DNA of 64,000 nucleotides from contig JAGVVL010000002.1 of assembly GCA_018287875.1 (NCBI GenBank), positions 7,750,001 through 7,814,000 on the forward strand, in the 5' to 3' direction. The notes beneath the pieces were generated by a model. The model was given only the letters and a program-made list of their open reading frames with translations, made no database searches and was not told where the DNA came from. The translations under genes and the position numbers were made by a program. The first letter of the stretch is position 1. The number at the start of each line of letters is the position of its first letter. The stretch is from Nigrospora sphaerica. Its lineage: Eukaryota; Ascomycota; Sordariomycetes; Amphisphaeriales; Apiosporaceae. Shown here piece by piece: positions 1 through 64,000 of this stretch.

Positions 1-783
1 TGGGCTCGCTCTTCTTGGGCTTGCTAAGCTTCTTCATGCGCTCGTAGGCTTCTTCGTGAAGGACGAGCTTGAGACCAAAAGCCTTGGCAATGGACTGGTA
101 GGTAATGTCGTCGTGTCTTGCAAGCGATGTGAGCTGCGCCGCATGGCTTGTAAGGGGGTTTCGAGACAGAGTACTCACGTTGGGCCAATACCGCCGCTAT
201 TGGGGCGTCAACACTGCATCACACATCATACGGGAACGGCTTCACTCAGATAGCCCATACATACCTCGTAACGACAAAGTCGTACCGATTGCTCATTCGT
301 CGTGCGGCTTCCATGATCTCTTCCTCGTCGTCTTCAATGACCTCAATTCTCTTCAAGGTCTGCGGGCGTACGTGAGTAGGACGGTGACCCGGGGCAGGAT
401 GTGAGACAATAACAACGGCGGCAACGTACCATTCCCAGCTGGAAACACCATTTGGCCATGTAGGCCGAGTTGGTCTGGTCTCAAGCGTCAGTTTACCGAC
501 GGGGGTTGAATCTTGTTGCTTGCATTCTAATGGCTTACGTCAACTGTCTACAGCGGCCGTCAGTAAGTCCGGGTGGCCTCGCAGTCACGTTCTACAGGCA
601 CGTTACCTTGCCTCCGAGCACCTCGTCACCGATAATCAGGCATGCTGCGGTATGGATCGTCCGCGCATTGCGCTCATCCGCCGAAGCCATGGTGCGGCCT
701 AAGGGCGCCGTAGCGGAGAGGTGTTTGAAGTTCGGGCGGGGAGGGGACAAATGGCGCGCGACCAGTGAGAGCCGTGAGAACAT
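1..783 (-). CDS. Molybdopterin-binding (MoCF_biosynth) domain protein, partial
   Basis: Five minus-strand exons can be joined in frame: 607-783, 430-474, 265-359, 179-196 and <1-116, so the C-terminus lies left of the window. The product begins with a Ser/Arg-rich, presequence-like stretch, then shows TAACLIIGDEVLGGK, TNSAYMAKWCFQLGM and, after an Asp/Glu-rich helix, the TSGGIGPTHDDITYQSIAKA core. These are the nucleotide/pterin-binding motifs of the MoCF_biosynth (MoaB/CinA, FLAD1 N-terminal) fold. The family includes FAD synthase-like and molybdopterin-binding enzymes, so the exact substrate cannot be read here. A second ATG at 690 (MASADERN) would remove the presequence-like region, so mitochondrial targeting is only possible. 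Exon 4 is an 18-nt micro-exon encoding the GGIGPT turn. The gene is divergent from GMF, with 544 bp between the start codons. Confidence 0.85.
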
Positions 784-1327
784 GCGGGAGAGAGGGGGAG
801 GGCGGCGAGACGCAGGCTGTAGTCGCGCGACTAGAATATGTGGTCAGAATGAGGACTGTTCAACAACGCCCTCGCAGTAAGTGCAAATACATATATACGC
901 AAGTGGTGACGAGGACGAATGGTTCTCCGTCTGTCTCGGTGAAGTAACGATGCTCCGAGGTCCGCTACTACTTACGAGGTGCACTTAGTGATTAATGCTG
1001 ACAGGGATCATGCATTTCTGGGGCAGCTTCGACTTTCGCTCGCTAGGCTCCCATCCATGCGCTGGCAGCAGCAGGTGGGATGGGAGCTCTAATGCGACTG
1101 CTTATTCGTCATGGTGGGGGATGGAGATCAGCTCAGTTGCAGTCCGTGGGGTGAAGTGTAAATAGGCCGCTTTTGCTGTGCCGCCCGTCCTTGCTCAACT
1201 CCCATAACCGATATTCCATATCCGGAAGAGGCACGCGACACCGCGCATTTCTCTTGTTTTTCGTCGTATTCCTCGCCAACCACTGCCCTCGTCCCCTTCA
1301 GCCGTCCTGGAGGTGCAGTCATTGATC
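784..1327. other. Divergent intergenic promoter region
   Basis: This 544-bp space separates the divergent start codons of the MoCF-domain gene and GMF, so it should hold both promoters and 5' leaders. I see no convincing ORF or RNA gene and no clear TATA box. Confidence 0.5.
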
Positions 1328-2054
1328 ATGGTAAGGCGGTGTCCATACCCGTTGCCTGTGCCAGCTCTGCCCCGCACCGCAGACGTCGCCTGCGCATCCG
1401 ATCAGGAGCTGACGGGCCCGCGCAGAGTTCCGAATCGAGGCTCTACACCTTCTCGCAGGAGACTAAGGATCACCTGCGCAAGTTCCGCCTAAGCACGTCG
1501 AGAAGCAACAACCCTCAGGCCGTCATTTGTACGTATGTCTCTGCAGTCGTCCAGCGCAGACACCCCGCGCTACCCATATCCGCCGCCACGTTTGCCCTCA
1601 AACACCATACGGCGCCCAAATTGGAGGGTCTTGGCTGATGGTCGGCACGCGACAGACATGATCGATAAGCGCACCCACGAGGTCAAGCAGGACGAGGAAA
1701 AGATCGTATACAAGTCCCTCGAGGAGATCGGCGATGAGCTGCCGGACAACTCGCCGCGCTTCGTGCTGCTGAGCTACCCCTTAACCATGGTACGCCGCGC
1801 GAGCCTGCGCCCCCTCCCGTCCGGCCGGGTCTGTTCTCATCCAGCACGTACTGACGCCCGCACAGCCGTCCGGTCGCCTGTCCGTGCCCTATGTGATGCT
1901 GTACTACCTGCCCATCACAGCCAACAACGAGCTGAAGATGCTGTACGCCGGCGCCAAGGAGCTGATGCGGAACACGGCCGAGGTAGGCAAGGTATTCGAC
2001 GTCGAGAGCGCCGAGGACCTGGAGGAGATTCCCAAGAAGCTAGCTGCCGAATAG
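1328..2054 (+). CDS. AIM7: Glia maturation factor (ADF-homology, GMF/AIM7 family)
   Basis: Four exons (1328-1330, 1426-1528, 1656-1789, 1866-2054) join to 142 aa, the usual GMF length. The protein reads M-SSESRLYTFSQETKDHLRK at its start, continues through MIDKRTHEVKQDEE and LPDNSPRFVLLSYPL, and ends in EEIPKKLAAE. This is a single ADF-H domain of the GMF type. GMF binds the Arp2/3 complex and promotes debranching of actin networks rather than binding actin as cofilin does. The first exon is only the ATG: 1328-1330 is followed directly by a GTAAGG donor. The next exon restores the family N-terminus, which supports the choice. The gene is convergent with NBP35, with 133 bp between the stop codons. 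Confidence 0.9.
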
Positions 2055-2187
2055 CCGCCCCGGCGCCCCTCCCGCGGACAAGCCGAGTAGGAAGTGTAGA
2101 CGGCCCTTCATCTTCACGCACGTGGCCTCTCAATCAAAGGCCCATGACGCCGTTTGCCCGGCTTTCCCTGCTTATTTTATATGTACA

Positions 2188-3216
2188 TTAATCCTCGGGC
2201 AACACCATATGGGCTTCGAGGCCCAGCTCCCTGCCCAGTTTTCTCACGACATCTTTTAAAGCCTGGCAGGCGGGGCTTTCGGGGAAGGCGTCGAAAAAGC
2301 TCTCGCCGTAGTCGCAGGCCTGCCCAATTCGTGGGTCCAGCGGCACGGCCCCTAGGAATGGGATGCCCATTTCCTTGGCCAGGGCCGTACCGCCCCCCGT
2401 CGTAGCCCGGAAGATCTGGCTTTCTTTGGTACAGTTCGGACACACGAAGCCGCTCATGTTTTCTACTAGTCCTAGGACCTTGATGCCGGCCTTGCGGCAG
2501 AAGTCAATCTCTTTTCTTACGTCCAGCAGGGCGACCTCCTGGGGTGTGGTCACCATGACGGCGCCGTCGATGCCACTCTCCTTGAGGAAGCTGTTGACGC
2601 TCAGGTGCTCGTCGCTTGTGCCGGGCGGCGTGTCGACCAGCAGAAAATCCATGTCGCCCCAGTCGACATCCTTGAGGAATTGTTTGATGAGGCCATTCTT
2701 CTTCGGGCCCCTCCAGATGATGGCGTCGTCTTGGTTGGGCAGCATAAACTGTATGCTCATGACGCCAAGGTTGTCAGTGACCCAGACGGGACTCCACCCT
2801 GTGCCAGACTGGTGTATCCTCTCGGCCTCGACGCCCATCATTTTGGGTATGCTGGGGCCGCAGATATCGGTGTCCATGATGCCGACATCGCTCTCCTCGC
2901 GCGTGGCAAAGGCGTGGCCGAGCATGGTGGTGAAGGTGCTCTTGCCCACGCCCCCCTTTCCGGACAGCACCAAGATCTTGTGCTTGATCCCCGCCAGCCG
3001 GGCGGATATGAGGGGAATGTCGGGGTCCGGGCCCTTGGGTGCCGACGCACAGATGGCCTGGTTGGGGCATCCTGCGCAAGAGTCGGCCTGGCCCGCCCGC
3101 TCGGACTCGGGGCCAGGGCAGTGCTCGGGCTCGGGCGCGACGAGCTGCGGCTTGGACTGCAGGGGGTTGGAGAGGACGTCGGCGACGGATTCGGGTTCTT
3201 CGAGCGAGGGTGCCAT
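2188..3216 (-). CDS. NBP35: Cytosolic Fe-S cluster assembly ATPase NBP35
   Basis: This is a single-exon gene for 342 aa, starting at the first in-frame ATG (MAPSLEEPE). The open frame runs about 60 codons further upstream but without an ATG. NBP35 and CFD1 form the scaffold that builds [4Fe-4S] clusters in the cytosol for cytosolic and nuclear proteins. The N-terminal cluster ligands are visible as Cys33-x13-Cys47-x2-Cys50-x5-Cys56. They are followed by the Mrp/MinD-type deviant P-loop [10 protein letters not shown] (about 85-94), the [12 protein letters not shown] switch region, [14 protein letters not shown], and a C-terminal CPNC pair that holds the bridging cluster. The N-terminal Cys motif separates NBP35 from CFD1 and from mitochondrial IND1. 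No feature looks damaged. Confidence 0.95.
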
Positions 3217-4666
3217 GATGGTGTCGCGCGCGGGTGAAGCGGCTTGTCTCGTTGCGCCGGATCCAGTGGGCGGCGGCCGTGTGGGCGCGACGCCGAACGG
3301 TCTAGAATCCTTCTGCTTCTTCGATGCGGCGGTTAACGGTCGGCCGCGGAGCCACAAAGTGAACTGCGCGTTTTTCGGAACCGTGTCACCAACTTCAGGC
3401 AAGCAGCCGTGATGGCGGAAGGGATGGAAACAGGTAGACTAGCTTGCTTGGGCGCGGCCGTTCAAGCTTTCCCAGCCCATGTGAGAGCTATATGCACGGA
3501 TTGGTGCTTAGAAATTCGGCGGAGGCTTCGATGGAATCATCCGCTCGCCACTTGCACTTCCAGCAACGGAGTGGTGGTGGGGTTGCTGTGGCAGGTACCG
3601 GGGTACATGCAGTGAACCTTGTATTAGTATGCGGCCTACCCGTTTGGACTGGAGGCGATGCACCAAATAAAGTTGGTTGGTTGCTCGCGATCCAGATTCA
3701 ACCTTCGCACCCGCTGGCGCTGCGACAACCCGTGGCTTCGGCTCCCTAAGGTGCACGACTCGAGGCACACGTCCCTTACCGGACGCGTTGAGCAGGCGGT
3801 TGAGATTACACCACCCGCGGGCTACGTGCCTATCCGCCTCCCTTCGTATTGGCTTGGGGCTCGGCTCAGGGGTCGGCGGGGGCGACATCAATAGTAGCTC
3901 CAGGATGCGCAAATTCGCGCCAGCGAAAGCTGCTGTCTATCGTGGACCACTGCTGTGCGCAAAAAGGCACCCGACTGGTTGGGTCGACATGCTGGCCCGG
4001 GGGTAGGGGCCTCAAGTCGCTCCCGGCTCGCGCGGTCCACGGGTTGCAAATGGCGGGCAAGATGGGATGGGATCGCGCGGAATGCACGGCGCAGGGCCGA
4101 CGTCAGCGAGGGGCATCAGCTCGTGAACCGCAAGCAAGGGGATTACTATCCCTTGTAGGTACTGTGCAAGCAGGAGGTATGAGGCGGTGGCTGCACGTGC
4201 TTGCATCGACAAAACGGTGGGCATTGCGAGATTGTTTGATGTACCTGCATGGCATCGGATGGGATCTGCGGCTACTGCCATGGCACGAGAGGTACTGATA
4301 TATGTACGCCCGATGCGACATGCAATGGATGTTTGTTGTATTAGGTTTACGCGAGGCGCGTGTTCCCCGGCAGTTGAAGGGGGGGTCATTAGTTTTGCGC
4401 CCAGTTGCAGGTCCGAACAGGTAAATAGACTGGCTCCATCACCAACCCACCTCTGCAACCCCGTCCGCCACGGAATGATCTCCTTGCCCGACGACAGGGT
4501 TGTCAGCTAACGAACCCGGGGTTTCGCAACGACGATACCGCCCGCCTTCGAACCGGGTCGCCTGGTCCGCGGTTCTCGTCCGCTTCACCTATACCGCGTC
4601 GACTCTCAGCCCGAAAAGCCCGACCGGACTTGACCTGCCCAATCCAGCGCATGCGATTCCATCGCC
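3217..4666. other. Divergent intergenic region between NBP35 and HOS3
   Basis: This 1.45 kb lies between the divergent starts of NBP35 and HOS3. Several short ORFs exist on both strands, but they overlap one another in a GC-rich sequence and show no family motif. I see promoters and leaders only. The last 150 bp before HOS3 are C-rich/pyrimidine-rich, as is common for fungal 5' leaders. Confidence 0.5.
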
Positions 4667-7600
4667 ATGGCGACTCCCAACCGCAGTCCGGCGGCCGCCA
4701 GGTACGAGACGACGACATCGACGAAACAGAACGGACGCCATAGCGATGCCGACGCCGTGCTTGCCCAGTCGATGCAGCAGATCTCGCTCGACTCGCCACG
4801 CGCTGGCAACGGCCCGCGCCCGTCGCCGAGATCGCCTCTTCCGCACCCTATCCATCCACCCGCGCCCTCGACCGACCTAAACAAATTGGGCGTCTCTCCC
4901 AACGGCAGTCGATCGGGCCCTCGCAGCCCCTTCCCGCGTACCTCGCCCCAGGCGCGATCCGGCACGCCCTCGCTCATGCGAAAGGCCTCTACAAACTCGC
5001 TCCACTCAACTAATGGAGCTGCCCCTGCCCGTGAGCTCAATCGCAAGGCGAGCTCTGCGCGCCTGGCGTCCCCAAGCAAGCATTCGCCCGCCGCTCCGCG
5101 CTTTATCGAAGAAGAGGTGCGGCCGGTACTCACCGAGGCCTCGATCGCCAGCACGTACTTCAAATCCGAGCTGGACGCGCTCCACGGCGCCGAATCCACC
5201 AGAACCTCGGAGACCATGGTCATCCTCCACGACTCTTGCTACGGCCACCGATACTCGAGGCCTATGACGACCAAAAGCAATTTGGCCACCGTTGTTGAGC
5301 GACCAGAGCGACTACAAGCATGCGCGCTCGGTGTTGCCTTGGCCTATGTACGCCTGGGAGACCGGCACTGCGACGGCAGTACCCCTATTCACCCTGGCCT
5401 CGACCCCCAAAGCGTGCCCTCCATTCCCTTTCGCATTCACACGACAAGTCGCACCATGTCTCTCGCCTCACCCGCCGTGACGAACGTGCACGGCTCGAAA
5501 TGGATGGAGGAACTCAAGATGATGTGCGAAATGGCCGAGGAAAAGCTGGCTATTGGAAATAGTGAACTTAAGAGGCCCGAAATGGATCGTGGCCCGGAGG
5601 CGGCGCAACCCCCGCCCTTCCATGAGGGCGATCTATATCTCTGCAAGGAATCGCTGGCCGCCCTCGAGGGCGCGTTGGGTGCCATGTGCGAGGCTGTCGA
5701 TGTCGTTTTCACCTCCTCAGTCAGACGCGCCTTCGTGGCAGTGCGACCGCCCGGTCACCACTGCTCTGCCTCGCACCCTCAGGGGTTCTGCTGGCTCAAC
5801 AACGTTCACGTCGGCATCATGCATGGGTTCATGAACCACGGCTTAACACACGCTGCCATCATCGACTTCGACCTGCACCACGGTGACGGTTCTCAAGCCA
5901 TCGCATGGGACCACAATGCAAGACGTACCAAGCAAGCCAAGAACGCGGCGTTTTGGAAAAAGGCATCCATAGGATATTTCAGCCTGCACGACATCAACTC
6001 ATATCCGTGCGAGTCGGGCGATATTGACAATATCAAGAATGCCAGTCTGTGCATCGAGAACGCCCACGGTCAGAACATCTGGAACGTGCATCTCCAGGAG
6101 TGGAAGGATGAAGTCGATTTCTGGAAGCTTTACCGATCCAAATACTCCATCCTGCTAGAAAAGACGCGTAATTACCTGCGACGCGAGACGGAGAGATTGC
6201 AGGCCGCCGGCCAGGAACCGAAAGCCGCCATTTTCTTGTCCGCGGGTTTCGATGCTAGCGAGTGGGAGGGCGCGGGCATGCAGCGCCATACGGTCAACGT
6301 CCCGACCGAGTTCTACGCCAGAATTACGCGGGACGTGGTCCGAATGGCGGCCGAGGAAGGCCTTGCGGTCGAGGGCCGGGTGATCAGTGCATTGGAAGGC
6401 GGTTACAGTGATCGAGCCCTCAGCTCGGGCGTCTTCAGTCATATCAGCGGCCTGGCAGGGACCGAACCCCTTGGCTGGAAAGACGATAGTTCAAGCCGAT
6501 TCGGACGAGAAATGGGCCGAAGATTCAGCTCCGTCACCGACACCCTGACCAGTAGTAGCCCCATCAGTCGCCGCAGCACTATCTCCTCGGCGTCTGATGG
6601 CAAAGCCAAGATTCCGGGCTTTCCTTACGACCCCAGCTGGTGGTCTCGCCAAGAGCTCGAGCGGCTGGAAGCTGCGAAACTGCAGCACCCGATAGAGCAG
6701 TTCAAGGTGCTGAAACACATGATTCCGCCGACGTACTGCTCCCCCACGACATCGTCCATCTCCAAAGCGAGGGATCCTTCCAAGGTCCTCCGCACTCCGT
6801 CCGGTCTCTTGGGGTCTCAGACAATGCAACCCAGAGCACCGACCCCGCCACCGCCCGAGGTCACTTGGGCTGTGGCAGCCGTGGAGCTGAGCAGGCACCT
6901 GATTCCCAAAGACCGCGCTATTGCCAGTGTCACCTGGGAAGAGATCAAAGCCGATACCAACCGCATCAAAGTCGATCGTTTGTCCGTCACGTCCCAGGAC
7001 GCAGCTAGCAAGGCGCCCGAGCCAACTGCAGGCGTGCGCAAGTCGACGAGGGAACGAAAACCCGTCAAAGCACCCAGCCCAGTGGAGTCCGAGGCATCTC
7101 GCAGGAGGACTTTGGCGGGAAGTGCACCATCGCTCATCCAGGAGAAGGTAAGTCCAGATGTCTCGAGTTCTTTAGTGACGGAGCTCAAACCTCATCCGTT
7201 CTCGCAGGCCTCCGCTCGCGGTATCCCCTCGCAGCCTTCTTCAAAACACGCGCGTCAGCCGAGTCGTCGCGTTAGTGGTACTTCCACGGTTATGACGGGC
7301 TTTGAAGAAGAAGCGGACCCCGGCCTCTTTACAGCTCCTTCGTTTGCTCGGCCCGACACTTCCCAGAGTATTCGGCCTGAGTCGTCTATAAGTGTACGAA
7401 ACCCTGTCAGCACATATAGCACGAACAATCTAGATGTCACGAGGACGAGGACCACGGTACCGCAGACTCTGAACGCCAGGGACACAACCAAGAAGAGCTC
7501 GAGGGCATCGACTGCTGGGGCCAAGTCTCGACCGAGGAAGAAGGCCGCGGATGATGATGATGGCCTCGCGTCGCAATTCACTCAAAATGATGGCACCATG

Positions 7601-8719
7601 AGCGTGGTTTCGTCTGCCCTGCCGCCATCCCAAAGGCCTCGGCAAAACTCGATCCCATTGCCAGAAGTCTCTTTGCGGGTTCCCGTTCCCGCATTTACCT
7701 CGACGGAAATGCAGGTGGACACAGACTTGCCACCCCAGTCATTCTCACAAAATGCTTCACCGGTATCTCCTCTGAATTCCCAGTTCGTTTCCCAAGCTCC
7801 GCCTTCGCCTCCGATGGCAGGTTCGCATGAGTACACACAGGCTCCCGAGATTATTCAACAAGAAATCGCTGTAGCGCCCGCCCATGTTTCTCCAAAGATG
7901 TCTTCCCAGGCCTCGGGCCAGGCAGTTTCTGTGGCACCGTCGGAATATTCCAAGGTGTCACCGAGTGCACACCCGAAGGGCGCTTCGGAACCCGGAGATG
8001 ACGTCTCTAAACTCACCAGCGGTGTCAAGAAAATCACGCTGGTTACCAAGGAGATGCGGGAAGCTCGTGAAGCTGAAAAAAAGGCCCAGGCTGCGAAGCG
8101 ATCTGCAGATGCCATGTCTGCCGCAGTGAAGCCACGAAAACCAGCTGCACCCAGGACCGGTTCCACGGCTGCTCCGGTGGACTCCAAAAAGGACAATTCG
8201 GCGAGAAACCCGAAACTCACGACGCAAAAATCATTGAAGAACTTCAAAGTGGCAGGAAAGGTGACCCAGGCCAAGCCTGAAAGTGTGGTCTCACCAGCAC
8301 TTCGTCCCGAGTCTCCCGACCCACTGATGTTGTCGCCCGTCAAGGCGAGAGAGCCTTCTCAGGGACTGCCGGCTCAGCCGCTCCCACCCCCGCCGCAGCC
8401 GATGAGTGCGACCGAGGATGCCCAGCTCCTTGCCGCCCAGCTCAATGCATCTGTTTCCTCCTCGTCGGTGCCGGGGACGCCCACCACGGATGTACCGCAG
8501 CCCCCCAGTTCCGCGAACACTCCGACTTCGGGATCTGATGGTTTCGTGCCATACCAACCCAAGGGCTCTGCTCCTGAGCCCGTCCCGCAAACCGGCCCTA
8601 CGCAATGGATACCGACTAACCAAAGTGCCATGCCCAAGCCGATGCCCAAAGGCCACCAATTCACCCCCAACACACCGATCCCATTTGCAGCCCCGCTCGC
8701 AAAGAAGACTGAGGATTAG
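4667..8719 (+). CDS. HOS3: Histone deacetylase, HOS3 type
   Basis: The open frame is 1350 codons. Residues about 180-620 form the arginase-fold deacetylase domain: RPPGHHCSASHPQGFCWLNN near 360 (active-site His pair), IIDFDLHHGDGSQA near 400 (zinc ligands Asp and His), a FLSAGFDASEWE loop, and LEGGYSDRAL near 578. HOS3 is a fungal zinc-dependent deacetylase, related to class II and known for trichostatin resistance in yeast. Here it carries a long, low-complexity Ser/Pro-rich tail with basic patches (STRERKPVK; EAEKKAQAAKRS). The tail probably contains a spliced, frame-preserving 60-nt intron at 7148-7207 (GTAAGT donor, CTCGCAG acceptor), which would give 1330 aa. The start is the first ATG, in a CGCCATGG context. 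It converges on the CE5 gene downstream. Confidence 0.92.
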   Translation: MATPNRSPAAARYETTTSTKQNGRHSDADAVLAQSMQQISLDSPRAGNGPRPSPRSPLPHPIHPPAPSTDLNKLGVSPNGSRSGPRSPFPRTSPQARSGTPSLMRKASTNSLHSTNGAAPARELNRKASSARLASPSKHSPAAPRFIEEEVRPVLTEASIASTYFKSELDALHGAESTRTSETMVILHDSCYGHRYSRPMTTKSNLATVVERPERLQACALGVALAYVRLGDRHCDGSTPIHPGLDPQSVPSIPFRIHTTSRTMSLASPAVTNVHGSKWMEELKMMCEMAEEKLAIGNSELKRPEMDRGPEAAQPPPFHEGDLYLCKESLAALEGALGAMCEAVDVVFTSSVRRAFVAVRPPGHHCSASHPQGFCWLNNVHVGIMHGFMNHGLTHAAIIDFDLHHGDGSQAIAWDHNARRTKQAKNAAFWKKASIGYFSLHDINSYPCESGDIDNIKNASLCIENAHGQNIWNVHLQEWKDEVDFWKLYRSKYSILLEKTRNYLRRETERLQAAGQEPKAAIFLSAGFDASEWEGAGMQRHTVNVPTEFYARITRDVVRMAAEEGLAVEGRVISALEGGYSDRALSSGVFSHISGLAGTEPLGWKDDSSSRFGREMGRRFSSVTDTLTSSSPISRRSTISSASDGKAKIPGFPYDPSWWSRQELERLEAAKLQHPIEQFKVLKHMIPPTYCSPTTSSISKARDPSKVLRTPSGLLGSQTMQPRAPTPPPPEVTWAVAAVELSRHLIPKDRAIASVTWEEIKADTNRIKVDRLSVTSQDAASKAPEPTAGVRKSTRERKPVKAPSPVESEASRRRTLAGSAPSLIQEKVSPDVSSSLVTELKPHPFSQASARGIPSQPSSKHARQPSRRVSGTSTVMTGFEEEADPGLFTAPSFARPDTSQSIRPESSISVRNPVSTYSTNNLDVTRTRTTVPQTLNARDTTKKSSRASTAGAKSRPRKKAADDDDGLASQFTQNDGTMSVVSSALPPSQRPRQNSIPLPEVSLRVPVPAFTSTEMQVDTDLPPQSFSQNASPVSPLNSQFVSQAPPSPPMAGSHEYTQAPEIIQQEIAVAPAHVSPKMSSQASGQAVSVAPSEYSKVSPSAHPKGASEPGDDVSKLTSGVKKITLVTKEMREAREAEKKAQAAKRSADAMSAAVKPRKPAAPRTGSTAAPVDSKKDNSARNPKLTTQKSLKNFKVAGKVTQAKPESVVSPALRPESPDPLMLSPVKAREPSQGLPAQPLPPPPQPMSATEDAQLLAAQLNASVSSSSVPGTPTTDVPQPPSSANTPTSGSDGFVPYQPKGSAPEPVPQTGPTQWIPTNQSAMPKPMPKGHQFTPNTPIPFAAPLAKKTED

Positions 8720-10175
8720 GCGCATCTTTAGTCGAGACCGCAGGCAATCACGCCGCCACAGGACGTGTGGGGGGAGGGGGAGGGGGTTCCCGAAACCTTC
8801 GACAGCCGCCGCTGAGCATCTTCTTTCGTTATACGATCTGTTGGGTAGCTTGTTGGATCAGGGGAGGGGTTGGGCAGAAAATAAGGAGACGACAGAGAAA
8901 ATGGTTTCTTTAAGCGACCCGAGAACCGCATCGCGTGGTAGTTGGTTGGCCACCGAGGATTGGGCTTGGGATTTTGGCGTACTGCGATTTCGGTTCTCAT
9001 GATACCCCCCCTAACTGAAATCACTGGCTGTTGCCATGGACGGCGCTTTTTTTTTTCCGGTTCTACGGCCTGCGCTTGTTTGTAGACGACTCGTACTGGT
9101 GGACGCGTGGTCAGGGCTCTGAACGCTCTGGAAGAAGTCGCGATGGGGTAATGAAGACAAGTGCTGACGACAAGGATTAACCTTGTCCTAATAACAAACG
9201 CATGGTGCACACACACACCCCTGGGCCCACCGTCCCCTCTCGTCCGCGTCGTCAATCCCGTACCCAAGACGGGTCGTCGGCTCCGTTCTGTGCCGGCCGA
9301 GATGGCGCCGGGTCGTCCATGGTACCCCGTCCACCACCACCGCGCCGCTTCCTCGCCCTTTGGCTGTTTGCTCATCCGCCGGCCGACCTCCAGGATCCGG
9401 AGGGAAAGGGGGAAGGGGGCAAAGCGAGACACTGGATTTTTTTCCTTCTTCCCGCCCTACCCCCTTCACTTATGAATCAACAATACCACTTCCCAGGTTT
9501 CGGCGACGAAACAGACGTTTGCGGCATTACCCGTTCTGCCTTCCTTGTTCGTGGCCGAAGAGGGAGGGGCCGGTCTTCTGTGTGGTCAGGGATGATGGGT
9601 GGACATACGGAGGAAGCCGGCGGCGGGTTATGAATTCTGGAGAGGGGTCATGATTCGTAGCGGCTGCTCTTTTTTGAACCGAGGCGGGCCTGCGCAGGGG
9701 TCGGGAAACCGGGGGAAAGGGGAACCCGAATAAGAGACAAGAAGCGTTTACGCGTCACACTGGGCTAGGACCATCCCTCCCGTCGCAAGGACAAAAGCGT
9801 CATCGTGTTGTGCATGTCGTCGACGTGGCCGGACAGAACTCTGGTCTCAGCCTTTCCAGTAATGGCAGCCGAAGAGTACGAGACACCGCCTCCACATATT
9901 CCCAAGCAGAAAGCGCAGGCATGGTAATGAATTGGCACATGAAGTGATTATCATTAATACTAGTAGTGATTTTGGGCGGGTGATGAACCCAGTACTCGCC
10001 GCCCGCTGATGCAGATGCTGGAATGCAAGATGACGAAGCCCCCCTGAACGCCAATGCTTGCTATGCAGTTCCAAGATGACATAAGTTCCAAAATGAAAAC
10101 AAAAGATAATGTGTGGCCGCGTGTTGGGCAAGCCCACGACGGCCCGGCTTGGTAGAGTTCGGGTTCTTTCCCCCT
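8720..10175. other. Convergent intergenic region (3' ends of HOS3 and CE5 gene)
   Basis: This 1.46 kb lies between two convergent stop codons. Overlapping ORFs on both strands encode low-complexity Arg/Pro-rich strings typical of noncoding GC-rich DNA. No gene, tRNA or repeat family was recognised, apart from a T run near 9045-9055. Confidence 0.45.
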
Positions 10176-11265
10176 CTACACCAGCACGAAGCCAAAGACC
10201 GCGGCGGCGGCGAGGGCCAACGAAGCGGCAGAGCCCAGAACGCGAACGGCACCGCTGGCATCGTCGCCACTATCGGGCTTCGCGGCGCCCTCGGTGCTGC
10301 CTGCTGACGTGGAGGCCGGCAGCGACGAAGACGAGTCAGTGGGCGCGGGGCCGTTGCTCGTGGGCGCGCTGAGAGACTCGGTCGGTAGGGCGGTGGCGGC
10401 GCTCGAGGACAACGTCACGACGGGGGCGGTGGTGTCGGGCTTGCCACTGGCCACGTCGTCCAAGTCGAGGAGGCCGCGCGCGTACTCGGCGGCGGCGTCG
10501 GTGAACACATCAAAGTAGGATAGGTGATCGCTAACCTCTTTGCCGCCGGCGCAGATGGGGTCGCCAGCGACACACCAGTCGCGGTAGACGGCGGCGAACT
10601 TGTCGAGGCGCTCCAGCTGGTCGGTCGGGCGCGGGAAAAGACCCTGCATGTCGGCGCCGCTCTCGCCGTTGTACGGCTGCCCAGCCGTGTGCCGAGTGTC
10701 GCCGAAGGTGAGGATGGCCTTGACTGTAAGTCGTCGTGTTAGTGATTCGGGCTTATATCGGGACGTCGGAGCGGGCAGACTCACCAGCTTTGCCAGCCTT
10801 GCTCTCGGGGTCCAGCGGCGTGACGCTCTTCTCTACACAATCCTGGAAGAAGGTGCCGCCGCCTCCGCTCAGGCCATCGCCGACGACATGGGCGCCTTGC
10901 GAGTAGCCGCTGACGACGAGCTGGGTATCGGGGCATTTCTTGTTGTAGGCCACAATCTGCTTAACCATGTTGGTGCCACCCTCGTGGACGGAGTCGCAGT
11001 AGGGGTCCGGAAGCATGTTCTGCATGACGATATCCTCATAGTCGCAATTCTTGATATCCTTGCAGATGGCGTTGACCAGTTTGCCCTGGCGACCCGGGTA
11101 GGGCTCATTGTTGCCCTTGGCCAGGAATACGTGCACGTCGGTGCATTTTCCGGTACCCGTCTCCTGGCGTGCGTTTAGGGCGGCTGCTGGCGACGAGGCT
11201 ACGGCGTATGCTTGGCCAACGGCCGAGAAGAGAGCAAGCGTGCTCAGCGGGCCTGCAGACAACAT
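10176..11265 (-). CDS. Secreted, probably GPI-anchored CE5 esterase (cutinase family)
   Basis: Two exons (10785-11265, 10176-10723; GTGAGT donor, CTTACAG acceptor) give 342 aa. The start is MLSAGPLSTLALFSAVGQAYA, a signal peptide. The mature part has the CE5/cutinase fold: CTDVHVFLAKGNNEPYPG, the nucleophile motif GYSQG near 120, the paired cysteines around GDPIC carrying the catalytic Asp, and the His in DHLSYFDVF. CE5 enzymes are Ser-His-Asp esterases that act on cutin or on acetylated xylan, and this one could be either. A Ser/Thr-rich linker and a final hydrophobic segment (AASLALAAAAVFGFVLV) with no charged tail look like a GPI-attachment signal. That would place the enzyme on the wall or plasma membrane rather than free in the medium. 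A second CE5 gene lies at 36-37 kb. Confidence 0.88.
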
Positions 11266-14200
11266 GGTGATGGTGTCCGTCGGTGGGTGGCTCCGATCCT
11301 TGACGGGTTCACAACTGGAACGACGCTCTCTCCTGGTCAACGGGAGGACAGTTGGTACTTGGCGAGGGACCGAAGGTTGTTACAAAGCAGAGCGAGCGCT
11401 GGTTTCCTGATTATCCTTCCTTGCGCCCAATTCAAGCGACGGGAGAGGCCATCCTTTTGATAGCAACGGGCGTCTTTGGCGGCTAGGTTGCATCTGGTGG
11501 GTTGGATCCGGTTTAATCAGCTGCCCACCCATGACATGATAAGCTCATGGAAGGTCCCCCTTCCTCAAGGGGCAAGGCGCAGTCGTTATCCCTGTCTGCC
11601 AGGATTCGAAGCGCTGGTAGATCATGGACGGGGGTGCTGTATGGGAGCCCAGGACGATTCGGTTGCGGTCGAGCTGGCGTCCAGCGCCGTGGGCTGGGCA
11701 GAAAGGGCAGAAAGGACAGTTGGTGGCCTGGGTCGCGCCAGCCGGTCAGCCGAGTTGGATGGCGACAACCGGTTGAAACAACAAGGAGAAGGATGACATA
11801 GGCGATGAAACCGAGAGGGAGGCATTCCCAGCTCCTGGCAGAAGGTGGCGGGTAGGCTGGAGGCTGGCTCCTGGCCGGCCGAGGGGAGGCAACAGCGGTG
11901 GATCCCAGGAGGCCCTCCCTCCCTTGTAGCTTCACGCGAGTTGGAGGTGTCATTGGCCTCTGCTCTCCACCCACGATGACAGAAGGGGGGGTCGCACCGG
12001 AACATCGAGAGCGTCACCGTCCACCGTGCCAGCCTTGCTTGCGACTGACCAGCCGAACCCCGTTCTCTCCGCATCTTGGCATTCACTTTCCACCTGCAGG
12101 CTCGGGTGGTATTGCAGCCCTTGTTCTTTGGTGTTCCGCTGTAAGCGCGAATGAGGTTCTCGAGTGCTTTGGTACTTGAGTATTAAATAAAGAGGTACGT
12201 AAGTAAGGCAAGTACACACACTACGTAAGCAAATGGGATAATACCCGGCGCGTGCATGCGAACTCCAATCCAGCGCTCTTGGCTCCCCTGCCGTGGCTTA
12301 TACCTGCCTTGTCGTCAGCCTGCAACTACCCTCCAAACGGGAAGGAGCCCACCAACTGCCCAACCTCCGGTCTCCATGCCCACCTCATCTATGGATGTGT
12401 TGTATTCTCCGCGGGCAATACATGGAACCAGGCTTCACGCCCGTGCCATCCAGGGTCCGGCGAACCGTTCGTTTTCGCCTTGCCGTCCAGCCGCCTTCTT
12501 TTCTCGCGAACTGCACGATCAACAGGCGCACTTACCAAACGATCTCGTGCTAAAAGGCGCTATTGGGCAAGGATCGGGGCCACGCAACGCTTGTATGAGT
12601 TGATCAGCGGAGCCGCAACGGAGGCCGACCAGATAACGAAAAAAAAAACGCCGAGCTAGTTTAACCGACGACAGCTGAGGCCAAGCGAACCCTCCCGTGC
12701 CCTCCCTCCTCTGAACCAGCTGCCGCCGGCGCTTCTGAAACCGAACACTACAACCCTCTTTCCACGAGGCCTCATTGTCCACTTCCGGCGGCAGTGGAGT
12801 CTCGGCGTGATTGATCGGCACGGAAGCTGCGTGTTTCCCCGAATGCGAGAGCGACTTGCTTCTACAAATTGGCGGGGCGAAACAATCCAGAACAACAACG
12901 AGCAGAGCGCATCCCCCGCTGTTCGGAAACCAGAGCTAAAAAAAAAAAAAAAAAAGGTTTCGCTGCGCCCCCCCCCCCCCCCCCCATGCCATCAACACCG
13001 CTTCTAACAAGAATAAAACCAACCGTGCTATGTCGCGTACCGAGGTTGTGCACTTCTGGGTCGGATAAAGAGAGAAGGGTTCATTCGCTCTTCTCGTGTC
13101 CAGTCCCACTCGGCCCCATCAGCCACCGGCGGGAGAGGTCCATCTGGACGGGCTTGGTGCTCGTGTGAGGCCGTCAAGCGATACGAACTCGCAGGCGGTC
13201 GGCGCCGGCTTCTGACGTAATGTGACAGCTGAGCCCTGCTTCTGGAGACGGCAGCCTAATGCGGCTGGGATTTCGCTCGTGCATCGCACCATGATTCATG
13301 AAAACAAAAGGAGAGGAACAGACAGAAGAGACCCTGCCAAGCCGCAAAGCAGGTCACAGCTCTCAACCGCCGGGCCTGTGCCTCCCGGTCTCCATCAATA
13401 ACATCATTGTGGCCCCGGCTGCTTTGTTCCGGGTAGTGGGTTATTGATGCGCCCATAGTACTCCGTACAGGAGCACCACTACTCCTCCGGAAAGCCGAGT
13501 ACTGTGTATTCGTCACAGATGCGCCAACGGGGTGGCAAGATGCCCTTCCTACGCAGCCTGCTTTTTCTTCACGGGATGGGGGTAGAAGGCGGCTACGTCA
13601 AAACGGCCACGGCTGTTATTCTTCCATCTTTCCGCCGGTGGAGAGACAAGGAGTTGCCGGTTGCATCGGGCAATTGGCCCGCCCGCTTGGCGCTTTTCTC
13701 GTTCGATGCTCTTCTTGGCTCCGCCCAGGCATCGTGAGGCCCCCAGTGGCTTCTGTTTCTTTTTCTGTTTCGGCCTGCCGGCACCATAGCCCACCGTGCC
13801 CCAAAACGTGCAGCGGAGCGTGGTCGTTCGTGAGCTCGGGCTCTCGAGGGGGAATCTAGCGTGTGAAATGCCATTCATTCTACCCTTCAAAACGTGGGCT
13901 CGTACGCCGTGCGGGGGCGGTGGCAGGGCCCCCAAAGCCCGCAGGGAGAAATCCAACTGCGCATTTCACCCCTGGTTTCGTGGCGGACAGGATGCAAGAA
14001 CCCCAGCTTCACAGGTAAGCCGTGCCAAGGGGGAGAGGGCCGACGGAAAGGGCATAGCCTCTGCCGCCTCAGCCACTGCAACTGCAACCATGGATCTTGC
14101 ATCTCGATCGTCTGGGTGGGATGGGCGAGGACGACAGCATGGCAGGCCACCGCCGGTCAGCATCCTCCATTGACATGCCAAGCCCAGTAAGCATCTACCG

Positions 14201-15683
14201 CCTATTGGCAGGATGCAGTTGCTGATAGGTATGTAACCGAAATGGCGAGCAGAGAAAGCGTAGAAGAAGGCAGGTACCACCACACGTACCGGAGCTGCTG
14301 AGCTGCTGGACTGGCAGCAATCTCGCCTACCGTCCAGATACAGAACCTGGGCTGGCTTACCATATCTGGCTACGCCCTGCCGTCCCATTGGGCCTTTCGA
14401 CGGGCCTGAGATTGGTACGACTCAACGTCGCATCGACCCCCCTGGGACGCTCTCCCTTTTTGGCAACTGGCCGTGACCATCATGGCCGTGGGCGGTATGG
14501 CCGCTTTTCCTCGTGCGATTCTTTCGGTCCCAAATCTACGCAATGGGCCGTGGCTGCCCAGTAGGGCAACACCAGGCCCGAAGCCCGAAATAGAGTTGTA
14601 TTGGCCCGCCTTCTCTGCATTGACAACCGGGCTGCTGGGCTTAGTCGTGTCCAGGTATATGCTAGGCACTTGGCAGTAGAGTAATGGTTCCCCGGGTGTT
14701 CTCCATGGGTGCATTCCAGAGGCGCGCGGCAGATATCGTCTGTCATGTGAGGGCGAGCCGCATGCAGGCGCACGGGAGCCAACGGTGGTTCCCCTTGACG
14801 CAAGCGGAGCAAGACAAGAACAGTCTTTCTCCAGGGCGAACACCGCACCATTCGCACGCACGCACGCAAGGTTTCCTTGACCTATCGACCAGCAGGCGGC
14901 GTATCGGGCAGATGGAGCACATGGGGGATTTCAATCGGAGAGTTAGCACCCGGAGCCGCTCGCTCGGGCGCTCCCTGTAACTGCTCATGCCTCCGGAAAC
15001 CCGGCTGGCCGGGGAGGGGTCGTAAGCTCGATACCGCGCACGCGGGCATGTCAGCTGAGTGTTTCTTTTCCTCGCGCAGGGCTGAAGCTTGACTCTTTTT
15101 TTCTTTTCTTTTTCGCTGCCCTACCGGCCATGTCCAAGGTTCCACGACGGCAGGGGCCGCGACCGATGAAACCTTTTTGCCGGGAGGCTCCGGGGCCGAG
15201 CGAAAACCTACTCCGTTGTAGCATGAGTCATGTTGCGCAGCCGCAAGTGCCGTCAGCTCGAACGTCCCTTGACGTGATCGCCTGCCATGCTGAAACCTTA
15301 CAGCACGACGAGTGGTCCGACATGGGCCGGCAGAAGTGCACCACGCCAGAGGCCTTGGTTGAGGCGCAGGTAGGTCAGTTCGTGCTACAAAAGTTCGCAT
15401 CGGTATTGTAAGCTGTTTGGTATTGTACGTCTTGTGGTGGGTGTGAAACACGGTGTCCAACGCCGAGCCCCTTGTACTCGTCCCCTATCCGATACGAGTG
15501 AGATGCAGCAGTCGACCGAATCTCGTCGCATCCATTCCTAGGCCAAAATCCCAATTTGTGACCTTGCACTCTCAAATCATCACTCGTAAATGGTATCTTA
15601 AGTCTTGAGGCCCCCAGCCACGCCTGTTTCCATCCAAGGTTGTGCGAATCTCCCATCCCTCCCTCCCCGAGAGCATGCTGCCC
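11266..15683. other. Long gene-empty region
   Basis: This is 4.4 kb between the 5' end of the CE5 gene and the 3' end of the homeobox gene. ORFs of 100-190 codons exist on both strands but overlap each other, lack conserved motifs and are rich in Arg/Pro/Ser. I could not link them through splice sites into a family. It may hold a long CE5 promoter, a noncoding transcript or a poorly conserved gene. The only distinct structure is a paired poly-A/poly-C tract at 12938-12985. Confidence 0.4.
12938..12985. repeat. Adjacent A18 and C18 homopolymer tracts
   Basis: The + strand has 18 consecutive A (12938-12955), a 12-bp spacer, then 18 consecutive C (12968-12985). Both are prone to slippage and to assembly or sequencing length errors. 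Confidence 0.9.
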
Positions 15684-18600
15684 TCAAAAGTCTGAAGTCG
15701 TCTGACCGCGGGCTTCAAAATTCTCGTTTGACTTCCGGGCCAGCTCATCCAGTTCCTGTTCGGTGAAATTGAAATCCATGTCGGTCATGAAAACACCCTC
15801 CTGGTCCGGCGTCTCGGAAATCATGCAGTCCGTAGCCGCAACGCAGGGCTGCTGAGACTGGCGCGGAACGGCACCGCTAGTACTGGTCGTAATGGGCGAG
15901 GTGAGCGAGTCCTGCTGGACCACGCTCTTAAACTGCGCAAGGAGGATTGCGTCGTCGGCCGACGTTGACTGCATGCCCATGATGTCGCGAGCGCGTGTCC
16001 GTAGCTGCTCGTCCGTCGGGAACACGCCTGTCTTCTGCACCTCGCGCTTGACGTAGGCGCTCAGCCCGTTCTCGAGCTCGCGCGAGCAGAATACCTTGGC
16101 TGGCGCCTCGTAGCGCTTTGTGAACGTTTGAAGAAAGCGATTGGCCGTCGCCGCATCCGGTTCGAACTCCTTGGATCCCTCGTGGCAGAGAATTTTCGGG
16201 TTGCTGTCCAGCGGCGCGAAGGCGGCATTGGGGTTGGGCGCCACGTACGGAGGTGCGAACCCAGTTCCGCCCGCCGATAGCGACCACGGAAGCTTGTCCA
16301 CGCCCAAGCCTGTGTTGCTGTCAGGAGGCAGGATTCCGACATCTCTCTTGAAGCGTTGCAGCCATTCGACGTTGTCGGCCGCCGTGTGGTTCCAAGGGTC
16401 GTCACTGGGCCGCATTAGCTTGAGGCCGCCGTCGTCACTGGCTGGCTACCAGGGTAAGACTTACTCATCGTAGACTATCCATCGTGCTTGATGCTGGAGT
16501 TCCTCGTCTGTCGGAATGTGCTGGCTGGGGTTGTTAGCCGACATTGTTGCGACTGCGAAGCGCTTGAGGTCCTTGGCCAAGCGGCGATAGCAGTTGGTAT
16601 CGTTCAGAAAATTTGGGCCGGGCATGAAGTCTTGGTGTAGTCGACCGACTGGGCTCGCCGTCAATGTGTGGGCCGTGGATATAGGCGTCACCGGGCTTGC
16701 TGTTGAGCCTCCCGCTGGTGCCTGTAGAGAGCCCGTAGTGCAGCCAGCGGGCGAGTTGCTTGACGTTGACTGGGCCATATGTGGTACACGGGCAGGGTGT
16801 CTGTCCCGAAAGCTGCTAAGCCATTCTGAATCATCGGCAGCCGTCTGATTCCAGTCATCGTCGTTTTCGTAGATGATGATGCGAGCTTGTCTTTGCAGGT
16901 TGGCATTCGTCGGTTCAATCCCAATCGCGCGCTGGAGCTGCAGATACTCGCTCAGTTCGTTGTCTAGTCTGCTGTAGTTGTGGATTGTCGAATCGATGGT
17001 CTTGGGATCTTTGGAGCGCTGGAGAACGTTGACCATGTCCTCGGTTCGCGGCAGGTGGGCTCGCTTCCGAAACTCGGCCAGCCAATGATTGTCGCTGTAG
17101 ATGAGACGAAGTAGCCAGTTCGCAATGCCTTCGCATGGGAGTCCCGACTTTTCTTCCATCCGCCCGATGATCTTGCAGGCTTCTTCCTGAAGCTCGTTGT
17201 CGATAGCGGTTAAGCCCAGTAGCTGGCGTGCCTTTACGAAGTCATGTAGATCTCTCTCAAGATCACACGACTCGAAGATGCTATTCTTGGAGTTGATCCT
17301 TAGATGAGACATGCGACCTTCCAAATGGCTCGTGGGCCGGAACATGGCCGCGGTGGCTATGGGAATGTTGGACACAATCAAGTCACGCAGCCATGACTGC
17401 GGCTGTTGATCCAGGTTGTTGGCGCGGAGCTCGGAGCCGTAGATGATACGACATGCTTCTTCTTGTAGCTCTTCATCAGTAGGCTGGCGCTGGTGGTCAA
17501 CCGCAAAATTGGCCGCCCAGTATCGCAGTTCGTGCTTGATCAGTGCGTATGCATTGTTCGGCGTTGCCGACGGACTCTCGCACGCCGTGTAGGGCAAGGG
17601 GGAGTTCCTCTCGTCGTGAATCAGGTCTGTGGTGATGCCATTAGAACAGGCCGTGGGTAAATAGGCCGGACAGGTCTCTTACAGGGAGGGATTGAGTTTT
17701 CGACCATTTCGAGCACGGGCGCATCGAAACCCCAGTCTCCTTTCCACTGGGCCATAGTCTGTCCTGACTTGAAGTGCTCGGCGAGGTGGTCAACCCGCAT
17801 CGACCAGCTGTCCAGTACGTCGCCACAGAAACCGCATCGAGAGCGAATGGCCGGCGTTGCCACACGCCATCTGTCCATGGCAGCTGGTAGAAACTTGACG
17901 TCATGCACGAGTTTGAGGTGCTGTCGGAGGTGGTCTTTTCGGTAGAATGTCCGCTCCTCGAGCGATCGTTCGGTGCAGCTCGAGAAGTTGTGCGACTCGA
18001 TGTGGGCGTCGTCTGGGTTGGCCTCGCCACAGAATACACAACTCAGAAGCCCGGTTGCGGGGTTCACAACCTTGGGGCCATCCGGTGAGCATACCCAGCG
18101 CTCGAGGGAGAGGTGGAGAGATTTTTCATGCCTCTGCCAGTCATGTTTCGTCCTATAGGTCTCGGTACAGAAAGTGCACTGGAACGTTTTGAGCGGCTCC
18201 TGCAGTTTCTCCTCGGGCCGGGGGGCAATAGCTCGCCGGCGGCGCCGCCGACCCCGGGTCCGAGCAAAAGACGGAAGGGACCCAAAAGAGCCCCGTGATT
18301 GGCGCGAGAAGGACGAGGCAAAGGAGCCGCCGCTTGACTGTGAGCGCGACAAACTGCTGGCGGACGACTGGTTGCAGAGAGACCGGCCTGATCCATCATC
18401 CGAGTACCCGGACCAGTACGGACTGTTGATGCCAGAAGCCGAGGAAGGGTTGGAGCTCGAAGCAGTGACGGCGCGGGCGATGGCCGTCACGGAGGCCGGC
18501 TCGTTTTCAGGGGGCGAGTTGGCCCAACGCTGCAGTGGATTCATGTCGCCGAATATTCCCGGTGTTCCTCTTCGCTGGGGAATCTCCATGGCACTGGCAT

Positions 18601-19471
18601 AGCCCCTACCGACATGCGGTGAGGTGGACCGGACTATGTGTATTTTGCCTCTGCGGCGAGCGTTCGCCAGCCAGTTGGTAATTTGCGTCTTGTTCAGACC
18701 TGTAATCTTCTGGAGACTTTCCTTCTCTTCTTCAGAGGGATAGGGGTGCCGGCTGTGCGTTGTGACCCAGTTCTTCAGCACCTTGACCGACTCGCGAGAG
18801 AAACGGGCGCCCACCTTGGGCAGCATGGGACGGGGTGCCACAATGTTGTTGTCCGACTGGTCTTGGTCAATTACTGCGTCCTGGGGGGTCTCCAGAGGAG
18901 GGGCCAGCGTGCTGTTCATGGTGGCGGCCAAATCATCCTCATGAAGAATCGAGGTGGCAGGTCGATCGCCCATGATAGGCCATGGGTTGGCCGGAAAGGT
19001 CTCTCCAGCCTCGGACCTAGTGGTCTGCTCGTCCGGTCCCAGGCTGCAGCCACAGCGCAGAGCAACACAGCTCGTACAGTAGCCCTTGAATTTACCCTCT
19101 CGGATGCGTTTGCATGAGTAGCCACCGAGAGCGCAGTGGGTGCAAGGAACGGGCGGCGATTCCCAGTACAACTCTGACGGCGGCAAGTCGGACACGTGGG
19201 CGACAGGGCCCTCGAGCATGGGGGTGTCCAGGGCGGCCTGGGGCATTTGGTGGGTGGACTCGAAGTGTTCAAGGGCCCAGAAGGACCAGTCATCGCCCTC
19301 TACGTCGCCGAGGACCAGGTCCATGTTTGTCTCGCCACTGGTGACGGGCAAGGGCGCGAGGTCGGGCAAGGGCGCGGCGTCGGGCGAGCCGGCCAGTTTA
19401 AGGTCCGAGTCGGAGCCGGCAGCATCCCAGTTGACAAAGTCCATGGCCTGCATCTCGTCAATGGTAGGCAT
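15684..19471 (-). CDS. Homeobox and C2H2 zinc-finger transcription factor with repeated C-terminal modules
   Basis: Three exons (17683-19471, 16465-17626, 15684-16404) join to 1223 aa. A Cys cluster near 108-140 (CTHC...CTSC...CGC) comes first, then a TALE/KN-like homeodomain near 220-280 with the recognition helix TQITNWLANARRRGK. A Ser-rich region is followed by C2H2-like fingers near 430-450, 480-525 and 555-575. Beyond about 620 come five imperfect copies of one 55-70-aa module with the core TDEELQ..A..I and a following W.....F segment. The copies start near 625, 715, 820, 940 and 1095. The last intron was set at 60 nt (16405-16464) because it restores this repeat (DDPWNHTAADNVEWL matches DDWNQTAADDSEWL). 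The protein is a nuclear regulator by domain content; its targets are unknown. Confidence 0.85.
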
Positions 19472-20790
19472 TACTTAAGGGCGTGCGTGACACGGAAGGG
19501 CGTCGAAGGGCGCTGGTATACGGACTGTCATCGGACAGGCGACAGCCTTAGGATGGGAAGGTTTGGGGAAGGGCGTGGTTGTGGAGGGTATGTATGTAAT
19601 ACACGGGGGTGGTTCAGGAAGATGAACAGAGGAGCGAGCAGCTGAGCCGTCCGTTGTGGCGCGAGCTCGCTAAAAGTCGGCGGCCCTTGGGAGTGGTCTC
19701 TCCGAAGGAACCAAGTGCCGAAGAGCGACGAATTGAGTCACCGTACGGGCCACGAGAGAGGCTGGGCCGGTTGCTCTGCCGTCGAGGTCGGAGTGTGTGC
19801 GCGTGGGCAACGGTCGTGTCGTGCTGACAACGGTCCGTTGTGCTCCAGCGGCTGAACGTCTACTGTGTAGACGATGCGGACCCGCCGGTTGTCAAATCGG
19901 CGCGCGCGCCCTTGGGTTGACAAGTTGAGGGTCTGTCGCTCTTGCCATTGGCCGGCGGGATGCGGGATGCGGGGCAAGTGACAAGGGATCGCAAACTAGT
20001 GCTGCCGTTGTCCGTGCTGCACCTGCCCCCTGTTCTGCGAGCGCCGGAGACGCCAGAACATGACTGGTATTCCGGACAGGTTTACAGCATAGAAAGGATA
20101 CCGCTTCAGACCCTGCTACGTCAGGTGGCGCTGCGATGTCGTCCCCAGTGGGTGTTTCTACAACAGCTCAGGTGCGTCAACCGCATCCGTCCCTCGAGTC
20201 GATGTCTGTAGGGGCTATTCCTCTCCCCCCGCCCTTCACACACCCGGCAGGGCGGGGCACGCTTGCTAACACCCATCCGGCCACCCATGGAAAGCACTCC
20301 AGTATAGAGGCTGAACAGGAAGGCCGAGTCGAGGAAAGTATACACAGTAATTGCCCGCGGGACGATCCGGAAAGCGACCATGTTTCCGCCGTCTGCCGCC
20401 CAAGAGGATGCGGACCCAGGCGACGTGCTCGCAACGGGTAAGACTTGAGGGAGGGGCTTTCTACTATATACGCCAACGGCTCCCACTCCGTACTGATAAC
20501 TGACCACCTGTTGGCCTTTATATGACCTGCCTCTACCTGCCTTAGCCCGTTGTCAGCAACCCGGGGATAATAGGCACTGCCCAATCACATTACTACGGTG
20601 AAGCAGCCGACAAACCTGCGACGTTGTACGATTCACTACGAAGAGCCTGCACTATCCGTTACGCCTTCATCTTTCACAAGATCTGCCGTGCAGGGATTAA
20701 CCGCAACCGCGATTTTTTTGGGGGGGCGGCGGCGGCGGCAGGCGACTCAACCCGTCACGATATGGCAAATGAGTGAATGAGTGAATGAGT

Positions 20791-20825
<35 letters not shown>

Positions 20826-21532
20826 CGCGCATGGGGCACCTCGAACAGCATGAGACGAGGCCAAGCCCGCGCCATCACGCAAACGCCACTCTGTGCCAGG
20901 TGCCCTGCCCCGCGCCCAGCTTCGATGGCGTGAGGCACGCCCTCGAAGCTAAGGAGACGGCTAATAACAAAAGGTCGGTAACGAGCTCGGCGAGCTTGTT
21001 TCCGCCATTACTTGGCAAAACGCGGTTGGAACCTTGTCGCCGAGGTTATAGTATGTAAGCATTTTACGTAGGCCCACGGTTCTCGCCGACGATGCATGTG
21101 AGCATTTCCCGACCTAGCAAATCGGTTGCGGCCCGGTGCCGAACCCTCAAAAGGTTACAGAAGAAGAAAAAAGGAAAAAAAAAACTCCCGAGGGGTTTCA
21201 CATTTTGGATTTTTCTTCACCAGTGAAAATCATGTGCTATTCCCTCACTTTGCACTGAGACTTCATAATCAACAGAATCATTATACTCCCAGCTAGGTCA
21301 GGAACTGTAGAAGATTGGGTATCCTGAAGCTTTGAACTCCTAACGCCAAGTGTAGTCCCAATAGCATCGGTGCCCAGATACGACTTGAATAAGGTTGTGT
21401 GCAACAGCACCAAACGCTCGAAATGTGCCAAGGGTTTTTCTCAACGCCGCATCCGTGTCGGTCAAGCCCAGAACATCATTCATCTTTCCAGCGTGACGGC
21501 CGAGGCAGCAACTTTCATCACGGCCACGCGCT
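19472..21532. other. Upstream region of the homeobox gene
   Basis: This 2.1 kb holds the promoter of the homeobox gene and the 3' flank of the type II membrane protein gene. A small ORF at 20136-20441 has no recognisable domain. The right part becomes A+T-richer, with A runs at 21165-21185. A compound microsatellite sits at 20771-20830. Confidence 0.45.
20771..20830. repeat. Compound microsatellite: GAGTGAAT repeats, (GA)n, (GC)n
   Basis: Two exact copies of GAGTGAAT and a third ending in A run directly into about 14 GA units (to 20820) and then five GC units (20821-20830). It lies noncoding, about 1.3 kb upstream of the homeobox start codon. Confidence 0.9.
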
Positions 21533-22524
21533 TTACTTTGATAATATGGCAGCGTGACAATCCTGCCCTATGTTGGGAACCGCCAATGACGTCGTATTCT
21601 GCGGTCCGGGTTTCAGATAACAGTTGCCGGGCGCGGTCCCGTTGAGAGCCAAAGCGCGATCGGTCCAGGCTGGAATAAAGCTGACGCCGGCGCAGGTTCG
21701 GTTTTTGTTGGCGGTCGAGCCGGGAAATTGCTTGGCGGCGTTATCCGACCAGCTGGAGCAGGCGTCCATGCAACCGTCGAAATCGGGGACGAAGAGGGTC
21801 AGCAACGGCGGGTTCGGGGCATCGCTGTTGCACCAGATCTCGTACGTCGCCTTGTTCCAGACTGGAGGATCCCGTTAGCAACCTGGCGGGGGCGTCGGCC
21901 TATCGAAACGGCACACAACTTACAAGGTGATGTGTACTTGGTGCCGGAAACGTCGGTCGCACCGGGCGAGCAGCCTTTGGACAAGCTGGCGAGGTCCACA
22001 GATCCGCCGCTGGACATCGAGTTCCCCGTGCTGTTGCCAGCGGACGCCAGTTTTGCCTCAGCGCGGCTCGCGCGGCTGGCCTGGATGCCGGTGCCCGCGG
22101 CCAAACCCACAACGGCCGCCGACAGGAAAGCGATGATGATGCTGAGGCCGAAGACGATGACGGAGCAGCCCCAAATCCGTTTCTCCGGGCGCCGCCCCAA
22201 GACGGATGCCCCCGTACGCGATCCTCCATAGCCCGAGGTGTGGTCGTAGCCAAAGTTGGAGTATGGAGAGGGCTGGCCATTCTGTGGCCACATGGCATAC
22301 GCCGCGTTCGGGTCATCCTGCTTCACCGTGCTGGAGGGCACGTAGCCATAGCCCGAGGATGAAAGCTCGGGCGCCGTCGGCGGCTGATGGACCTCCGGGT
22401 AGTTATGGGGCGTGAGTTCTGGCGCTTCGTCGTACTGTGCCGATGGCAAAAGTGTCAGCCTGCAACACATGCCATACGCAGTTCCTGGACGCTACGGGCT
22501 CTTGGGACTCACTCTTGGCGACAT
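21533..22524 (-). CDS. Type II single-pass membrane protein with Cys-containing extracellular domain
   Basis: Three exons (22513-22524, 21924-22434, 21533-21861) join to 283 aa. The first exon is only ATG TCG CCA AGA, spliced to TACGACGAAGCG to give MSPRYDEAPELTPHNYPEV. About 90 Pro/Tyr/Gly-rich cytoplasmic residues precede one hydrophobic segment (CSVIVFGLSIIIAFLSAAVV, then GLAAG). A Ser/Gly linker and an extracellular part of about 130 residues follow, with at least seven cysteines (for example DFDGCMDACSSW, NRTCAGVSF, GNCYLKPG). The Cys spacing and CMDACSS are reminiscent of an apple/PAN-like fold, but I cannot confirm the family. A role at the cell surface is inferred from topology only. 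The gene is transcribed toward the homeobox gene promoter. Confidence 0.8.
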
Positions 22525-25500
22525 GTTGGACGGGGCCCGTGGCGAGGAAGGCGGGAAGGAGCTCAACAGCAGACCAAGACTTCGTGATCATTGGCCCCCA
22601 ACGGGAGAGGAGCAGCACGGGACAGTTTAAGAGCGAGGGCGTAGGCGGCAGGAATTTGTGGAATGGGTGGAGTCGCCCGGGTCTCTATTGCGATGGGTCA
22701 AGCTTGGAGGCCCAGGTCCTTGCGCTAAGCCGCAAGCCACGAGAACAAACTCTACCCGCACGCTGATCGAGAGGGGGCTATACGGTGGGCAGTGACGGTT
22801 GGGCGAGTTGGACGACTGAACCCGCAGGCTCGGCGATCAAAAGTGCACGCTGGCCATGTGTCAGGCCAACCCATTTGCGGAGGGTGACATTGGGGGGCTG
22901 TCGCGGTTGTGCCTTGGCCAATACCAAGGGGAAAATTGGTGTCTAGCTGAGCTTCAGCCCCCCCCCCTGGCCGTAGCGCAAAGTCATACAGATAAGGCTG
23001 GGATCTCGACCCGTCGGGGACCACTACTCGAACCCTGCGAGACCCATCCTATCTGATGAGCAGCCCACCACGGAAGACGCAGGCCGGGAAAGAAGAAGCC
23101 CACAGGTATAGGGAACACACAAGCATGGATCATTATCCATCACGTAACATCTTCAGACTTCGCTCCATTTTCCCACGAATCTGACGGGTCTTGGTCGCCC
23201 AGCGGCGACGCGGTTTCTCCTGCCACCAAAACGGGTTGAGCGTAGCGGGAATTCCGTGCCGCTGGTCCTCCGCCCCCCGGCGCGTTACCGGGGCTATGTA
23301 TGACCTTGCCTTATAGGGAATACTGCTGACGGGCGCCAATGCGTCGGTCGTAAGTTAGCGAGTGCCGCCGCCAACCAATTCATGTCCCCGTCAGACGGCT
23401 GTGGAAAAGGGCAGCGCTCATGTCGGCTGTTCCTTCAGCCAACCAGCCGGCTTTGTTACACCCGTACCACAGGTTTTTCTGGTGGGAATTAAGGGCTAGG
23501 TGGCGTGAAGGCTGTGTGTCAGCTGGAATACGAAATGCCATTCACCTACGCCGTGACGTTCCTGAGATGGGCCCAGAAGGAAGAAGACACCAAAAAAAGA
23601 AAGGTTTCATTCGCGGCTTTACGTACTGTCTGTCTGAGGCGGGGGGGAATGCGCCAAGTTCCCATCACCTTGGATGCGCAGGCGACAAGAGTCGGGTTGG
23701 CGCCACCGAGGCAGGGAAACGAATCTTCTTCCCCGCGTGTCTCCTTGCGCCAACGTCTAGCAAGCATCATCCGCCTCGAACTGCCGGGCCTAGAACTTGG
23801 GCTAAGGGTAAGGGACTGCCCAGAGCGTAACTGTACCCACAACGGTCGCCCGTTAGCATGGAACAAAATAGACTCGATAGCACTTGTGAACTATAGTCAA
23901 TTGCCACTCTTCCTTAGCACCAATGAATTAGAGTAAACTATCACTCCCTAAGCATCTCTATTTATGTCGTCCTTTGATGTGGCGTAGGCAGAATGGACAG
24001 TCGGCAGGTCTTTCTACAGTGATGTTCTAGACCATGAACGGCTTGCTGTCGAGCATAGGGAGTAATCGACGCATGTTAATGAGTCTCTTTTCTCTCGTGA
24101 CGGTTCGTCTGAGGCGTGAAATGACGGTAACACAAGAGACGGAATACGCGAAGCAAACCACCCCCAGCCCAGCCCGAAGAATGCACCCGACACAAGTCCT
24201 CCGGCACAGAGGCTCGGCGACGTGACAGTATGCCAGAATCCGAAGGTCCTCCGTTTGTAATCAAGGGATCGTGTTCTCCACGCCCAGTCCGTCTGCATTC
24301 CTTTACATACTTGAAGGGATTTGAAGCAAACCATAAGTCTCTGCAAAAGACGGCGAAGCTGACTAGTATCGAAAATCTACGCCAGCACTATAGAGATTAC
24401 TTTATGCAGTACACACATCCGCTCTCCACTTAGGAATGTCGAGGTAGGAGTCACGCCGTAAACTCTGCAACTTAGCTAGGAGGTTTTGCTGACACCAAAC
24501 GAGCTGCGGCTATGTGTGCAGGATATAACTCTTTTCGAGCCTCACATTCGCGCAGTTTCGACTTCCCTTGCGTCGCGATGATCCAGGTACTGCGTCTACC
24601 GGTAAAAAGTGAAAGATCACAGGGTTGGATTGCGATTACCTCGCCAACATTTGTTCTCATCCCCACTCACAGCCTTCACTTGAGTAAACATAACCAGCTC
24701 AAGCATTTGGCCTCATGTACATGCCAGGCAATGCCTCAAGAGTGGGCATGATCCATGGCGGTTTTGGGTGCTAAATTAGGCCGCGACACGCCGATTGCCT
24801 TCATGTTCCTTCGTCTCGCGTACTGGATTAGTGGAACGCCGATTTTCATGATTCCTACTTTCGTGTATGCTCAGAAACGACTCTTCGACAATGCCTATCC
24901 TGAACTCCGAGAGACCCCCGTACATTAGCCGTGACCATTCCACAGCAACTCCATAGTCGTCTCTTGTCACGCTTCGTTTCATCTTACCCGTAGTTGGTGG
25001 GACCAAAAGCGGTGGGGAATCCGCCTTACGCCACTCTTCGGCGATGTGCTAGCGAGGCCATCACTACCAGAAGCGACGCTGTGCGGGATGGACATGAGCA
25101 CCCTTTTCGTAAGGCTGTAGAATCTGTTGTCACTACTAGATTTACTGCGAAGCTTTCACTTTCCTGAATGATTCCTTTCTTTCTTTTTAAAACCTTTTTC
25201 GAGAGAAATGCCAATGCTGAGCACATTGCCGACTAGGAAGAACACGCCCTCGCCGAAATAGCCACCTTCGGCCTTGGTTTGGGGATCTTACTGCCGCTCG
25301 CTGACCGGCTTCGGTGGGCTTCGGTGGGCTTCCTTGAGCATAAAATATCAGCTAGAAACGTGAGCGGCTGGTGTACTGACTGAAATGGGCCTTGGTGTGC
25401 TCTTCATCTCCCTAGATAGGACAATGTTAAGCTTGAAGCAAAGTGGGTTACCTTGGCCTTGTCCACAAGAACCGTTTGTTTTGTCCGTCCAGTATCCAAT

Positions 25501-27853
25501 GTCGGCATCACATTTCCTAGTGGCTGAGAACACGGAGAGTCATCTTTGTCAACGAAAGACTGACTGCTAATCAAGGGCGACAATTTGCCAGAAGAGTGGA
25601 GAGTGGGTTGCCAATAGCAATTTCCATGTGTGCTGGGCGTTTGGGAGCGGCCTATGGAGGGGCTGTCCGAACACAGGTTCGGCCGGGAGCGGAATGTTTA
25701 TTATAGTAAGTAGCCTTGGTATGGACCGATGATGAGGTAGTACAGGTGGAAACCGAGAAGGGGGAAGAATTCTGGATTTTATCATCTTGCGGGTGTTCCC
25801 ACGTGCGACGGAGAGGAGAATGCATTAGCTTGGCCGGTGTTCAGTCTTGCCAGGATTGGCGGGTTGGTTCCGGCAGACAGGTCGTCGCAGTGACTTCGGC
25901 TTCGGAGGCATTCAAATGTCAAGTACTTGTGTGTAGGCGTCTTGTGGGTTCGGGCAAATTGCTAGCCACTGCTCAGGACACAACTATTCGGGCTTTCAAC
26001 ACTTGTTCATAGTGCGTGGAGCAGAAAACCCAGACCCGCTGCGGAAGAATCCAGTTTCCCAGCCAACCACGGGGGAAGCCCCTGTTGTTGCGGGACCCCG
26101 GAAGTCGGACGGAACGTCCACACCTAATAAGGAGTAGGTAGGTAAGTATGTACCTACTATGTAATCATTGGCAGGCCGCAAGGGATTTGTCAAGGGAATG
26201 GCTAAGACGCCCCCACCCTGACCAGCATCCCGGGGCACGGGACGGAGGTCGGAGACGCTGCGGAAGCCACGACCAGAGAGCCTGTCGGGCACGGAGCGTC
26301 CGCTGGTACGACGTAGGTTGGGCCGGGCCGCCATGTTTCCATCCCAGGGTCGTTTGGTCCGCCACTGACAGACTGTCGGGATCCGACGTCTGGAGATGGA
26401 CAGTCCGAGAAGGTAGGGCCGAGGACTCTTCCGTTTCTCTCGAATGTCTGTCAGTCTGTGTCCTTCGTCACCCACTTGCATGCGGTGTGGGATGGAGGGG
26501 TAAATGAGGGGCAACGCGTACTACTACTAGTCACTGGCGGGGTGCTAGTAGTATCGGCCGACTTTCTTTGACTACCATGTTGCGATAAGCATCACCGGCT
26601 TTGGGTGAGCACGCAATTGGCCCGTAATTCTGGAAGCAAAAATTCCGAACGGCTTCCCTCCATGTGTGTTGTGCTGTGGGATGAATGGGATGGAGGCATC
26701 CATCTGGATGGCACTGTCATCGGAAAGGCGGCCAGGACCCCATGGCACTTTGATGCTCTAAACACAGGAGCTAGGCAAGGTAAGTACCTACGTGGACATA
26801 ACCCTAAACTACTTCTAGGAGCCCGCAATGAAAATGTGCTGCTCTGACTGTCAGCCAGCGCCGTCAGCCCGGGCACTGGACGCCCGCGACGTCGGAAAGC
26901 GACCACGTCCATTGGCTGCTCGGGCAAGCGGTGCGGTGCTCGGGGATCCATAACTGGTCGCTTGAGAAGACGACTACGCCGGGCCGGGCCTCCCAGCTGG
27001 TCCAGGGCGTCTCCCCGTCCATCAACCTATGCCTCACACCGCACGAGTCAGCAGCCAATAAGCCGGCCGCGCATCGTCGGAGCGGTGCAGGTGTCCCTGT
27101 CGCTGTCCGCCGCTCTTTTGCCTCCCGTTGGCTCCGACCCTCGGCCACCCTGGCTGACGGGAAAGAGGTACATCGAAGGTGTCCAGTAGGTCAAGTAGGT
27201 ACTTACCTACCTCTTGTGTGGATGGGCCTAATCGACCATCTAATCATTGACTGACCTTGAGGTCTCTGCCACTGTCTACCTAATGTACCGGGATACAGTA
27301 TAGCCCAGAGTCCCTCCGATTGATCCAACCATCCGTCCGTCCATCCCAACTCCGGTCCACTGCCCCCGCCCAACTTTTTTTTTTGAACTCTTCCACTTCC
27401 TCTCCTGCTTCCTTGTTATTACTCCATACTGCTGTGCCTTTCGACCATTGGCTGTCTGGGTATACGTTCGGTACGCCGCCAGACGAACGGGTGGTGATTG
27501 TCAAGCATCCGTCATCAAGGCCGGCTCGTCCAGCCTCCAGTCCGACTTTTCCTGGCTCTCCTTCTTATGCTAGGTAAGTCGGCCACTCCATCCAGGGCGA
27601 CGGACAAACTATGGACCAGCCGCCATCGGAGCGGGACACCCGTGAAGGCGGCGAAGTTGTTGCCCACCTGGCATCCCTCGTGCGGCGCGACCTTCCGAGG
27701 CCAGCTTTGTCTTTCGCCGGCAGTCTAGTCCCCAACGCCAGGCTAACTAACCCCTCGTACAGCATCTCCGTACCTCAGACACCTCCCGCGTCTCTGAATC
27801 AATAGGCGTCCGAAACGCCGCTTGTGCCGCTGCCGCTTCCGTTCACCGCCAAC
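22525..27853. other. 5.3 kb gene-poor, partly A+T-richer region
   Basis: This region lies between the divergent starts of the membrane protein and MET13. ORFs are short, overlapping and without motifs. By eye, 23.9-25.9 kb is clearly A+T-richer than the flanks, which would fit an old mutated transposon, but I see no coding remnant, terminal repeat or target duplication. A 10-bp unit GCTTCGGTGG is doubled at 25309-25328. TAGGTA/TACCTA inverted motifs occur near 26.1, 26.8 and 27.2 kb. The last 500 bp are pyrimidine-rich, as expected for the MET13 leader. Confidence 0.4.
26134..26158. repeat. TAGGTA/TACCTA imperfect inverted repeat
   Basis: TAGGTAGGTA is followed within a few bases by TACCTACTA, giving an imperfect hairpin. 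A related 14-mer at 26778-26791 (AGGTAAGTACCTAC) recurs as its exact reverse complement at 27195-27208. Similar motifs appear near 40.66, 54.57, 60.16 and 63.2 kb. Confidence 0.7.
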
Positions 27854-29780
27854 ATGCATATCCACGAGATGATCGCCGACGCCGAGAAGACGGGCCATCC
27901 GTCTTTCTCCTTCGAGTACTTTCCTCCCAAGACCGCCCAAGGCGTGCAGAACCTGTACGACCGCATGGAGCGCATGTACGATTTTGGCCCCAAATTCATC
28001 GACATCACCTGGGGCGCCGGCGGCCGCATAGCCGAGCTCACATGCGAGATGATCGTGCAAGCCCAGACGTACTTTGGTCTGGAGTCGTGTATGCACCTGA
28101 CTTGCACCGACATGGGCGAAGAAAAGGTCAACGATGCCCTGAAGAAAGCTTACAAGGCTGGCTGCACCAACATCCTGGCCTTGCGTGGTGACCCCCCCAG
28201 AGAACGAGAGAAGTGGACGGCCACCGACGGCGGTTTTCAGTACGCCAAGGACCTGGTCCGTCATATCCGCAAGCACTACGGTAACCATTTCGATATCGGG
28301 GTGGCCGGCTATCCCGAGGGTAGCGACGACAACAAGAACGAGGAGGAACTGCTGGACCACCTCAAAGAGAAGGTCGACGAGGGAGGCACCTTTATTGTGA
28401 CCCAGATGTTCTACGACGTCGACAACTTCATTCGGTGGGTGGGCAAGGTGCGAGAGCGGGGCATCACTATTCCCATCATCCCGGGCATCATGCCCATCGC
28501 GACGTACGCGAGCTTTCTTCGCCGGGCCAATCACATGCAGTGCAAGATTCCGGAGCATTTCTTGGCGGCTCTGGAGCCCGTCAAAAACGACGATGCCGCT
28601 GTCAGAGAGGTGGGCAAGACATTGGTGGCCGACATGTGTCGCAAGATTCTGGCTGCCGGCATCCCGCACCTGCATTTCTACACCATGAACCTGGCTCAGG
28701 CCACGAGGATGGTTCTGGAGGAACTCGATTGGCTGCCCACCCAGACGCGGCCCCGCAAGCAGGCCCTACCGTGGAAGCAGTCGCTGGGTCTCGGCCGACG
28801 CGAGGAGGACGTGCGGCCCATTTTCTGGCGCAACCGCGGAAAGTCGTACGTTACCAGAACACAGGAGTGGGACGAGTTCCCCAACGGTCGATGGGGCGAC
28901 TCCCGCTCCCCGGCCTTTGGTGAGCTTGATGCGTACGGTATCGGCCTGACAGGCACCAACGAGTCGAACCGGAAGAAGTGGGGAGAGCCTCAGTCGGTCA
29001 AAGACATTGCCGACCTCTTTGTCCGCTACGTCGAGAACGACCTCGACAGCTTGCCCTGGAGCGAGGCCCCCCTGACGAGCGAAGCCGACACCATCAAGCA
29101 GGACTTGATCGAACTCAACAAACGGGGTCTGCTCACCATCAACTCCCAGCCTGCCGTGGACGGCGCCAAGTCATCGCACCCCATTTACGGCTGGGGTCCG
29201 CCTAACGGATACGTCTACCAGAAGGCGTACCTTGAAGTTCTCGTGGCGCCGGAGCTGTTCGAAAAGATCATCTCGCGCATCCACGACCACCCAGACATTT
29301 CGTACTACGCTGTGTCCAAGTCGGGTGAACTGCGAACCAACGCGCCTTCGGAAGGCCCCAACGCCGTCACTTGGGGTGTCTTCCCCGGCAAGGAAATCGT
29401 GCAGCCGACCATTGTTGAGAGCATCAGTTTCCTCGCCTGGAGGGACGAGGCCTACCGACTGGGCATCGATTGGGCTCACTGCCATGACGCCGACTCCCCC
29501 AGCCGGGTCCTGATCGAGACCATCATGAACGACTGGTATCTCGTTAACATTGGTCAGTCAATCGTGCTCCCTTTTGCTTTTGTAGTTGCTAACGGCGATT
29601 CCAGTCAACAATGATTTCCATCAACCCGGGTTGATTTTCGATCTGTTCAAGGATCTGTCTGTTCCAGGTCTTGAAGAGGTCGTGGCCAAGGCCAAGACGA
29701 ACGGTGTCCACCAAGCTGCAAACGGCACGGAGGTCAAGTCTGAGCTTGTGGCTGCCGAGGCTGCAGCGACGACGGCGTAA
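27854..29780 (+). CDS. MET13: Methylenetetrahydrofolate reductase (MET13 type)
   Basis: Two exons (27854-29552, 29605-29780; intron 52 nt) give 624 aa. The N-terminal 300 residues are the FAD-binding TIM-barrel: SFSFEYFPPKTAQGVQNLYD, FIDITWGAGG, CMHLTCTDM, NILALRGDPPRE, VTQMFYDVDNF and HFYTMNLAQA. The C-terminal half is the eukaryotic regulatory domain, with PIYGWGPPNGYVYQKAYLE and NAVTWGVFPGKEI. The enzyme reduces 5,10-methylene-THF to 5-methyl-THF, the methyl donor for methionine synthesis in the cytosol. The GVQNLYDRM segment matches yeast Met13 rather than Met12. The start is the first ATG (MHIHEMIADAEK). The C-terminal tail after VNNDFHQPGLIFD is Ala/Glu-rich and probably disordered. Confidence 0.95.
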
Positions 29781-30344
29781 TGCATTTTTCAAGGTTTTAT
29801 CGGCATTGGAATTTCAACAAGCATTCTTAAGGGCGTTTTCAACGGAGTCCTGATTTTCAACAACAATGAGGGCATGCAGGGAGCCTGGCGAAAAGGGTCA
29901 GACTTAAAAGTTGCATTATCTCAACGATACCCCGGAAGTGGAAAGGATTGGGCAGGATTTACGCCTTATGTATTGAAGGATTCCTCAAGGAATCCGCGTC
30001 CAGAGACGGGCGCGGTCATGGGGCAAATGACCATTACGAGCGAGCGGTGGCTAGTGGATAGGAAGTGGTAGTCGTGTGCCACTGAACCGTCATGGTGGTA
30101 GCCATATTCAACAATGACTAATAACTACACGCTGTTTCGTGAGACCCGTCTTGTCTTCATCTCATATTGCCTTTCGTCATGTAGTAGAATTTCATTTCCA
30201 TTGATTGCCTGCCGCTTGCCTATATAGCCACCTGAGGCATTCGTCCGTTTGACATCCCCCATTGCGCTTCGGGTATCCAAATCCTCATCCACATAAAACT
30301 CTTATTATCCTCCGCCAAGGTGATCTCTCACTCGCAGCAGATCC
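29781..30344. other. Convergent 3' flanks of MET13 and the 194-aa ORF
   Basis: This 564 bp lies between two convergent stop codons and is A+T-richer than the genes. I see no gene or RNA here. Confidence 0.45.
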
Positions 30345-30929
30345 CTACCAAACAGTGTTCTCGTTGTTGGGAGGCGAGGGGGGCCCAACTCTGTAGATGG
30401 AGTCCCTGCTTCCGGGCGAGACCTCCTTGTATGTGGCAAAGTTCGGTATGCGGAGGATGTAGTCATATTGGCCGTCCTGGTTCGTATCGGCCGTCACCTG
30501 CTTTTCCAGAGCCCGGAACAGGATCTCCATCACCTCCCTGTCCGAGGTGACGCCGATGAAGGCTTTACCGTTGGCGCCGGCCTCGTACTCATACCGAGTG
30601 CGCATTTGTGCCAGCTGTATCATGGCTTCCCGGCGGCCTTCGTCGGCGAAGCCGCCGTAGTTTTCGTCCTCGGTCCAGAAGATGCCGGTGTGCAGCCGGC
30701 GGGCGCACAAGGCGATGCTGAGAAGGCGGTGCGCCTCGGCAAGCAGGTCCCGGTCCCTCCAATCCGGAAAGGTCTGGAAGCCGATGCAGGGCTGGCCGGT
30801 ACACAGGCGCCACTCGTCTTCGGCGTCGTGGTATAGCTTATGCAGTGCCTGAGACTGCCGGTGGTGCAGCCCGCAGCGGATGCTCACGCAGTCCCTGCAC
30901 TGCTCGTCGTTTTCGAGAATGGTGGGCAT
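30345..30929 (-). CDS. Hypothetical protein, 194 aa
   Basis: This is a single open frame from ATG with GC-rich third positions like its neighbours, so it is probably a real gene. The family is not recognised. The N-terminus has six cysteines in the first about 50 residues (CRDCVSIRCGLHH, CTGQPCIGF), which could bind metal or form disulfides. There is no signal peptide or membrane segment. The middle is predicted helical (LLAEAHRLLSIALCARRL; REAMIQLAQMRTRYEYE), and later comes EVMEILFRALEKQV followed by a short Asp/Asn-rich turn (TADTNQDGQYD). The C-terminus is Pro/Asn-rich. A TATATAA-like string lies only a few bases upstream of the ATG, too close to be a normal TATA box. Confidence concerns the existence of the gene, not its function. 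Confidence 0.7.
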   Translation of the reverse strand: MPTILENDEQCRDCVSIRCGLHHRQSQALHKLYHDAEDEWRLCTGQPCIGFQTFPDWRDRDLLAEAHRLLSIALCARRLHTGIFWTEDENYGGFADEGRREAMIQLAQMRTRYEYEAGANGKAFIGVTSDREVMEILFRALEKQVTADTNQDGQYDYILRIPNFATYKEVSPGSRDSIYRVGPPSPPNNENTVW

Positions 30930-32183
30930 TGTATATAATGAGAGAAGCGAGGCGTAGTGCGAGTTTGTGGATGTTGCAAGTATATAGCGACGGAACTAAT
31001 GGTAAGAGTCAGAGTAGCGAAGCCAAGAAGAGGTATTCTGAAAGCTCATGGGATTGAAGGGGGAGTATTAGGGAATCTGGTATGGAGGAGAGAGAAGGGC
31101 AGAACGGGGTTTGTGTGCTGGACTGGCATCTATTACACGAATTGCCCAGCTAAAGTGAGGAACATCCTAACGTCTATCCCCTCCACCACGCAGCCTGCTT
31201 ACCGCCCAACCCAAAATACTTGGGGTAACGCCCTCACTTTTGGGGGGCGGGGCTTAGTATAGGCTAAAACCGGCGCCTGTAGTGATGTATAAGAGTTCAA
31301 GAGCTAAACTGATAAAGTGCCATTGAAAATACATTTTAGACCAAAGTTCATGTTTCCGGTATAGTAGAAAAGGTGGCGGAGAGCAGCTTTCCAGGCAGGG
31401 CGCCAAGGGCTGCTGGTATAACAGATGGCCAACAATCCCTCGTTTCTTCTCGGGCCTTCCGGGCGAAAATAGACCGAGCATCCAGACTTGGAAAATATCG
31501 TGAGCCCTGACCAACAGGTAAATGGTGCATCGGCGAGGACCGAGATTCCCATGGTTTATTGGGATATGGATTGACTGGTAGGGTGAAAGGAGGGAGGTTG
31601 TGGTTAGTAACGGGCAAGGGAGGCTAACTAACAGGAGCTCACCCTAGAATGTAAATACGCCTCAACAGACGCATATGATGGCAATGGATATATCTCAGTG
31701 CTCAAAAAAGTGGTGTAAAAAACAAAAATTTCAGCAAATCCGGCCTTTTTCATACATGCTTTAGAAAATTGTTCGGCCGTCTTGTCACCAGGCCAGGCGT
31801 GAATGGTGAATAGGCTGTCCCTCCGGCAACCTAGCGTAAGTCGCGATATTCCTTCACTACCCGAGGCTTGTATCACCCACATAGGTTTTTTTTATACCGA
31901 TTGAAGAACATGAGATGACTCATCGCCCATCCGCTTTCCCCAACCATGACCCACAAGCGAACCACTGGGCAATCGCGATACTGGGGTAACCAGTCATCGG
32001 ACACATATGGGCAGCCGAAAACAACACTGTTAATTTACACAAGTCAGGAAGAGCTTACACCAGCTTGGGGTACCAATCAATTCCCAGTGGAGTACTTCAG
32101 AGTGGGCCGTCCAACATTAAGCTAGGCTGAACTAAAACACTTACGTATCATGAGTATGAATAAGCTATCTGTTCATCATAGTA
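30930..32183. other. Intergenic, A+T-richer
   Basis: Nothing here can be assigned. ORFs below 100 codons at 31254-31617 and 31628-31882 on the minus strand lack motifs, although the latter reads fairly smoothly and might be a fragment of a dead gene. Confidence 0.4.
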
Positions 32184-32264
32184 GGGGATGTGGTCTAGTG
32201 GTATGACGTTTCCTTAGCATGCTCAGCATGGAAAAGGTTCTGGGTTCGATTCCCAGCTTCTCCA
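32184..32264 (+). tRNA. tRNA-Ala(AGC) with 9-nt intron
   Basis: The acceptor stem GGGGATG pairs with CTTCTCC (one T-T mismatch) and includes a G3-U70 wobble, the alanine identity element. The D-arm is GTC/GAC. The anticodon stem TTTCC/GGAAA is perfect and the loop reads TT-AGC-A, then a 9-nt insert (32220-32228, TGCTCAGCA), then T. The T-arm CTGGG-TTCGATT-CCCAG is perfect and the discriminator is A. The insert sits one base 3' of the anticodon, the standard nuclear tRNA intron position. CCA is not encoded. Confidence 0.93.
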
Positions 32265-33980
32265 CACTTTTTGCGTTTCTGATGGTCACTTCTTTTGCGA
32301 TGGTGACTGCTCTCTCGCGGAGCACAATGGAGGACTACTGGGATATAGTGTTTTCATTGCTTTGTCCCGTCTGATGATATTTTCCCCTCAGAGTATGGTT
32401 TGTTTGTTCTGAAGCCCTCATCCGTTCTGATGCTCTTTTTATCAGTCCGACAAGGGAACTGCAGCTCTGGCGAGAACGTGTCGGATGTGACCAAATCGGA
32501 ATGCCTTGGAGTACTGTATACTGTTATACCAGAGAAGACGATGAGATTGAAGAGCGGCGATGGTTTGGGCTCAGTGGCGCTGTGGAAAGCATCCGTACCG
32601 ATTCGAGCTCCTCGCAAACTATAAGTTTGCTGCGATGCTTTGTGCCGCCACCGTCACCAAGTCGAAACTATTCTAAATCCTGGGAGGCCACTTGGGACTA
32701 GAATGACAGAGCTGGAGTTATGGCTGTGCAGAAGATGGAGCTTCTATACTTACTAGAGGGGCGTAAAGTCCTCGATGCCGTTGGGAGCGGCATCTATCAG
32801 AAGAATATTGAATGACCGACTGGTATAGGGGGCGCATTACGTCCGATATCCTGGGGTAGAAGTGCCTGGTGGCACTTGGAATGGCAACCCTACATGCCAG
32901 CAGCAACCAGCTACCTGCGCACGTACAGTAGACAGCCATAGATACAGCGCCGATGGCAGGTCGCCGCCTCGTTTCAGCTACTACATGACCGCGATCCGTA
33001 TCCTCCGGCCCACACAGTATTCAGGAAGCAGATACCTATAAGCGACGGGATGGCGGAGAGATGCCGGATTATGAATACAGTCGAGGACTTGCTGTTGGTT
33101 GGGAGGTCCTCAGTACTGTTACCGGCTTATATTCAAGTCGCATCTGAGTGCGTGGCTCCGGGCGGAACCTTGCGTTGAGGCTACGCCGCCGCGAGTTCAG
33201 TTAACTGCATATCCACTGCGAGTTCGACAGCGTACACTGAGCAATCACGCGCGCGATTAACAACGTCTTTGCACGCCGCATCGTAGTTTGTACCGATCTG
33301 ATACAGATACGAGTTGTCTCAATGTAGGCATGAATCCTCCCGATACTCTAAATGACGGCGCTCGTTTACTTGTGAGTGAAACACAGCCACTTCTTGGGAT
33401 TTCCACATTTGGCTGCTACATCGCGTCAAGATGGTCGGTGGGTGAGTTGCCCTACGGCTTGGACCTGACTTTGTGTGCTACGTCAATGAGGCTATTTAAA
33501 ACCCCGGAATGTTACATAGAGCGTCACCCGCCGCCTGCGTTCCGAGACCGACTCAAAAGCTCATCCCGCGGGTCGCAGCTCTGATGCCACTTCACAATGT
33601 CTCATACATGGCACAGTTTCGACCATCTCTGGAGGCTGCCAGCGGACATGGTTGGTGATGGATGCTTCCGCAGATTCCACGTCCGTTATATCGGGCAATA
33701 ATACAGTTTGGCCCCAAGAAATTCGGCGGGCCATTGTTCTACTAGCCCTGAGTCGGGTTAACCAAGGGCTCGACAAGCAACCACGACGTCATTCACCACC
33801 AGGCGCGTTTCGAGCGCGTCGCCCATCGACACACGAGTCGGCGAGCCGGGCCAGGCTTTCGTTTTTGCGCGCGCGTGCGCGGCCATGTCGGCGGCATCGT
33901 TTACCCTGAACACGTTTATTTACGCCCTTCCCTCCCTCCCCGGCGCCGTATAGCTGAGCGCAACGTCTCGCGGCCAGCAA
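32265..33980. other. Intergenic region upstream of FEX
   Basis: This 1.7 kb runs between the tRNA and the FEX start codon. A T run just past the tRNA (TTTTT near 32269) may serve as the RNA polymerase III terminator. The rest has only short, motif-free ORFs and becomes GC-rich within the last 200 bp. Confidence 0.4.
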
Positions 33981-35825
33981 ATGTCTCGTCCCACGCACAC
34001 GCCCGGGCGGCCGACGTCGTCGTGGTTTTTGGACACGCCTTCGCCGTCCGAGGGCTGGATCAACCTCGGCGGCATCCCGACTCCGGTTCCGACGCCGCCG
34101 CAGGAGCGCGGCATCGGCGAGCTCGAGCCGCCGCCACCGCCGCCGCCGCCGCCCCCCAACATCTCGGACCACCCCGTCTTCCGCTCCGCGCCCGCGTCGG
34201 ATGGGCCCCCGCGACCGCCGCCGCGGCCCCTGACGAGCCGCAGGAGCCTCATCGACGCCTCCGTCTTCATGCCCGACCCCCTGGACCACCCCATATTCCG
34301 CTCCTCGTCGTCGCCGACGGCCCCGAGCTCCAACCCGCAGCGCCAGGGCCCTGTGACCCACGGAAGCAAGCGGTATGGCACCGTCTACGCCGACGGCTCC
34401 TCGCGCGGCGGGCCGGGAGTGATGCCGCCCAAGCTGCCGCCTCTGGACCTCTCGGGGCAGACTCGGCCGGAGAGCGCTGAAAGCGACCACGCTGATCCGC
34501 CTTCGAGGGTCGCCAGCCGCGCCGAGATGACGGCCCCCGGGCCCGGCCAGAGCCAGTCGTCAACACAAGCGGCCCATCGGCCACACCGCAGCCTCGAATC
34601 GGGGGAGGCCGACCTCGGCCGGTACTCACCGGGCGGCGCGTCGCACGCCGCCGACCGGCTAAGCGCCAACCTCTTCATCGTCTCGTACCTCGTATTCTTC
34701 TCCATCATGGGGACGCTGGCCCGGCTGGGGCTCCAGGGGCTCACGACGTACCCCCGCAGCCCGGTGAGCTTCGACAGCATCTGGCCCAACTTCACGGGCA
34801 CGCTGATCCTCGGCCTGCTGCACGAAGGGGCCGAGCTGCTGCGTCATCCGCGGGCGGCGCGCAGCATCGCGCGGCCCACGTCGACCGACTACTCGCGGCG
34901 CTACACGACGCGCCACCCCAGCACGGTGCGGTCGACGATCCGGTCCAGCGAGTTCTCGATCCTCAAGGACTACAGCAAGGAGGCGGCGGCGGCGCCGCCG
35001 GCGGACCCGGTGCCGCTTCACATCGGGCTGACGACGGGCTTCTGCGGGTCGCTGACGACCTTCTCGTCCTTCATGCGCGACGGCTTCGTGGCCATGGCGG
35101 GCGGCGCGACGGTGACGCCGACGACGCCGTCGCCGGGCCAGGACTTCATGTCACTGGCGGCCGTGGTGCTCGTGACGGTGGGCGTCTGCGCGGCGGGCCT
35201 GCAGGCGGGCGCGCACGCGGCCGTGCTGCTCCGGCGGCTGGACCGGCGGGTGCCGCGGCGCGTCGTGCGGGCACTCGACTACGCCGTAGTGGTGCTCGCG
35301 GCCGGCAGCTGGGCCGGCGCCGTGGTGCTCGCGGCGCTGCCGCCGGACCGGCCGGGCGGCCCCGTCGGCCACAACGCGGCCTGGGCACAGGCGACGTGGC
35401 GCGGGCAGGTCCTCTTCGCCCTCGTCTTCGCGCCCCTCGGCTGCCTGCTGCGCTTCCTGCTGAGCGTCCAGCTCAACGGCCGCTTCGTCGGCTTCCCGCT
35501 CGGCACCTTCTGCGCCAACATGATCGGCACCCTCGTCCTCGCCGTCACCTGGGACCTGCAGCGCCTGCCCGCCACCGCCTCCTGGATCGGCCGCGACGCC
35601 CTCTCGTGCCAGGTCCTCCAGGGCGTTGCCGACGGCTTCTGCGGCTGCCTCACCACCGTCAGCAGCTGGATCCTCGAGCTCACTGCCCTCCGCCGCGCCC
35701 ACGCCTGGCGCTACGGCTGGGTGAGCCTGTTGACCGCCGTTGCCATCGTCGTTATTGTCATGGGCTCCATCACCTGGGCCAACGGCACCGCCGAGCCTGT
35801 GTGCACAAGCATCGACGGGCGCTAG
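33981..35825 (+). CDS. FEX1: Fluoride exporter FEX (two fused CrcB domains)
   Basis: This is a single exon for 614 aa. Residues 1-225 are a Pro-rich, probably disordered cytoplasmic N-terminus with a run of ten prolines and a duplicated segment (SDHPVFRSAPAS / LDHPIFRSSSSP). Two CrcB-like four-helix halves follow. The first has FTGTLILGLLHEG and GLTTGFCGSLTTFSSF near 352. The second has FCANMIGTLVLAV and GVADGFCGCLTTVSSW near 551. They are joined by an extra hydrophobic segment, as in eukaryotic FEX proteins. FEX is a plasma-membrane channel that lets fluoride leave the cell. The N-terminus is much longer than in yeast Fex1 (about 375 aa in total). The coding sequence is very GC-rich. The start is the first ATG of the frame. 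Confidence 0.93.
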   Translation: MSRPTHTPGRPTSSWFLDTPSPSEGWINLGGIPTPVPTPPQERGIGELEPPPPPPPPPPNISDHPVFRSAPASDGPPRPPPRPLTSRRSLIDASVFMPDPLDHPIFRSSSSPTAPSSNPQRQGPVTHGSKRYGTVYADGSSRGGPGVMPPKLPPLDLSGQTRPESAESDHADPPSRVASRAEMTAPGPGQSQSSTQAAHRPHRSLESGEADLGRYSPGGASHAADRLSANLFIVSYLVFFSIMGTLARLGLQGLTTYPRSPVSFDSIWPNFTGTLILGLLHEGAELLRHPRAARSIARPTSTDYSRRYTTRHPSTVRSTIRSSEFSILKDYSKEAAAAPPADPVPLHIGLTTGFCGSLTTFSSFMRDGFVAMAGGATVTPTTPSPGQDFMSLAAVVLVTVGVCAAGLQAGAHAAVLLRRLDRRVPRRVVRALDYAVVVLAAGSWAGAVVLAALPPDRPGGPVGHNAAWAQATWRGQVLFALVFAPLGCLLRFLLSVQLNGRFVGFPLGTFCANMIGTLVLAVTWDLQRLPATASWIGRDALSCQVLQGVADGFCGCLTTVSSWILELTALRRAHAWRYGWVSLLTAVAIVVIVMGSITWANGTAEPVCTSIDGR

Positions 35826-36126
35826 GCGTCTCCTTGACAGCTGCGGGGAAAAGGAGAAGCCGCGGAAACCACGCAAGAGGCCGAATGGGGCAAAGGCGCC
35901 CGTGGGAGGACCCGGCGCCGCGAGAGCTAATAATCCTGTCCTCGCGGCGGTAAGACGACGTTTGTGGATACGAGCGCCCCAGGAAACCAAGCGAGGGTCA
36001 AGGGCGGTGGGCTAGATTCTTGTGTCATTTCTTCGTAAGCAACCTGCCATCAAGGCTCGGTTGATCCAACTCGCCTATTTTTCATACCCATGTAAGCCGA
36101 AACCTACGGCACCGAGGCCACGGTCA
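35826..36126. other. Convergent 3' flanks of FEX and the second CE5 gene
   Basis: About 300 bp between convergent stop codons. Nothing was recognised. Confidence 0.45.
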
Positions 36127-37121
36127 TTACAAAGTCAATATCAAGCTGCCCGTCACGGCCCCGGCCCAGCTCAATCGTGTCGACCAACCGGACGGGCCGG
36201 ACCATCTCGCGTCCGACTTCTGCTCCTCGGCCTTCTGGTTGCCCTCCACCTGTGCTCCCGACACGCTCTTGGCACCTTCGGCCAGCCTTTTCTGCACGAA
36301 TTCGAGGGCCTGTGATCCGTATTTCTGAGCGTAAGCCTGATGGGCGGCGGGATCATTGCCCTTGGAGCAAAAGGGATCGACGGCGTCGCAGTACGACTGG
36401 AGACGGGCCTGGTAGCCCGGACACCGGAAACCGGCCGGGCGGGCGGCAAACTATCGCTTCCTCTGTCAGTGTGTCTCTCGACTACGGAGCCCGGTGGTCG
36501 AGGGTGTTCTTACGCCGCCTTCCACAGCATCGCCCACGTTGTACGACAGTCCGTCGACGTGGCGGGGGTTGCCCATAAGAACCACAGCCACGATATTCAT
36601 GCCGACCCCGCGGGGGATCATGCCGAAGGTGGTGTTCAAGCTGTTGCCGTCCGGGCCACCACATACGGCGTCGTCCATTATTTGGGCGCCCTGCACTCCG
36701 CCTGTTAGGATCCGATCCTCGGTGGGCCTGTACGTGAAAAGGCCGGGGGGCTCGCCCAGTCACGTACCTGTGAGTATCCCACCATGACCAGCTGGGAAGC
36801 CGGGCACGCCAACCTGAAGCTCATAGTCTGGTTCACGACGGCGTCGATGCCGGCCGTCACACTGCTGGCGTAGTCGGAACCACCCGCGGCCGGGTAGTCG
36901 ATGGCTTCGGACGTGGCGCCCGGGTTTGCCTGCACGATAGAATCGACGACAGCCTGCGAGGTGCCGAAGCCGGGCGGCGCCGTCGTCTCCCTCGCTCCGA
37001 AAACATGGATGGGCGGGCAATCATTCTGTCGTCGGACCACGCCTGCGTGTGACGATGGTGCTGCGAGCACCGTCGCGGCCGTCGGTATTACGGCTAAGGA
37101 TGTTGCTAAGGAGGCCCTCAT
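36127..37121 (-). CDS. Secreted CE5 esterase (acetylxylan esterase-like), probable GPI anchor
   Basis: Three phase-0 exons (36768-37121, 36514-36690, 36127-36450) give 284 aa. A signal peptide (MRASLATSLAVIPTAATVLA) is followed by CPPIHVFGARETTAPPGFG, which is the acetylxylan esterase-type start. The nucleophile motif GYSQG (Ser117) spans the first splice junction, YCDAVDPFC gives the catalytic Asp, and DPAAHQAYAQ gives the His. CE5 acetylxylan esterases remove acetyl groups from xylan outside the cell. After about residue 225 a charged Gln/Lys/Glu linker leads to a hydrophobic C-terminus (LSWAGAVTGSLILTL), suggesting a GPI signal. It is divergent from the M28 aminopeptidase gene, 1.3 kb away. 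Confidence 0.88.
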
Positions 37122-38415
37122 GATGACATTAGTGGTAGGTATATGAATATGACATTAGTATGCTATGAGATAGTCGGGAGAGACCGAAGCGATACGAACC
37201 CAGCTGGCCCAGGCCAACATATATCTAAACCCGGCGCCCTTGTCCGCACACGAGAGGGGTGGTTGTCGCGGAATATTCATGCCAAGGACCTTCCGACGTC
37301 GATCAACCGGGCGGACGAGGGTAACTGTCGAGAAAACGCCGGACGACGTCCCCGCGAACCTGTTGGCCCTGGTCGACCGGGTATCATCTCCCCCCGCCGT
37401 TATTCACATTCAAGCCGTGGTTGGCGGGCATGCCATCCCCTCTGGGGCAGATGCCGTTTCCTCCTGCCTCCTCGGCAGGCTCACACATAAGGTTGGTCTC
37501 CGAAGAGCCCGGCAGTTCCGCAACGCGGGCGTTTGATCGGCAGTCGTCTCATCAATGCTCGATCGGTAACAGGCGTTGTCACGACGGGGCTGGGACGGGA
37601 GAAAGGCGACCCGGATGCTCGCGGGAAAAGGCGAAACACGGCTTGGGTGACATGTCGATCGATTCGAACGCACTTCAGACGGTGCACCTGGTGCTGACCA
37701 AAGATGGTTGACCAATTCGGCCATGATCGTCAGCTGGGTTCATAGAGCCGCCTGCGCGTTGTTGCCCATGGCCCATGCCGTTCGGCGTAGGAAGCAGTGG
37801 GTGGACCTCCTCCCTTCTCTTCCATGGCATGGGCTGGTAATTTACGTTTATAGAAGCGCATGCGCTCCATCATTGAATTCAAGTGCAAGTAGTACCTAAC
37901 TGAAGCGCTTAAATGCGGTACAGTACCAACCACAACCCCTTCTCTGGGCTCTCCATTGTAATACTGACCCTCCAACTGGCTGCATGTGCTGCGACCGGTC
38001 TCCACTACCCTCCAGGTACAACGTATTGTTGAAATGGAGCCCCGTGTACCAACGGATGTACTCCGTACTGAGCCTGTACTGTACTAGGCTAGCCCCAGCT
38101 TTTCCCAGCTGGGGTTCTCCAGGCATTCGGCTCGCCCCATAACGCCCTGTCGTAGGCAACCGCATTGACGGCTGCTAACGACGCTAGGATCGTCCCCCGT
38201 CCACGCCGTCCAGGGGGGGGTTCTTATCGTGGGCGCGTGATCATGTCATATGTCATGGGAATCCATCCATTCCCATCGCGGCGCCCATCTTTCCCTATCG
38301 CAACCCTCAGCAATCCTGACCATCGGGACATCATCATCTTTGTTTCTTTCTCGACCCTACTTTCGACCATCCTTCCCACCCGTGCCCGTCGTTCTCTTCA
38401 CAGCCCCCATCCACC
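37122..38415. other. Divergent promoter region, CE5 esterase / M28 aminopeptidase
   Basis: This 1.3 kb lies between two divergent secreted-hydrolase genes, so shared regulation is possible but not shown. The 11-mer ATGACATTAGT occurs twice within about 30 bp just upstream of the CE5 start. No gene or RNA was recognised. Confidence 0.45.
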
Positions 38416-39722
38416 ATGAAGGCCTCTCTTCTAACCCTGCTGCTGCCCGCCGCAGCCAGCGCCCGCTTCATCGAGGCAAACGAGGCCAACCGGGTTATCA
38501 CCCACCCCGAGGGCCATGTCGAGAAGCCCACCGAGAAGTTCCTCGTTGAGCTGGCTCCTGGCGTGACCAAGCTGGTGACGGAGGAGCAGAAATGGGAACT
38601 GCGCCGGGTAAGTGCGACGGCCCCACGCCGGGCGCGGCGAGGGCCTCGGGTGTTGGCTCAATCGTTTTGGAATGTTTGCTGATCGTCATCCCCCCTGCGC
38701 AGAACGGCCAGCAGTTCATGGACATCACCGAACACGAGTCGCTCGGGTCGCTGCGTCTTGCCGCCTCCAGAGCCAAGCCAGTATTCCCTTCCAAAGTCCA
38801 GTTGCAATCCGAAGTCAACCCGCTGCTCAAGAACCTCACCAAGACGCTGATGCGCGAGCACCTCGAGAAGTTCACCAGCTTCCACACGCGCTACTACAAA
38901 TCGGATACCGGCCGCCAGAGCTCCGAGTGGCTCCTGCAGACGGTGCAGGACACCATCAAGGACGCCGGCGCTGACGAGCACGGCGTCAGTGCCAAGCACT
39001 TCAAGCACCCCTGGGGCCAAAACTCCATCATCGCCACCATTCCCGGCCAGTCCAACTCGACCGTGGTCATCGGCGCCCACCAGGACTCGATTAACCTGTG
39101 GTTCCCTTCGCTCCTGGCCGCGCCCGGTGCCGACGACGATGGCTCCGGCACCGTCACGATTCTGGAGGCCTTCCGCGTGCTGTTGCAGTCGCAGGATGTC
39201 GTGAAGGGCAAGGCGCCCAACACGATCGAGTTCCACTGGTACAGTGCGGAGGAGGGTGGACTCCTGGGCAGCCAGGCCATCTTCTCCGACTACGAAAAGA
39301 AGGGCCGCGACATCAAGGCCATGCTCCAGCAGGACATGACGGGCTTCGTCCAGCGCACCATCGACGCCGGCAAACCCGAGAGCGTCGGCGTCATCACTGA
39401 TTACGTCGACCCGGGCCTGACCGTCTTCATTAAGAAGATCATCGAGGAGTACTGCGAAATTCCCTGGGTCGAGACCAAGTGCGGCTACGCATGCAGCGAC
39501 CACGCGTCGGCCTCCAAGGCCGGTTACCCGTCTGCCTTTGTGATCGAGTCCGAGTTTTCCAAGTCAGACGATCACATCCACGGCACCGATGACTTGATCA
39601 AGTACCTCTCGTTCGACCACATGCTCCAGCACGCGCGCATGACGCTCGGTCTGGCCTACGAGCTTGGTTTCACCGACTTCGTCAAGTTGGAGAGCGAGCA
39701 GGAGGGCATGGGCGAATTGTAA
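38416..39722 (+). CDS. Secreted M28 leucine aminopeptidase (LAP1 type)
   Basis: Two exons (38416-38607, 38703-39722) give 403 aa. A signal peptide ([16 protein letters not shown]) and a propeptide of about 60-70 residues precede the M28E zinc-peptidase domain. Metal ligands and the catalytic acid are visible in order: IGAHQDSIN (His, near 188), GADDDGSG (bridging Asp, near 206), [11 protein letters not shown] (catalytic Glu and ligand Glu, near 243), ITDYVDPG (Asp) and ACSDHASA (His, near 329). The di-zinc enzyme releases N-terminal residues, preferring Leu, from peptides outside the cell. The length fits LAP1 (about 390 aa). No defect is seen. Confidence 0.93.
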
Positions 39723-40944
39723 GCGGCGTGGCCGACGCCTTCGTGGCCACCTATGTAGATGTACTTACCCATATACCTCTGCATTTTATGGAATTGAAAT
39801 AGACAGGCGGTCATGTATGGAACATAGTAAAGCATCCACTTGGGCGAGTCCTCGAGGCGCGTCCCCCCCCGCCGACCTGCCGTGACCCTGGGGCGGCGAG
39901 GAGAGGCCGTTCGTATGCACAGTAAGTGCTTGTGATAGCCCAGGCAACCGTGGCCAACCCGACGGAAACGCACCACATGGATAAACGGCGTGGGACATGC
40001 CAACTGCCATGGTTTGCTTATATCTACTTCGGCACGTAGGGATCGGCTGCGATGCGGATAAGCCGGCACACGGAGCATAGGTTTGTTCGGTTGCTCGGCG
40101 GCCGTTCATGGTTGCCGAAGCAGGAAAGTGGCCCTGCAATTGCCGACCTTCCGAGGCGCTAGGCCCGAACATCTAGAGCTCCAGTATCACGACGCGCGGC
40201 GTTGCGGGAAAAAAAAAAAAGAGGCATGCAGGCCAGCACCAGTCAGTCCAGCACCAGGTACGGAAGAAGCCTCGTTCCTTGGCAACACCTACGCAATGCT
40301 GCACGCCGAGTCGTGCCGAGGACTGGCCCAGTCCAGACCTGTCAAACGTACGAACCCATGCGCCCCCTCTCCCCGCCGCGCAATCCGCAGCGACGCATGG
40401 GGAGGAACAAGATGATATCATAGCTCTCGGGTGGCCTAGAGGTTCCATAGCGGTGCCGTCTTTCCCTTGTCGGGCCATCACGGGCATGCCTGCCATCCCA
40501 CACCAGTGGCGAGCCAGGCCTGATGGACACCTGCTAAGCACTGGATGCTGCAGATATCCAGCAGAGCTACCTAGGCCGGCATGCAGGGCAAAGAGGGCCC
40601 GGTGGGCCATTTCAAGCCATCCAGGAAAGACCATGGATGCCCTATGGAGGTCCTGGGGGTCGGTAAGTACGTTACCTAATCGGGACCTCGACGCCGCTGG
40701 CGGACCGGCACGGCAACAATCGTCCGCAACTTTATTCTCTGGGTAGTCAGCCGCTTGTCGCAGTAAAGGAAGGCGAGCAGTCGCCATGACGTCCTCTCTC
40801 ATGCCCAGATCGGTTGCGCGCGCCGCAGCTCTGATCTTGCTCGACCCGCCGGGCACGCCGTTCGTGCCGGCGCTTTCTTTCCCCATGCCTTTCGTCTTCG
40901 CCTTCGCCCCGGCCCCGTTGTTTGGCTGAGCCTATACCTGGACC
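39723..40944. other. Intergenic region upstream of the PLD-like gene
   Basis: This 1.2 kb contains a minus-strand open frame at 40173-40886 with no motif and shadow-like composition, so it was not called. An A12 run lies at 40209-40220, and a TAAGTACGTTACCTA motif near 40663. The final 150 bp are C/T-rich, like a leader. Confidence 0.4.
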
Positions 40945-43533
40945 ATGTCTTCCACCGCCGAGTATCAGCGTCTGCTTTCCACGCTTTACCAAGCCTTCGT
41001 CGAGTTCCCCTACAGTGCTTTTACCACCCCCCGCCAGCTGGCTTCCGAGACAGTCGCTATGGCTGCCACCGCCACTGCCGCCGACTCCGCGCCCTCCCGC
41101 TTCACCATTGGCCCTGCCCTCTTTGATTTGCTTCAGAGCCCCGAGACCGTGTCGTCCCGTCTTGCTGAAAACCCCAAAATCACCCCCGGGGAGGCTTGGA
41201 AACAGCTGTTTGGCAACCACAAGCCACGGAAGCCGGGCGACCAGGATCCTGCCGACATAGGTAAAGGCTCCCTGGCTGGCGAGGAGCTCTCGCGAGCCAG
41301 GCAATGCGGCAGATGGGGCCCGACCGAGCCGAGTGACCTGTTTGTCCGGGTACGTCTTCTGCCTCGTCCGACTCCCAAGAGGGGGCTTATGCTGATACCG
41401 GACCCCCCAGCTCTACCATGACGCGCTATGTACATTGGATGAGGATCTCGAACGGGGCGTCGTCAGCCCCTTTCTGATGGGAAGCCACGGCGTTGTCCCC
41501 CTGACTATTATTTCCGTGTACGTCTCCCCTTAGGCTCTCAGCCGGCCCCCATCCGGCTTCGCGCTCGCCGCTGACCGGGCCAGCATCCCGGATATTGTGA
41601 GACACATGGCCAACCTCATCGTGAGGGCGGACAAGGAAGTCTTCCTGGCCACCAACTTTTGGGTCAAAAGCGTGGCCTCGAGCTACATCACGCGCGCCAT
41701 CAAGGAACTGTCACGCCGCGCCGGGGAGCGCGGCACCAAGGTCGTGGTCAAGATTCTATATGACCGCGGCAGTCCCAAGCAGCTCTTCGAGCCGCACTAC
41801 CTGGTGCCGGAGAAAGAGTACACCAGCAAGGCGGTCGGCCTCCCCGCCGCCCAGGAGATACCGAACGTCGATATGCAGGTCATGAACTACCACAACCCCG
41901 TCCTGGGCACGTTTCATTCCAAGTTCATGGTGGTGGACCGCAGGATCGGCATTTTGCAGAGCAACAACATCCAGGACAACGAGAATGTGGAAATGATGGT
42001 GCAAGTCGAGGGGCCGATTGTGGACGCCATGTACGACATGGCTTTGCTGAGCTGGCACAAGGCCCTGGAGCCTCCGATGCCGAACCGCGCCAGCCCGGCC
42101 GCCAAGGCTGGAATCAGCTGCTTCGGCCCAGCTCATGATCGCATGTTTGCACCGGACGGGTCTCTGGTAGGCCACTCGGTCATCATCCACGCCGATAAGC
42201 TGCTGGACCGCGCGGGCGCATACGGTCTGATGGCGGATCAGGCTGTCATACAGGGAGGCGCCCCTTCAGCGTCGCCGAGCTCGGATCCAGAGGCGTTCGG
42301 GAATGGGCCAAGCGTATCCAACGGCACGACAAACGGCGTACACGTCAACGGCGCGCACACCGCAGAGAGCCCGGTGAACGGCCTCGGCAATGGAACTCGT
42401 AACGAGGGTAACGGCAACGGCAACAGCCAGTCCCTCCCCGCAACGGACAAGCATCCCTCCACGCCAGACCAATTACCCGAGTTCAATGCGGCGGAGGAGC
42501 ACTACGACGAAGACCTGGCCGGCGAGGTGGCCCGCATCCAAGCGTCAGTATCGCCCCAGCCGGGCGAGACGCGGCTGCAGGCCGTGACGCGGCACCTGAA
42601 CCACACCTACAACAAGGGCTTCGAAGGGGACGCCCCGGAGTGCGACCCGCGAGAGGAGATGACGCCGTACATCCCGCACGCGGCCCACGACCCGATTCCC
42701 ATGGTTCTGGTTAACCGGTCCCCGTACGGTCGCCCGAACAACAAGTCGCTCCTGAACCCGCAGAACGCCGCCTGGCTCTCGGCCCTCCGCAACGCCCGGA
42801 AGAACGTCTTCATCCAGTCGCCCACGCTCAACGCCGCGCACCTGGTGCCCGCCATCGTCGAGGCGTGTGAGCGCGGCATCGACGTCTACTGCTATATTTG
42901 TCTTGGGTACAATGATATCGTAAGCTTGCCGCCCCCCTCTCCCCCCTTTTTTCGGCTGGTCGGACGGGCGGAACAGGCCTCGCTTCTTCCGCCTCTCTCT
43001 CTCTCTCTCTCTACCCTAGCCCCCTTTGGCTGACGCTGGCGGCGCAACCACCGCAGGGCGAGCTTCTCCCGATGCAGGGCGGGCACAACGAGATGATCGC
43101 ACACCAGCTGTACCGGCAGCTGTCGGCGGCGGGGCGGCAGCGTCTGCGCTGGTTCTGGTACGTGGCCAAGGACCAAACGCGGCCCGTCGTGGCCGGGACG
43201 AGCCGGCGCTCGTGCCACATCAAGCTCATGGTCGTCGACGAGCGCATCGGCATCGTCGGCAGCGGCAACCAGGACACGCAGAGCTGGTACCACAGCCAGG
43301 AGGCCAACGTCATGCTCGAGAGTCCCGCCGTCTGCCGCGCCTGGATCGACGCCCTGCGCCGCAACCAGAACACGCACCGCTACGGCCAGGTGAGCCAGGC
43401 CGACGGCGTCTGGCGCGACCCCCACACGGGCGCCGAGGCCGAGGGCGCCACCGGTGTCGACCCCGGCCACTTCAGCTGGGGCAAGGGCGTCGTCGGCGCC
43501 GTGAAGCGCTTGCAGGGCAAGGGCGGCTTCTGA
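40945..43533 (+). CDS. Phospholipase D-like protein with two HKD motifs
   Basis: Four exons (40945-41349, 41411-41517, 41584-42919, 43057-43533) give 774 aa. The first HKD motif is FHSKFMVVDRRIGILQSNN near 281 and the second is CHIKLMVVDERIGIVGSGN near 670. Each has the Hx-K-x4-D signature and the G/S-x-N that follows it. The two half-sites form one active site that works through a phospho-histidine intermediate. About 390 residues separate them, including an Asn/Gly/Thr-rich low-complexity insert (NGTTNGVHVNGAHT). The protein resembles fungal PLD-domain proteins annotated as phosphatidyl-transferase or hydrolase, not the PX/PH-containing Spo14. No signal peptide is evident. The substrate cannot be read from sequence. 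Confidence 0.88.
42992..43012. repeat. (CT)n microsatellite in the PLD-like gene's third intron
   Basis: About ten CT units lie inside the 137-nt intron 42920-43056 and form part of its polypyrimidine stretch. Confidence 0.85.
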
Positions 43534-43812
43534 GGCGGCTGGACAGGCGGGCGGACGGAAGGGTGCGGGGGTAGGATCGACGGAAAGCGTCCTGGGGTAT
43601 TGTTTTCTTATCGGACGAGGAGCGTGCACACCATTACCACATACCCAATATCATTGCCACTGTTCACTTTAATTGCGTCAAGCCTCTTCCGGAGGCAGTG
43701 TGCCACCCGTTTTCTGTGTGCCGTGACGGTACGTCTACACCACGTTAGGGTAGGATGAAATCTGGGAACTAAAGTTACATGTCATTAGTTTGGAGCTACG
43801 GCCCTCTCCTTT

Positions 43813-46800
43813 TTAATTTCGAAACGCTCCCTTGGCGAGCGAGAATAGGCTCGCAAAGCCCGAGTCGGAGCCTCCCTGCGACCGCCGGTCCTCCTTGTCC
43901 TCGCGGCGCTCCTCGTCGGCCCGCGCCCGGCGGCGGTGGCGGCGGCGGCGCTCTCGCTCCTCGTCGTCGGCCTCGCCCGACCGCACCGATGCCGACTCGT
44001 AGCCGTTGCGCGCGTCGAGGTGCCGCGACGACACGCCCGAGGGGGCGTGTTCGCGCGGTCGGTCGTGAGCATGGGCGTGGTGGCGTCCGGGCGGGCGGCG
44101 GGACCGGTCCTCGCGGCTGCTGCGCGAGGGGCCTCGTTCCCGCGTCGCGGGGCTGATCCAGTCCACCGGGGCGGTGCCTTCATCGGACACAACGAGGGTC
44201 GACATGGTCGTCGTCGTCGTTGATGTCGGCGTCGCCACCTCCTCGACCTGGATACTGGGAGGCGGCCGGCCGACTTCCCCGGCGGGCCCAGCGCGCGCTG
44301 GCAGGGCCCCGTTGACAGCACTCGCGCGGTCTCCGCCCGTCGCCGGTTGTGGCACGGCGGCTGGCTGTGGCACGGCGGCTGGCTGTGGTGGGGGTGCGTC
44401 GTGGGTGGCCCGAAAGGTGGCCAGGGGGGTATAGAAGGTGGCGGCATATTGGCGGCGCCGCTGTTGCCAGACCAGTGAACAGGACACGCGTATGAGCTCT
44501 TCGATCTCGGCCTGAGTAAGAGGAGGTTCAGCGGGGGGGTTCTGGCGAGCGCATGGCTGGGGGAGGAAACCCCTAAGCCGACGGCCGGGGCAGGTCCCGT
44601 AAGGGGGCGTCTTCCCGGTGAGTGGGGACAACTTACGTGCGTGATGCTGGGCTCCAAGACCAGCCGCCCGTCGCGCCTCGCCCGCGGAACGATGCCCATC
44701 TGGTCCAGCGCCTCGGGCCGCACCCACTCCTCTCCGACGGCTACGTACTCGCGCCGGGCGGCATCGCCATCGTCGCCGGCGGCGGCCGGGGCCGGGAAGA
44801 ACTGGGGCTTGTACGCGGCGTGGTAAAACAGCACGAAGACGGGTTTGGAGTCCAAGAACCACGTCTCGCCGAGGTCTGGTGTAGGGGGCGCGCGGCCATG
44901 TCAGTCAAACCCACTTCACTCCCCCCAATTTGATCCCCCAGGTGTGGGCCAACTTACCCGAGCCACGAACGTAGACCATAGCCAACCCGTGTCCATTGGA
45001 AAGGGTGTCGAGTATATCGGTGCCGCGCACCGCCGACCGGTCGTTGACTAAGGACCCGAGGACCGCCGTCCCGTCTAGACCGTGGCACGCGGTAAAGTCG
45101 TCGGCGTTCCAGATCATGCCTGCGTCGCCGCCGCCGCCCTGGCGCGCGAGGCTGAGGCCGTGGTCCAGGGCGTCGAGCCGCGGGGCCGCCACGTCCTTGC
45201 CCTCGTTCAGCTCATAGGCGGGACGGAGCACCAGAACGGTCGGCTTGTCAAACTTCCGGCTCGCCGGGTTCGGCGGAGGGCGCGGATACCGGTAGGAAAT
45301 CCTTGGGCCCGGGTAAGGGGCAAATTTCCCACCAGCATAGCTTTGGAAGCCGCCAGGGAGGGTCTGATTGAGGTAGCTTCTTCGGTTTGAGGAATAAAAG
45401 CGGTCGAAATCGTTTCTGTAGGCACCGCTGGAAGGCGAAAACGGATCAGGAAACTCGTGCGGGTGCGAGCGTGACTCGGGCTGGGGGAAAGACCTCGGGT
45501 ATTTGGGAGGACCTCTCCGCTCCGGGGGAGGGGAAGGGGTTCTCCTCCAACGATAGCGATCACTGGAAGGCCTCGATCTCTCCTGTATGCGTGGCGCCTC
45601 GGTGTCGCCAGCCTGCGATTCCTGACTCCAACTCCGGCGCCGCGACATACGGATGTGGGGTCTTTCACCGTCGGAATCGTCTTCAGAACTGTACGAATCG
45701 TAATAGTGCGCTTGCTGGGAAAAAAGCGCCGTTAGTGCTTTACTAGAGGAGGGTAAAAAAGGCACAGGGACTCACTGCGTCAGGAACACTTGCTTCTAGA
45801 GCAATGGCTAGGACCTTGCTCCGTATCATCTCCTCGTCAGGAACGACCGTGTCGTTTGGGGTCGCTTCCTCCCCGGCTTTGATCTCTTCCATGTTAAGAG
45901 ACGTCCATTGCAGTAGCAGTTGGTCTACGACAAGTCCGGCCTCTGACGAGTCCTGGTTCGTCCGTCCCGACTGCTCTTGCGTTGCCCGTTCCCTCCTGGC
46001 CCTGCGCTCGGCCACACGATGCTGGCGGTGGATCGCATATTCGGCTTCGTCGGCGGTTGACATTAAATCTTCGAATTCGGTCTCATTTAAGCCACCGCTG
46101 TCTTTCCGTTCCTCTTCCCTGATCACGTTCGGGGTGCCATTGGTCTTGCCCGAACCCATATAAGAACCTCCCGCAAAGACAAGATCGTAGAGAAGAGCTG
46201 CGGCGTCAAGATGCGCGTTGCGACTGAAGGGCGTGATGGTATGCTTTCTTTCTTCCTCCCGTTTCGGGGCAGGCGATGGGATGGGAAGTGCGTCTCCCTT
46301 CCCTTCCTCTGGGTACGTGAAGTCTTCTACGTGCGGCGGTGGTGGTATTACGTATTGGTTTCGAGTACCGGTAGTCGTCGAAGACCTCTTATGCAGGCCG
46401 GAGGCAACGGGTGGCGACTGTTCATCGCGTCAGTTCGTCCGCCCGTTACCAGCTTGGGATATTTAGTAACCTGAACTTGGGAATCTGGCGGTACAGGCGC
46501 CGAGGGTGGAGCTGAGGCCCCGGTGTCTCTGTACGCTCGCTCATCATGACTATCGAGGGAGTCCCTGCAGTCTTGTACTAGGCATTCTGCCTGCTTCCGG
46601 AGTCGGCGCTGCGAAGACTTCATCTTGCTGCACGGGCCCGTTGGTCAGCAAGTTTACAAAAGGACTTTCCTCTGGGATTTTCCGTACTGCGTGGCATCCT
46701 TCTTCACAATACCCAGAGTCAAGATGACCACCTGCATGCTAACGGTGCTTTTGTGTGTATGTATATCGGCCAACAGCGACTTCGCCTTGCTCCACTTCAG

Positions 46801-47100
46801 TCGCTTCATTATGCTCTTATCCTCAATCATGTCGAGTATTTCGTCCTGGGTCTCCTTGATGCTCGAGACGACCGACATTATTCCGCGGAAGTAATGGCGT
46901 GAGGCGATGGCATGCCCGTCCGAGATGATTTCATGCAAGTGCTCGAGCGTACAGGTAAGACTGGCCATCTCTTTGGCGACCTCGCGCATTTGTCGGGGCG
47001 CATGGCGGACCGTCTGCACCAGCGTGTACAGGGAGGACACGAGCGTAGCGCCGGCCGTCGAGATGCCGGCAATACCAGAGATGACGGACAGCGGATCCAT
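43813..47100 (-). CDS. Protein with STAND-type fungal N-terminal domain and disordered Arg/Ser-rich tail
   Basis: Six exons (46688-47100, 46471-46627, 45776-46417, 44958-45714, 44637-44875, 43813-44511) keep frame and give 968 aa. Residues 1-130 (MDPLSVISGIAGISTAGATL; then helices with TVRHAPRQMREVAKEM) form the helical fungal N-terminal domain found at the front of many STAND/NLR-like proteins. No NACHT, NB-ARC or repeat domain follows. Instead there is an Arg/Ser/Pro-rich middle (SRRRSWSQES; RWRRTPSPPPERR), a compact region with PTVLVLRPAYELN and GETWFLDSKPVFVLFYH, a helix with EIEELIRVSCSLVWQQRRR, and a basic tail. The second donor (46471) is weak: CAG|GTTACT or the alternative CAA|GTTCAG. 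The function is unknown. The N-terminal domain suggests a possible signalling or self/non-self role, which is inference. Confidence 0.75.
44348..44388. repeat. 18-bp coding tandem repeat
   Basis: TGTGGCACGGCGGCTGGC is present 2.3 times on the + strand. On the minus strand it encodes a repeated Pro-Gln-Pro-Ala-Ala-Val unit in the last exon of the STAND-N-domain gene. Confidence 0.85.
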
Positions 47101-48173
47101 GATAGCAGCAATAATGCGTCGAGGTCAGCTTCGTGTCGATACAGGCGCATCACGAGCCCTAGCAGATGAACACCCGCTAGGACCTGTGGTTCTTATAATT
47201 CCCAAGCGGGCTATCCATACCTTGCGGCTGCGGCTGCGGCTGCGGCTGCGTGATCTCTCGAGTCTGCCTCGGCCAGCCAATTTGACCAGGGCATCGTGCG
47301 AGAAGCCGGGGTGTCTTTGTCAGCCCGCAGCAATTAAGAGGCATCCCAATGCACTCCGCCACCACCAAGACCTATCAGCCCAACGATGACCAAGCAGAAG
47401 CGAGACGGGCAAGTTAGCCAACGGCCATTCGGGGGTGTTCCTCGATTGCAGTGCATCTTGTATTCCCAAGAGGCACCCTGACTTCGAGGTCCTCCAAAGC
47501 CTGGCCTCGTCTGTTCGTGCGGGGCTTGGCAGCGCGGTGCGCATCCCTTAAGTATTTGCCGCAAGGCAACAAAACAAGGCAAACGCGAGAGTCAGACCGC
47601 GGCTCCAGTATGGCTCTACTTCAGAAAGCGGAATCAGCTTGGCTTTTCGACGGCAGATTTCTTATCAAGACTCACCAGAGTCACCTCAAAGCAGTGGTCT
47701 TCTCAATTTGGGGGGGGGAGAAAACTGAATGGATTTATACACCAAAGCTGGTTGTCCCCTAGCAAGAAAAAGGGTATCCTGTCCAAACAGGGGTAGCTAG
47801 AATATGAAGATGTACGTCGACAGGCGGCACGCAGAAGGAATATGAGGGTCTAGAGAAAGCGGATGCGAGATGGATGGAAACGAGCGAGGTGGTTGCGTGG
47901 GGGCCAAAAACCTGGCACTTATTGATTAGCTCCGCATATGGGATAATACTAGGGTAACTAACCATCTACGTAACTGTAATCGAGAAGGCGGTGTTGCACC
48001 TCCCGGGTTAGGCCTCCTTCCCGATCACGCAAGCCAAGACATCAGATGCACTTAGAAGGCCACAAATCTATGACTGAGTATATATGAGCTTTTATGCCCC
48101 AAAGAAAAGTCTAGATGGCGGGCATACAGTTTGTTCCGAGATCTACGACCCAGCACCAATAACGCAATCTAGA
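47101..48173. other. Intergenic region with (TGCGGC)n
   Basis: This 1.07 kb runs between the STAND-N-domain gene start and the MFS gene stop. At 47223-47250 TGCGGC is repeated 4.7 times. A G9 run lies near 47709. No gene was recognised, and the right part is A+T-richer. Confidence 0.45.
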
Positions 48174-50028
48174 CTAGCCCATAGTCATGGGCGCCTCACC
48201 GAGTGCGTGGCTTGGAAGCTTCTTAATGGGCACCAGAAGGGAGAACGCGAAGGCCGTGCCGGAGAAGGCCACCGCCACGGCGAATGCAGCCTTTATGCCC
48301 GTCATGTAGGCCTGGAGGACTCCGGGGAGGACGTCGGGAGGAAACACATTATGTAGCTCTGACGCGCCCGTCATGAGCACAAGACCCGGATTAACCGTAG
48401 GCGCCGTCTTGGGTAGCTCGGCAAGCAGCCGGTTCACAAAGGCCGCCTGGCCTGATGATGTGCTCACAGCGCCTCCGATTGTTTGAAAGACTGGCCGGAA
48501 TGCGCAGTTAGTGCCGAGGAACGGCAGGATGAGAGGCAAAGAAGAGAAAAGATGGAAACATACACAGGAGATTGGCCGTAACGGCCGAGATGTCCTCGGC
48601 ACCCACGTTGGCCTGCGCCACGGTCAAGCCGTGCATGATGGAGAAAGCCATGGCGGCGCCCGTGAAAAACTGGTAGCCAACCCATTTTGCCGTCGGGGAG
48701 CCAATGTCGAGCGTGTAAATGAGCCCAATGGCGACGGTCGACAGCATGGAGCCCACCAGCATAACGGGCATGGCGCGCCCCGTCTTCATGACGACGCCGC
48801 CGCCGACGAGAGCAAACACGGCGGCGGCGAGAACGAGAGGCAGGTTGTTGACACCGGATTGGATGGGGCTCGCCTCGAGAATGCTCTGGAAGTAGATAGG
48901 CAGGTAGTAGAGAAGAACAATGTAGCTGCCCATGAAGAAGAACTGGTAGGGCGCCGTGGACCAGAGCGAACGCTGCTTATAGAGGCGCGGCAGCATCATG
49001 GCGTACTCGCCCAGCCAGATCTCCCAGGCCGCGAGGGCGAGGGCAAGGAGGCCGGCGCCGACGAGCAGGCCGATGACTTCGCTACTGCGCCACGGGTGCG
49101 TGGTGCCGCCGTACTGGAGGCCCAGGATGAAACAGGTGATGGCGCCCATGGCCAGGGCGATGCCGACGGGGTCCATGTGCAGCAGCTTCTGGTGCCAGGC
49201 CATCTTGGGCGGGTTGGGGTTGACGGCGGCGGGCAGGCTGAAGAAGAAGAAGACGGCGACGGCGGCGACGCCCCCGATGGGCAGGTTGATGTAGAAACAC
49301 CAGCGCCAGGTGACGCGGTCGGTGAAGGCGCCGCCGATCAGGGGGCCCAGGACGGCCGAGAGGGCGTACGTCATGCCGATGACGCCCATCATCATGGGGC
49401 GCTTGGCCGGCGGGATGGTGAGCGAGACGATGCTGGTGCCGCCGACGGAGAGGCCGGCGCCGCCGAGGCCAGAGATGGCGCGGCCGACGACAAGCGTCTT
49501 GGAGTTGGGGGCCACGCCGCAGAGGAGGCTGCCGACCTCGAAGACGAACATGGAGACCAGGAAGCTCCACTTGATGTCGAAGTACTTGTACAGCTTGCCG
49601 GCCGACGTGTGGGCGGCGCCGAAGGTCATGAAGTAGGCAGCTGCGTACCAGGACACATCGGACAGGCCGTGAAACTCGTCGGTGATCTTAGGGATGGCGG
49701 TGCCGACGATGGTCTGGAACGCGCGGCGACGCCGCTGTTAGTGGCGGGCCGTTGCGGGGGCCGGGCCGTTGTGGGGCCGCTGGGACGGCCCACGGGGGTG
49801 GAGACGTACCTGGTCCAGAGCGATCAGGAAAACCGCGACGATGGAGGCGCTAGCGAGCAGCACCAGCTTGAGACCCTGCGGATATTGGTTTTCGGCCATG
49901 GCCTGAGTCGACGATTCACTGCTGTGGGCTCTGTCTGCCACGGGGGCCTCCATGGTCGACACCTGGGACGACTCGGCCCCGCCCACAGCCGCCGTTGCAG
50001 CCCCTTTCTTCTCTGTGAAGTCCGTCAT
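48174..50028 (-). CDS. MFS drug/metabolite efflux transporter (DHA, about 14 TM)
   Basis: Three exons (49810-50028, 48564-49713, 48174-48490) give 561 aa. A charged N-terminus leads to TM1 with the antiporter signature ALDQTIVGTAIPKI. GRAISGLGGAG follows in TM4, and LGPLIGGAFTDRVTWRWCFY gives the TM5 proton-antiporter motif C and the WRWCF segment of 14-TM DHA transporters. The third junction restores LLFFQTIGGAVST, typical of the family. Such proton antiporters export toxins, drugs or secondary metabolites across the plasma membrane. It lies at the edge of a group with an oxidoreductase remnant, a PKS-NRPS remnant and an SDR, so a former role in exporting that cluster's product is plausible. 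The protein itself looks intact. Confidence 0.92.
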
Positions 50029-50728
50029 GATGGACGGGCTGTCGATGCACGCGTGGGAGCCTCGGCCGCCAGCGGCACACGCAAGGAAGCAAGCGAGAGG
50101 CTAGATAGAGGGAAGGACGAGTGGGCTGTTGCAAGGCAAACCTATACAAGGATGTATGTACAGATCAAGCTACTCATGTACAGTATGTAGGTTTGCGCAA
50201 CGATCTGCACCGCCAGGACAATTCCACGGCGACACTTGCACCTCCTTTTAGTAAAGACGCCCTGGAGAGCCGGCGAAACAGGAGTCCTTGATCGGGGCAA
50301 CTGTTGCGCCGAACGGAGGCAAGCCGTCTTGGCGGTGGCTTGCACCTAGCGATAGCATCGCTTACGGCCGTAACTCGCCCCGGGGCCGAAGTTTCGGCCC
50401 CCACTTAAAATCACCGATCAGTTCGAGACCTTTCACTATGTACCAGCACTTGGCTATGCAACTCACGACCGGCCTTCGGCCACAATGAAAATCACAGACG
50501 CCCGGTAGCATCTCTGCGTTGCGTACTACGCCGACTGGCCCGGCCATTTCGAGCCAAGATGCCATCGAAGGCAGACTGCCACGAGCGGGACAAGATGTGT
50601 TGACGACCCTGACAGTGCATCGGCGCTGGCCAGTCTTTTCTTAAGCTGCTACCAGCTCATCCCTTGCTTCCCTCGAGAGTTTACGCTCTTCCTTGATAGC
50701 AAGAGCGGAACTGACGAACCGGCATGGC
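50029..50728. other. Divergent promoter region of the MFS gene and the damaged oxidoreductase
   Basis: This 0.7 kb holds the MFS promoter on the left. On the right, where the first β-strand and Gly-rich nucleotide loop of the oxidoreductase should be encoded, all three frames fail to give such a motif. Confidence 0.45.
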
Positions 50729-51943
50729 AGCGCCTGGACCCTGACGAATCCCGCCAAGTTGCACCCCGAGGTGGTTGTGCAGGCCGTCGCGGCAAGGAAC
50801 CGCAAGCGGGCCGAAGAATTCGCCAAGCAGCACGGCATCCCCGATGTCAGAGATTCGTACCAGGATATGTGACGTGACAATCGGCCTGGCTCGGCCGGCC
50901 CGGTGGCTACAGCCATGGCACTGACACAAGGCACAGAAATCCTCGATGACCCCAAGATTGACTACGTCCTGGCCCCTCTGCCCAACTCTCTACACTTCGA
51001 GGGGGCCGTCAAGGCCGTCCAGGCTGGCAAACATGTTCTGCTTGAGAAGCCGTCTGTGTCCAGCGCGACAGAGGCCACGACACTGTTTAACCTGCCCGAA
51101 TTCCACGGTCCCAGTCCCCCCGTCATCCTGGAGGCCTGCCACTTCCGGTTCCACCCCGTCTGGGCGCTGTTCCGGTCCCTTGTCACGCCCGCCGACGTCG
51201 TCCACGTCGACACCTTCTGCATGATTCCGTGGTGGATGGTGACCAAGGACCATATCCACTTCAACTACAACCTGGCCGGCGGCACTATGATGGGGATGGG
51301 CACCTACAACTTTGCCGCGCTGCGCCTTCTCTTTGACGCCGAGCCCGAGGAGTGTCTCAGCTGGGATACGGAGGCCTTCACCGAGGGCGTGCACCACGAC
51401 TGCGACTACAACTTCAAGGCCCGGTTCCGCTTCCCCAACGGCGGCATCGACGAGGCCTACAGCACGCTCCAGGGGCCGACCATCTGGCAGCCGTCCCGGG
51501 CCACCGTTGTGCACCGCCAGGTCGCCGTGCCCAACGAGACGCTCCCGGCGGCGCATGAGAAGCCTGTCACGCGCGAGGTGACGGTTCAGGGCTGGATCCA
51601 TGCCATCTTCTGGCATCGCGTCGATGTCAAGGAGACGTTTGTCATCCGCGACCGCGATGGCGGAAAAGTCCTCAAGACGTGGACCGAGGGCCGGTCCCAC
51701 AAGGCTTACACCTTCAAGGAGGCGGGCGGCGGGCTGGCCGAGATGCCCGGCGAGAAAGACACCTGGATTTCGTTTAGCTACCAGCTCGAGGAGTTCGTGA
51801 ACCGAGTCAAGGGCCGCGATACGCGGTACTGGGTGGAGAGGAACGATTTTGTCGATCAGATGAAGATGATTGACATGGCCTACGCGAAGAGCGGCCTGGG
51901 AATCCGACCGACCAGTTCCTTTGAGGCCAAAGGCAAGGTTTAA
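50729..51943 (+). pseudogene. Gfo/Idh/MocA-family oxidoreductase, 5'-damaged
   Basis: From 50729 one frame reads SAWTLTNPAKLHPEVVVQAV, then RNRKRAEEFAKQHGIPDVRD and ends SYQDM at a TGA (50870s). The continuation, ILDDPKIDYVLAPLPNSLHF, lies in another frame from about 50940 and runs intact to a stop at 51943. It includes GKHVLLEKPSVSS (the conserved EKP catalytic motif) and an α/β domain with GGTMMGMGTYNFAAL. A GTGACG...GGCACAG intron between the two parts would leave the frames one base apart. The glycine-rich dinucleotide loop before NPAK is not found upstream. I therefore read it as a 5'-truncated, frameshifted NAD(P)-dependent oxidoreductase. A shorter protein from the ATG at 50915 (342 aa) could still be made but would lack part of the Rossmann fold. 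Confidence 0.65.
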
Positions 51944-52310
51944 ATACGGAGGCTATCCTCCAGTACTTGTGGGAGTGGCCTGGGGATCGGGCTTTTGATA
52001 CTTTTGTGCAGACACGGAATGAGATACACGTCCCAAGGCCCGAGCACCGTACTGCCGTTCGACCCTGCCGTTTGCTCTGGGCCAATGTACTACTGATCCG
52101 GTTTGCCCAAGTTCGAAAAGGTTCCATAAATGCCACCAATAGAGGACAAAGTCCGCAAGGCTGGTGCAAGCTCGAAGTCATGGGACCTTAGAACCGTTTC
52201 TCACGGGCCCAGCATGGAAACTGTTACAGCCTCACTGCCATGTGTTCCGTTGGTGTGCAAAACGACACCCAGCTTCAATACCTGCAGTGAGAACGGCGAA
52301 TACGTAGAAA
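51944..52310. other. Gap between oxidoreductase and PKS-NRPS relics
   Basis: About 370 bp. I find no coding continuity with either neighbour and no repeat or transposon end. Confidence 0.4.
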
Positions 52311-53210
52311 ATGGGATGGGAAAGCTACAGCTCCCGACATATCTCGATGTATGCAGATTTCCAAGCGATAGGCAACGTCGAGGAAGCAGATGAGCTCGGC
52401 ATCGACTCGCTCGTGGCGGTGGAGGTCCGCTCATGGTTCCTCAAGGAGCTCAAGGTGGAAATTCCGGTCTTGAAGATCGTAGGCAGCGCTACGGTTATGG
52501 AGTTGTGCGAGAGAGCATTCGAGAAGCTCGCACCGGAGATGCAGCCTGGACCCATTGGCACTCCAGTCAAGCCTGAACCGACGGCAACGTCGTCGTCGCC
52601 TTCTCGGCTGCCAACGACGCCATCAAAAGAGGACGAAGTCGCGGAAAGTGACTCCGCCTACACGCCCGCGTCCGTAACCAGCGACGGGTCTGACTTCCCA
52701 CTTGAGACTCCAGGGACGACCATGGCTTACTCGGGCCCGGCCACCCCCAACCCGAAGTCCAGCAGCCTCGCCTCCGGCAACGATGGCCCCGCGTCAGGTG
52801 GCCTCTTTTCCCCGGCACCCAAGCACCAGCCCGACACCAAGGCGGCGGCGGCCCCTTGCCGATTCCTCAAGAGCGAGCGGATATCCCTCTCCCAGTCGCA
52901 TTTCTGGTACCTGCGGCACATGCTGGACGACCAGACAGCGCCCAACGTCACCTCTTCCTACTGTTTGACGGGAGACTTGCGTATTGGCGACCTCGAGAAG
53001 GCCATCCGCGTCGTCACCACGCGGCACGAGGCGCTACGGACGTGCTTCGTGGGCGACGAAGCCGACCCCGGCGAGGCCTACCAGAAGGTCATGCCCAGCT
53101 CTCCCGTGCGTCTGGAGCGCAAGAATGTGACATCGGTCGAGGCCAATAGTTATGTACGTAAAGGCTGCTCAGGATCCACCACGTGCCAGCAACCCGCGCT
53201 ACTTCCTTAG
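52311..53210 (+). pseudogene. PKS-NRPS relic: carrier-domain end plus start of condensation domain
   Basis: Within a 299-codon frame, homology begins abruptly at EADELGIDSLVAVEVRSWFL. This is the phosphopantetheine site (Ser in GIDSL) and second half of an acyl carrier domain of the kind seen at the end of highly reducing fungal PKSs. A Ser/Thr/Pro-rich linker of about 100 residues follows. Then comes the beginning of an NRPS condensation domain: RISLSQSHFWYLRHMLDDQ, SSYCLTGDLRIGDLEKAIRV and TTRHEALRTCFVGDE. It stops after RLERKNVTSVEANSY near 53155, before the catalytic HHxxxDG. The order ACP-linker-C is that of fungal PKS-NRPS hybrids of about 4000 aa, so only about 7% of such an enzyme remains. 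The 3' end abuts the convergent SDR gene. Confidence 0.8.
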
Positions 53211-54293
53211 ATCCTGCAGAATACCCGATACGTTCGCGAAATTGAATTCCTCCAGAGTTTCCTCCCACAACCGGTCCCTGAGCATCTTACCATCTGTCGT
53301 GTAGCACAGGCTTGGATAGCTGACGGTGTGCCACGTGTTAGAATATATCAACAGGCCCACCCTGCCAACGGTTGAGAGACCACGGGGGAAAAACGGGACG
53401 ACTCACGGCTTGATGGTCCATTCGCTCAGGAAAGAGCCATGGCTGGCGGACCCTTGGGAAATGCCATCGATGTAGGTCGTGGCGGCGACCTCAGGCTTCC
53501 GCGCGCCCATGATGAACTGGATCACGGCCATGGCCTTGCGAAGGATGAACGGTTGCGTGCTGAAGAAGCCGGTCCCGCCCGTCATGCCGGGGTTCACCAT
53601 GTTGATAAATACCCCCGTATCCACGGCCTCGGCCAGCTTCCAGACGAAGAGTATCAGGAGGAGCTTCGATATGCCGTACCATCGGGGCTGGGCGAATTCC
53701 TTGGGGTTGTCAAAGCGCGACAGCACGGGCCCAGACGTCTCGATCGGCGTCGAGTATACCATGTCGGACCCGACGAGGGAGAGCGTGGCTGTCCTGCCAC
53801 TCTGCTTCTGTGCTTCCAACACCGGCAGGAGCAGAATGGCCAGGAGGGCAGTGGAGAGGTAGTTAACCTGGATGGTGCCCTCGTGCCCCGACGGGGCCGT
53901 GGCAAAAGACGCCTTGAGAAGGCCTGCGTTCAATATGACGATGTCGAGGCGTGGCAGTTGGGCGCACCGGCTGGCAAACTGCTGAACCGAGTCGTACGAC
54001 TCCATGTCTACCACCGAGACGCTGACGGTGGAAGCGGGAAACTCTTTCCGGAGCTTGGCAGCCGCCTCGTCGCCGCGGGTTTGTGACCGCACGGCCACGA
54101 CGAGGTGGGAGAGTCCCACGGAGAGGAGGTGGCGCGCCGCATGGAAGCCGATGCCCGTGTTGCTGCCGGTGACGACGGCGTATTGGCCCGCGAGCCGCAG
54201 GTCCGGCAAGGGTTTGGGACGAGCAAGCTGGCGGCGGATGAGGCCGAGAAAGGATGCCTCGCCTGAGGCTTGCGTCTCGAGGGCTAACGACAT
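53199..54293 (-). CDS. Short-chain dehydrogenase/reductase (SDR)
   Basis: Two exons (53407-54293, 53199-53319; GTGAGT donor, GTCAG acceptor) give 335 aa. The Rossmann motif TGSNTGIG (about 42-49), DIVILNAGLL (the NAG motif) and the active-site WYGISK (Tyr-x3-Lys), with an upstream Ser in LVGSDM, are present. A hydrophobic helix (LLLILFVWKLAEAV) follows the catalytic Lys. The C-terminal exon adds YPSLCYTTDGKMLRDRLWEE and a final EFNFANVSGILQDLRK. It is an NAD(P)-dependent ketone/alcohol oxidoreductase of the fungal retinol-dehydrogenase-like SDR type; the substrate is unknown. Because it ends next to a PKS-NRPS remnant, a former tailoring role is a reasonable inference. No lesion is seen. Confidence 0.88.
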
Positions 54294-54932
54294 GACGATG
54301 GCTAAGCTGTGAAGATCGAGCCACGGGTGAACCGACCGCCTCAGCTAGTACCCGGTAGCGGAGGTACTAGTCGAGATGATATCCATCCACGACAGCCATG
54401 CTCGCATGTTCACAACGGCTAAAGAATTGGGTCGTCACGCTTTGCCAGCAAATATAAGTCGGCGACTATGGCTGCAAAGCACCGAATGCATATCTTGGTG
54501 TCGTACCGTCGGTCAGATTTATTGCACCGACTTCCGACTACGAAGGAGCCAGGCTGAAAGTACCAAGGTACATAGGTATATAAGCGAGTACCTGAGAGGA
54601 ACCATTACCCGGGCCGCCCCGTTGGTGCTATTTTATTAGATCCGAAACCAGGATCCCACGCTTGCCAAATTCGGCCTCTAGAACGCCGCCTTTCTCGATT
54701 TATGTAAGTAAAATCCGTCCCGGCCTCACGCGTCCTTCGCCCATCAAGCAACACTGAACGCGCCCCTTCTTAAAGCAAAGCCCAAAGGACCGCCCCTGTG
54801 CGACAATTCCGACTCGGAAGCAGGCTTCGGGCCCCATGACGGCCTCCCTCCTCCACGTCCAAAAGATTGATCCATTTTCTCGGCCGTTCTCCATCTTCGC
54901 CCGGGGAGGCAAAAAGTAAACTTCGCAAGCTA
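54294..54932. other. SDR promoter side and tRNA flank
   Basis: This 640 bp holds the SDR promoter. A GGTACATAGGTATATAAGCGAGTACC string near 54567-54592 combines a TATATAA-like element with the TAGGTA/TACC motif seen elsewhere, but it lies about 280 bp from the SDR start. No gene was recognised. Confidence 0.4.
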
Positions 54933-55016
54933 TGCCCACTGCTGGAATCGAACCAGCGATCTCATCATCACCGGAGGTGTTACTAGTGATGCGCTTTACC
55001 ACTAAGCCAAGCGGGC
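54933..55016 (-). tRNA. tRNA-Thr(AGT) with 9-nt intron
   Basis: On the minus strand the acceptor stem GCCCGCT pairs with AGTGGGC (one G-T pair). The D-arm is GGCTTAGTGGTAAAGC. The anticodon stem CATCA/TGATG encloses CT-AGT-A, a 9-nt insert (ACACCTCCG) and G. The T-arm GCTGG-TTCGATT-CCAGC is perfect and the discriminator is A. The intron is in the standard position after base 37. The anticodon AGU is read as IGU after editing. Confidence 0.93.
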
Positions 55017-55602
55017 CGTGGTGTTCACAAGTCTCTGTTGAACGCCGATGGAAGAGAGACGGCTTATTGACTGCTCTGTAAAAAGGCGGTGATAGTAGTA
55101 TTGATCAGGGATTGGCCCAGACGAAAAACAAAATATGTGCCGCTGCTAATTGGCTTATGTGGTTGTGTACATACACGAACGTGTCATGCTCGAAGGGGGC
55201 AATTCATAAGCTCTCCTCTCTCGAGAAGCCCGGCCGCTATTTCTGTTGTGGCGGGCGACCAGTCATGTAAATCGGAGGAACGGGTACCTCATTATACTCA
55301 CGAATACTAGGTTCTGATTCACCGTGTCGAGATTGTCTTACTTTATATCGTGGCAGACCCAGCGAGAGCCGCTTCCATCCGCAAGAGATGTGTGTCGGTA
55401 GGATCCCTGCGGAAAACTATTCAAACAACAGAACAGGAGTCGTTCCATAGTCCCTCGGCTGGCATGTTGTCGGACATTGTCAACACGGAGAACTTATTCC
55501 CCGCTGCGCGCCTGTGTTGTCACGGCAGGGTGTTGTTTAAATACAGAGCCGGTGATGACGCCGAAGGGGTTCTCCTAGCAACCCTGAGGCCTTCTCCTCT
55601 AA
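55017..55602. other. Intergenic, A+T-richer
   Basis: About 590 bp between tRNA-Thr and the unrecognised decayed region. There is a short motif-free ORF at 55350-55613. No transposon end is visible. Confidence 0.4.
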
Positions 55603-56539
55603 ATGTCTGCTGAGGACCCGTCATTGGCCAGACTTGGCGAAGCAGACAGCTTAACTTGTCTACTCGCAACCCCTTGTCATCTGATTGTGGCCGCATACTA
55701 CTATAATCCCCATCTATTCCAGGGGCAATTTGACAGTGGCGCTCCCACGCTGGGATTCTACGCCGCCTGGTGACTGATGAAGATCCAGAGAACCTGGCCA
55801 AGAATGGGACGCCGAAACCTGTCGAGCTTGACATCGCTCCCAACACCTATACGGCTAAGGTGCAGGCCGAATACGGTCGCAATGTGTACAACGTATGTCT
55901 ACACCGTGGTCGATGTCCCTGCGACGACTGAAATCTCGGAAGAGGTCCAACCCGTTCTGCGGCTTCCGGAGCGAGTCGCCCACGATCTCGCCACCCACTG
56001 GGCAAGCATGGTTTATGTGCCGCATAGGCAGGCCAGGACCGCGGCGCCGGTATACCCGCTGCTGCTCTTCCTCATGGGATAAAATTGCCGCCGCGAGGTG
56101 GAGCAAGAGAACTACGTGTGGACGCTGAGCTTTCTAGGCCGGCAGGTCGGCCTTCCCCCGAGACTCTTCGTCGAGTTACTGATAACGCTCGAGTCCCAGA
56201 CCATCAAGGAAGTGAGCGACGCCTCCCTCACATATGCGCACAGAAACACCTATTGGCTTAGAGAGCATTTCAAGACTGTGCCCAGGCGCCTCAAACTTTT
56301 GGTAAGACCCTTGCTTCGGTCGGAATGCTGAAGATGCCCGCCACCTGCGTCGCGGAACGACCAATGCACTCCGTGGCGAGTGGCATGCAATCCTTAACCC
56401 GGATCCAAGCGCGGACGACTCGGATTCCTCCGATAAAGAACATAATGATCAATTAGCTATCTCCGGTTGCAAAGGTGAGTTTCATGGATACTTGAACAAG
56501 TACCTCGTGACGGGTGGTTATGGCCCCAGGAATGGGTAA
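55603..56539 (+). pseudogene. Unrecognised, apparently decayed protein-coding region
   Basis: Several consecutive open segments on the + strand read like protein but not in one frame. ATG 55603 opens MSAEDPSLARLGEADSL, which runs to a TGA near 55769. A second frame carries DEDPENLAKNGTPKPVELDI to RNVYN at 55892. A 52-nt intron (55893-55944; GTATGT...GAAGAG) would join it to VQPVLRLPERVAHDLATHW. That frame meets TAA near 56080 and then continues openly with QENYVWTLSFLGRQVGL and WLREHFKTVPRRLKLL. A third frame (56324-56539) carries EDARHLRRGTTNALRGEW, an acidic DDSDSSDKEHND stretch and a final stop. The breaks suggest a pseudogene, although a further intron (from GTATACC near 56050) could remove the TAA. 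The family is unknown. Confidence 0.4.
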
Positions 56540-56893
56540 GAGACAAGGCATCAAAAAGGTAATCCAGATTCTGTAATACGCATGTTGGCACAGCTGAGCC
56601 CTGAAGTCAGCAACGCGATACAATGGTCTCGACCGACCCTAGGCGAAATACGCAATCATGGATGCGCCACTCCGATTCTCTATCTCTGTAACCATTCCCG
56701 CGAAACAGACCGCAATGGACGGACTGGGGATGCAGGGAGCCGTCCGCCCCCCAATAGAGAGGCTCAGACACACAAGAGACACATGATAGAAAGGCGATCT
56801 CTCCTACTTAGCGCCATGACCGCGTGCGACTCCGGACCATCGATTGATCCACTCGAAAACCAGTCGGTGCCATTCCAGCGACTACATCTCCTG
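56540..56893. other. Gap before the S9 peptidase 3' end
   Basis: About 350 bp. I see nothing beyond the probable 3' UTR of the minus-strand peptidase gene. Confidence 0.4.
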
Positions 56894-59326
56894 TCAGCCA
56901 CTTATCTCGGGGAAAGATTCCTTGCACGCGGCAAGGACCTCACTTACATTCTCTTCCTTCAGAACCCAGTGGTTCTCGTCTGGGAAGTTGACGAAGCGGG
57001 CCGGCGTGCCTAAAGCCTTGAGTGCGTGGAAGGCGGCGATCCCGTCCGAGATGGGACACCTATAGTCCTCATCGCTATGGATGACCAGCATGGGCGTGGT
57101 CCCTATATCACATCATATTAGTCATCACATACAAGCCGTGACATTTCCCACCCCTGCCAGCCCGAGAGGGCGCCAACTCACATTGCTTGAGGAGTTCCGG
57201 GCGGGCGGGATTGTAGCGTTGCAGCCCCGCCTCGTTCTTCCAGAGGAGAGGCGGCCCGCCGAATGTCGCCTCCTCGTCGATAGCATCCGAAATGAGGACC
57301 GACGTCGGAATGTCGAACACACCATCGTGACAAACCATGGCCTTGAACTGAGTTGAGCCACGTAAGTAATGGGAACAGCGGAGGGGAATGGAGAGAAACA
57401 AAAAGAAACAAGAAGGCTCACGCGACGTCCAAGATCGTGTCCTTGCATCCAGTTGACCATGTAGCCGCCGTAACTCGCTCCAACGGCCACGGCGTTCTCC
57501 ATGTCGATACCGGGAATGTTGTCTTCAACATACTCCACGCACTTCACGAGATCGTCGTAGGGCCGGCCACCCCAACCGTCATCGACAGCTATCATCTTCG
57601 TTAGCAGTGGATAGTACGCCCGGGTCCTAGGTCCTTGGCTCACCTGCGGCAAAAGCTTCGCCAAACCCTTTGCTGCCCGAGATGTTCGGTGCCACAACGA
57701 TGTAGCCTTGCTCAGCCCACAATATACTGTTCCACTATTCTGTGTCAGCATAATTGCGGCACTTGAAGATTTAGAATGCCTTGACGAGAATCTTACCCGG
57801 TTGCTCCAACCGTCGTTCCATGAACCATAGGGACCGCCGTGGATGGCGAGACACAACGGGTAGCTCTTGGTTGCGTGGAAATCCCGTGGCTTGACCACCC
57901 AGGCCTGGATAGAGTGGCCCTCTGCTCCCTCAAAGTAAATAGACGTGACTTGCTTGCGAGAAAGACAGAGGTCCTCTAGGCCAGAGGTTTGAGGAATGAT
58001 GCGCGCCTCCGATTCTGTTCCCTTTTCTGCGTCGATCACCTGGTAGATACAAGGCTCGGCCATGGTGGAAGACGTCACCAACAACTTGCCAGATTGACCT
58101 GGGAGCTGGCGCAATGGGTAATACGCCGACACGCTGCCACTTTGCAGTAGTGTCTCGGGTGCCTCGTCCGTCTGCAAGTCCAGCCGGTAGAGACCGACAA
58201 TGCCGTGGTCAGTGGCGTCAACGTACAGAGATCGCCCGTCCGGAGAGAATTCGAAGCCATCCGGTTTCAGGTGCCAAGACTGCCTTCTTCCGGCGGCCAG
58301 TACATCGGTGGCGACCAGGGCCTTTTCGAGCTGAACGATGTAGATGGATACGTCACGCGAGTGCCCCTGGGGCGCTCGTTGGAACGCGATCAGTGACCCG
58401 TCGGGGCTGAATCGCGGACGGAAGTAGTAGCCCGGCAGCGGTTGGCCATGGACCGCCACAGGCTCGGGTCGGACTCGAGCGGCCTCGGAGAAGGAATGAA
58501 TCGGCAGGTAGAAGAGACCGCTTGTCTGAGCGAATTTGTAGGGGACACGGGGCTTATGCCCCGTGAAGACGATTCCCTTGTCGCAGACGTCAAACGCGTC
58601 AGTGGGGTCGTCAACGTCGTACATACCGTTGGGAGCCTCCAGGCCGGTGTCGTGGCAAGCGTTTCTCAAAGGCTTGTTGAGTTTCCACCCTTCTGCCGTT
58701 TTGGAAAGAGTAGTGTAGAAGATTGCATGCTTCTCTTGCTTGACGTATGAGTCCCACTACGAACGCTCGTCAGCAGTGAGCGCCCGCGAGGGAGGGGATA
58801 TGGGAATCAGGGTAGAACGAGGCCAACTCACAAACCGCACATCATAGTCATCGTAGACACGGGCCGTATGCAGTTTCAGACTGGTTTCGGGGTTGTACAG
58901 CCCTCCGTCCTCGGCTGCCAACCCAACGACCAAGAAAGCGACTGAGCCGTCTGGAAGGACCTTGAGTTTGAAGTCCGAGACGGGGGCATCGATCCCATCC
59001 GCTTTGTAGGCCGGCTTGGAAGGGTTGCTGGCATCAGCCATCATGACCGAGGTCGCGCCCTTGTCGTCTTTCTTGAGGAAGACAACGGTGTTGGTGCCAT
59101 CGCCCAGCCACACCGCCTGGTGGGATTTCTCGTCTTCGAACAGCTGGTTCGATTCCCCGGTCTCGAGTTTCATGACCCGGATCTCTTTCCGGGAAGTTTT
59201 CTGGCCAACCTCATGGGTTGATTGCGTAAACAGGGCCAGCGTACCGTCGTGGTTTGGCACGGCCGGGCCTTTACGAGGCGCCGAGATGAGGCGCTCGGGG
59301 GTGAACTTGGGAGCAGGAGACGCCAT
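56894..59326 (-). CDS. S9 serine peptidase (dipeptidyl-peptidase V / acylaminoacyl-peptidase-like)
   Basis: Six exons (58832-59326, 57797-58756, 57644-57734, 57422-57588, 57182-57347, 56894-57102) give 695 aa. The N-terminal about 400 residues form a β-propeller with repeated blades (FSPDGSLIAFQR; FSPDGRSLYVDA). The α/β-hydrolase domain starts at LAIHGGPYGSWNDGWSNR, has PNISGSKGFGEAF and the nucleophile motif GASYGGYM (Ser about 554), then HSDEDYRCP (Asp) and PDENHWV (His). This is the S9C (DPP V-like) arrangement. Unlike secreted fungal DPP V, the start MASPAPKFTPERLISAP has no signal peptide, so a cytosolic peptidase is more likely, unless an upstream exon was missed. Each small exon was fixed by frame and family fit. 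Confidence 0.9.
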
Positions 59327-60515
59327 GTTGGGTAATGGGCAGCAGCATGGGCATGGAAGATAGCGGGAATCACATCCAGCGAGAAGCGGCTGGTAGGCGG
59401 GGAAGGGAGCGATTTGAGTTGACAATTTGAGTCTGTTGATTCTCGCGCGGGCCGAGGAGTATATCTGGTAACGCAAGGATGTAAAGTCGTACGATAAGCA
59501 AGACAGTGTGTAAGTGAGAAGTCTGGATACACGAGCGAATCGCCGGATTGCACGGTTTAGTACGCCCACATCTGTCGGGCGAGAAGCAGCAGCACCGTTC
59601 GCTTATATCTATCTGGAAGAAGGCAAGGTGGAGGAGGCTAAACCAAGCAGCTTGCGGGCAATCACGCACTCCGCACCTCCAGTGTACCCTCCTCCCGCCC
59701 AATAAGGGAAGGTGGAAGAGAGACGGCGAGGCTCTTTGCGCGCAGGCGGACGGTACGGTCGCGTTGATTGGGTGCCTGGTCCCTGCGGTCAGCAAAAAGG
59801 TATGCAGGTGGTACTTTCAAGGGAACAACAGGCTGCCAGCATCGTGTAGCAAGGTTGTGTACCTACAGTATGGGAAGTTGGTGTTGGTTGGTATGGGGTC
59901 TTATTCTCATCCCATGTCTTTGGGGCTGTCCCTCGTTTCATTCCGGGACTAGGGCGGATGGAAAAGTCACTTGCAATCCATGTTCTTGGCCATGTGATCC
60001 TATGATATGCCTACTGTTGTATGCATTTTAGATAAGACGTACAGTAAGCTATAAGGTAATGGGAATGTCGCGAGATCCCCATCCCGTACCACGTTCATAA
60101 TGTTCCCTGTAGAACGTATGAACGTACGTACATGAGGCATGGAGGTAGAAGGTAGAAAGCAAGTACTTACTACTTTATGTACCCCGTACATGAGATCAAA
60201 TACCTAGTCCGGATAGGTTCAAGTAGTGGTACTTTCCGCTGGCGGGGACATTCAGTGCTCAGCCTTGGTAACGCCGTCCCATCTTAAAACCTTGGCACTC
60301 CCCGTCCCGCCGCTGGTTGGCCTCGAAATTTTGGGATCAATCGAGCCGTCTCTCTCAGCCTTGCGAGCAGTGCCGGTACCGCGACTGGAGCATCAACAAC
60401 CCACCAGAGCAACACACAATAAACCGGCCGCATTGTCTCAGTCCGAGGTAAAGAGCCGTCTGTCCCCTACCTCTTCACCCTCCCATCTCGGTCTCCAGTA
60501 TCTTCCACCCAAAAA
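59327..60515. other. Divergent promoter region, S9 peptidase / LEA1
   Basis: This 1.2 kb lies between divergent start codons. The middle (59.8-60.25 kb) is A+T-richer and contains a GTACTTACTACTTTATGTACC string near 60165. The last 200 bp before LEA1 are C-rich. No gene was recognised. Confidence 0.45.
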
Positions 60516-61570
60516 ATGAGGCTCACGGTCGAGCTCCTCCAGAACTCGCCGTCATGGCTCAACGCGCTGAAGGAGCGCGAGCTCGATCTCCGAGGTACGT
60601 TGTGAAAAGAGCAGATGCTACACGCTGTTGATCTATGCATCCCAAAACCGGCAAGAGACAGAGTTGATAGCCATTTTTTCTTGCGCCGCTTGAACAGGAC
60701 ACCGAATTCCCGCCATTGAGAACTTGGGCGTGGCAGGCGTACGTATCTTTTCTTTCTCTTTCTCTCCAGCCCCCTTCCTTGCGCTCGCGTGACGAGCGCG
60801 CTTTTCCCCTGCCCCGCCCCCGGCTCGCGCTGACGGACCACAGCCGCAAGATGCCATAGACTTCGTCGACAACGACATCCAGACGCTGGCCAACTTCCCG
60901 CTGTCTCCGCGCATACACACGCTCCTCCTCGCGCGCAACCGCATCGGCTCCATCCAGCCGTCGTTGGCCAACTCCATCCCCAACCTGACGAACCTGCAGC
61001 TCGAATCCAACAACCTGATCGAGCTGGCCGACCTGGACCCCCTGGGCACATTCCCACGGCTGACGCACCTGGTACTGAAAGACAACCCTGTTACCAAGAA
61101 GGACGTAAGTGGGCACCGACGCCCGATACAACCTCTCCCGCGTGGGCGCAGGAAAACGATGTCGACGGCGGCGCTGAGGCTGACACTCCCCCGTGATTTT
61201 CCTGCAGAACTACCGATACTGGGTGCTCTGGCGATGTCGATCGGTGCGGTTCCTGGACTACGCCAAGGTCAAAAAGGCGGAGCGCGACCAGGCGGACGAG
61301 CTCTTCGGCACGGCTGAGGAACCGACGGCGCTGGCGTCCAAGATCATGGGCATCAAGTCCAAGACGTTCGACGTGGCGGCGGGCGGCGGACCCGCGAGCG
61401 ACCTCACGACGCGCATGTCGCGCATCAAGCTGACGGACAAGGAGAAGAAGCGGCTGCAGGAGATGATCCAGAAGGCCACGAGCCTGGACGAGATTACGAG
61501 GCTGGAGACGATGCTGCGCGAGGGCCGCGTGCCCCCCGGCGTCCATTTGGGCGATGAGATGGAGGAGTAG
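60516..61570 (+). CDS. LEA1: U2 small nuclear ribonucleoprotein A' (LEA1)
   Basis: Four exons (60516-60594, 60698-60738, 60844-61104, 61208-61570) give 247 aa, the usual size. The protein begins MRLTVELLQNSPSWLNALKE, followed by RELDLRGHRIPAIENLG and leucine-rich repeats (IDFVDNDIQTLANFPLSPRI; NLTNLQLESNNLIEL). The LRR cap is NYRYWVLWRCRSVRFLDY. The LRR domain binds U2 B'' on stem-loop IV of U2 snRNA in the spliceosome. The C-terminal part is charged and helical (LTDKEKKRLQEMIQKA). Exon 2 is only 41 nt, but it is required for the conserved HRIPAIENLG blade. The gene converges on the DPB3-like gene with 273 bp between stops. Confidence 0.95.
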
Positions 61571-61843
61571 AGGCGCTGTGGCCCAGCGGAACTGCAAGTT
61601 GGGAGGGAGCGCCCCCCCTTGTTGATGGAACGGTGGTACGTTGGCGGCACCACCAAGACCCAAAAGGACTATACCCAGAAAGAGGGCAGTGCAAAATATA
61701 AGCATTCTTTATCGGTTACCCCACGTTCCTGGTGCTGAACCGGTACCCCCAACACCCTAGATCATAATACCCTGGTTTCCTCTAAAGCCGTGACCCGGGG
61801 TGCCCATTTCGTCCTGCCTCTGGGGAATTCGCCCGGCCGTGGC

Positions 61844-62649
61844 CTAGCCCGTCATTTCGACGTCTTCTCCTCCTCGCGCCTGCCGCATCTCCGTCTCCAA
61901 CTGAATGTTGGGGTCCGCCGACTCCTCGCTGGGCTGCGGCCGCAGCGTGTTTCCGGCGCCGAGGAGCCCGGCGAGGTTGGCGGCCCCGTTCAGGCCGGAA
62001 CTCGAGCGGCTGGCGGACGCCTTGTGCTTCTTTCCATTGGGCACGGGCAAAGGAGGCTCCTCGGCCTTGTTGGCCCGCTCGCCGCGCAGCTGGGCGCGGG
62101 TGGCGGCCGCCGAGGCCTTGATGTCACGGAACTTGACCGTCCGGGGCACGACGTCCTCTAGGAACTCCAGGTTGTCCTGGTGGTGGGCCGCATTTGCTGT
62201 GGCAGACGGTCAGCCTACTGCCAGATCTGCGATGCGCCAGGGCACGCGGGGGGAGGAGAGAGCGCTTACCAATGTCCTTGTATTGGATGTTGCGCCTGGG
62301 CTTTTTCTCCGTCTTGGCCTGCTTCAGGGCCTCGTCGGCGAGGTGCTGCACGAACATCTCCTATTCCGGCATTTAGTGAGAGCAACAATGGGAAGGGAAG
62401 ACGTTCCGGTTGCCCGGGGCAATCTTACCGCGGCCAACGTGATGACAAAAGCTGCATTATTCGAGCAAATGCCGATGTCCTGATCTTGAGCGATGATCTT
62501 CTTCACTCGCGACACTGGTAAACGACGACGGCATGAGCGTCCCTGCTGTATACAAGAAGACGGACGGGGCTGGCAGGGAACCTACGGGGAAGTTGAGTCT
62601 GGCCGGTGACCTCCTTGCGGGGAGGAATAGCGGTTGTGTTGTACGGCAT
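61844..62649 (-). CDS. DPB3: Histone-fold protein, DNA polymerase epsilon subunit C-like (DPB3)
   Basis: Four exons (62586-62649, 62429-62514, 62270-62360, 61844-62196) give 197 aa. After MPYNTTAIPPRKEVTG comes a CBF/NF-Y-type histone fold: LPLSRVKKIIAQDQDIGICS, NNAAFVITLAAEMFVQHLAD, KPRRNIQYKDIANA and HHQDNLEFLEDVVPRTV. This matches the DPB3/POLE4/CHRAC-15 class, which pairs with a DPB4-type partner in DNA polymerase epsilon and in ISW2/CHRAC remodellers. A Ser/Ala-rich tail ends in EDVEMTG. The first exon was found by requiring the conserved LPLSRVKKI junction: exon 1 ends at CTTCCCC and the following TG completes Leu. The related NF-YC and DLS1 are alternatives, but motif order favours DPB3. 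Confidence 0.85.
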
Positions 62650-63682
62650 TCTGGTTGGTGGTGGTGATGTGATGATCCGTCCTTGGAGGCGGGTTGATCC
62701 TCACGCCCTTTCTCGACGTCTATGGAGAAACGAGGCCGTGAAGAGAGACTACCTAACGTTTTATCGCTCCGTCGTCAGTGCCCACTCACGACTTGAGATG
62801 GATTTATGCAAGATATATATGCATATGAAGTTGGTATCTAGGTAGGTTTAAAAGGAACCAGTGCTGGACCCGGTTGAGAAGCTGGAAGGTCGTGTGCTTG
62901 TTCATCACATAAGGGGTATGGATGCCAGTGCATGGCGGGCTTCGAGATATCCCATGGAACACTGACCTTTGCGCTTCCCACTGGTTAAGCAGATCTGAGG
63001 TATGCGATGGTGTACAGTCTGTTGGTTAGATACCACGGTGGAATCGAGTATCAAAGTCAGGTACACCGTCTCTCCGCAGGTAGGATAGGATGTCCACTCC
63101 TTCTTCGGATTACGCCAGATCGATGGATGAGCGACGCGTCAGAATTGGCGAAGACGCGCGCCTATTAAAGTACATGGGATGGATCCGACTATCTTAGTAC
63201 CTAATGTATAAGGTACACCTACCTTATGTTGCCCGTGACTTCTTCAATGGGACACGGTGGAACTGTAACTCCACCCGCTGGGCAGCCCAGGGCATCGGGG
63301 CTCCAGTGCAGCTGTCGCCGCAGGTCCAGCACTTGGACCCCTCTGAAGCTGCCGCATCGATACATGCACGACCACAGGTGCTTCTATCTGCTTACCCGTG
63401 ATCACTGAGCCAGACACATGGGAGGTGGCTAATCAGAACCTCCCATTCCCTACCACGCCGCCCTAGCTGAGGTCCAGGCTCGCCAAGCACTCTCTGCATC
63501 CCACCTCCCATGCTGTCCGTCGGATTACGTAGCTGCAACTCCCGAAGAAGCCGCATCGAACAATTCGCTCTACGTCGTAGGTAGAGCTCATGTTTGCGAG
63601 CCTCGAGTGCGACCCCCAGCTGTCGTCTACCGTGCTCCGAGCCTCGCTACTGCGACGCGACCATGGTGAATGAGCCTTTGCC
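62650..63682. other. Divergent promoter region, DPB3-like / CLC gene
   Basis: About 1 kb, A+T-richer in its middle, with several TACCTA/TAGGTA motifs (near 62838 and 63196-63224). No gene or RNA was recognised. Confidence 0.45.
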
Positions 63683-64000
63683 ATGACTTCCCGATCGACC
63701 TCCTTCACGGCCCGCAATCCTCAACCCGTTCGCCGACCCTCGTCCCTCACCTCGCGACTGTCCTTCGCCGTATCGACGGCCGAACGCGGCGAAGGCGCCG
63801 ATGTGCCCGTGGCCCAGGCCCAGCAGATTGACGAGGAGATTGCCGAGATCAAGAGATATGAGGTTGGTCGCCCCGCGGCGCCCTTCCGGGGGCCTGTGGT
63901 TTTCCGGGACCCTGTCTTGACCGCCTGGCTATCGGAATGCTGACCTCAGCTCGCTGCAGGACTTTACAACCATAGGTATGAATGTGACGCCGCAACCAGC
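63683..64000 (+). CDS. Probable CLC-type chloride channel, first exons only
   Basis: Exon 1 (63683-63862) encodes MTSRSTSFTARNPQPVRRPS through QAQQIDEEIAEIKRYE. It is joined across a GTTGGT...CTGCAG intron to exon 2 (63960-63975; DFTTI), which ends at a GTATGA donor. The rest lies right of the window. The EIAEIKRYEDFTTI segment matches my recollection of the cytoplasmic lead-in of fungal voltage-gated (CLC) chloride channels just before the first helices. Since no membrane segment is in view, the family call is tentative. The exon 1 donor is weak, but the intron interrupts the protein exactly where the family continues. Ser/Arg-rich N-termini are usual for these proteins. Confidence 0.5.

Follow-up and report, generated by a model that had tools for sequence, protein, structure and literature searches.

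Introduction

Losses within secondary-metabolite clusters are already known in fungi, with published cases in Hymenoscyphus albidus and Aspergillus fumigatus. In H. albidus, according to the account in PMC8254937, only part of hymS, a gene of the hymenosetin cluster, was identified, and a 10-kb deletion was presumed. The locus described here is a parallel, in that part of a PKS-NRPS gene has been left. It differs in that, by the same account, the candidate cluster is complete in a sister species, H. fraxineus, and the product has been named. In A. fumigatus, PMC5711037 describes secondary-metabolite clusters with gene loss, truncation, and pseudogenisation; the relic is like these in kind, but they are documented by population data from 66 strains, as opposed to a single genome.

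The window (the whole stretch of 64,000 nucleotides analysed, C12:7750001-7814000) lies on a contig of 9.07 Mb, and the genome searched comprises 51.6 Mb in 33 contigs. Its features around the relic are the following:

48174..50028, minus strand: MFS transporter gene, open three-exon model, 561 aa (Pfam MFS_1 1.2e-35, TRI12 6.6e-11; splice model)
50723..51943, plus strand: Gfo/Idh/MocA oxidoreductase gene, 5′-truncated, probable pseudogene (Pfam PF01408, 3e-11)
51944..52370, no strand: left break of the megasynthase gene, stretch without coding signature (coding scores negative for both 51944-52313 and 52314-52391; present once in the genome)
52371..53144, plus strand: PKS-NRPS relic consisting of the last two thirds of the ACP, the linker, and the first fifth of the condensation domain (Pfam, alignments, coding composition)
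52398..52412, plus strand: GIDSL, carrier-domain serine motif (read from the sequence and the alignment)
53145..53202, no strand: right break, running from where condensation homology stops to the SDR stop codon on the opposite strand (ends of tblastn matches; SDR 3′ exon)
53200..54293, minus strand: SDR gene, two exons, 335 aa in the model (Pfam adh_short 2.1e-19; splice model; C-terminal exon matched by P0143)

Results and Discussion

Two incomplete domains of a PKS-NRPS megasynthase

An earlier note, made from the sequence alone, had proposed four genes at this locus (MFS, Gfo/Idh/MocA, PKS-NRPS fragment, and SDR), and the Pfam matches show all four to be real. The relic matched PP-binding (7.3e-6; profile positions 26-66 of 67, with 1-25 missing) and Condensation (4.1e-9; profile positions 8-93 of 456), both above the Pfam curated cut-offs and in the order of a megasynthase. 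An ACP with the phosphopantetheine serine, joined via a linker to a condensation domain, marks a fungal PKS-NRPS hybrid; this arrangement, as well as the conserved GIDSL motif, had been pointed out before and is seen in the domain order and the alignment. Among solved structures, the top match was the PKS-NRPS psoA (PDB 9x29, 9x2c; residues 2450-2677 of 4007, E 1.1e-20), which has the same ACP-linker-C order, followed by LovB (5e-12). psoA is a full enzyme, whereas the relic comprises ∼258 residues; with psoA as the yardstick, ∼2450 residues are missing upstream and ∼1330 downstream, corresponding to ∼7 and ∼4 kb of DNA (∼11 kb in total). Derivation of the fragment from a PKS-NRPS megasynthase that has lost both its ends is thus supported at the level of sequence.

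The plus-strand frame 52308-53207 is stop-free over its 300 codons, ∼298 of which follow from the first ATG at 52314. When codon usage was scored with further PKS-NRPS genes of this genome as the training set, one coding segment without a stop was observed between the Gfo/Idh and SDR genes, namely 52371-53144, which is close to the 52380-53155 given originally. GC3 was 0.78 across 52392-53141, and both edges of the relic were sharp in coding composition. Lacking the first third of the carrier and the HHxxxDG active site of the condensation domain, the relic should not work, and because both domains are incomplete, the original product would no longer be made from this locus.

The missing parts are not found nearby

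Fifteen relatives had tblastn matches reaching into the C domain, and 13 of these matches stopped between 53132 and 53159; upstream of 52347 the homology was extended by P0005 only, weakly, to 52278. HHxxxDG was not seen in any of the six frames of 53120-53420, where relatives such as P0001 have HHIIMDG. Other remnants were sought at E 0.01 in the window extended by 10 kb in both directions (84 kb), using a panel of ORFs (≥250 aa) taken from four own PKS-NRPS loci. Pfam recognised KS (two loci), AT, DH, methyltransferase, KR, C, A, carrier, and reductase domains across the 12 ORF pieces of the panel that were scanned, so that it could have detected such remnants. Megasynthase matches within the 84 kb were confined to the fragment; two of them were weak and antisense, lying over the ACP. 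The sole further match was the MFS gene. Apart from the fragment, this search yielded neither KS, AT, DH, MT, or KR upstream nor AMP-binding (A), a second carrier, or the reductase NAD_binding_4; the left-break stretch (51944-52370) likewise gave no KS or other PKS remnant. The notion that everything N-terminal and everything beyond the first part of the condensation domain are gone is therefore borne out by the panel and by a profile match ending at position 93 of 456.

Weak off-locus matches of the relatives within the 84 kb, the best of which was the P0009 linker at 34188-34376 (2.3e-5 with the low-complexity filter off), were taken as Ser/Pro/Thr-rich low complexity and not as remnants. 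In the genome as a whole, the missing condensation part (residues 118-452 of P0007) matched other PKS-NRPS genes at 41% at best, and the KR side (residues 2-264 of P0005) reached 41% at best, at C12:4113644. The lost condensation part thus appears to be absent from the rest of the assembly at the expected similarity.

Relatives of the fragment

The search for relatives admitted proteins of 165-525 aa only, which hides full-length enzymes, and retrieved 21 proteins among 1679 candidates. Closest in shared sequence were P0006 (69% over 32% of the query) and P0007 (72% over 26%). Neither carries a name, so the relic does not reveal the metabolite family, contrary to what had been suggested; a name, ACE1, is attached to P0009, which is more distant. 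PP-binding and Condensation occurred together in 8 of the 21 (precomputed Pfam), and 12 were aligned with the fragment. P0001, P0003, and P0004, for instance, continue through HHxxxDG, and P0005, an annotated protein of 464 aa from Xylariaceae sp. FL0016 (KR-ACP-partial C), runs back into the KR. Because most aligned relatives extend into the condensation domain or the KR, a stand-alone small protein family, which the earlier note had set as its refutation, is unlikely, as judged from proteins of 165-525 aa. Contrary to this, P0014 (264 aa, outside the alignment of 12) spans much the same stretch, its residues 3-264 matching 52386-53042 only, and P0005 continues for no more than 8 residues past its match to the fragment. 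P0014 is encoded on a contig of 1,195 bp and is probably cut by the ends of that contig.

In a tree of 18 rows, the fragment grouped with P0006 and P0007 (95/90), both of which lack the ACP part; two of the four own PKS-NRPS loci were included, those on C10 and at C1:3.88 Mb being left out. The branch of the fragment was longer (0.77 versus 0.28 and 0.11), and in relative-rate comparisons with P0006 or P0007, it carried more changes in 10 of 12 cases, with one tie and one case of fewer. Chi2 exceeded 3.84 in 2 of the 12, which used six outgroups that are not independent and at most 91 columns (79 with P0007). The excess of changes and the longer branch make mild relaxation, and hence some time of drift, possible. 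The open frame and the GC3 that has been kept, on the other hand, argue against an old break, and we infer that it is not old.

The neighboring genes

The MFS and SDR genes had been called intact, and both gave open gene models. The former starts with an ATG at 50028 and has introns at 49809-49714 and 48563-48491; the second intron allows four open choices yielding 551-561 aa, of which the 561-aa model is one. The SDR gene, whose originally given span already covered the second exon modelled here, is read from the opposite strand and has its stop at 53200-53202, so that the 3′ exon and the fragment end ∼55 bp apart; an alternative open acceptor would give 332 aa. Its best named relative, from Diaporthe citri, matched at 59%, and P0142, encoded on a contig of 5,444 bp, at 96%. 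Among the listed proteins of 165-525 aa, identity to the fragment did not exceed 72%, as opposed to the 96% of this SDR relative, which leaves three alternatives as a lead: the source of P0142 may have a longer, possibly intact gene, it may be without the fragment, or its contig may stop short.

The Gfo/Idh gene matched P0022 at 76% across 93% of the query, its best named relative (Coniochaeta pulveracea) at 74%, and its next-best counterpart in the same genome at 32%. The named relatives of the SDR and Gfo/Idh proteins, like the intron-bearing gene models, indicate a filamentous ascomycete, probably a Sordariomycete. The family is broad (1097 proteins at E 0.001) and often named D-xylose 1-dehydrogenase in UniRef. 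The 5′ damage noticed previously was confirmed, but it exceeds a missing start codon. Inspection by eye of all three plus-strand frames across 49950-50790 did not show the Gly-rich NAD-binding start (FGILGAANSAG in relatives). The homology is moreover interrupted by 72 nt of inserted sequence, containing an in-frame TGA, at a point where relatives are continuous. An open frame is kept by five GT-AG joins (40-200 nt), with 50956 as the common acceptor, but all of them lose residues shared among relatives. The gene is probably a pseudogene and would, as such, not be a retained accessory gene. Of the proposal that a megasynthase was lost while accessory genes were retained, the PKS-NRPS origin and the open MFS and SDR genes thus stand, but probably not the retention of the Gfo/Idh gene.

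Whether these genes formed one biosynthetic cluster is less certain than had been claimed. Transport and tailoring-type genes do lie beside a core gene, as the open MFS and SDR models adjoin the relic; of the core enzyme itself, only the fragment was found, not an intact gene. Membership of the MFS, Gfo/Idh, and SDR genes in one pathway with the megasynthase is suggested by their adjacency and by one SDR paralogue near a PKS on C7. All three belong to broad families and need not be pathway genes.

Probable loss in place and its alternatives

The locus probably represents a PKS-NRPS gene that decayed in place and was left with partial ACP, linker, and partial C by deletion. The ancestor would have had a full plus-strand PKS-NRPS gene between the Gfo/Idh gene and the convergent SDR gene, with the MFS gene upstream. 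A left deletion would have removed the part from KS to KR together with the start of the ACP, and a right deletion all beyond the first fifth of the condensation domain, whereas the start of the Gfo/Idh gene would have been hit by separate damage. The Pfam order, the psoA and LovB matches, the confinement of megasynthase matches of the panel to the fragment, the 41% limit for the missing condensation part, the single stop-free coding segment, the damaged Gfo/Idh gene, and the H. albidus parallel all argue for such a loss, deletion in place being the process we infer. Against it counts that losing both flanks while the middle stays open requires at least two events.

Missing ends and sharp edges on both sides would also be expected if ectopic repair or translocation had inserted a piece of a PKS-NRPS gene among unrelated genes with no past as a cluster, and the wide distribution of the Gfo/Idh family (the 1097 proteins above) fits neighbors of this sort. 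However, a donor was not found in the genome. Of the 26 matches to the fragment in the protein search, 25 lay outside the locus, but the best that spanned ACP to C reached 35%, short ACP-only matches going up to 56%. In addition, the fragment DNA matched the genome at the window only, the tested junction and flank stretches were single copy, and repeats around the breaks were short and imperfect. An insertion is therefore unlikely. Less likely still is a misassembly that dropped ∼11 kb of an intact megasynthase gene: the missing length does fit one full gene, but the contig carrying the locus spans 9.07 Mb, fragment and junctions are single copy, and the sole tandem array in 47-57 kb lies at 47223-47250. 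Two separate losses would moreover be required, and the adjoining Gfo/Idh gene is damaged as well.

That the frame 52314-53207 is still active as a short gene and has acquired a new function, encoding a carrier-like or decoy protein, is highly improbable despite its ∼298 stop-free codons, its GC3, and the existence of P0005, which ends just past its match, and P0014, which spans a similar stretch, because the carrier and condensation domains are incomplete, P0014 is probably a product of contig ends, and the predicted fold is poor (one AlphaFold job; mean pLDDT 45, pTM 0.23; weak evidence given only 13 aligned rows). There is just as slight a chance that the piece with ACP, linker, and partial C persists as a short gene that is expressed, in the manner of P0005; if true, this would be a recurring outcome of PKS-NRPS decay.

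Under loss in place, the relic is likely one more case in which a pathway was lost via the core gene, with open transporter and reductase genes left behind. As such it is ordinary and leaves the understanding of cluster loss unchanged, but it is useful as a marker of where sister strains may hold an intact PKS-NRPS pathway.

Surroundings of the locus

Twenty other ORF pieces of the window, chosen and not representing every gene, were compared with Pfam, and none matched PKS, NRPS, or P450 families. A family match was obtained for 14 of them: MTHFR, CrcB, M28 peptidase, PLD-like (two), PigL_N, S9 peptidase, NUBPL, histone deacetylase, cutinase (two), Tc5 HTH, homeobox, and LRR. RIP indices in 52-54 kb were unremarkable except for a 61-bp stretch that is too short to judge. 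A tRNA lies just downstream, and the 22 other genome matches of 54320-57100 are divided equally between a tRNA stretch (11) and a short repeat (11).

Relatives of the PKS-NRPS fragment

Among the database proteins related to the fragment (window 52371-53144, plus strand), P0005 is an annotated protein of 464 aa from Xylariaceae sp. FL0016, encoded on a 1-Mb contig and consisting of KR, ACP, and a partial condensation domain. Its C-terminal end lies 8 residues beyond the point where its match to the window fragment stops; P0005 may be a second relic or the product of a split gene model. P0007 (496 aa, from a contig of 4,044 bp) lacks ∼40 condensation-domain residues that are present in another relative, P0006, and this gap is located immediately ahead of the part of the domain bearing the HHxxxDG motif.

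PKS matches elsewhere in the genome

A paralogue (45%) of the SDR encoded next to the fragment was found on contig C7 of the same genome (2557735-2558598), ∼5 kb from a match to a PKS carrier domain (C7:2563791-2563943), which indicates that PKS genes can have members of this SDR family as neighbors. Two different queries yielded the same scores at C3:57773-57892, on a contig of 114 kb, and at C18:1566668-1566787, as if one PKS were present there in two copies.

Other features of the window

The following features were also identified:

15723-16436, minus strand, ORF with a weak match to a Tc5 transposase DNA-binding domain (4.9e-5)
32184-32264, plus strand, tRNA gene (Rfam)
46684-47103, minus strand, ORF close to the MFS transporter gene, matching PigL_N, the N-terminus of a pigment-cluster protein (Pfam, 1.8e-8)
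54587-54702, short dispersed repeat
54933-55016, minus strand, tRNA gene (Rfam)

Neither tRNA gene appeared in the output of ARAGORN, which was run with bacterial settings. In the genome search, stretches similar to the minus-strand tRNA gene were present at 11 other places; for the dispersed repeat, the same search gave 11 further genomic sites, with matches ∼46-105 bp long.
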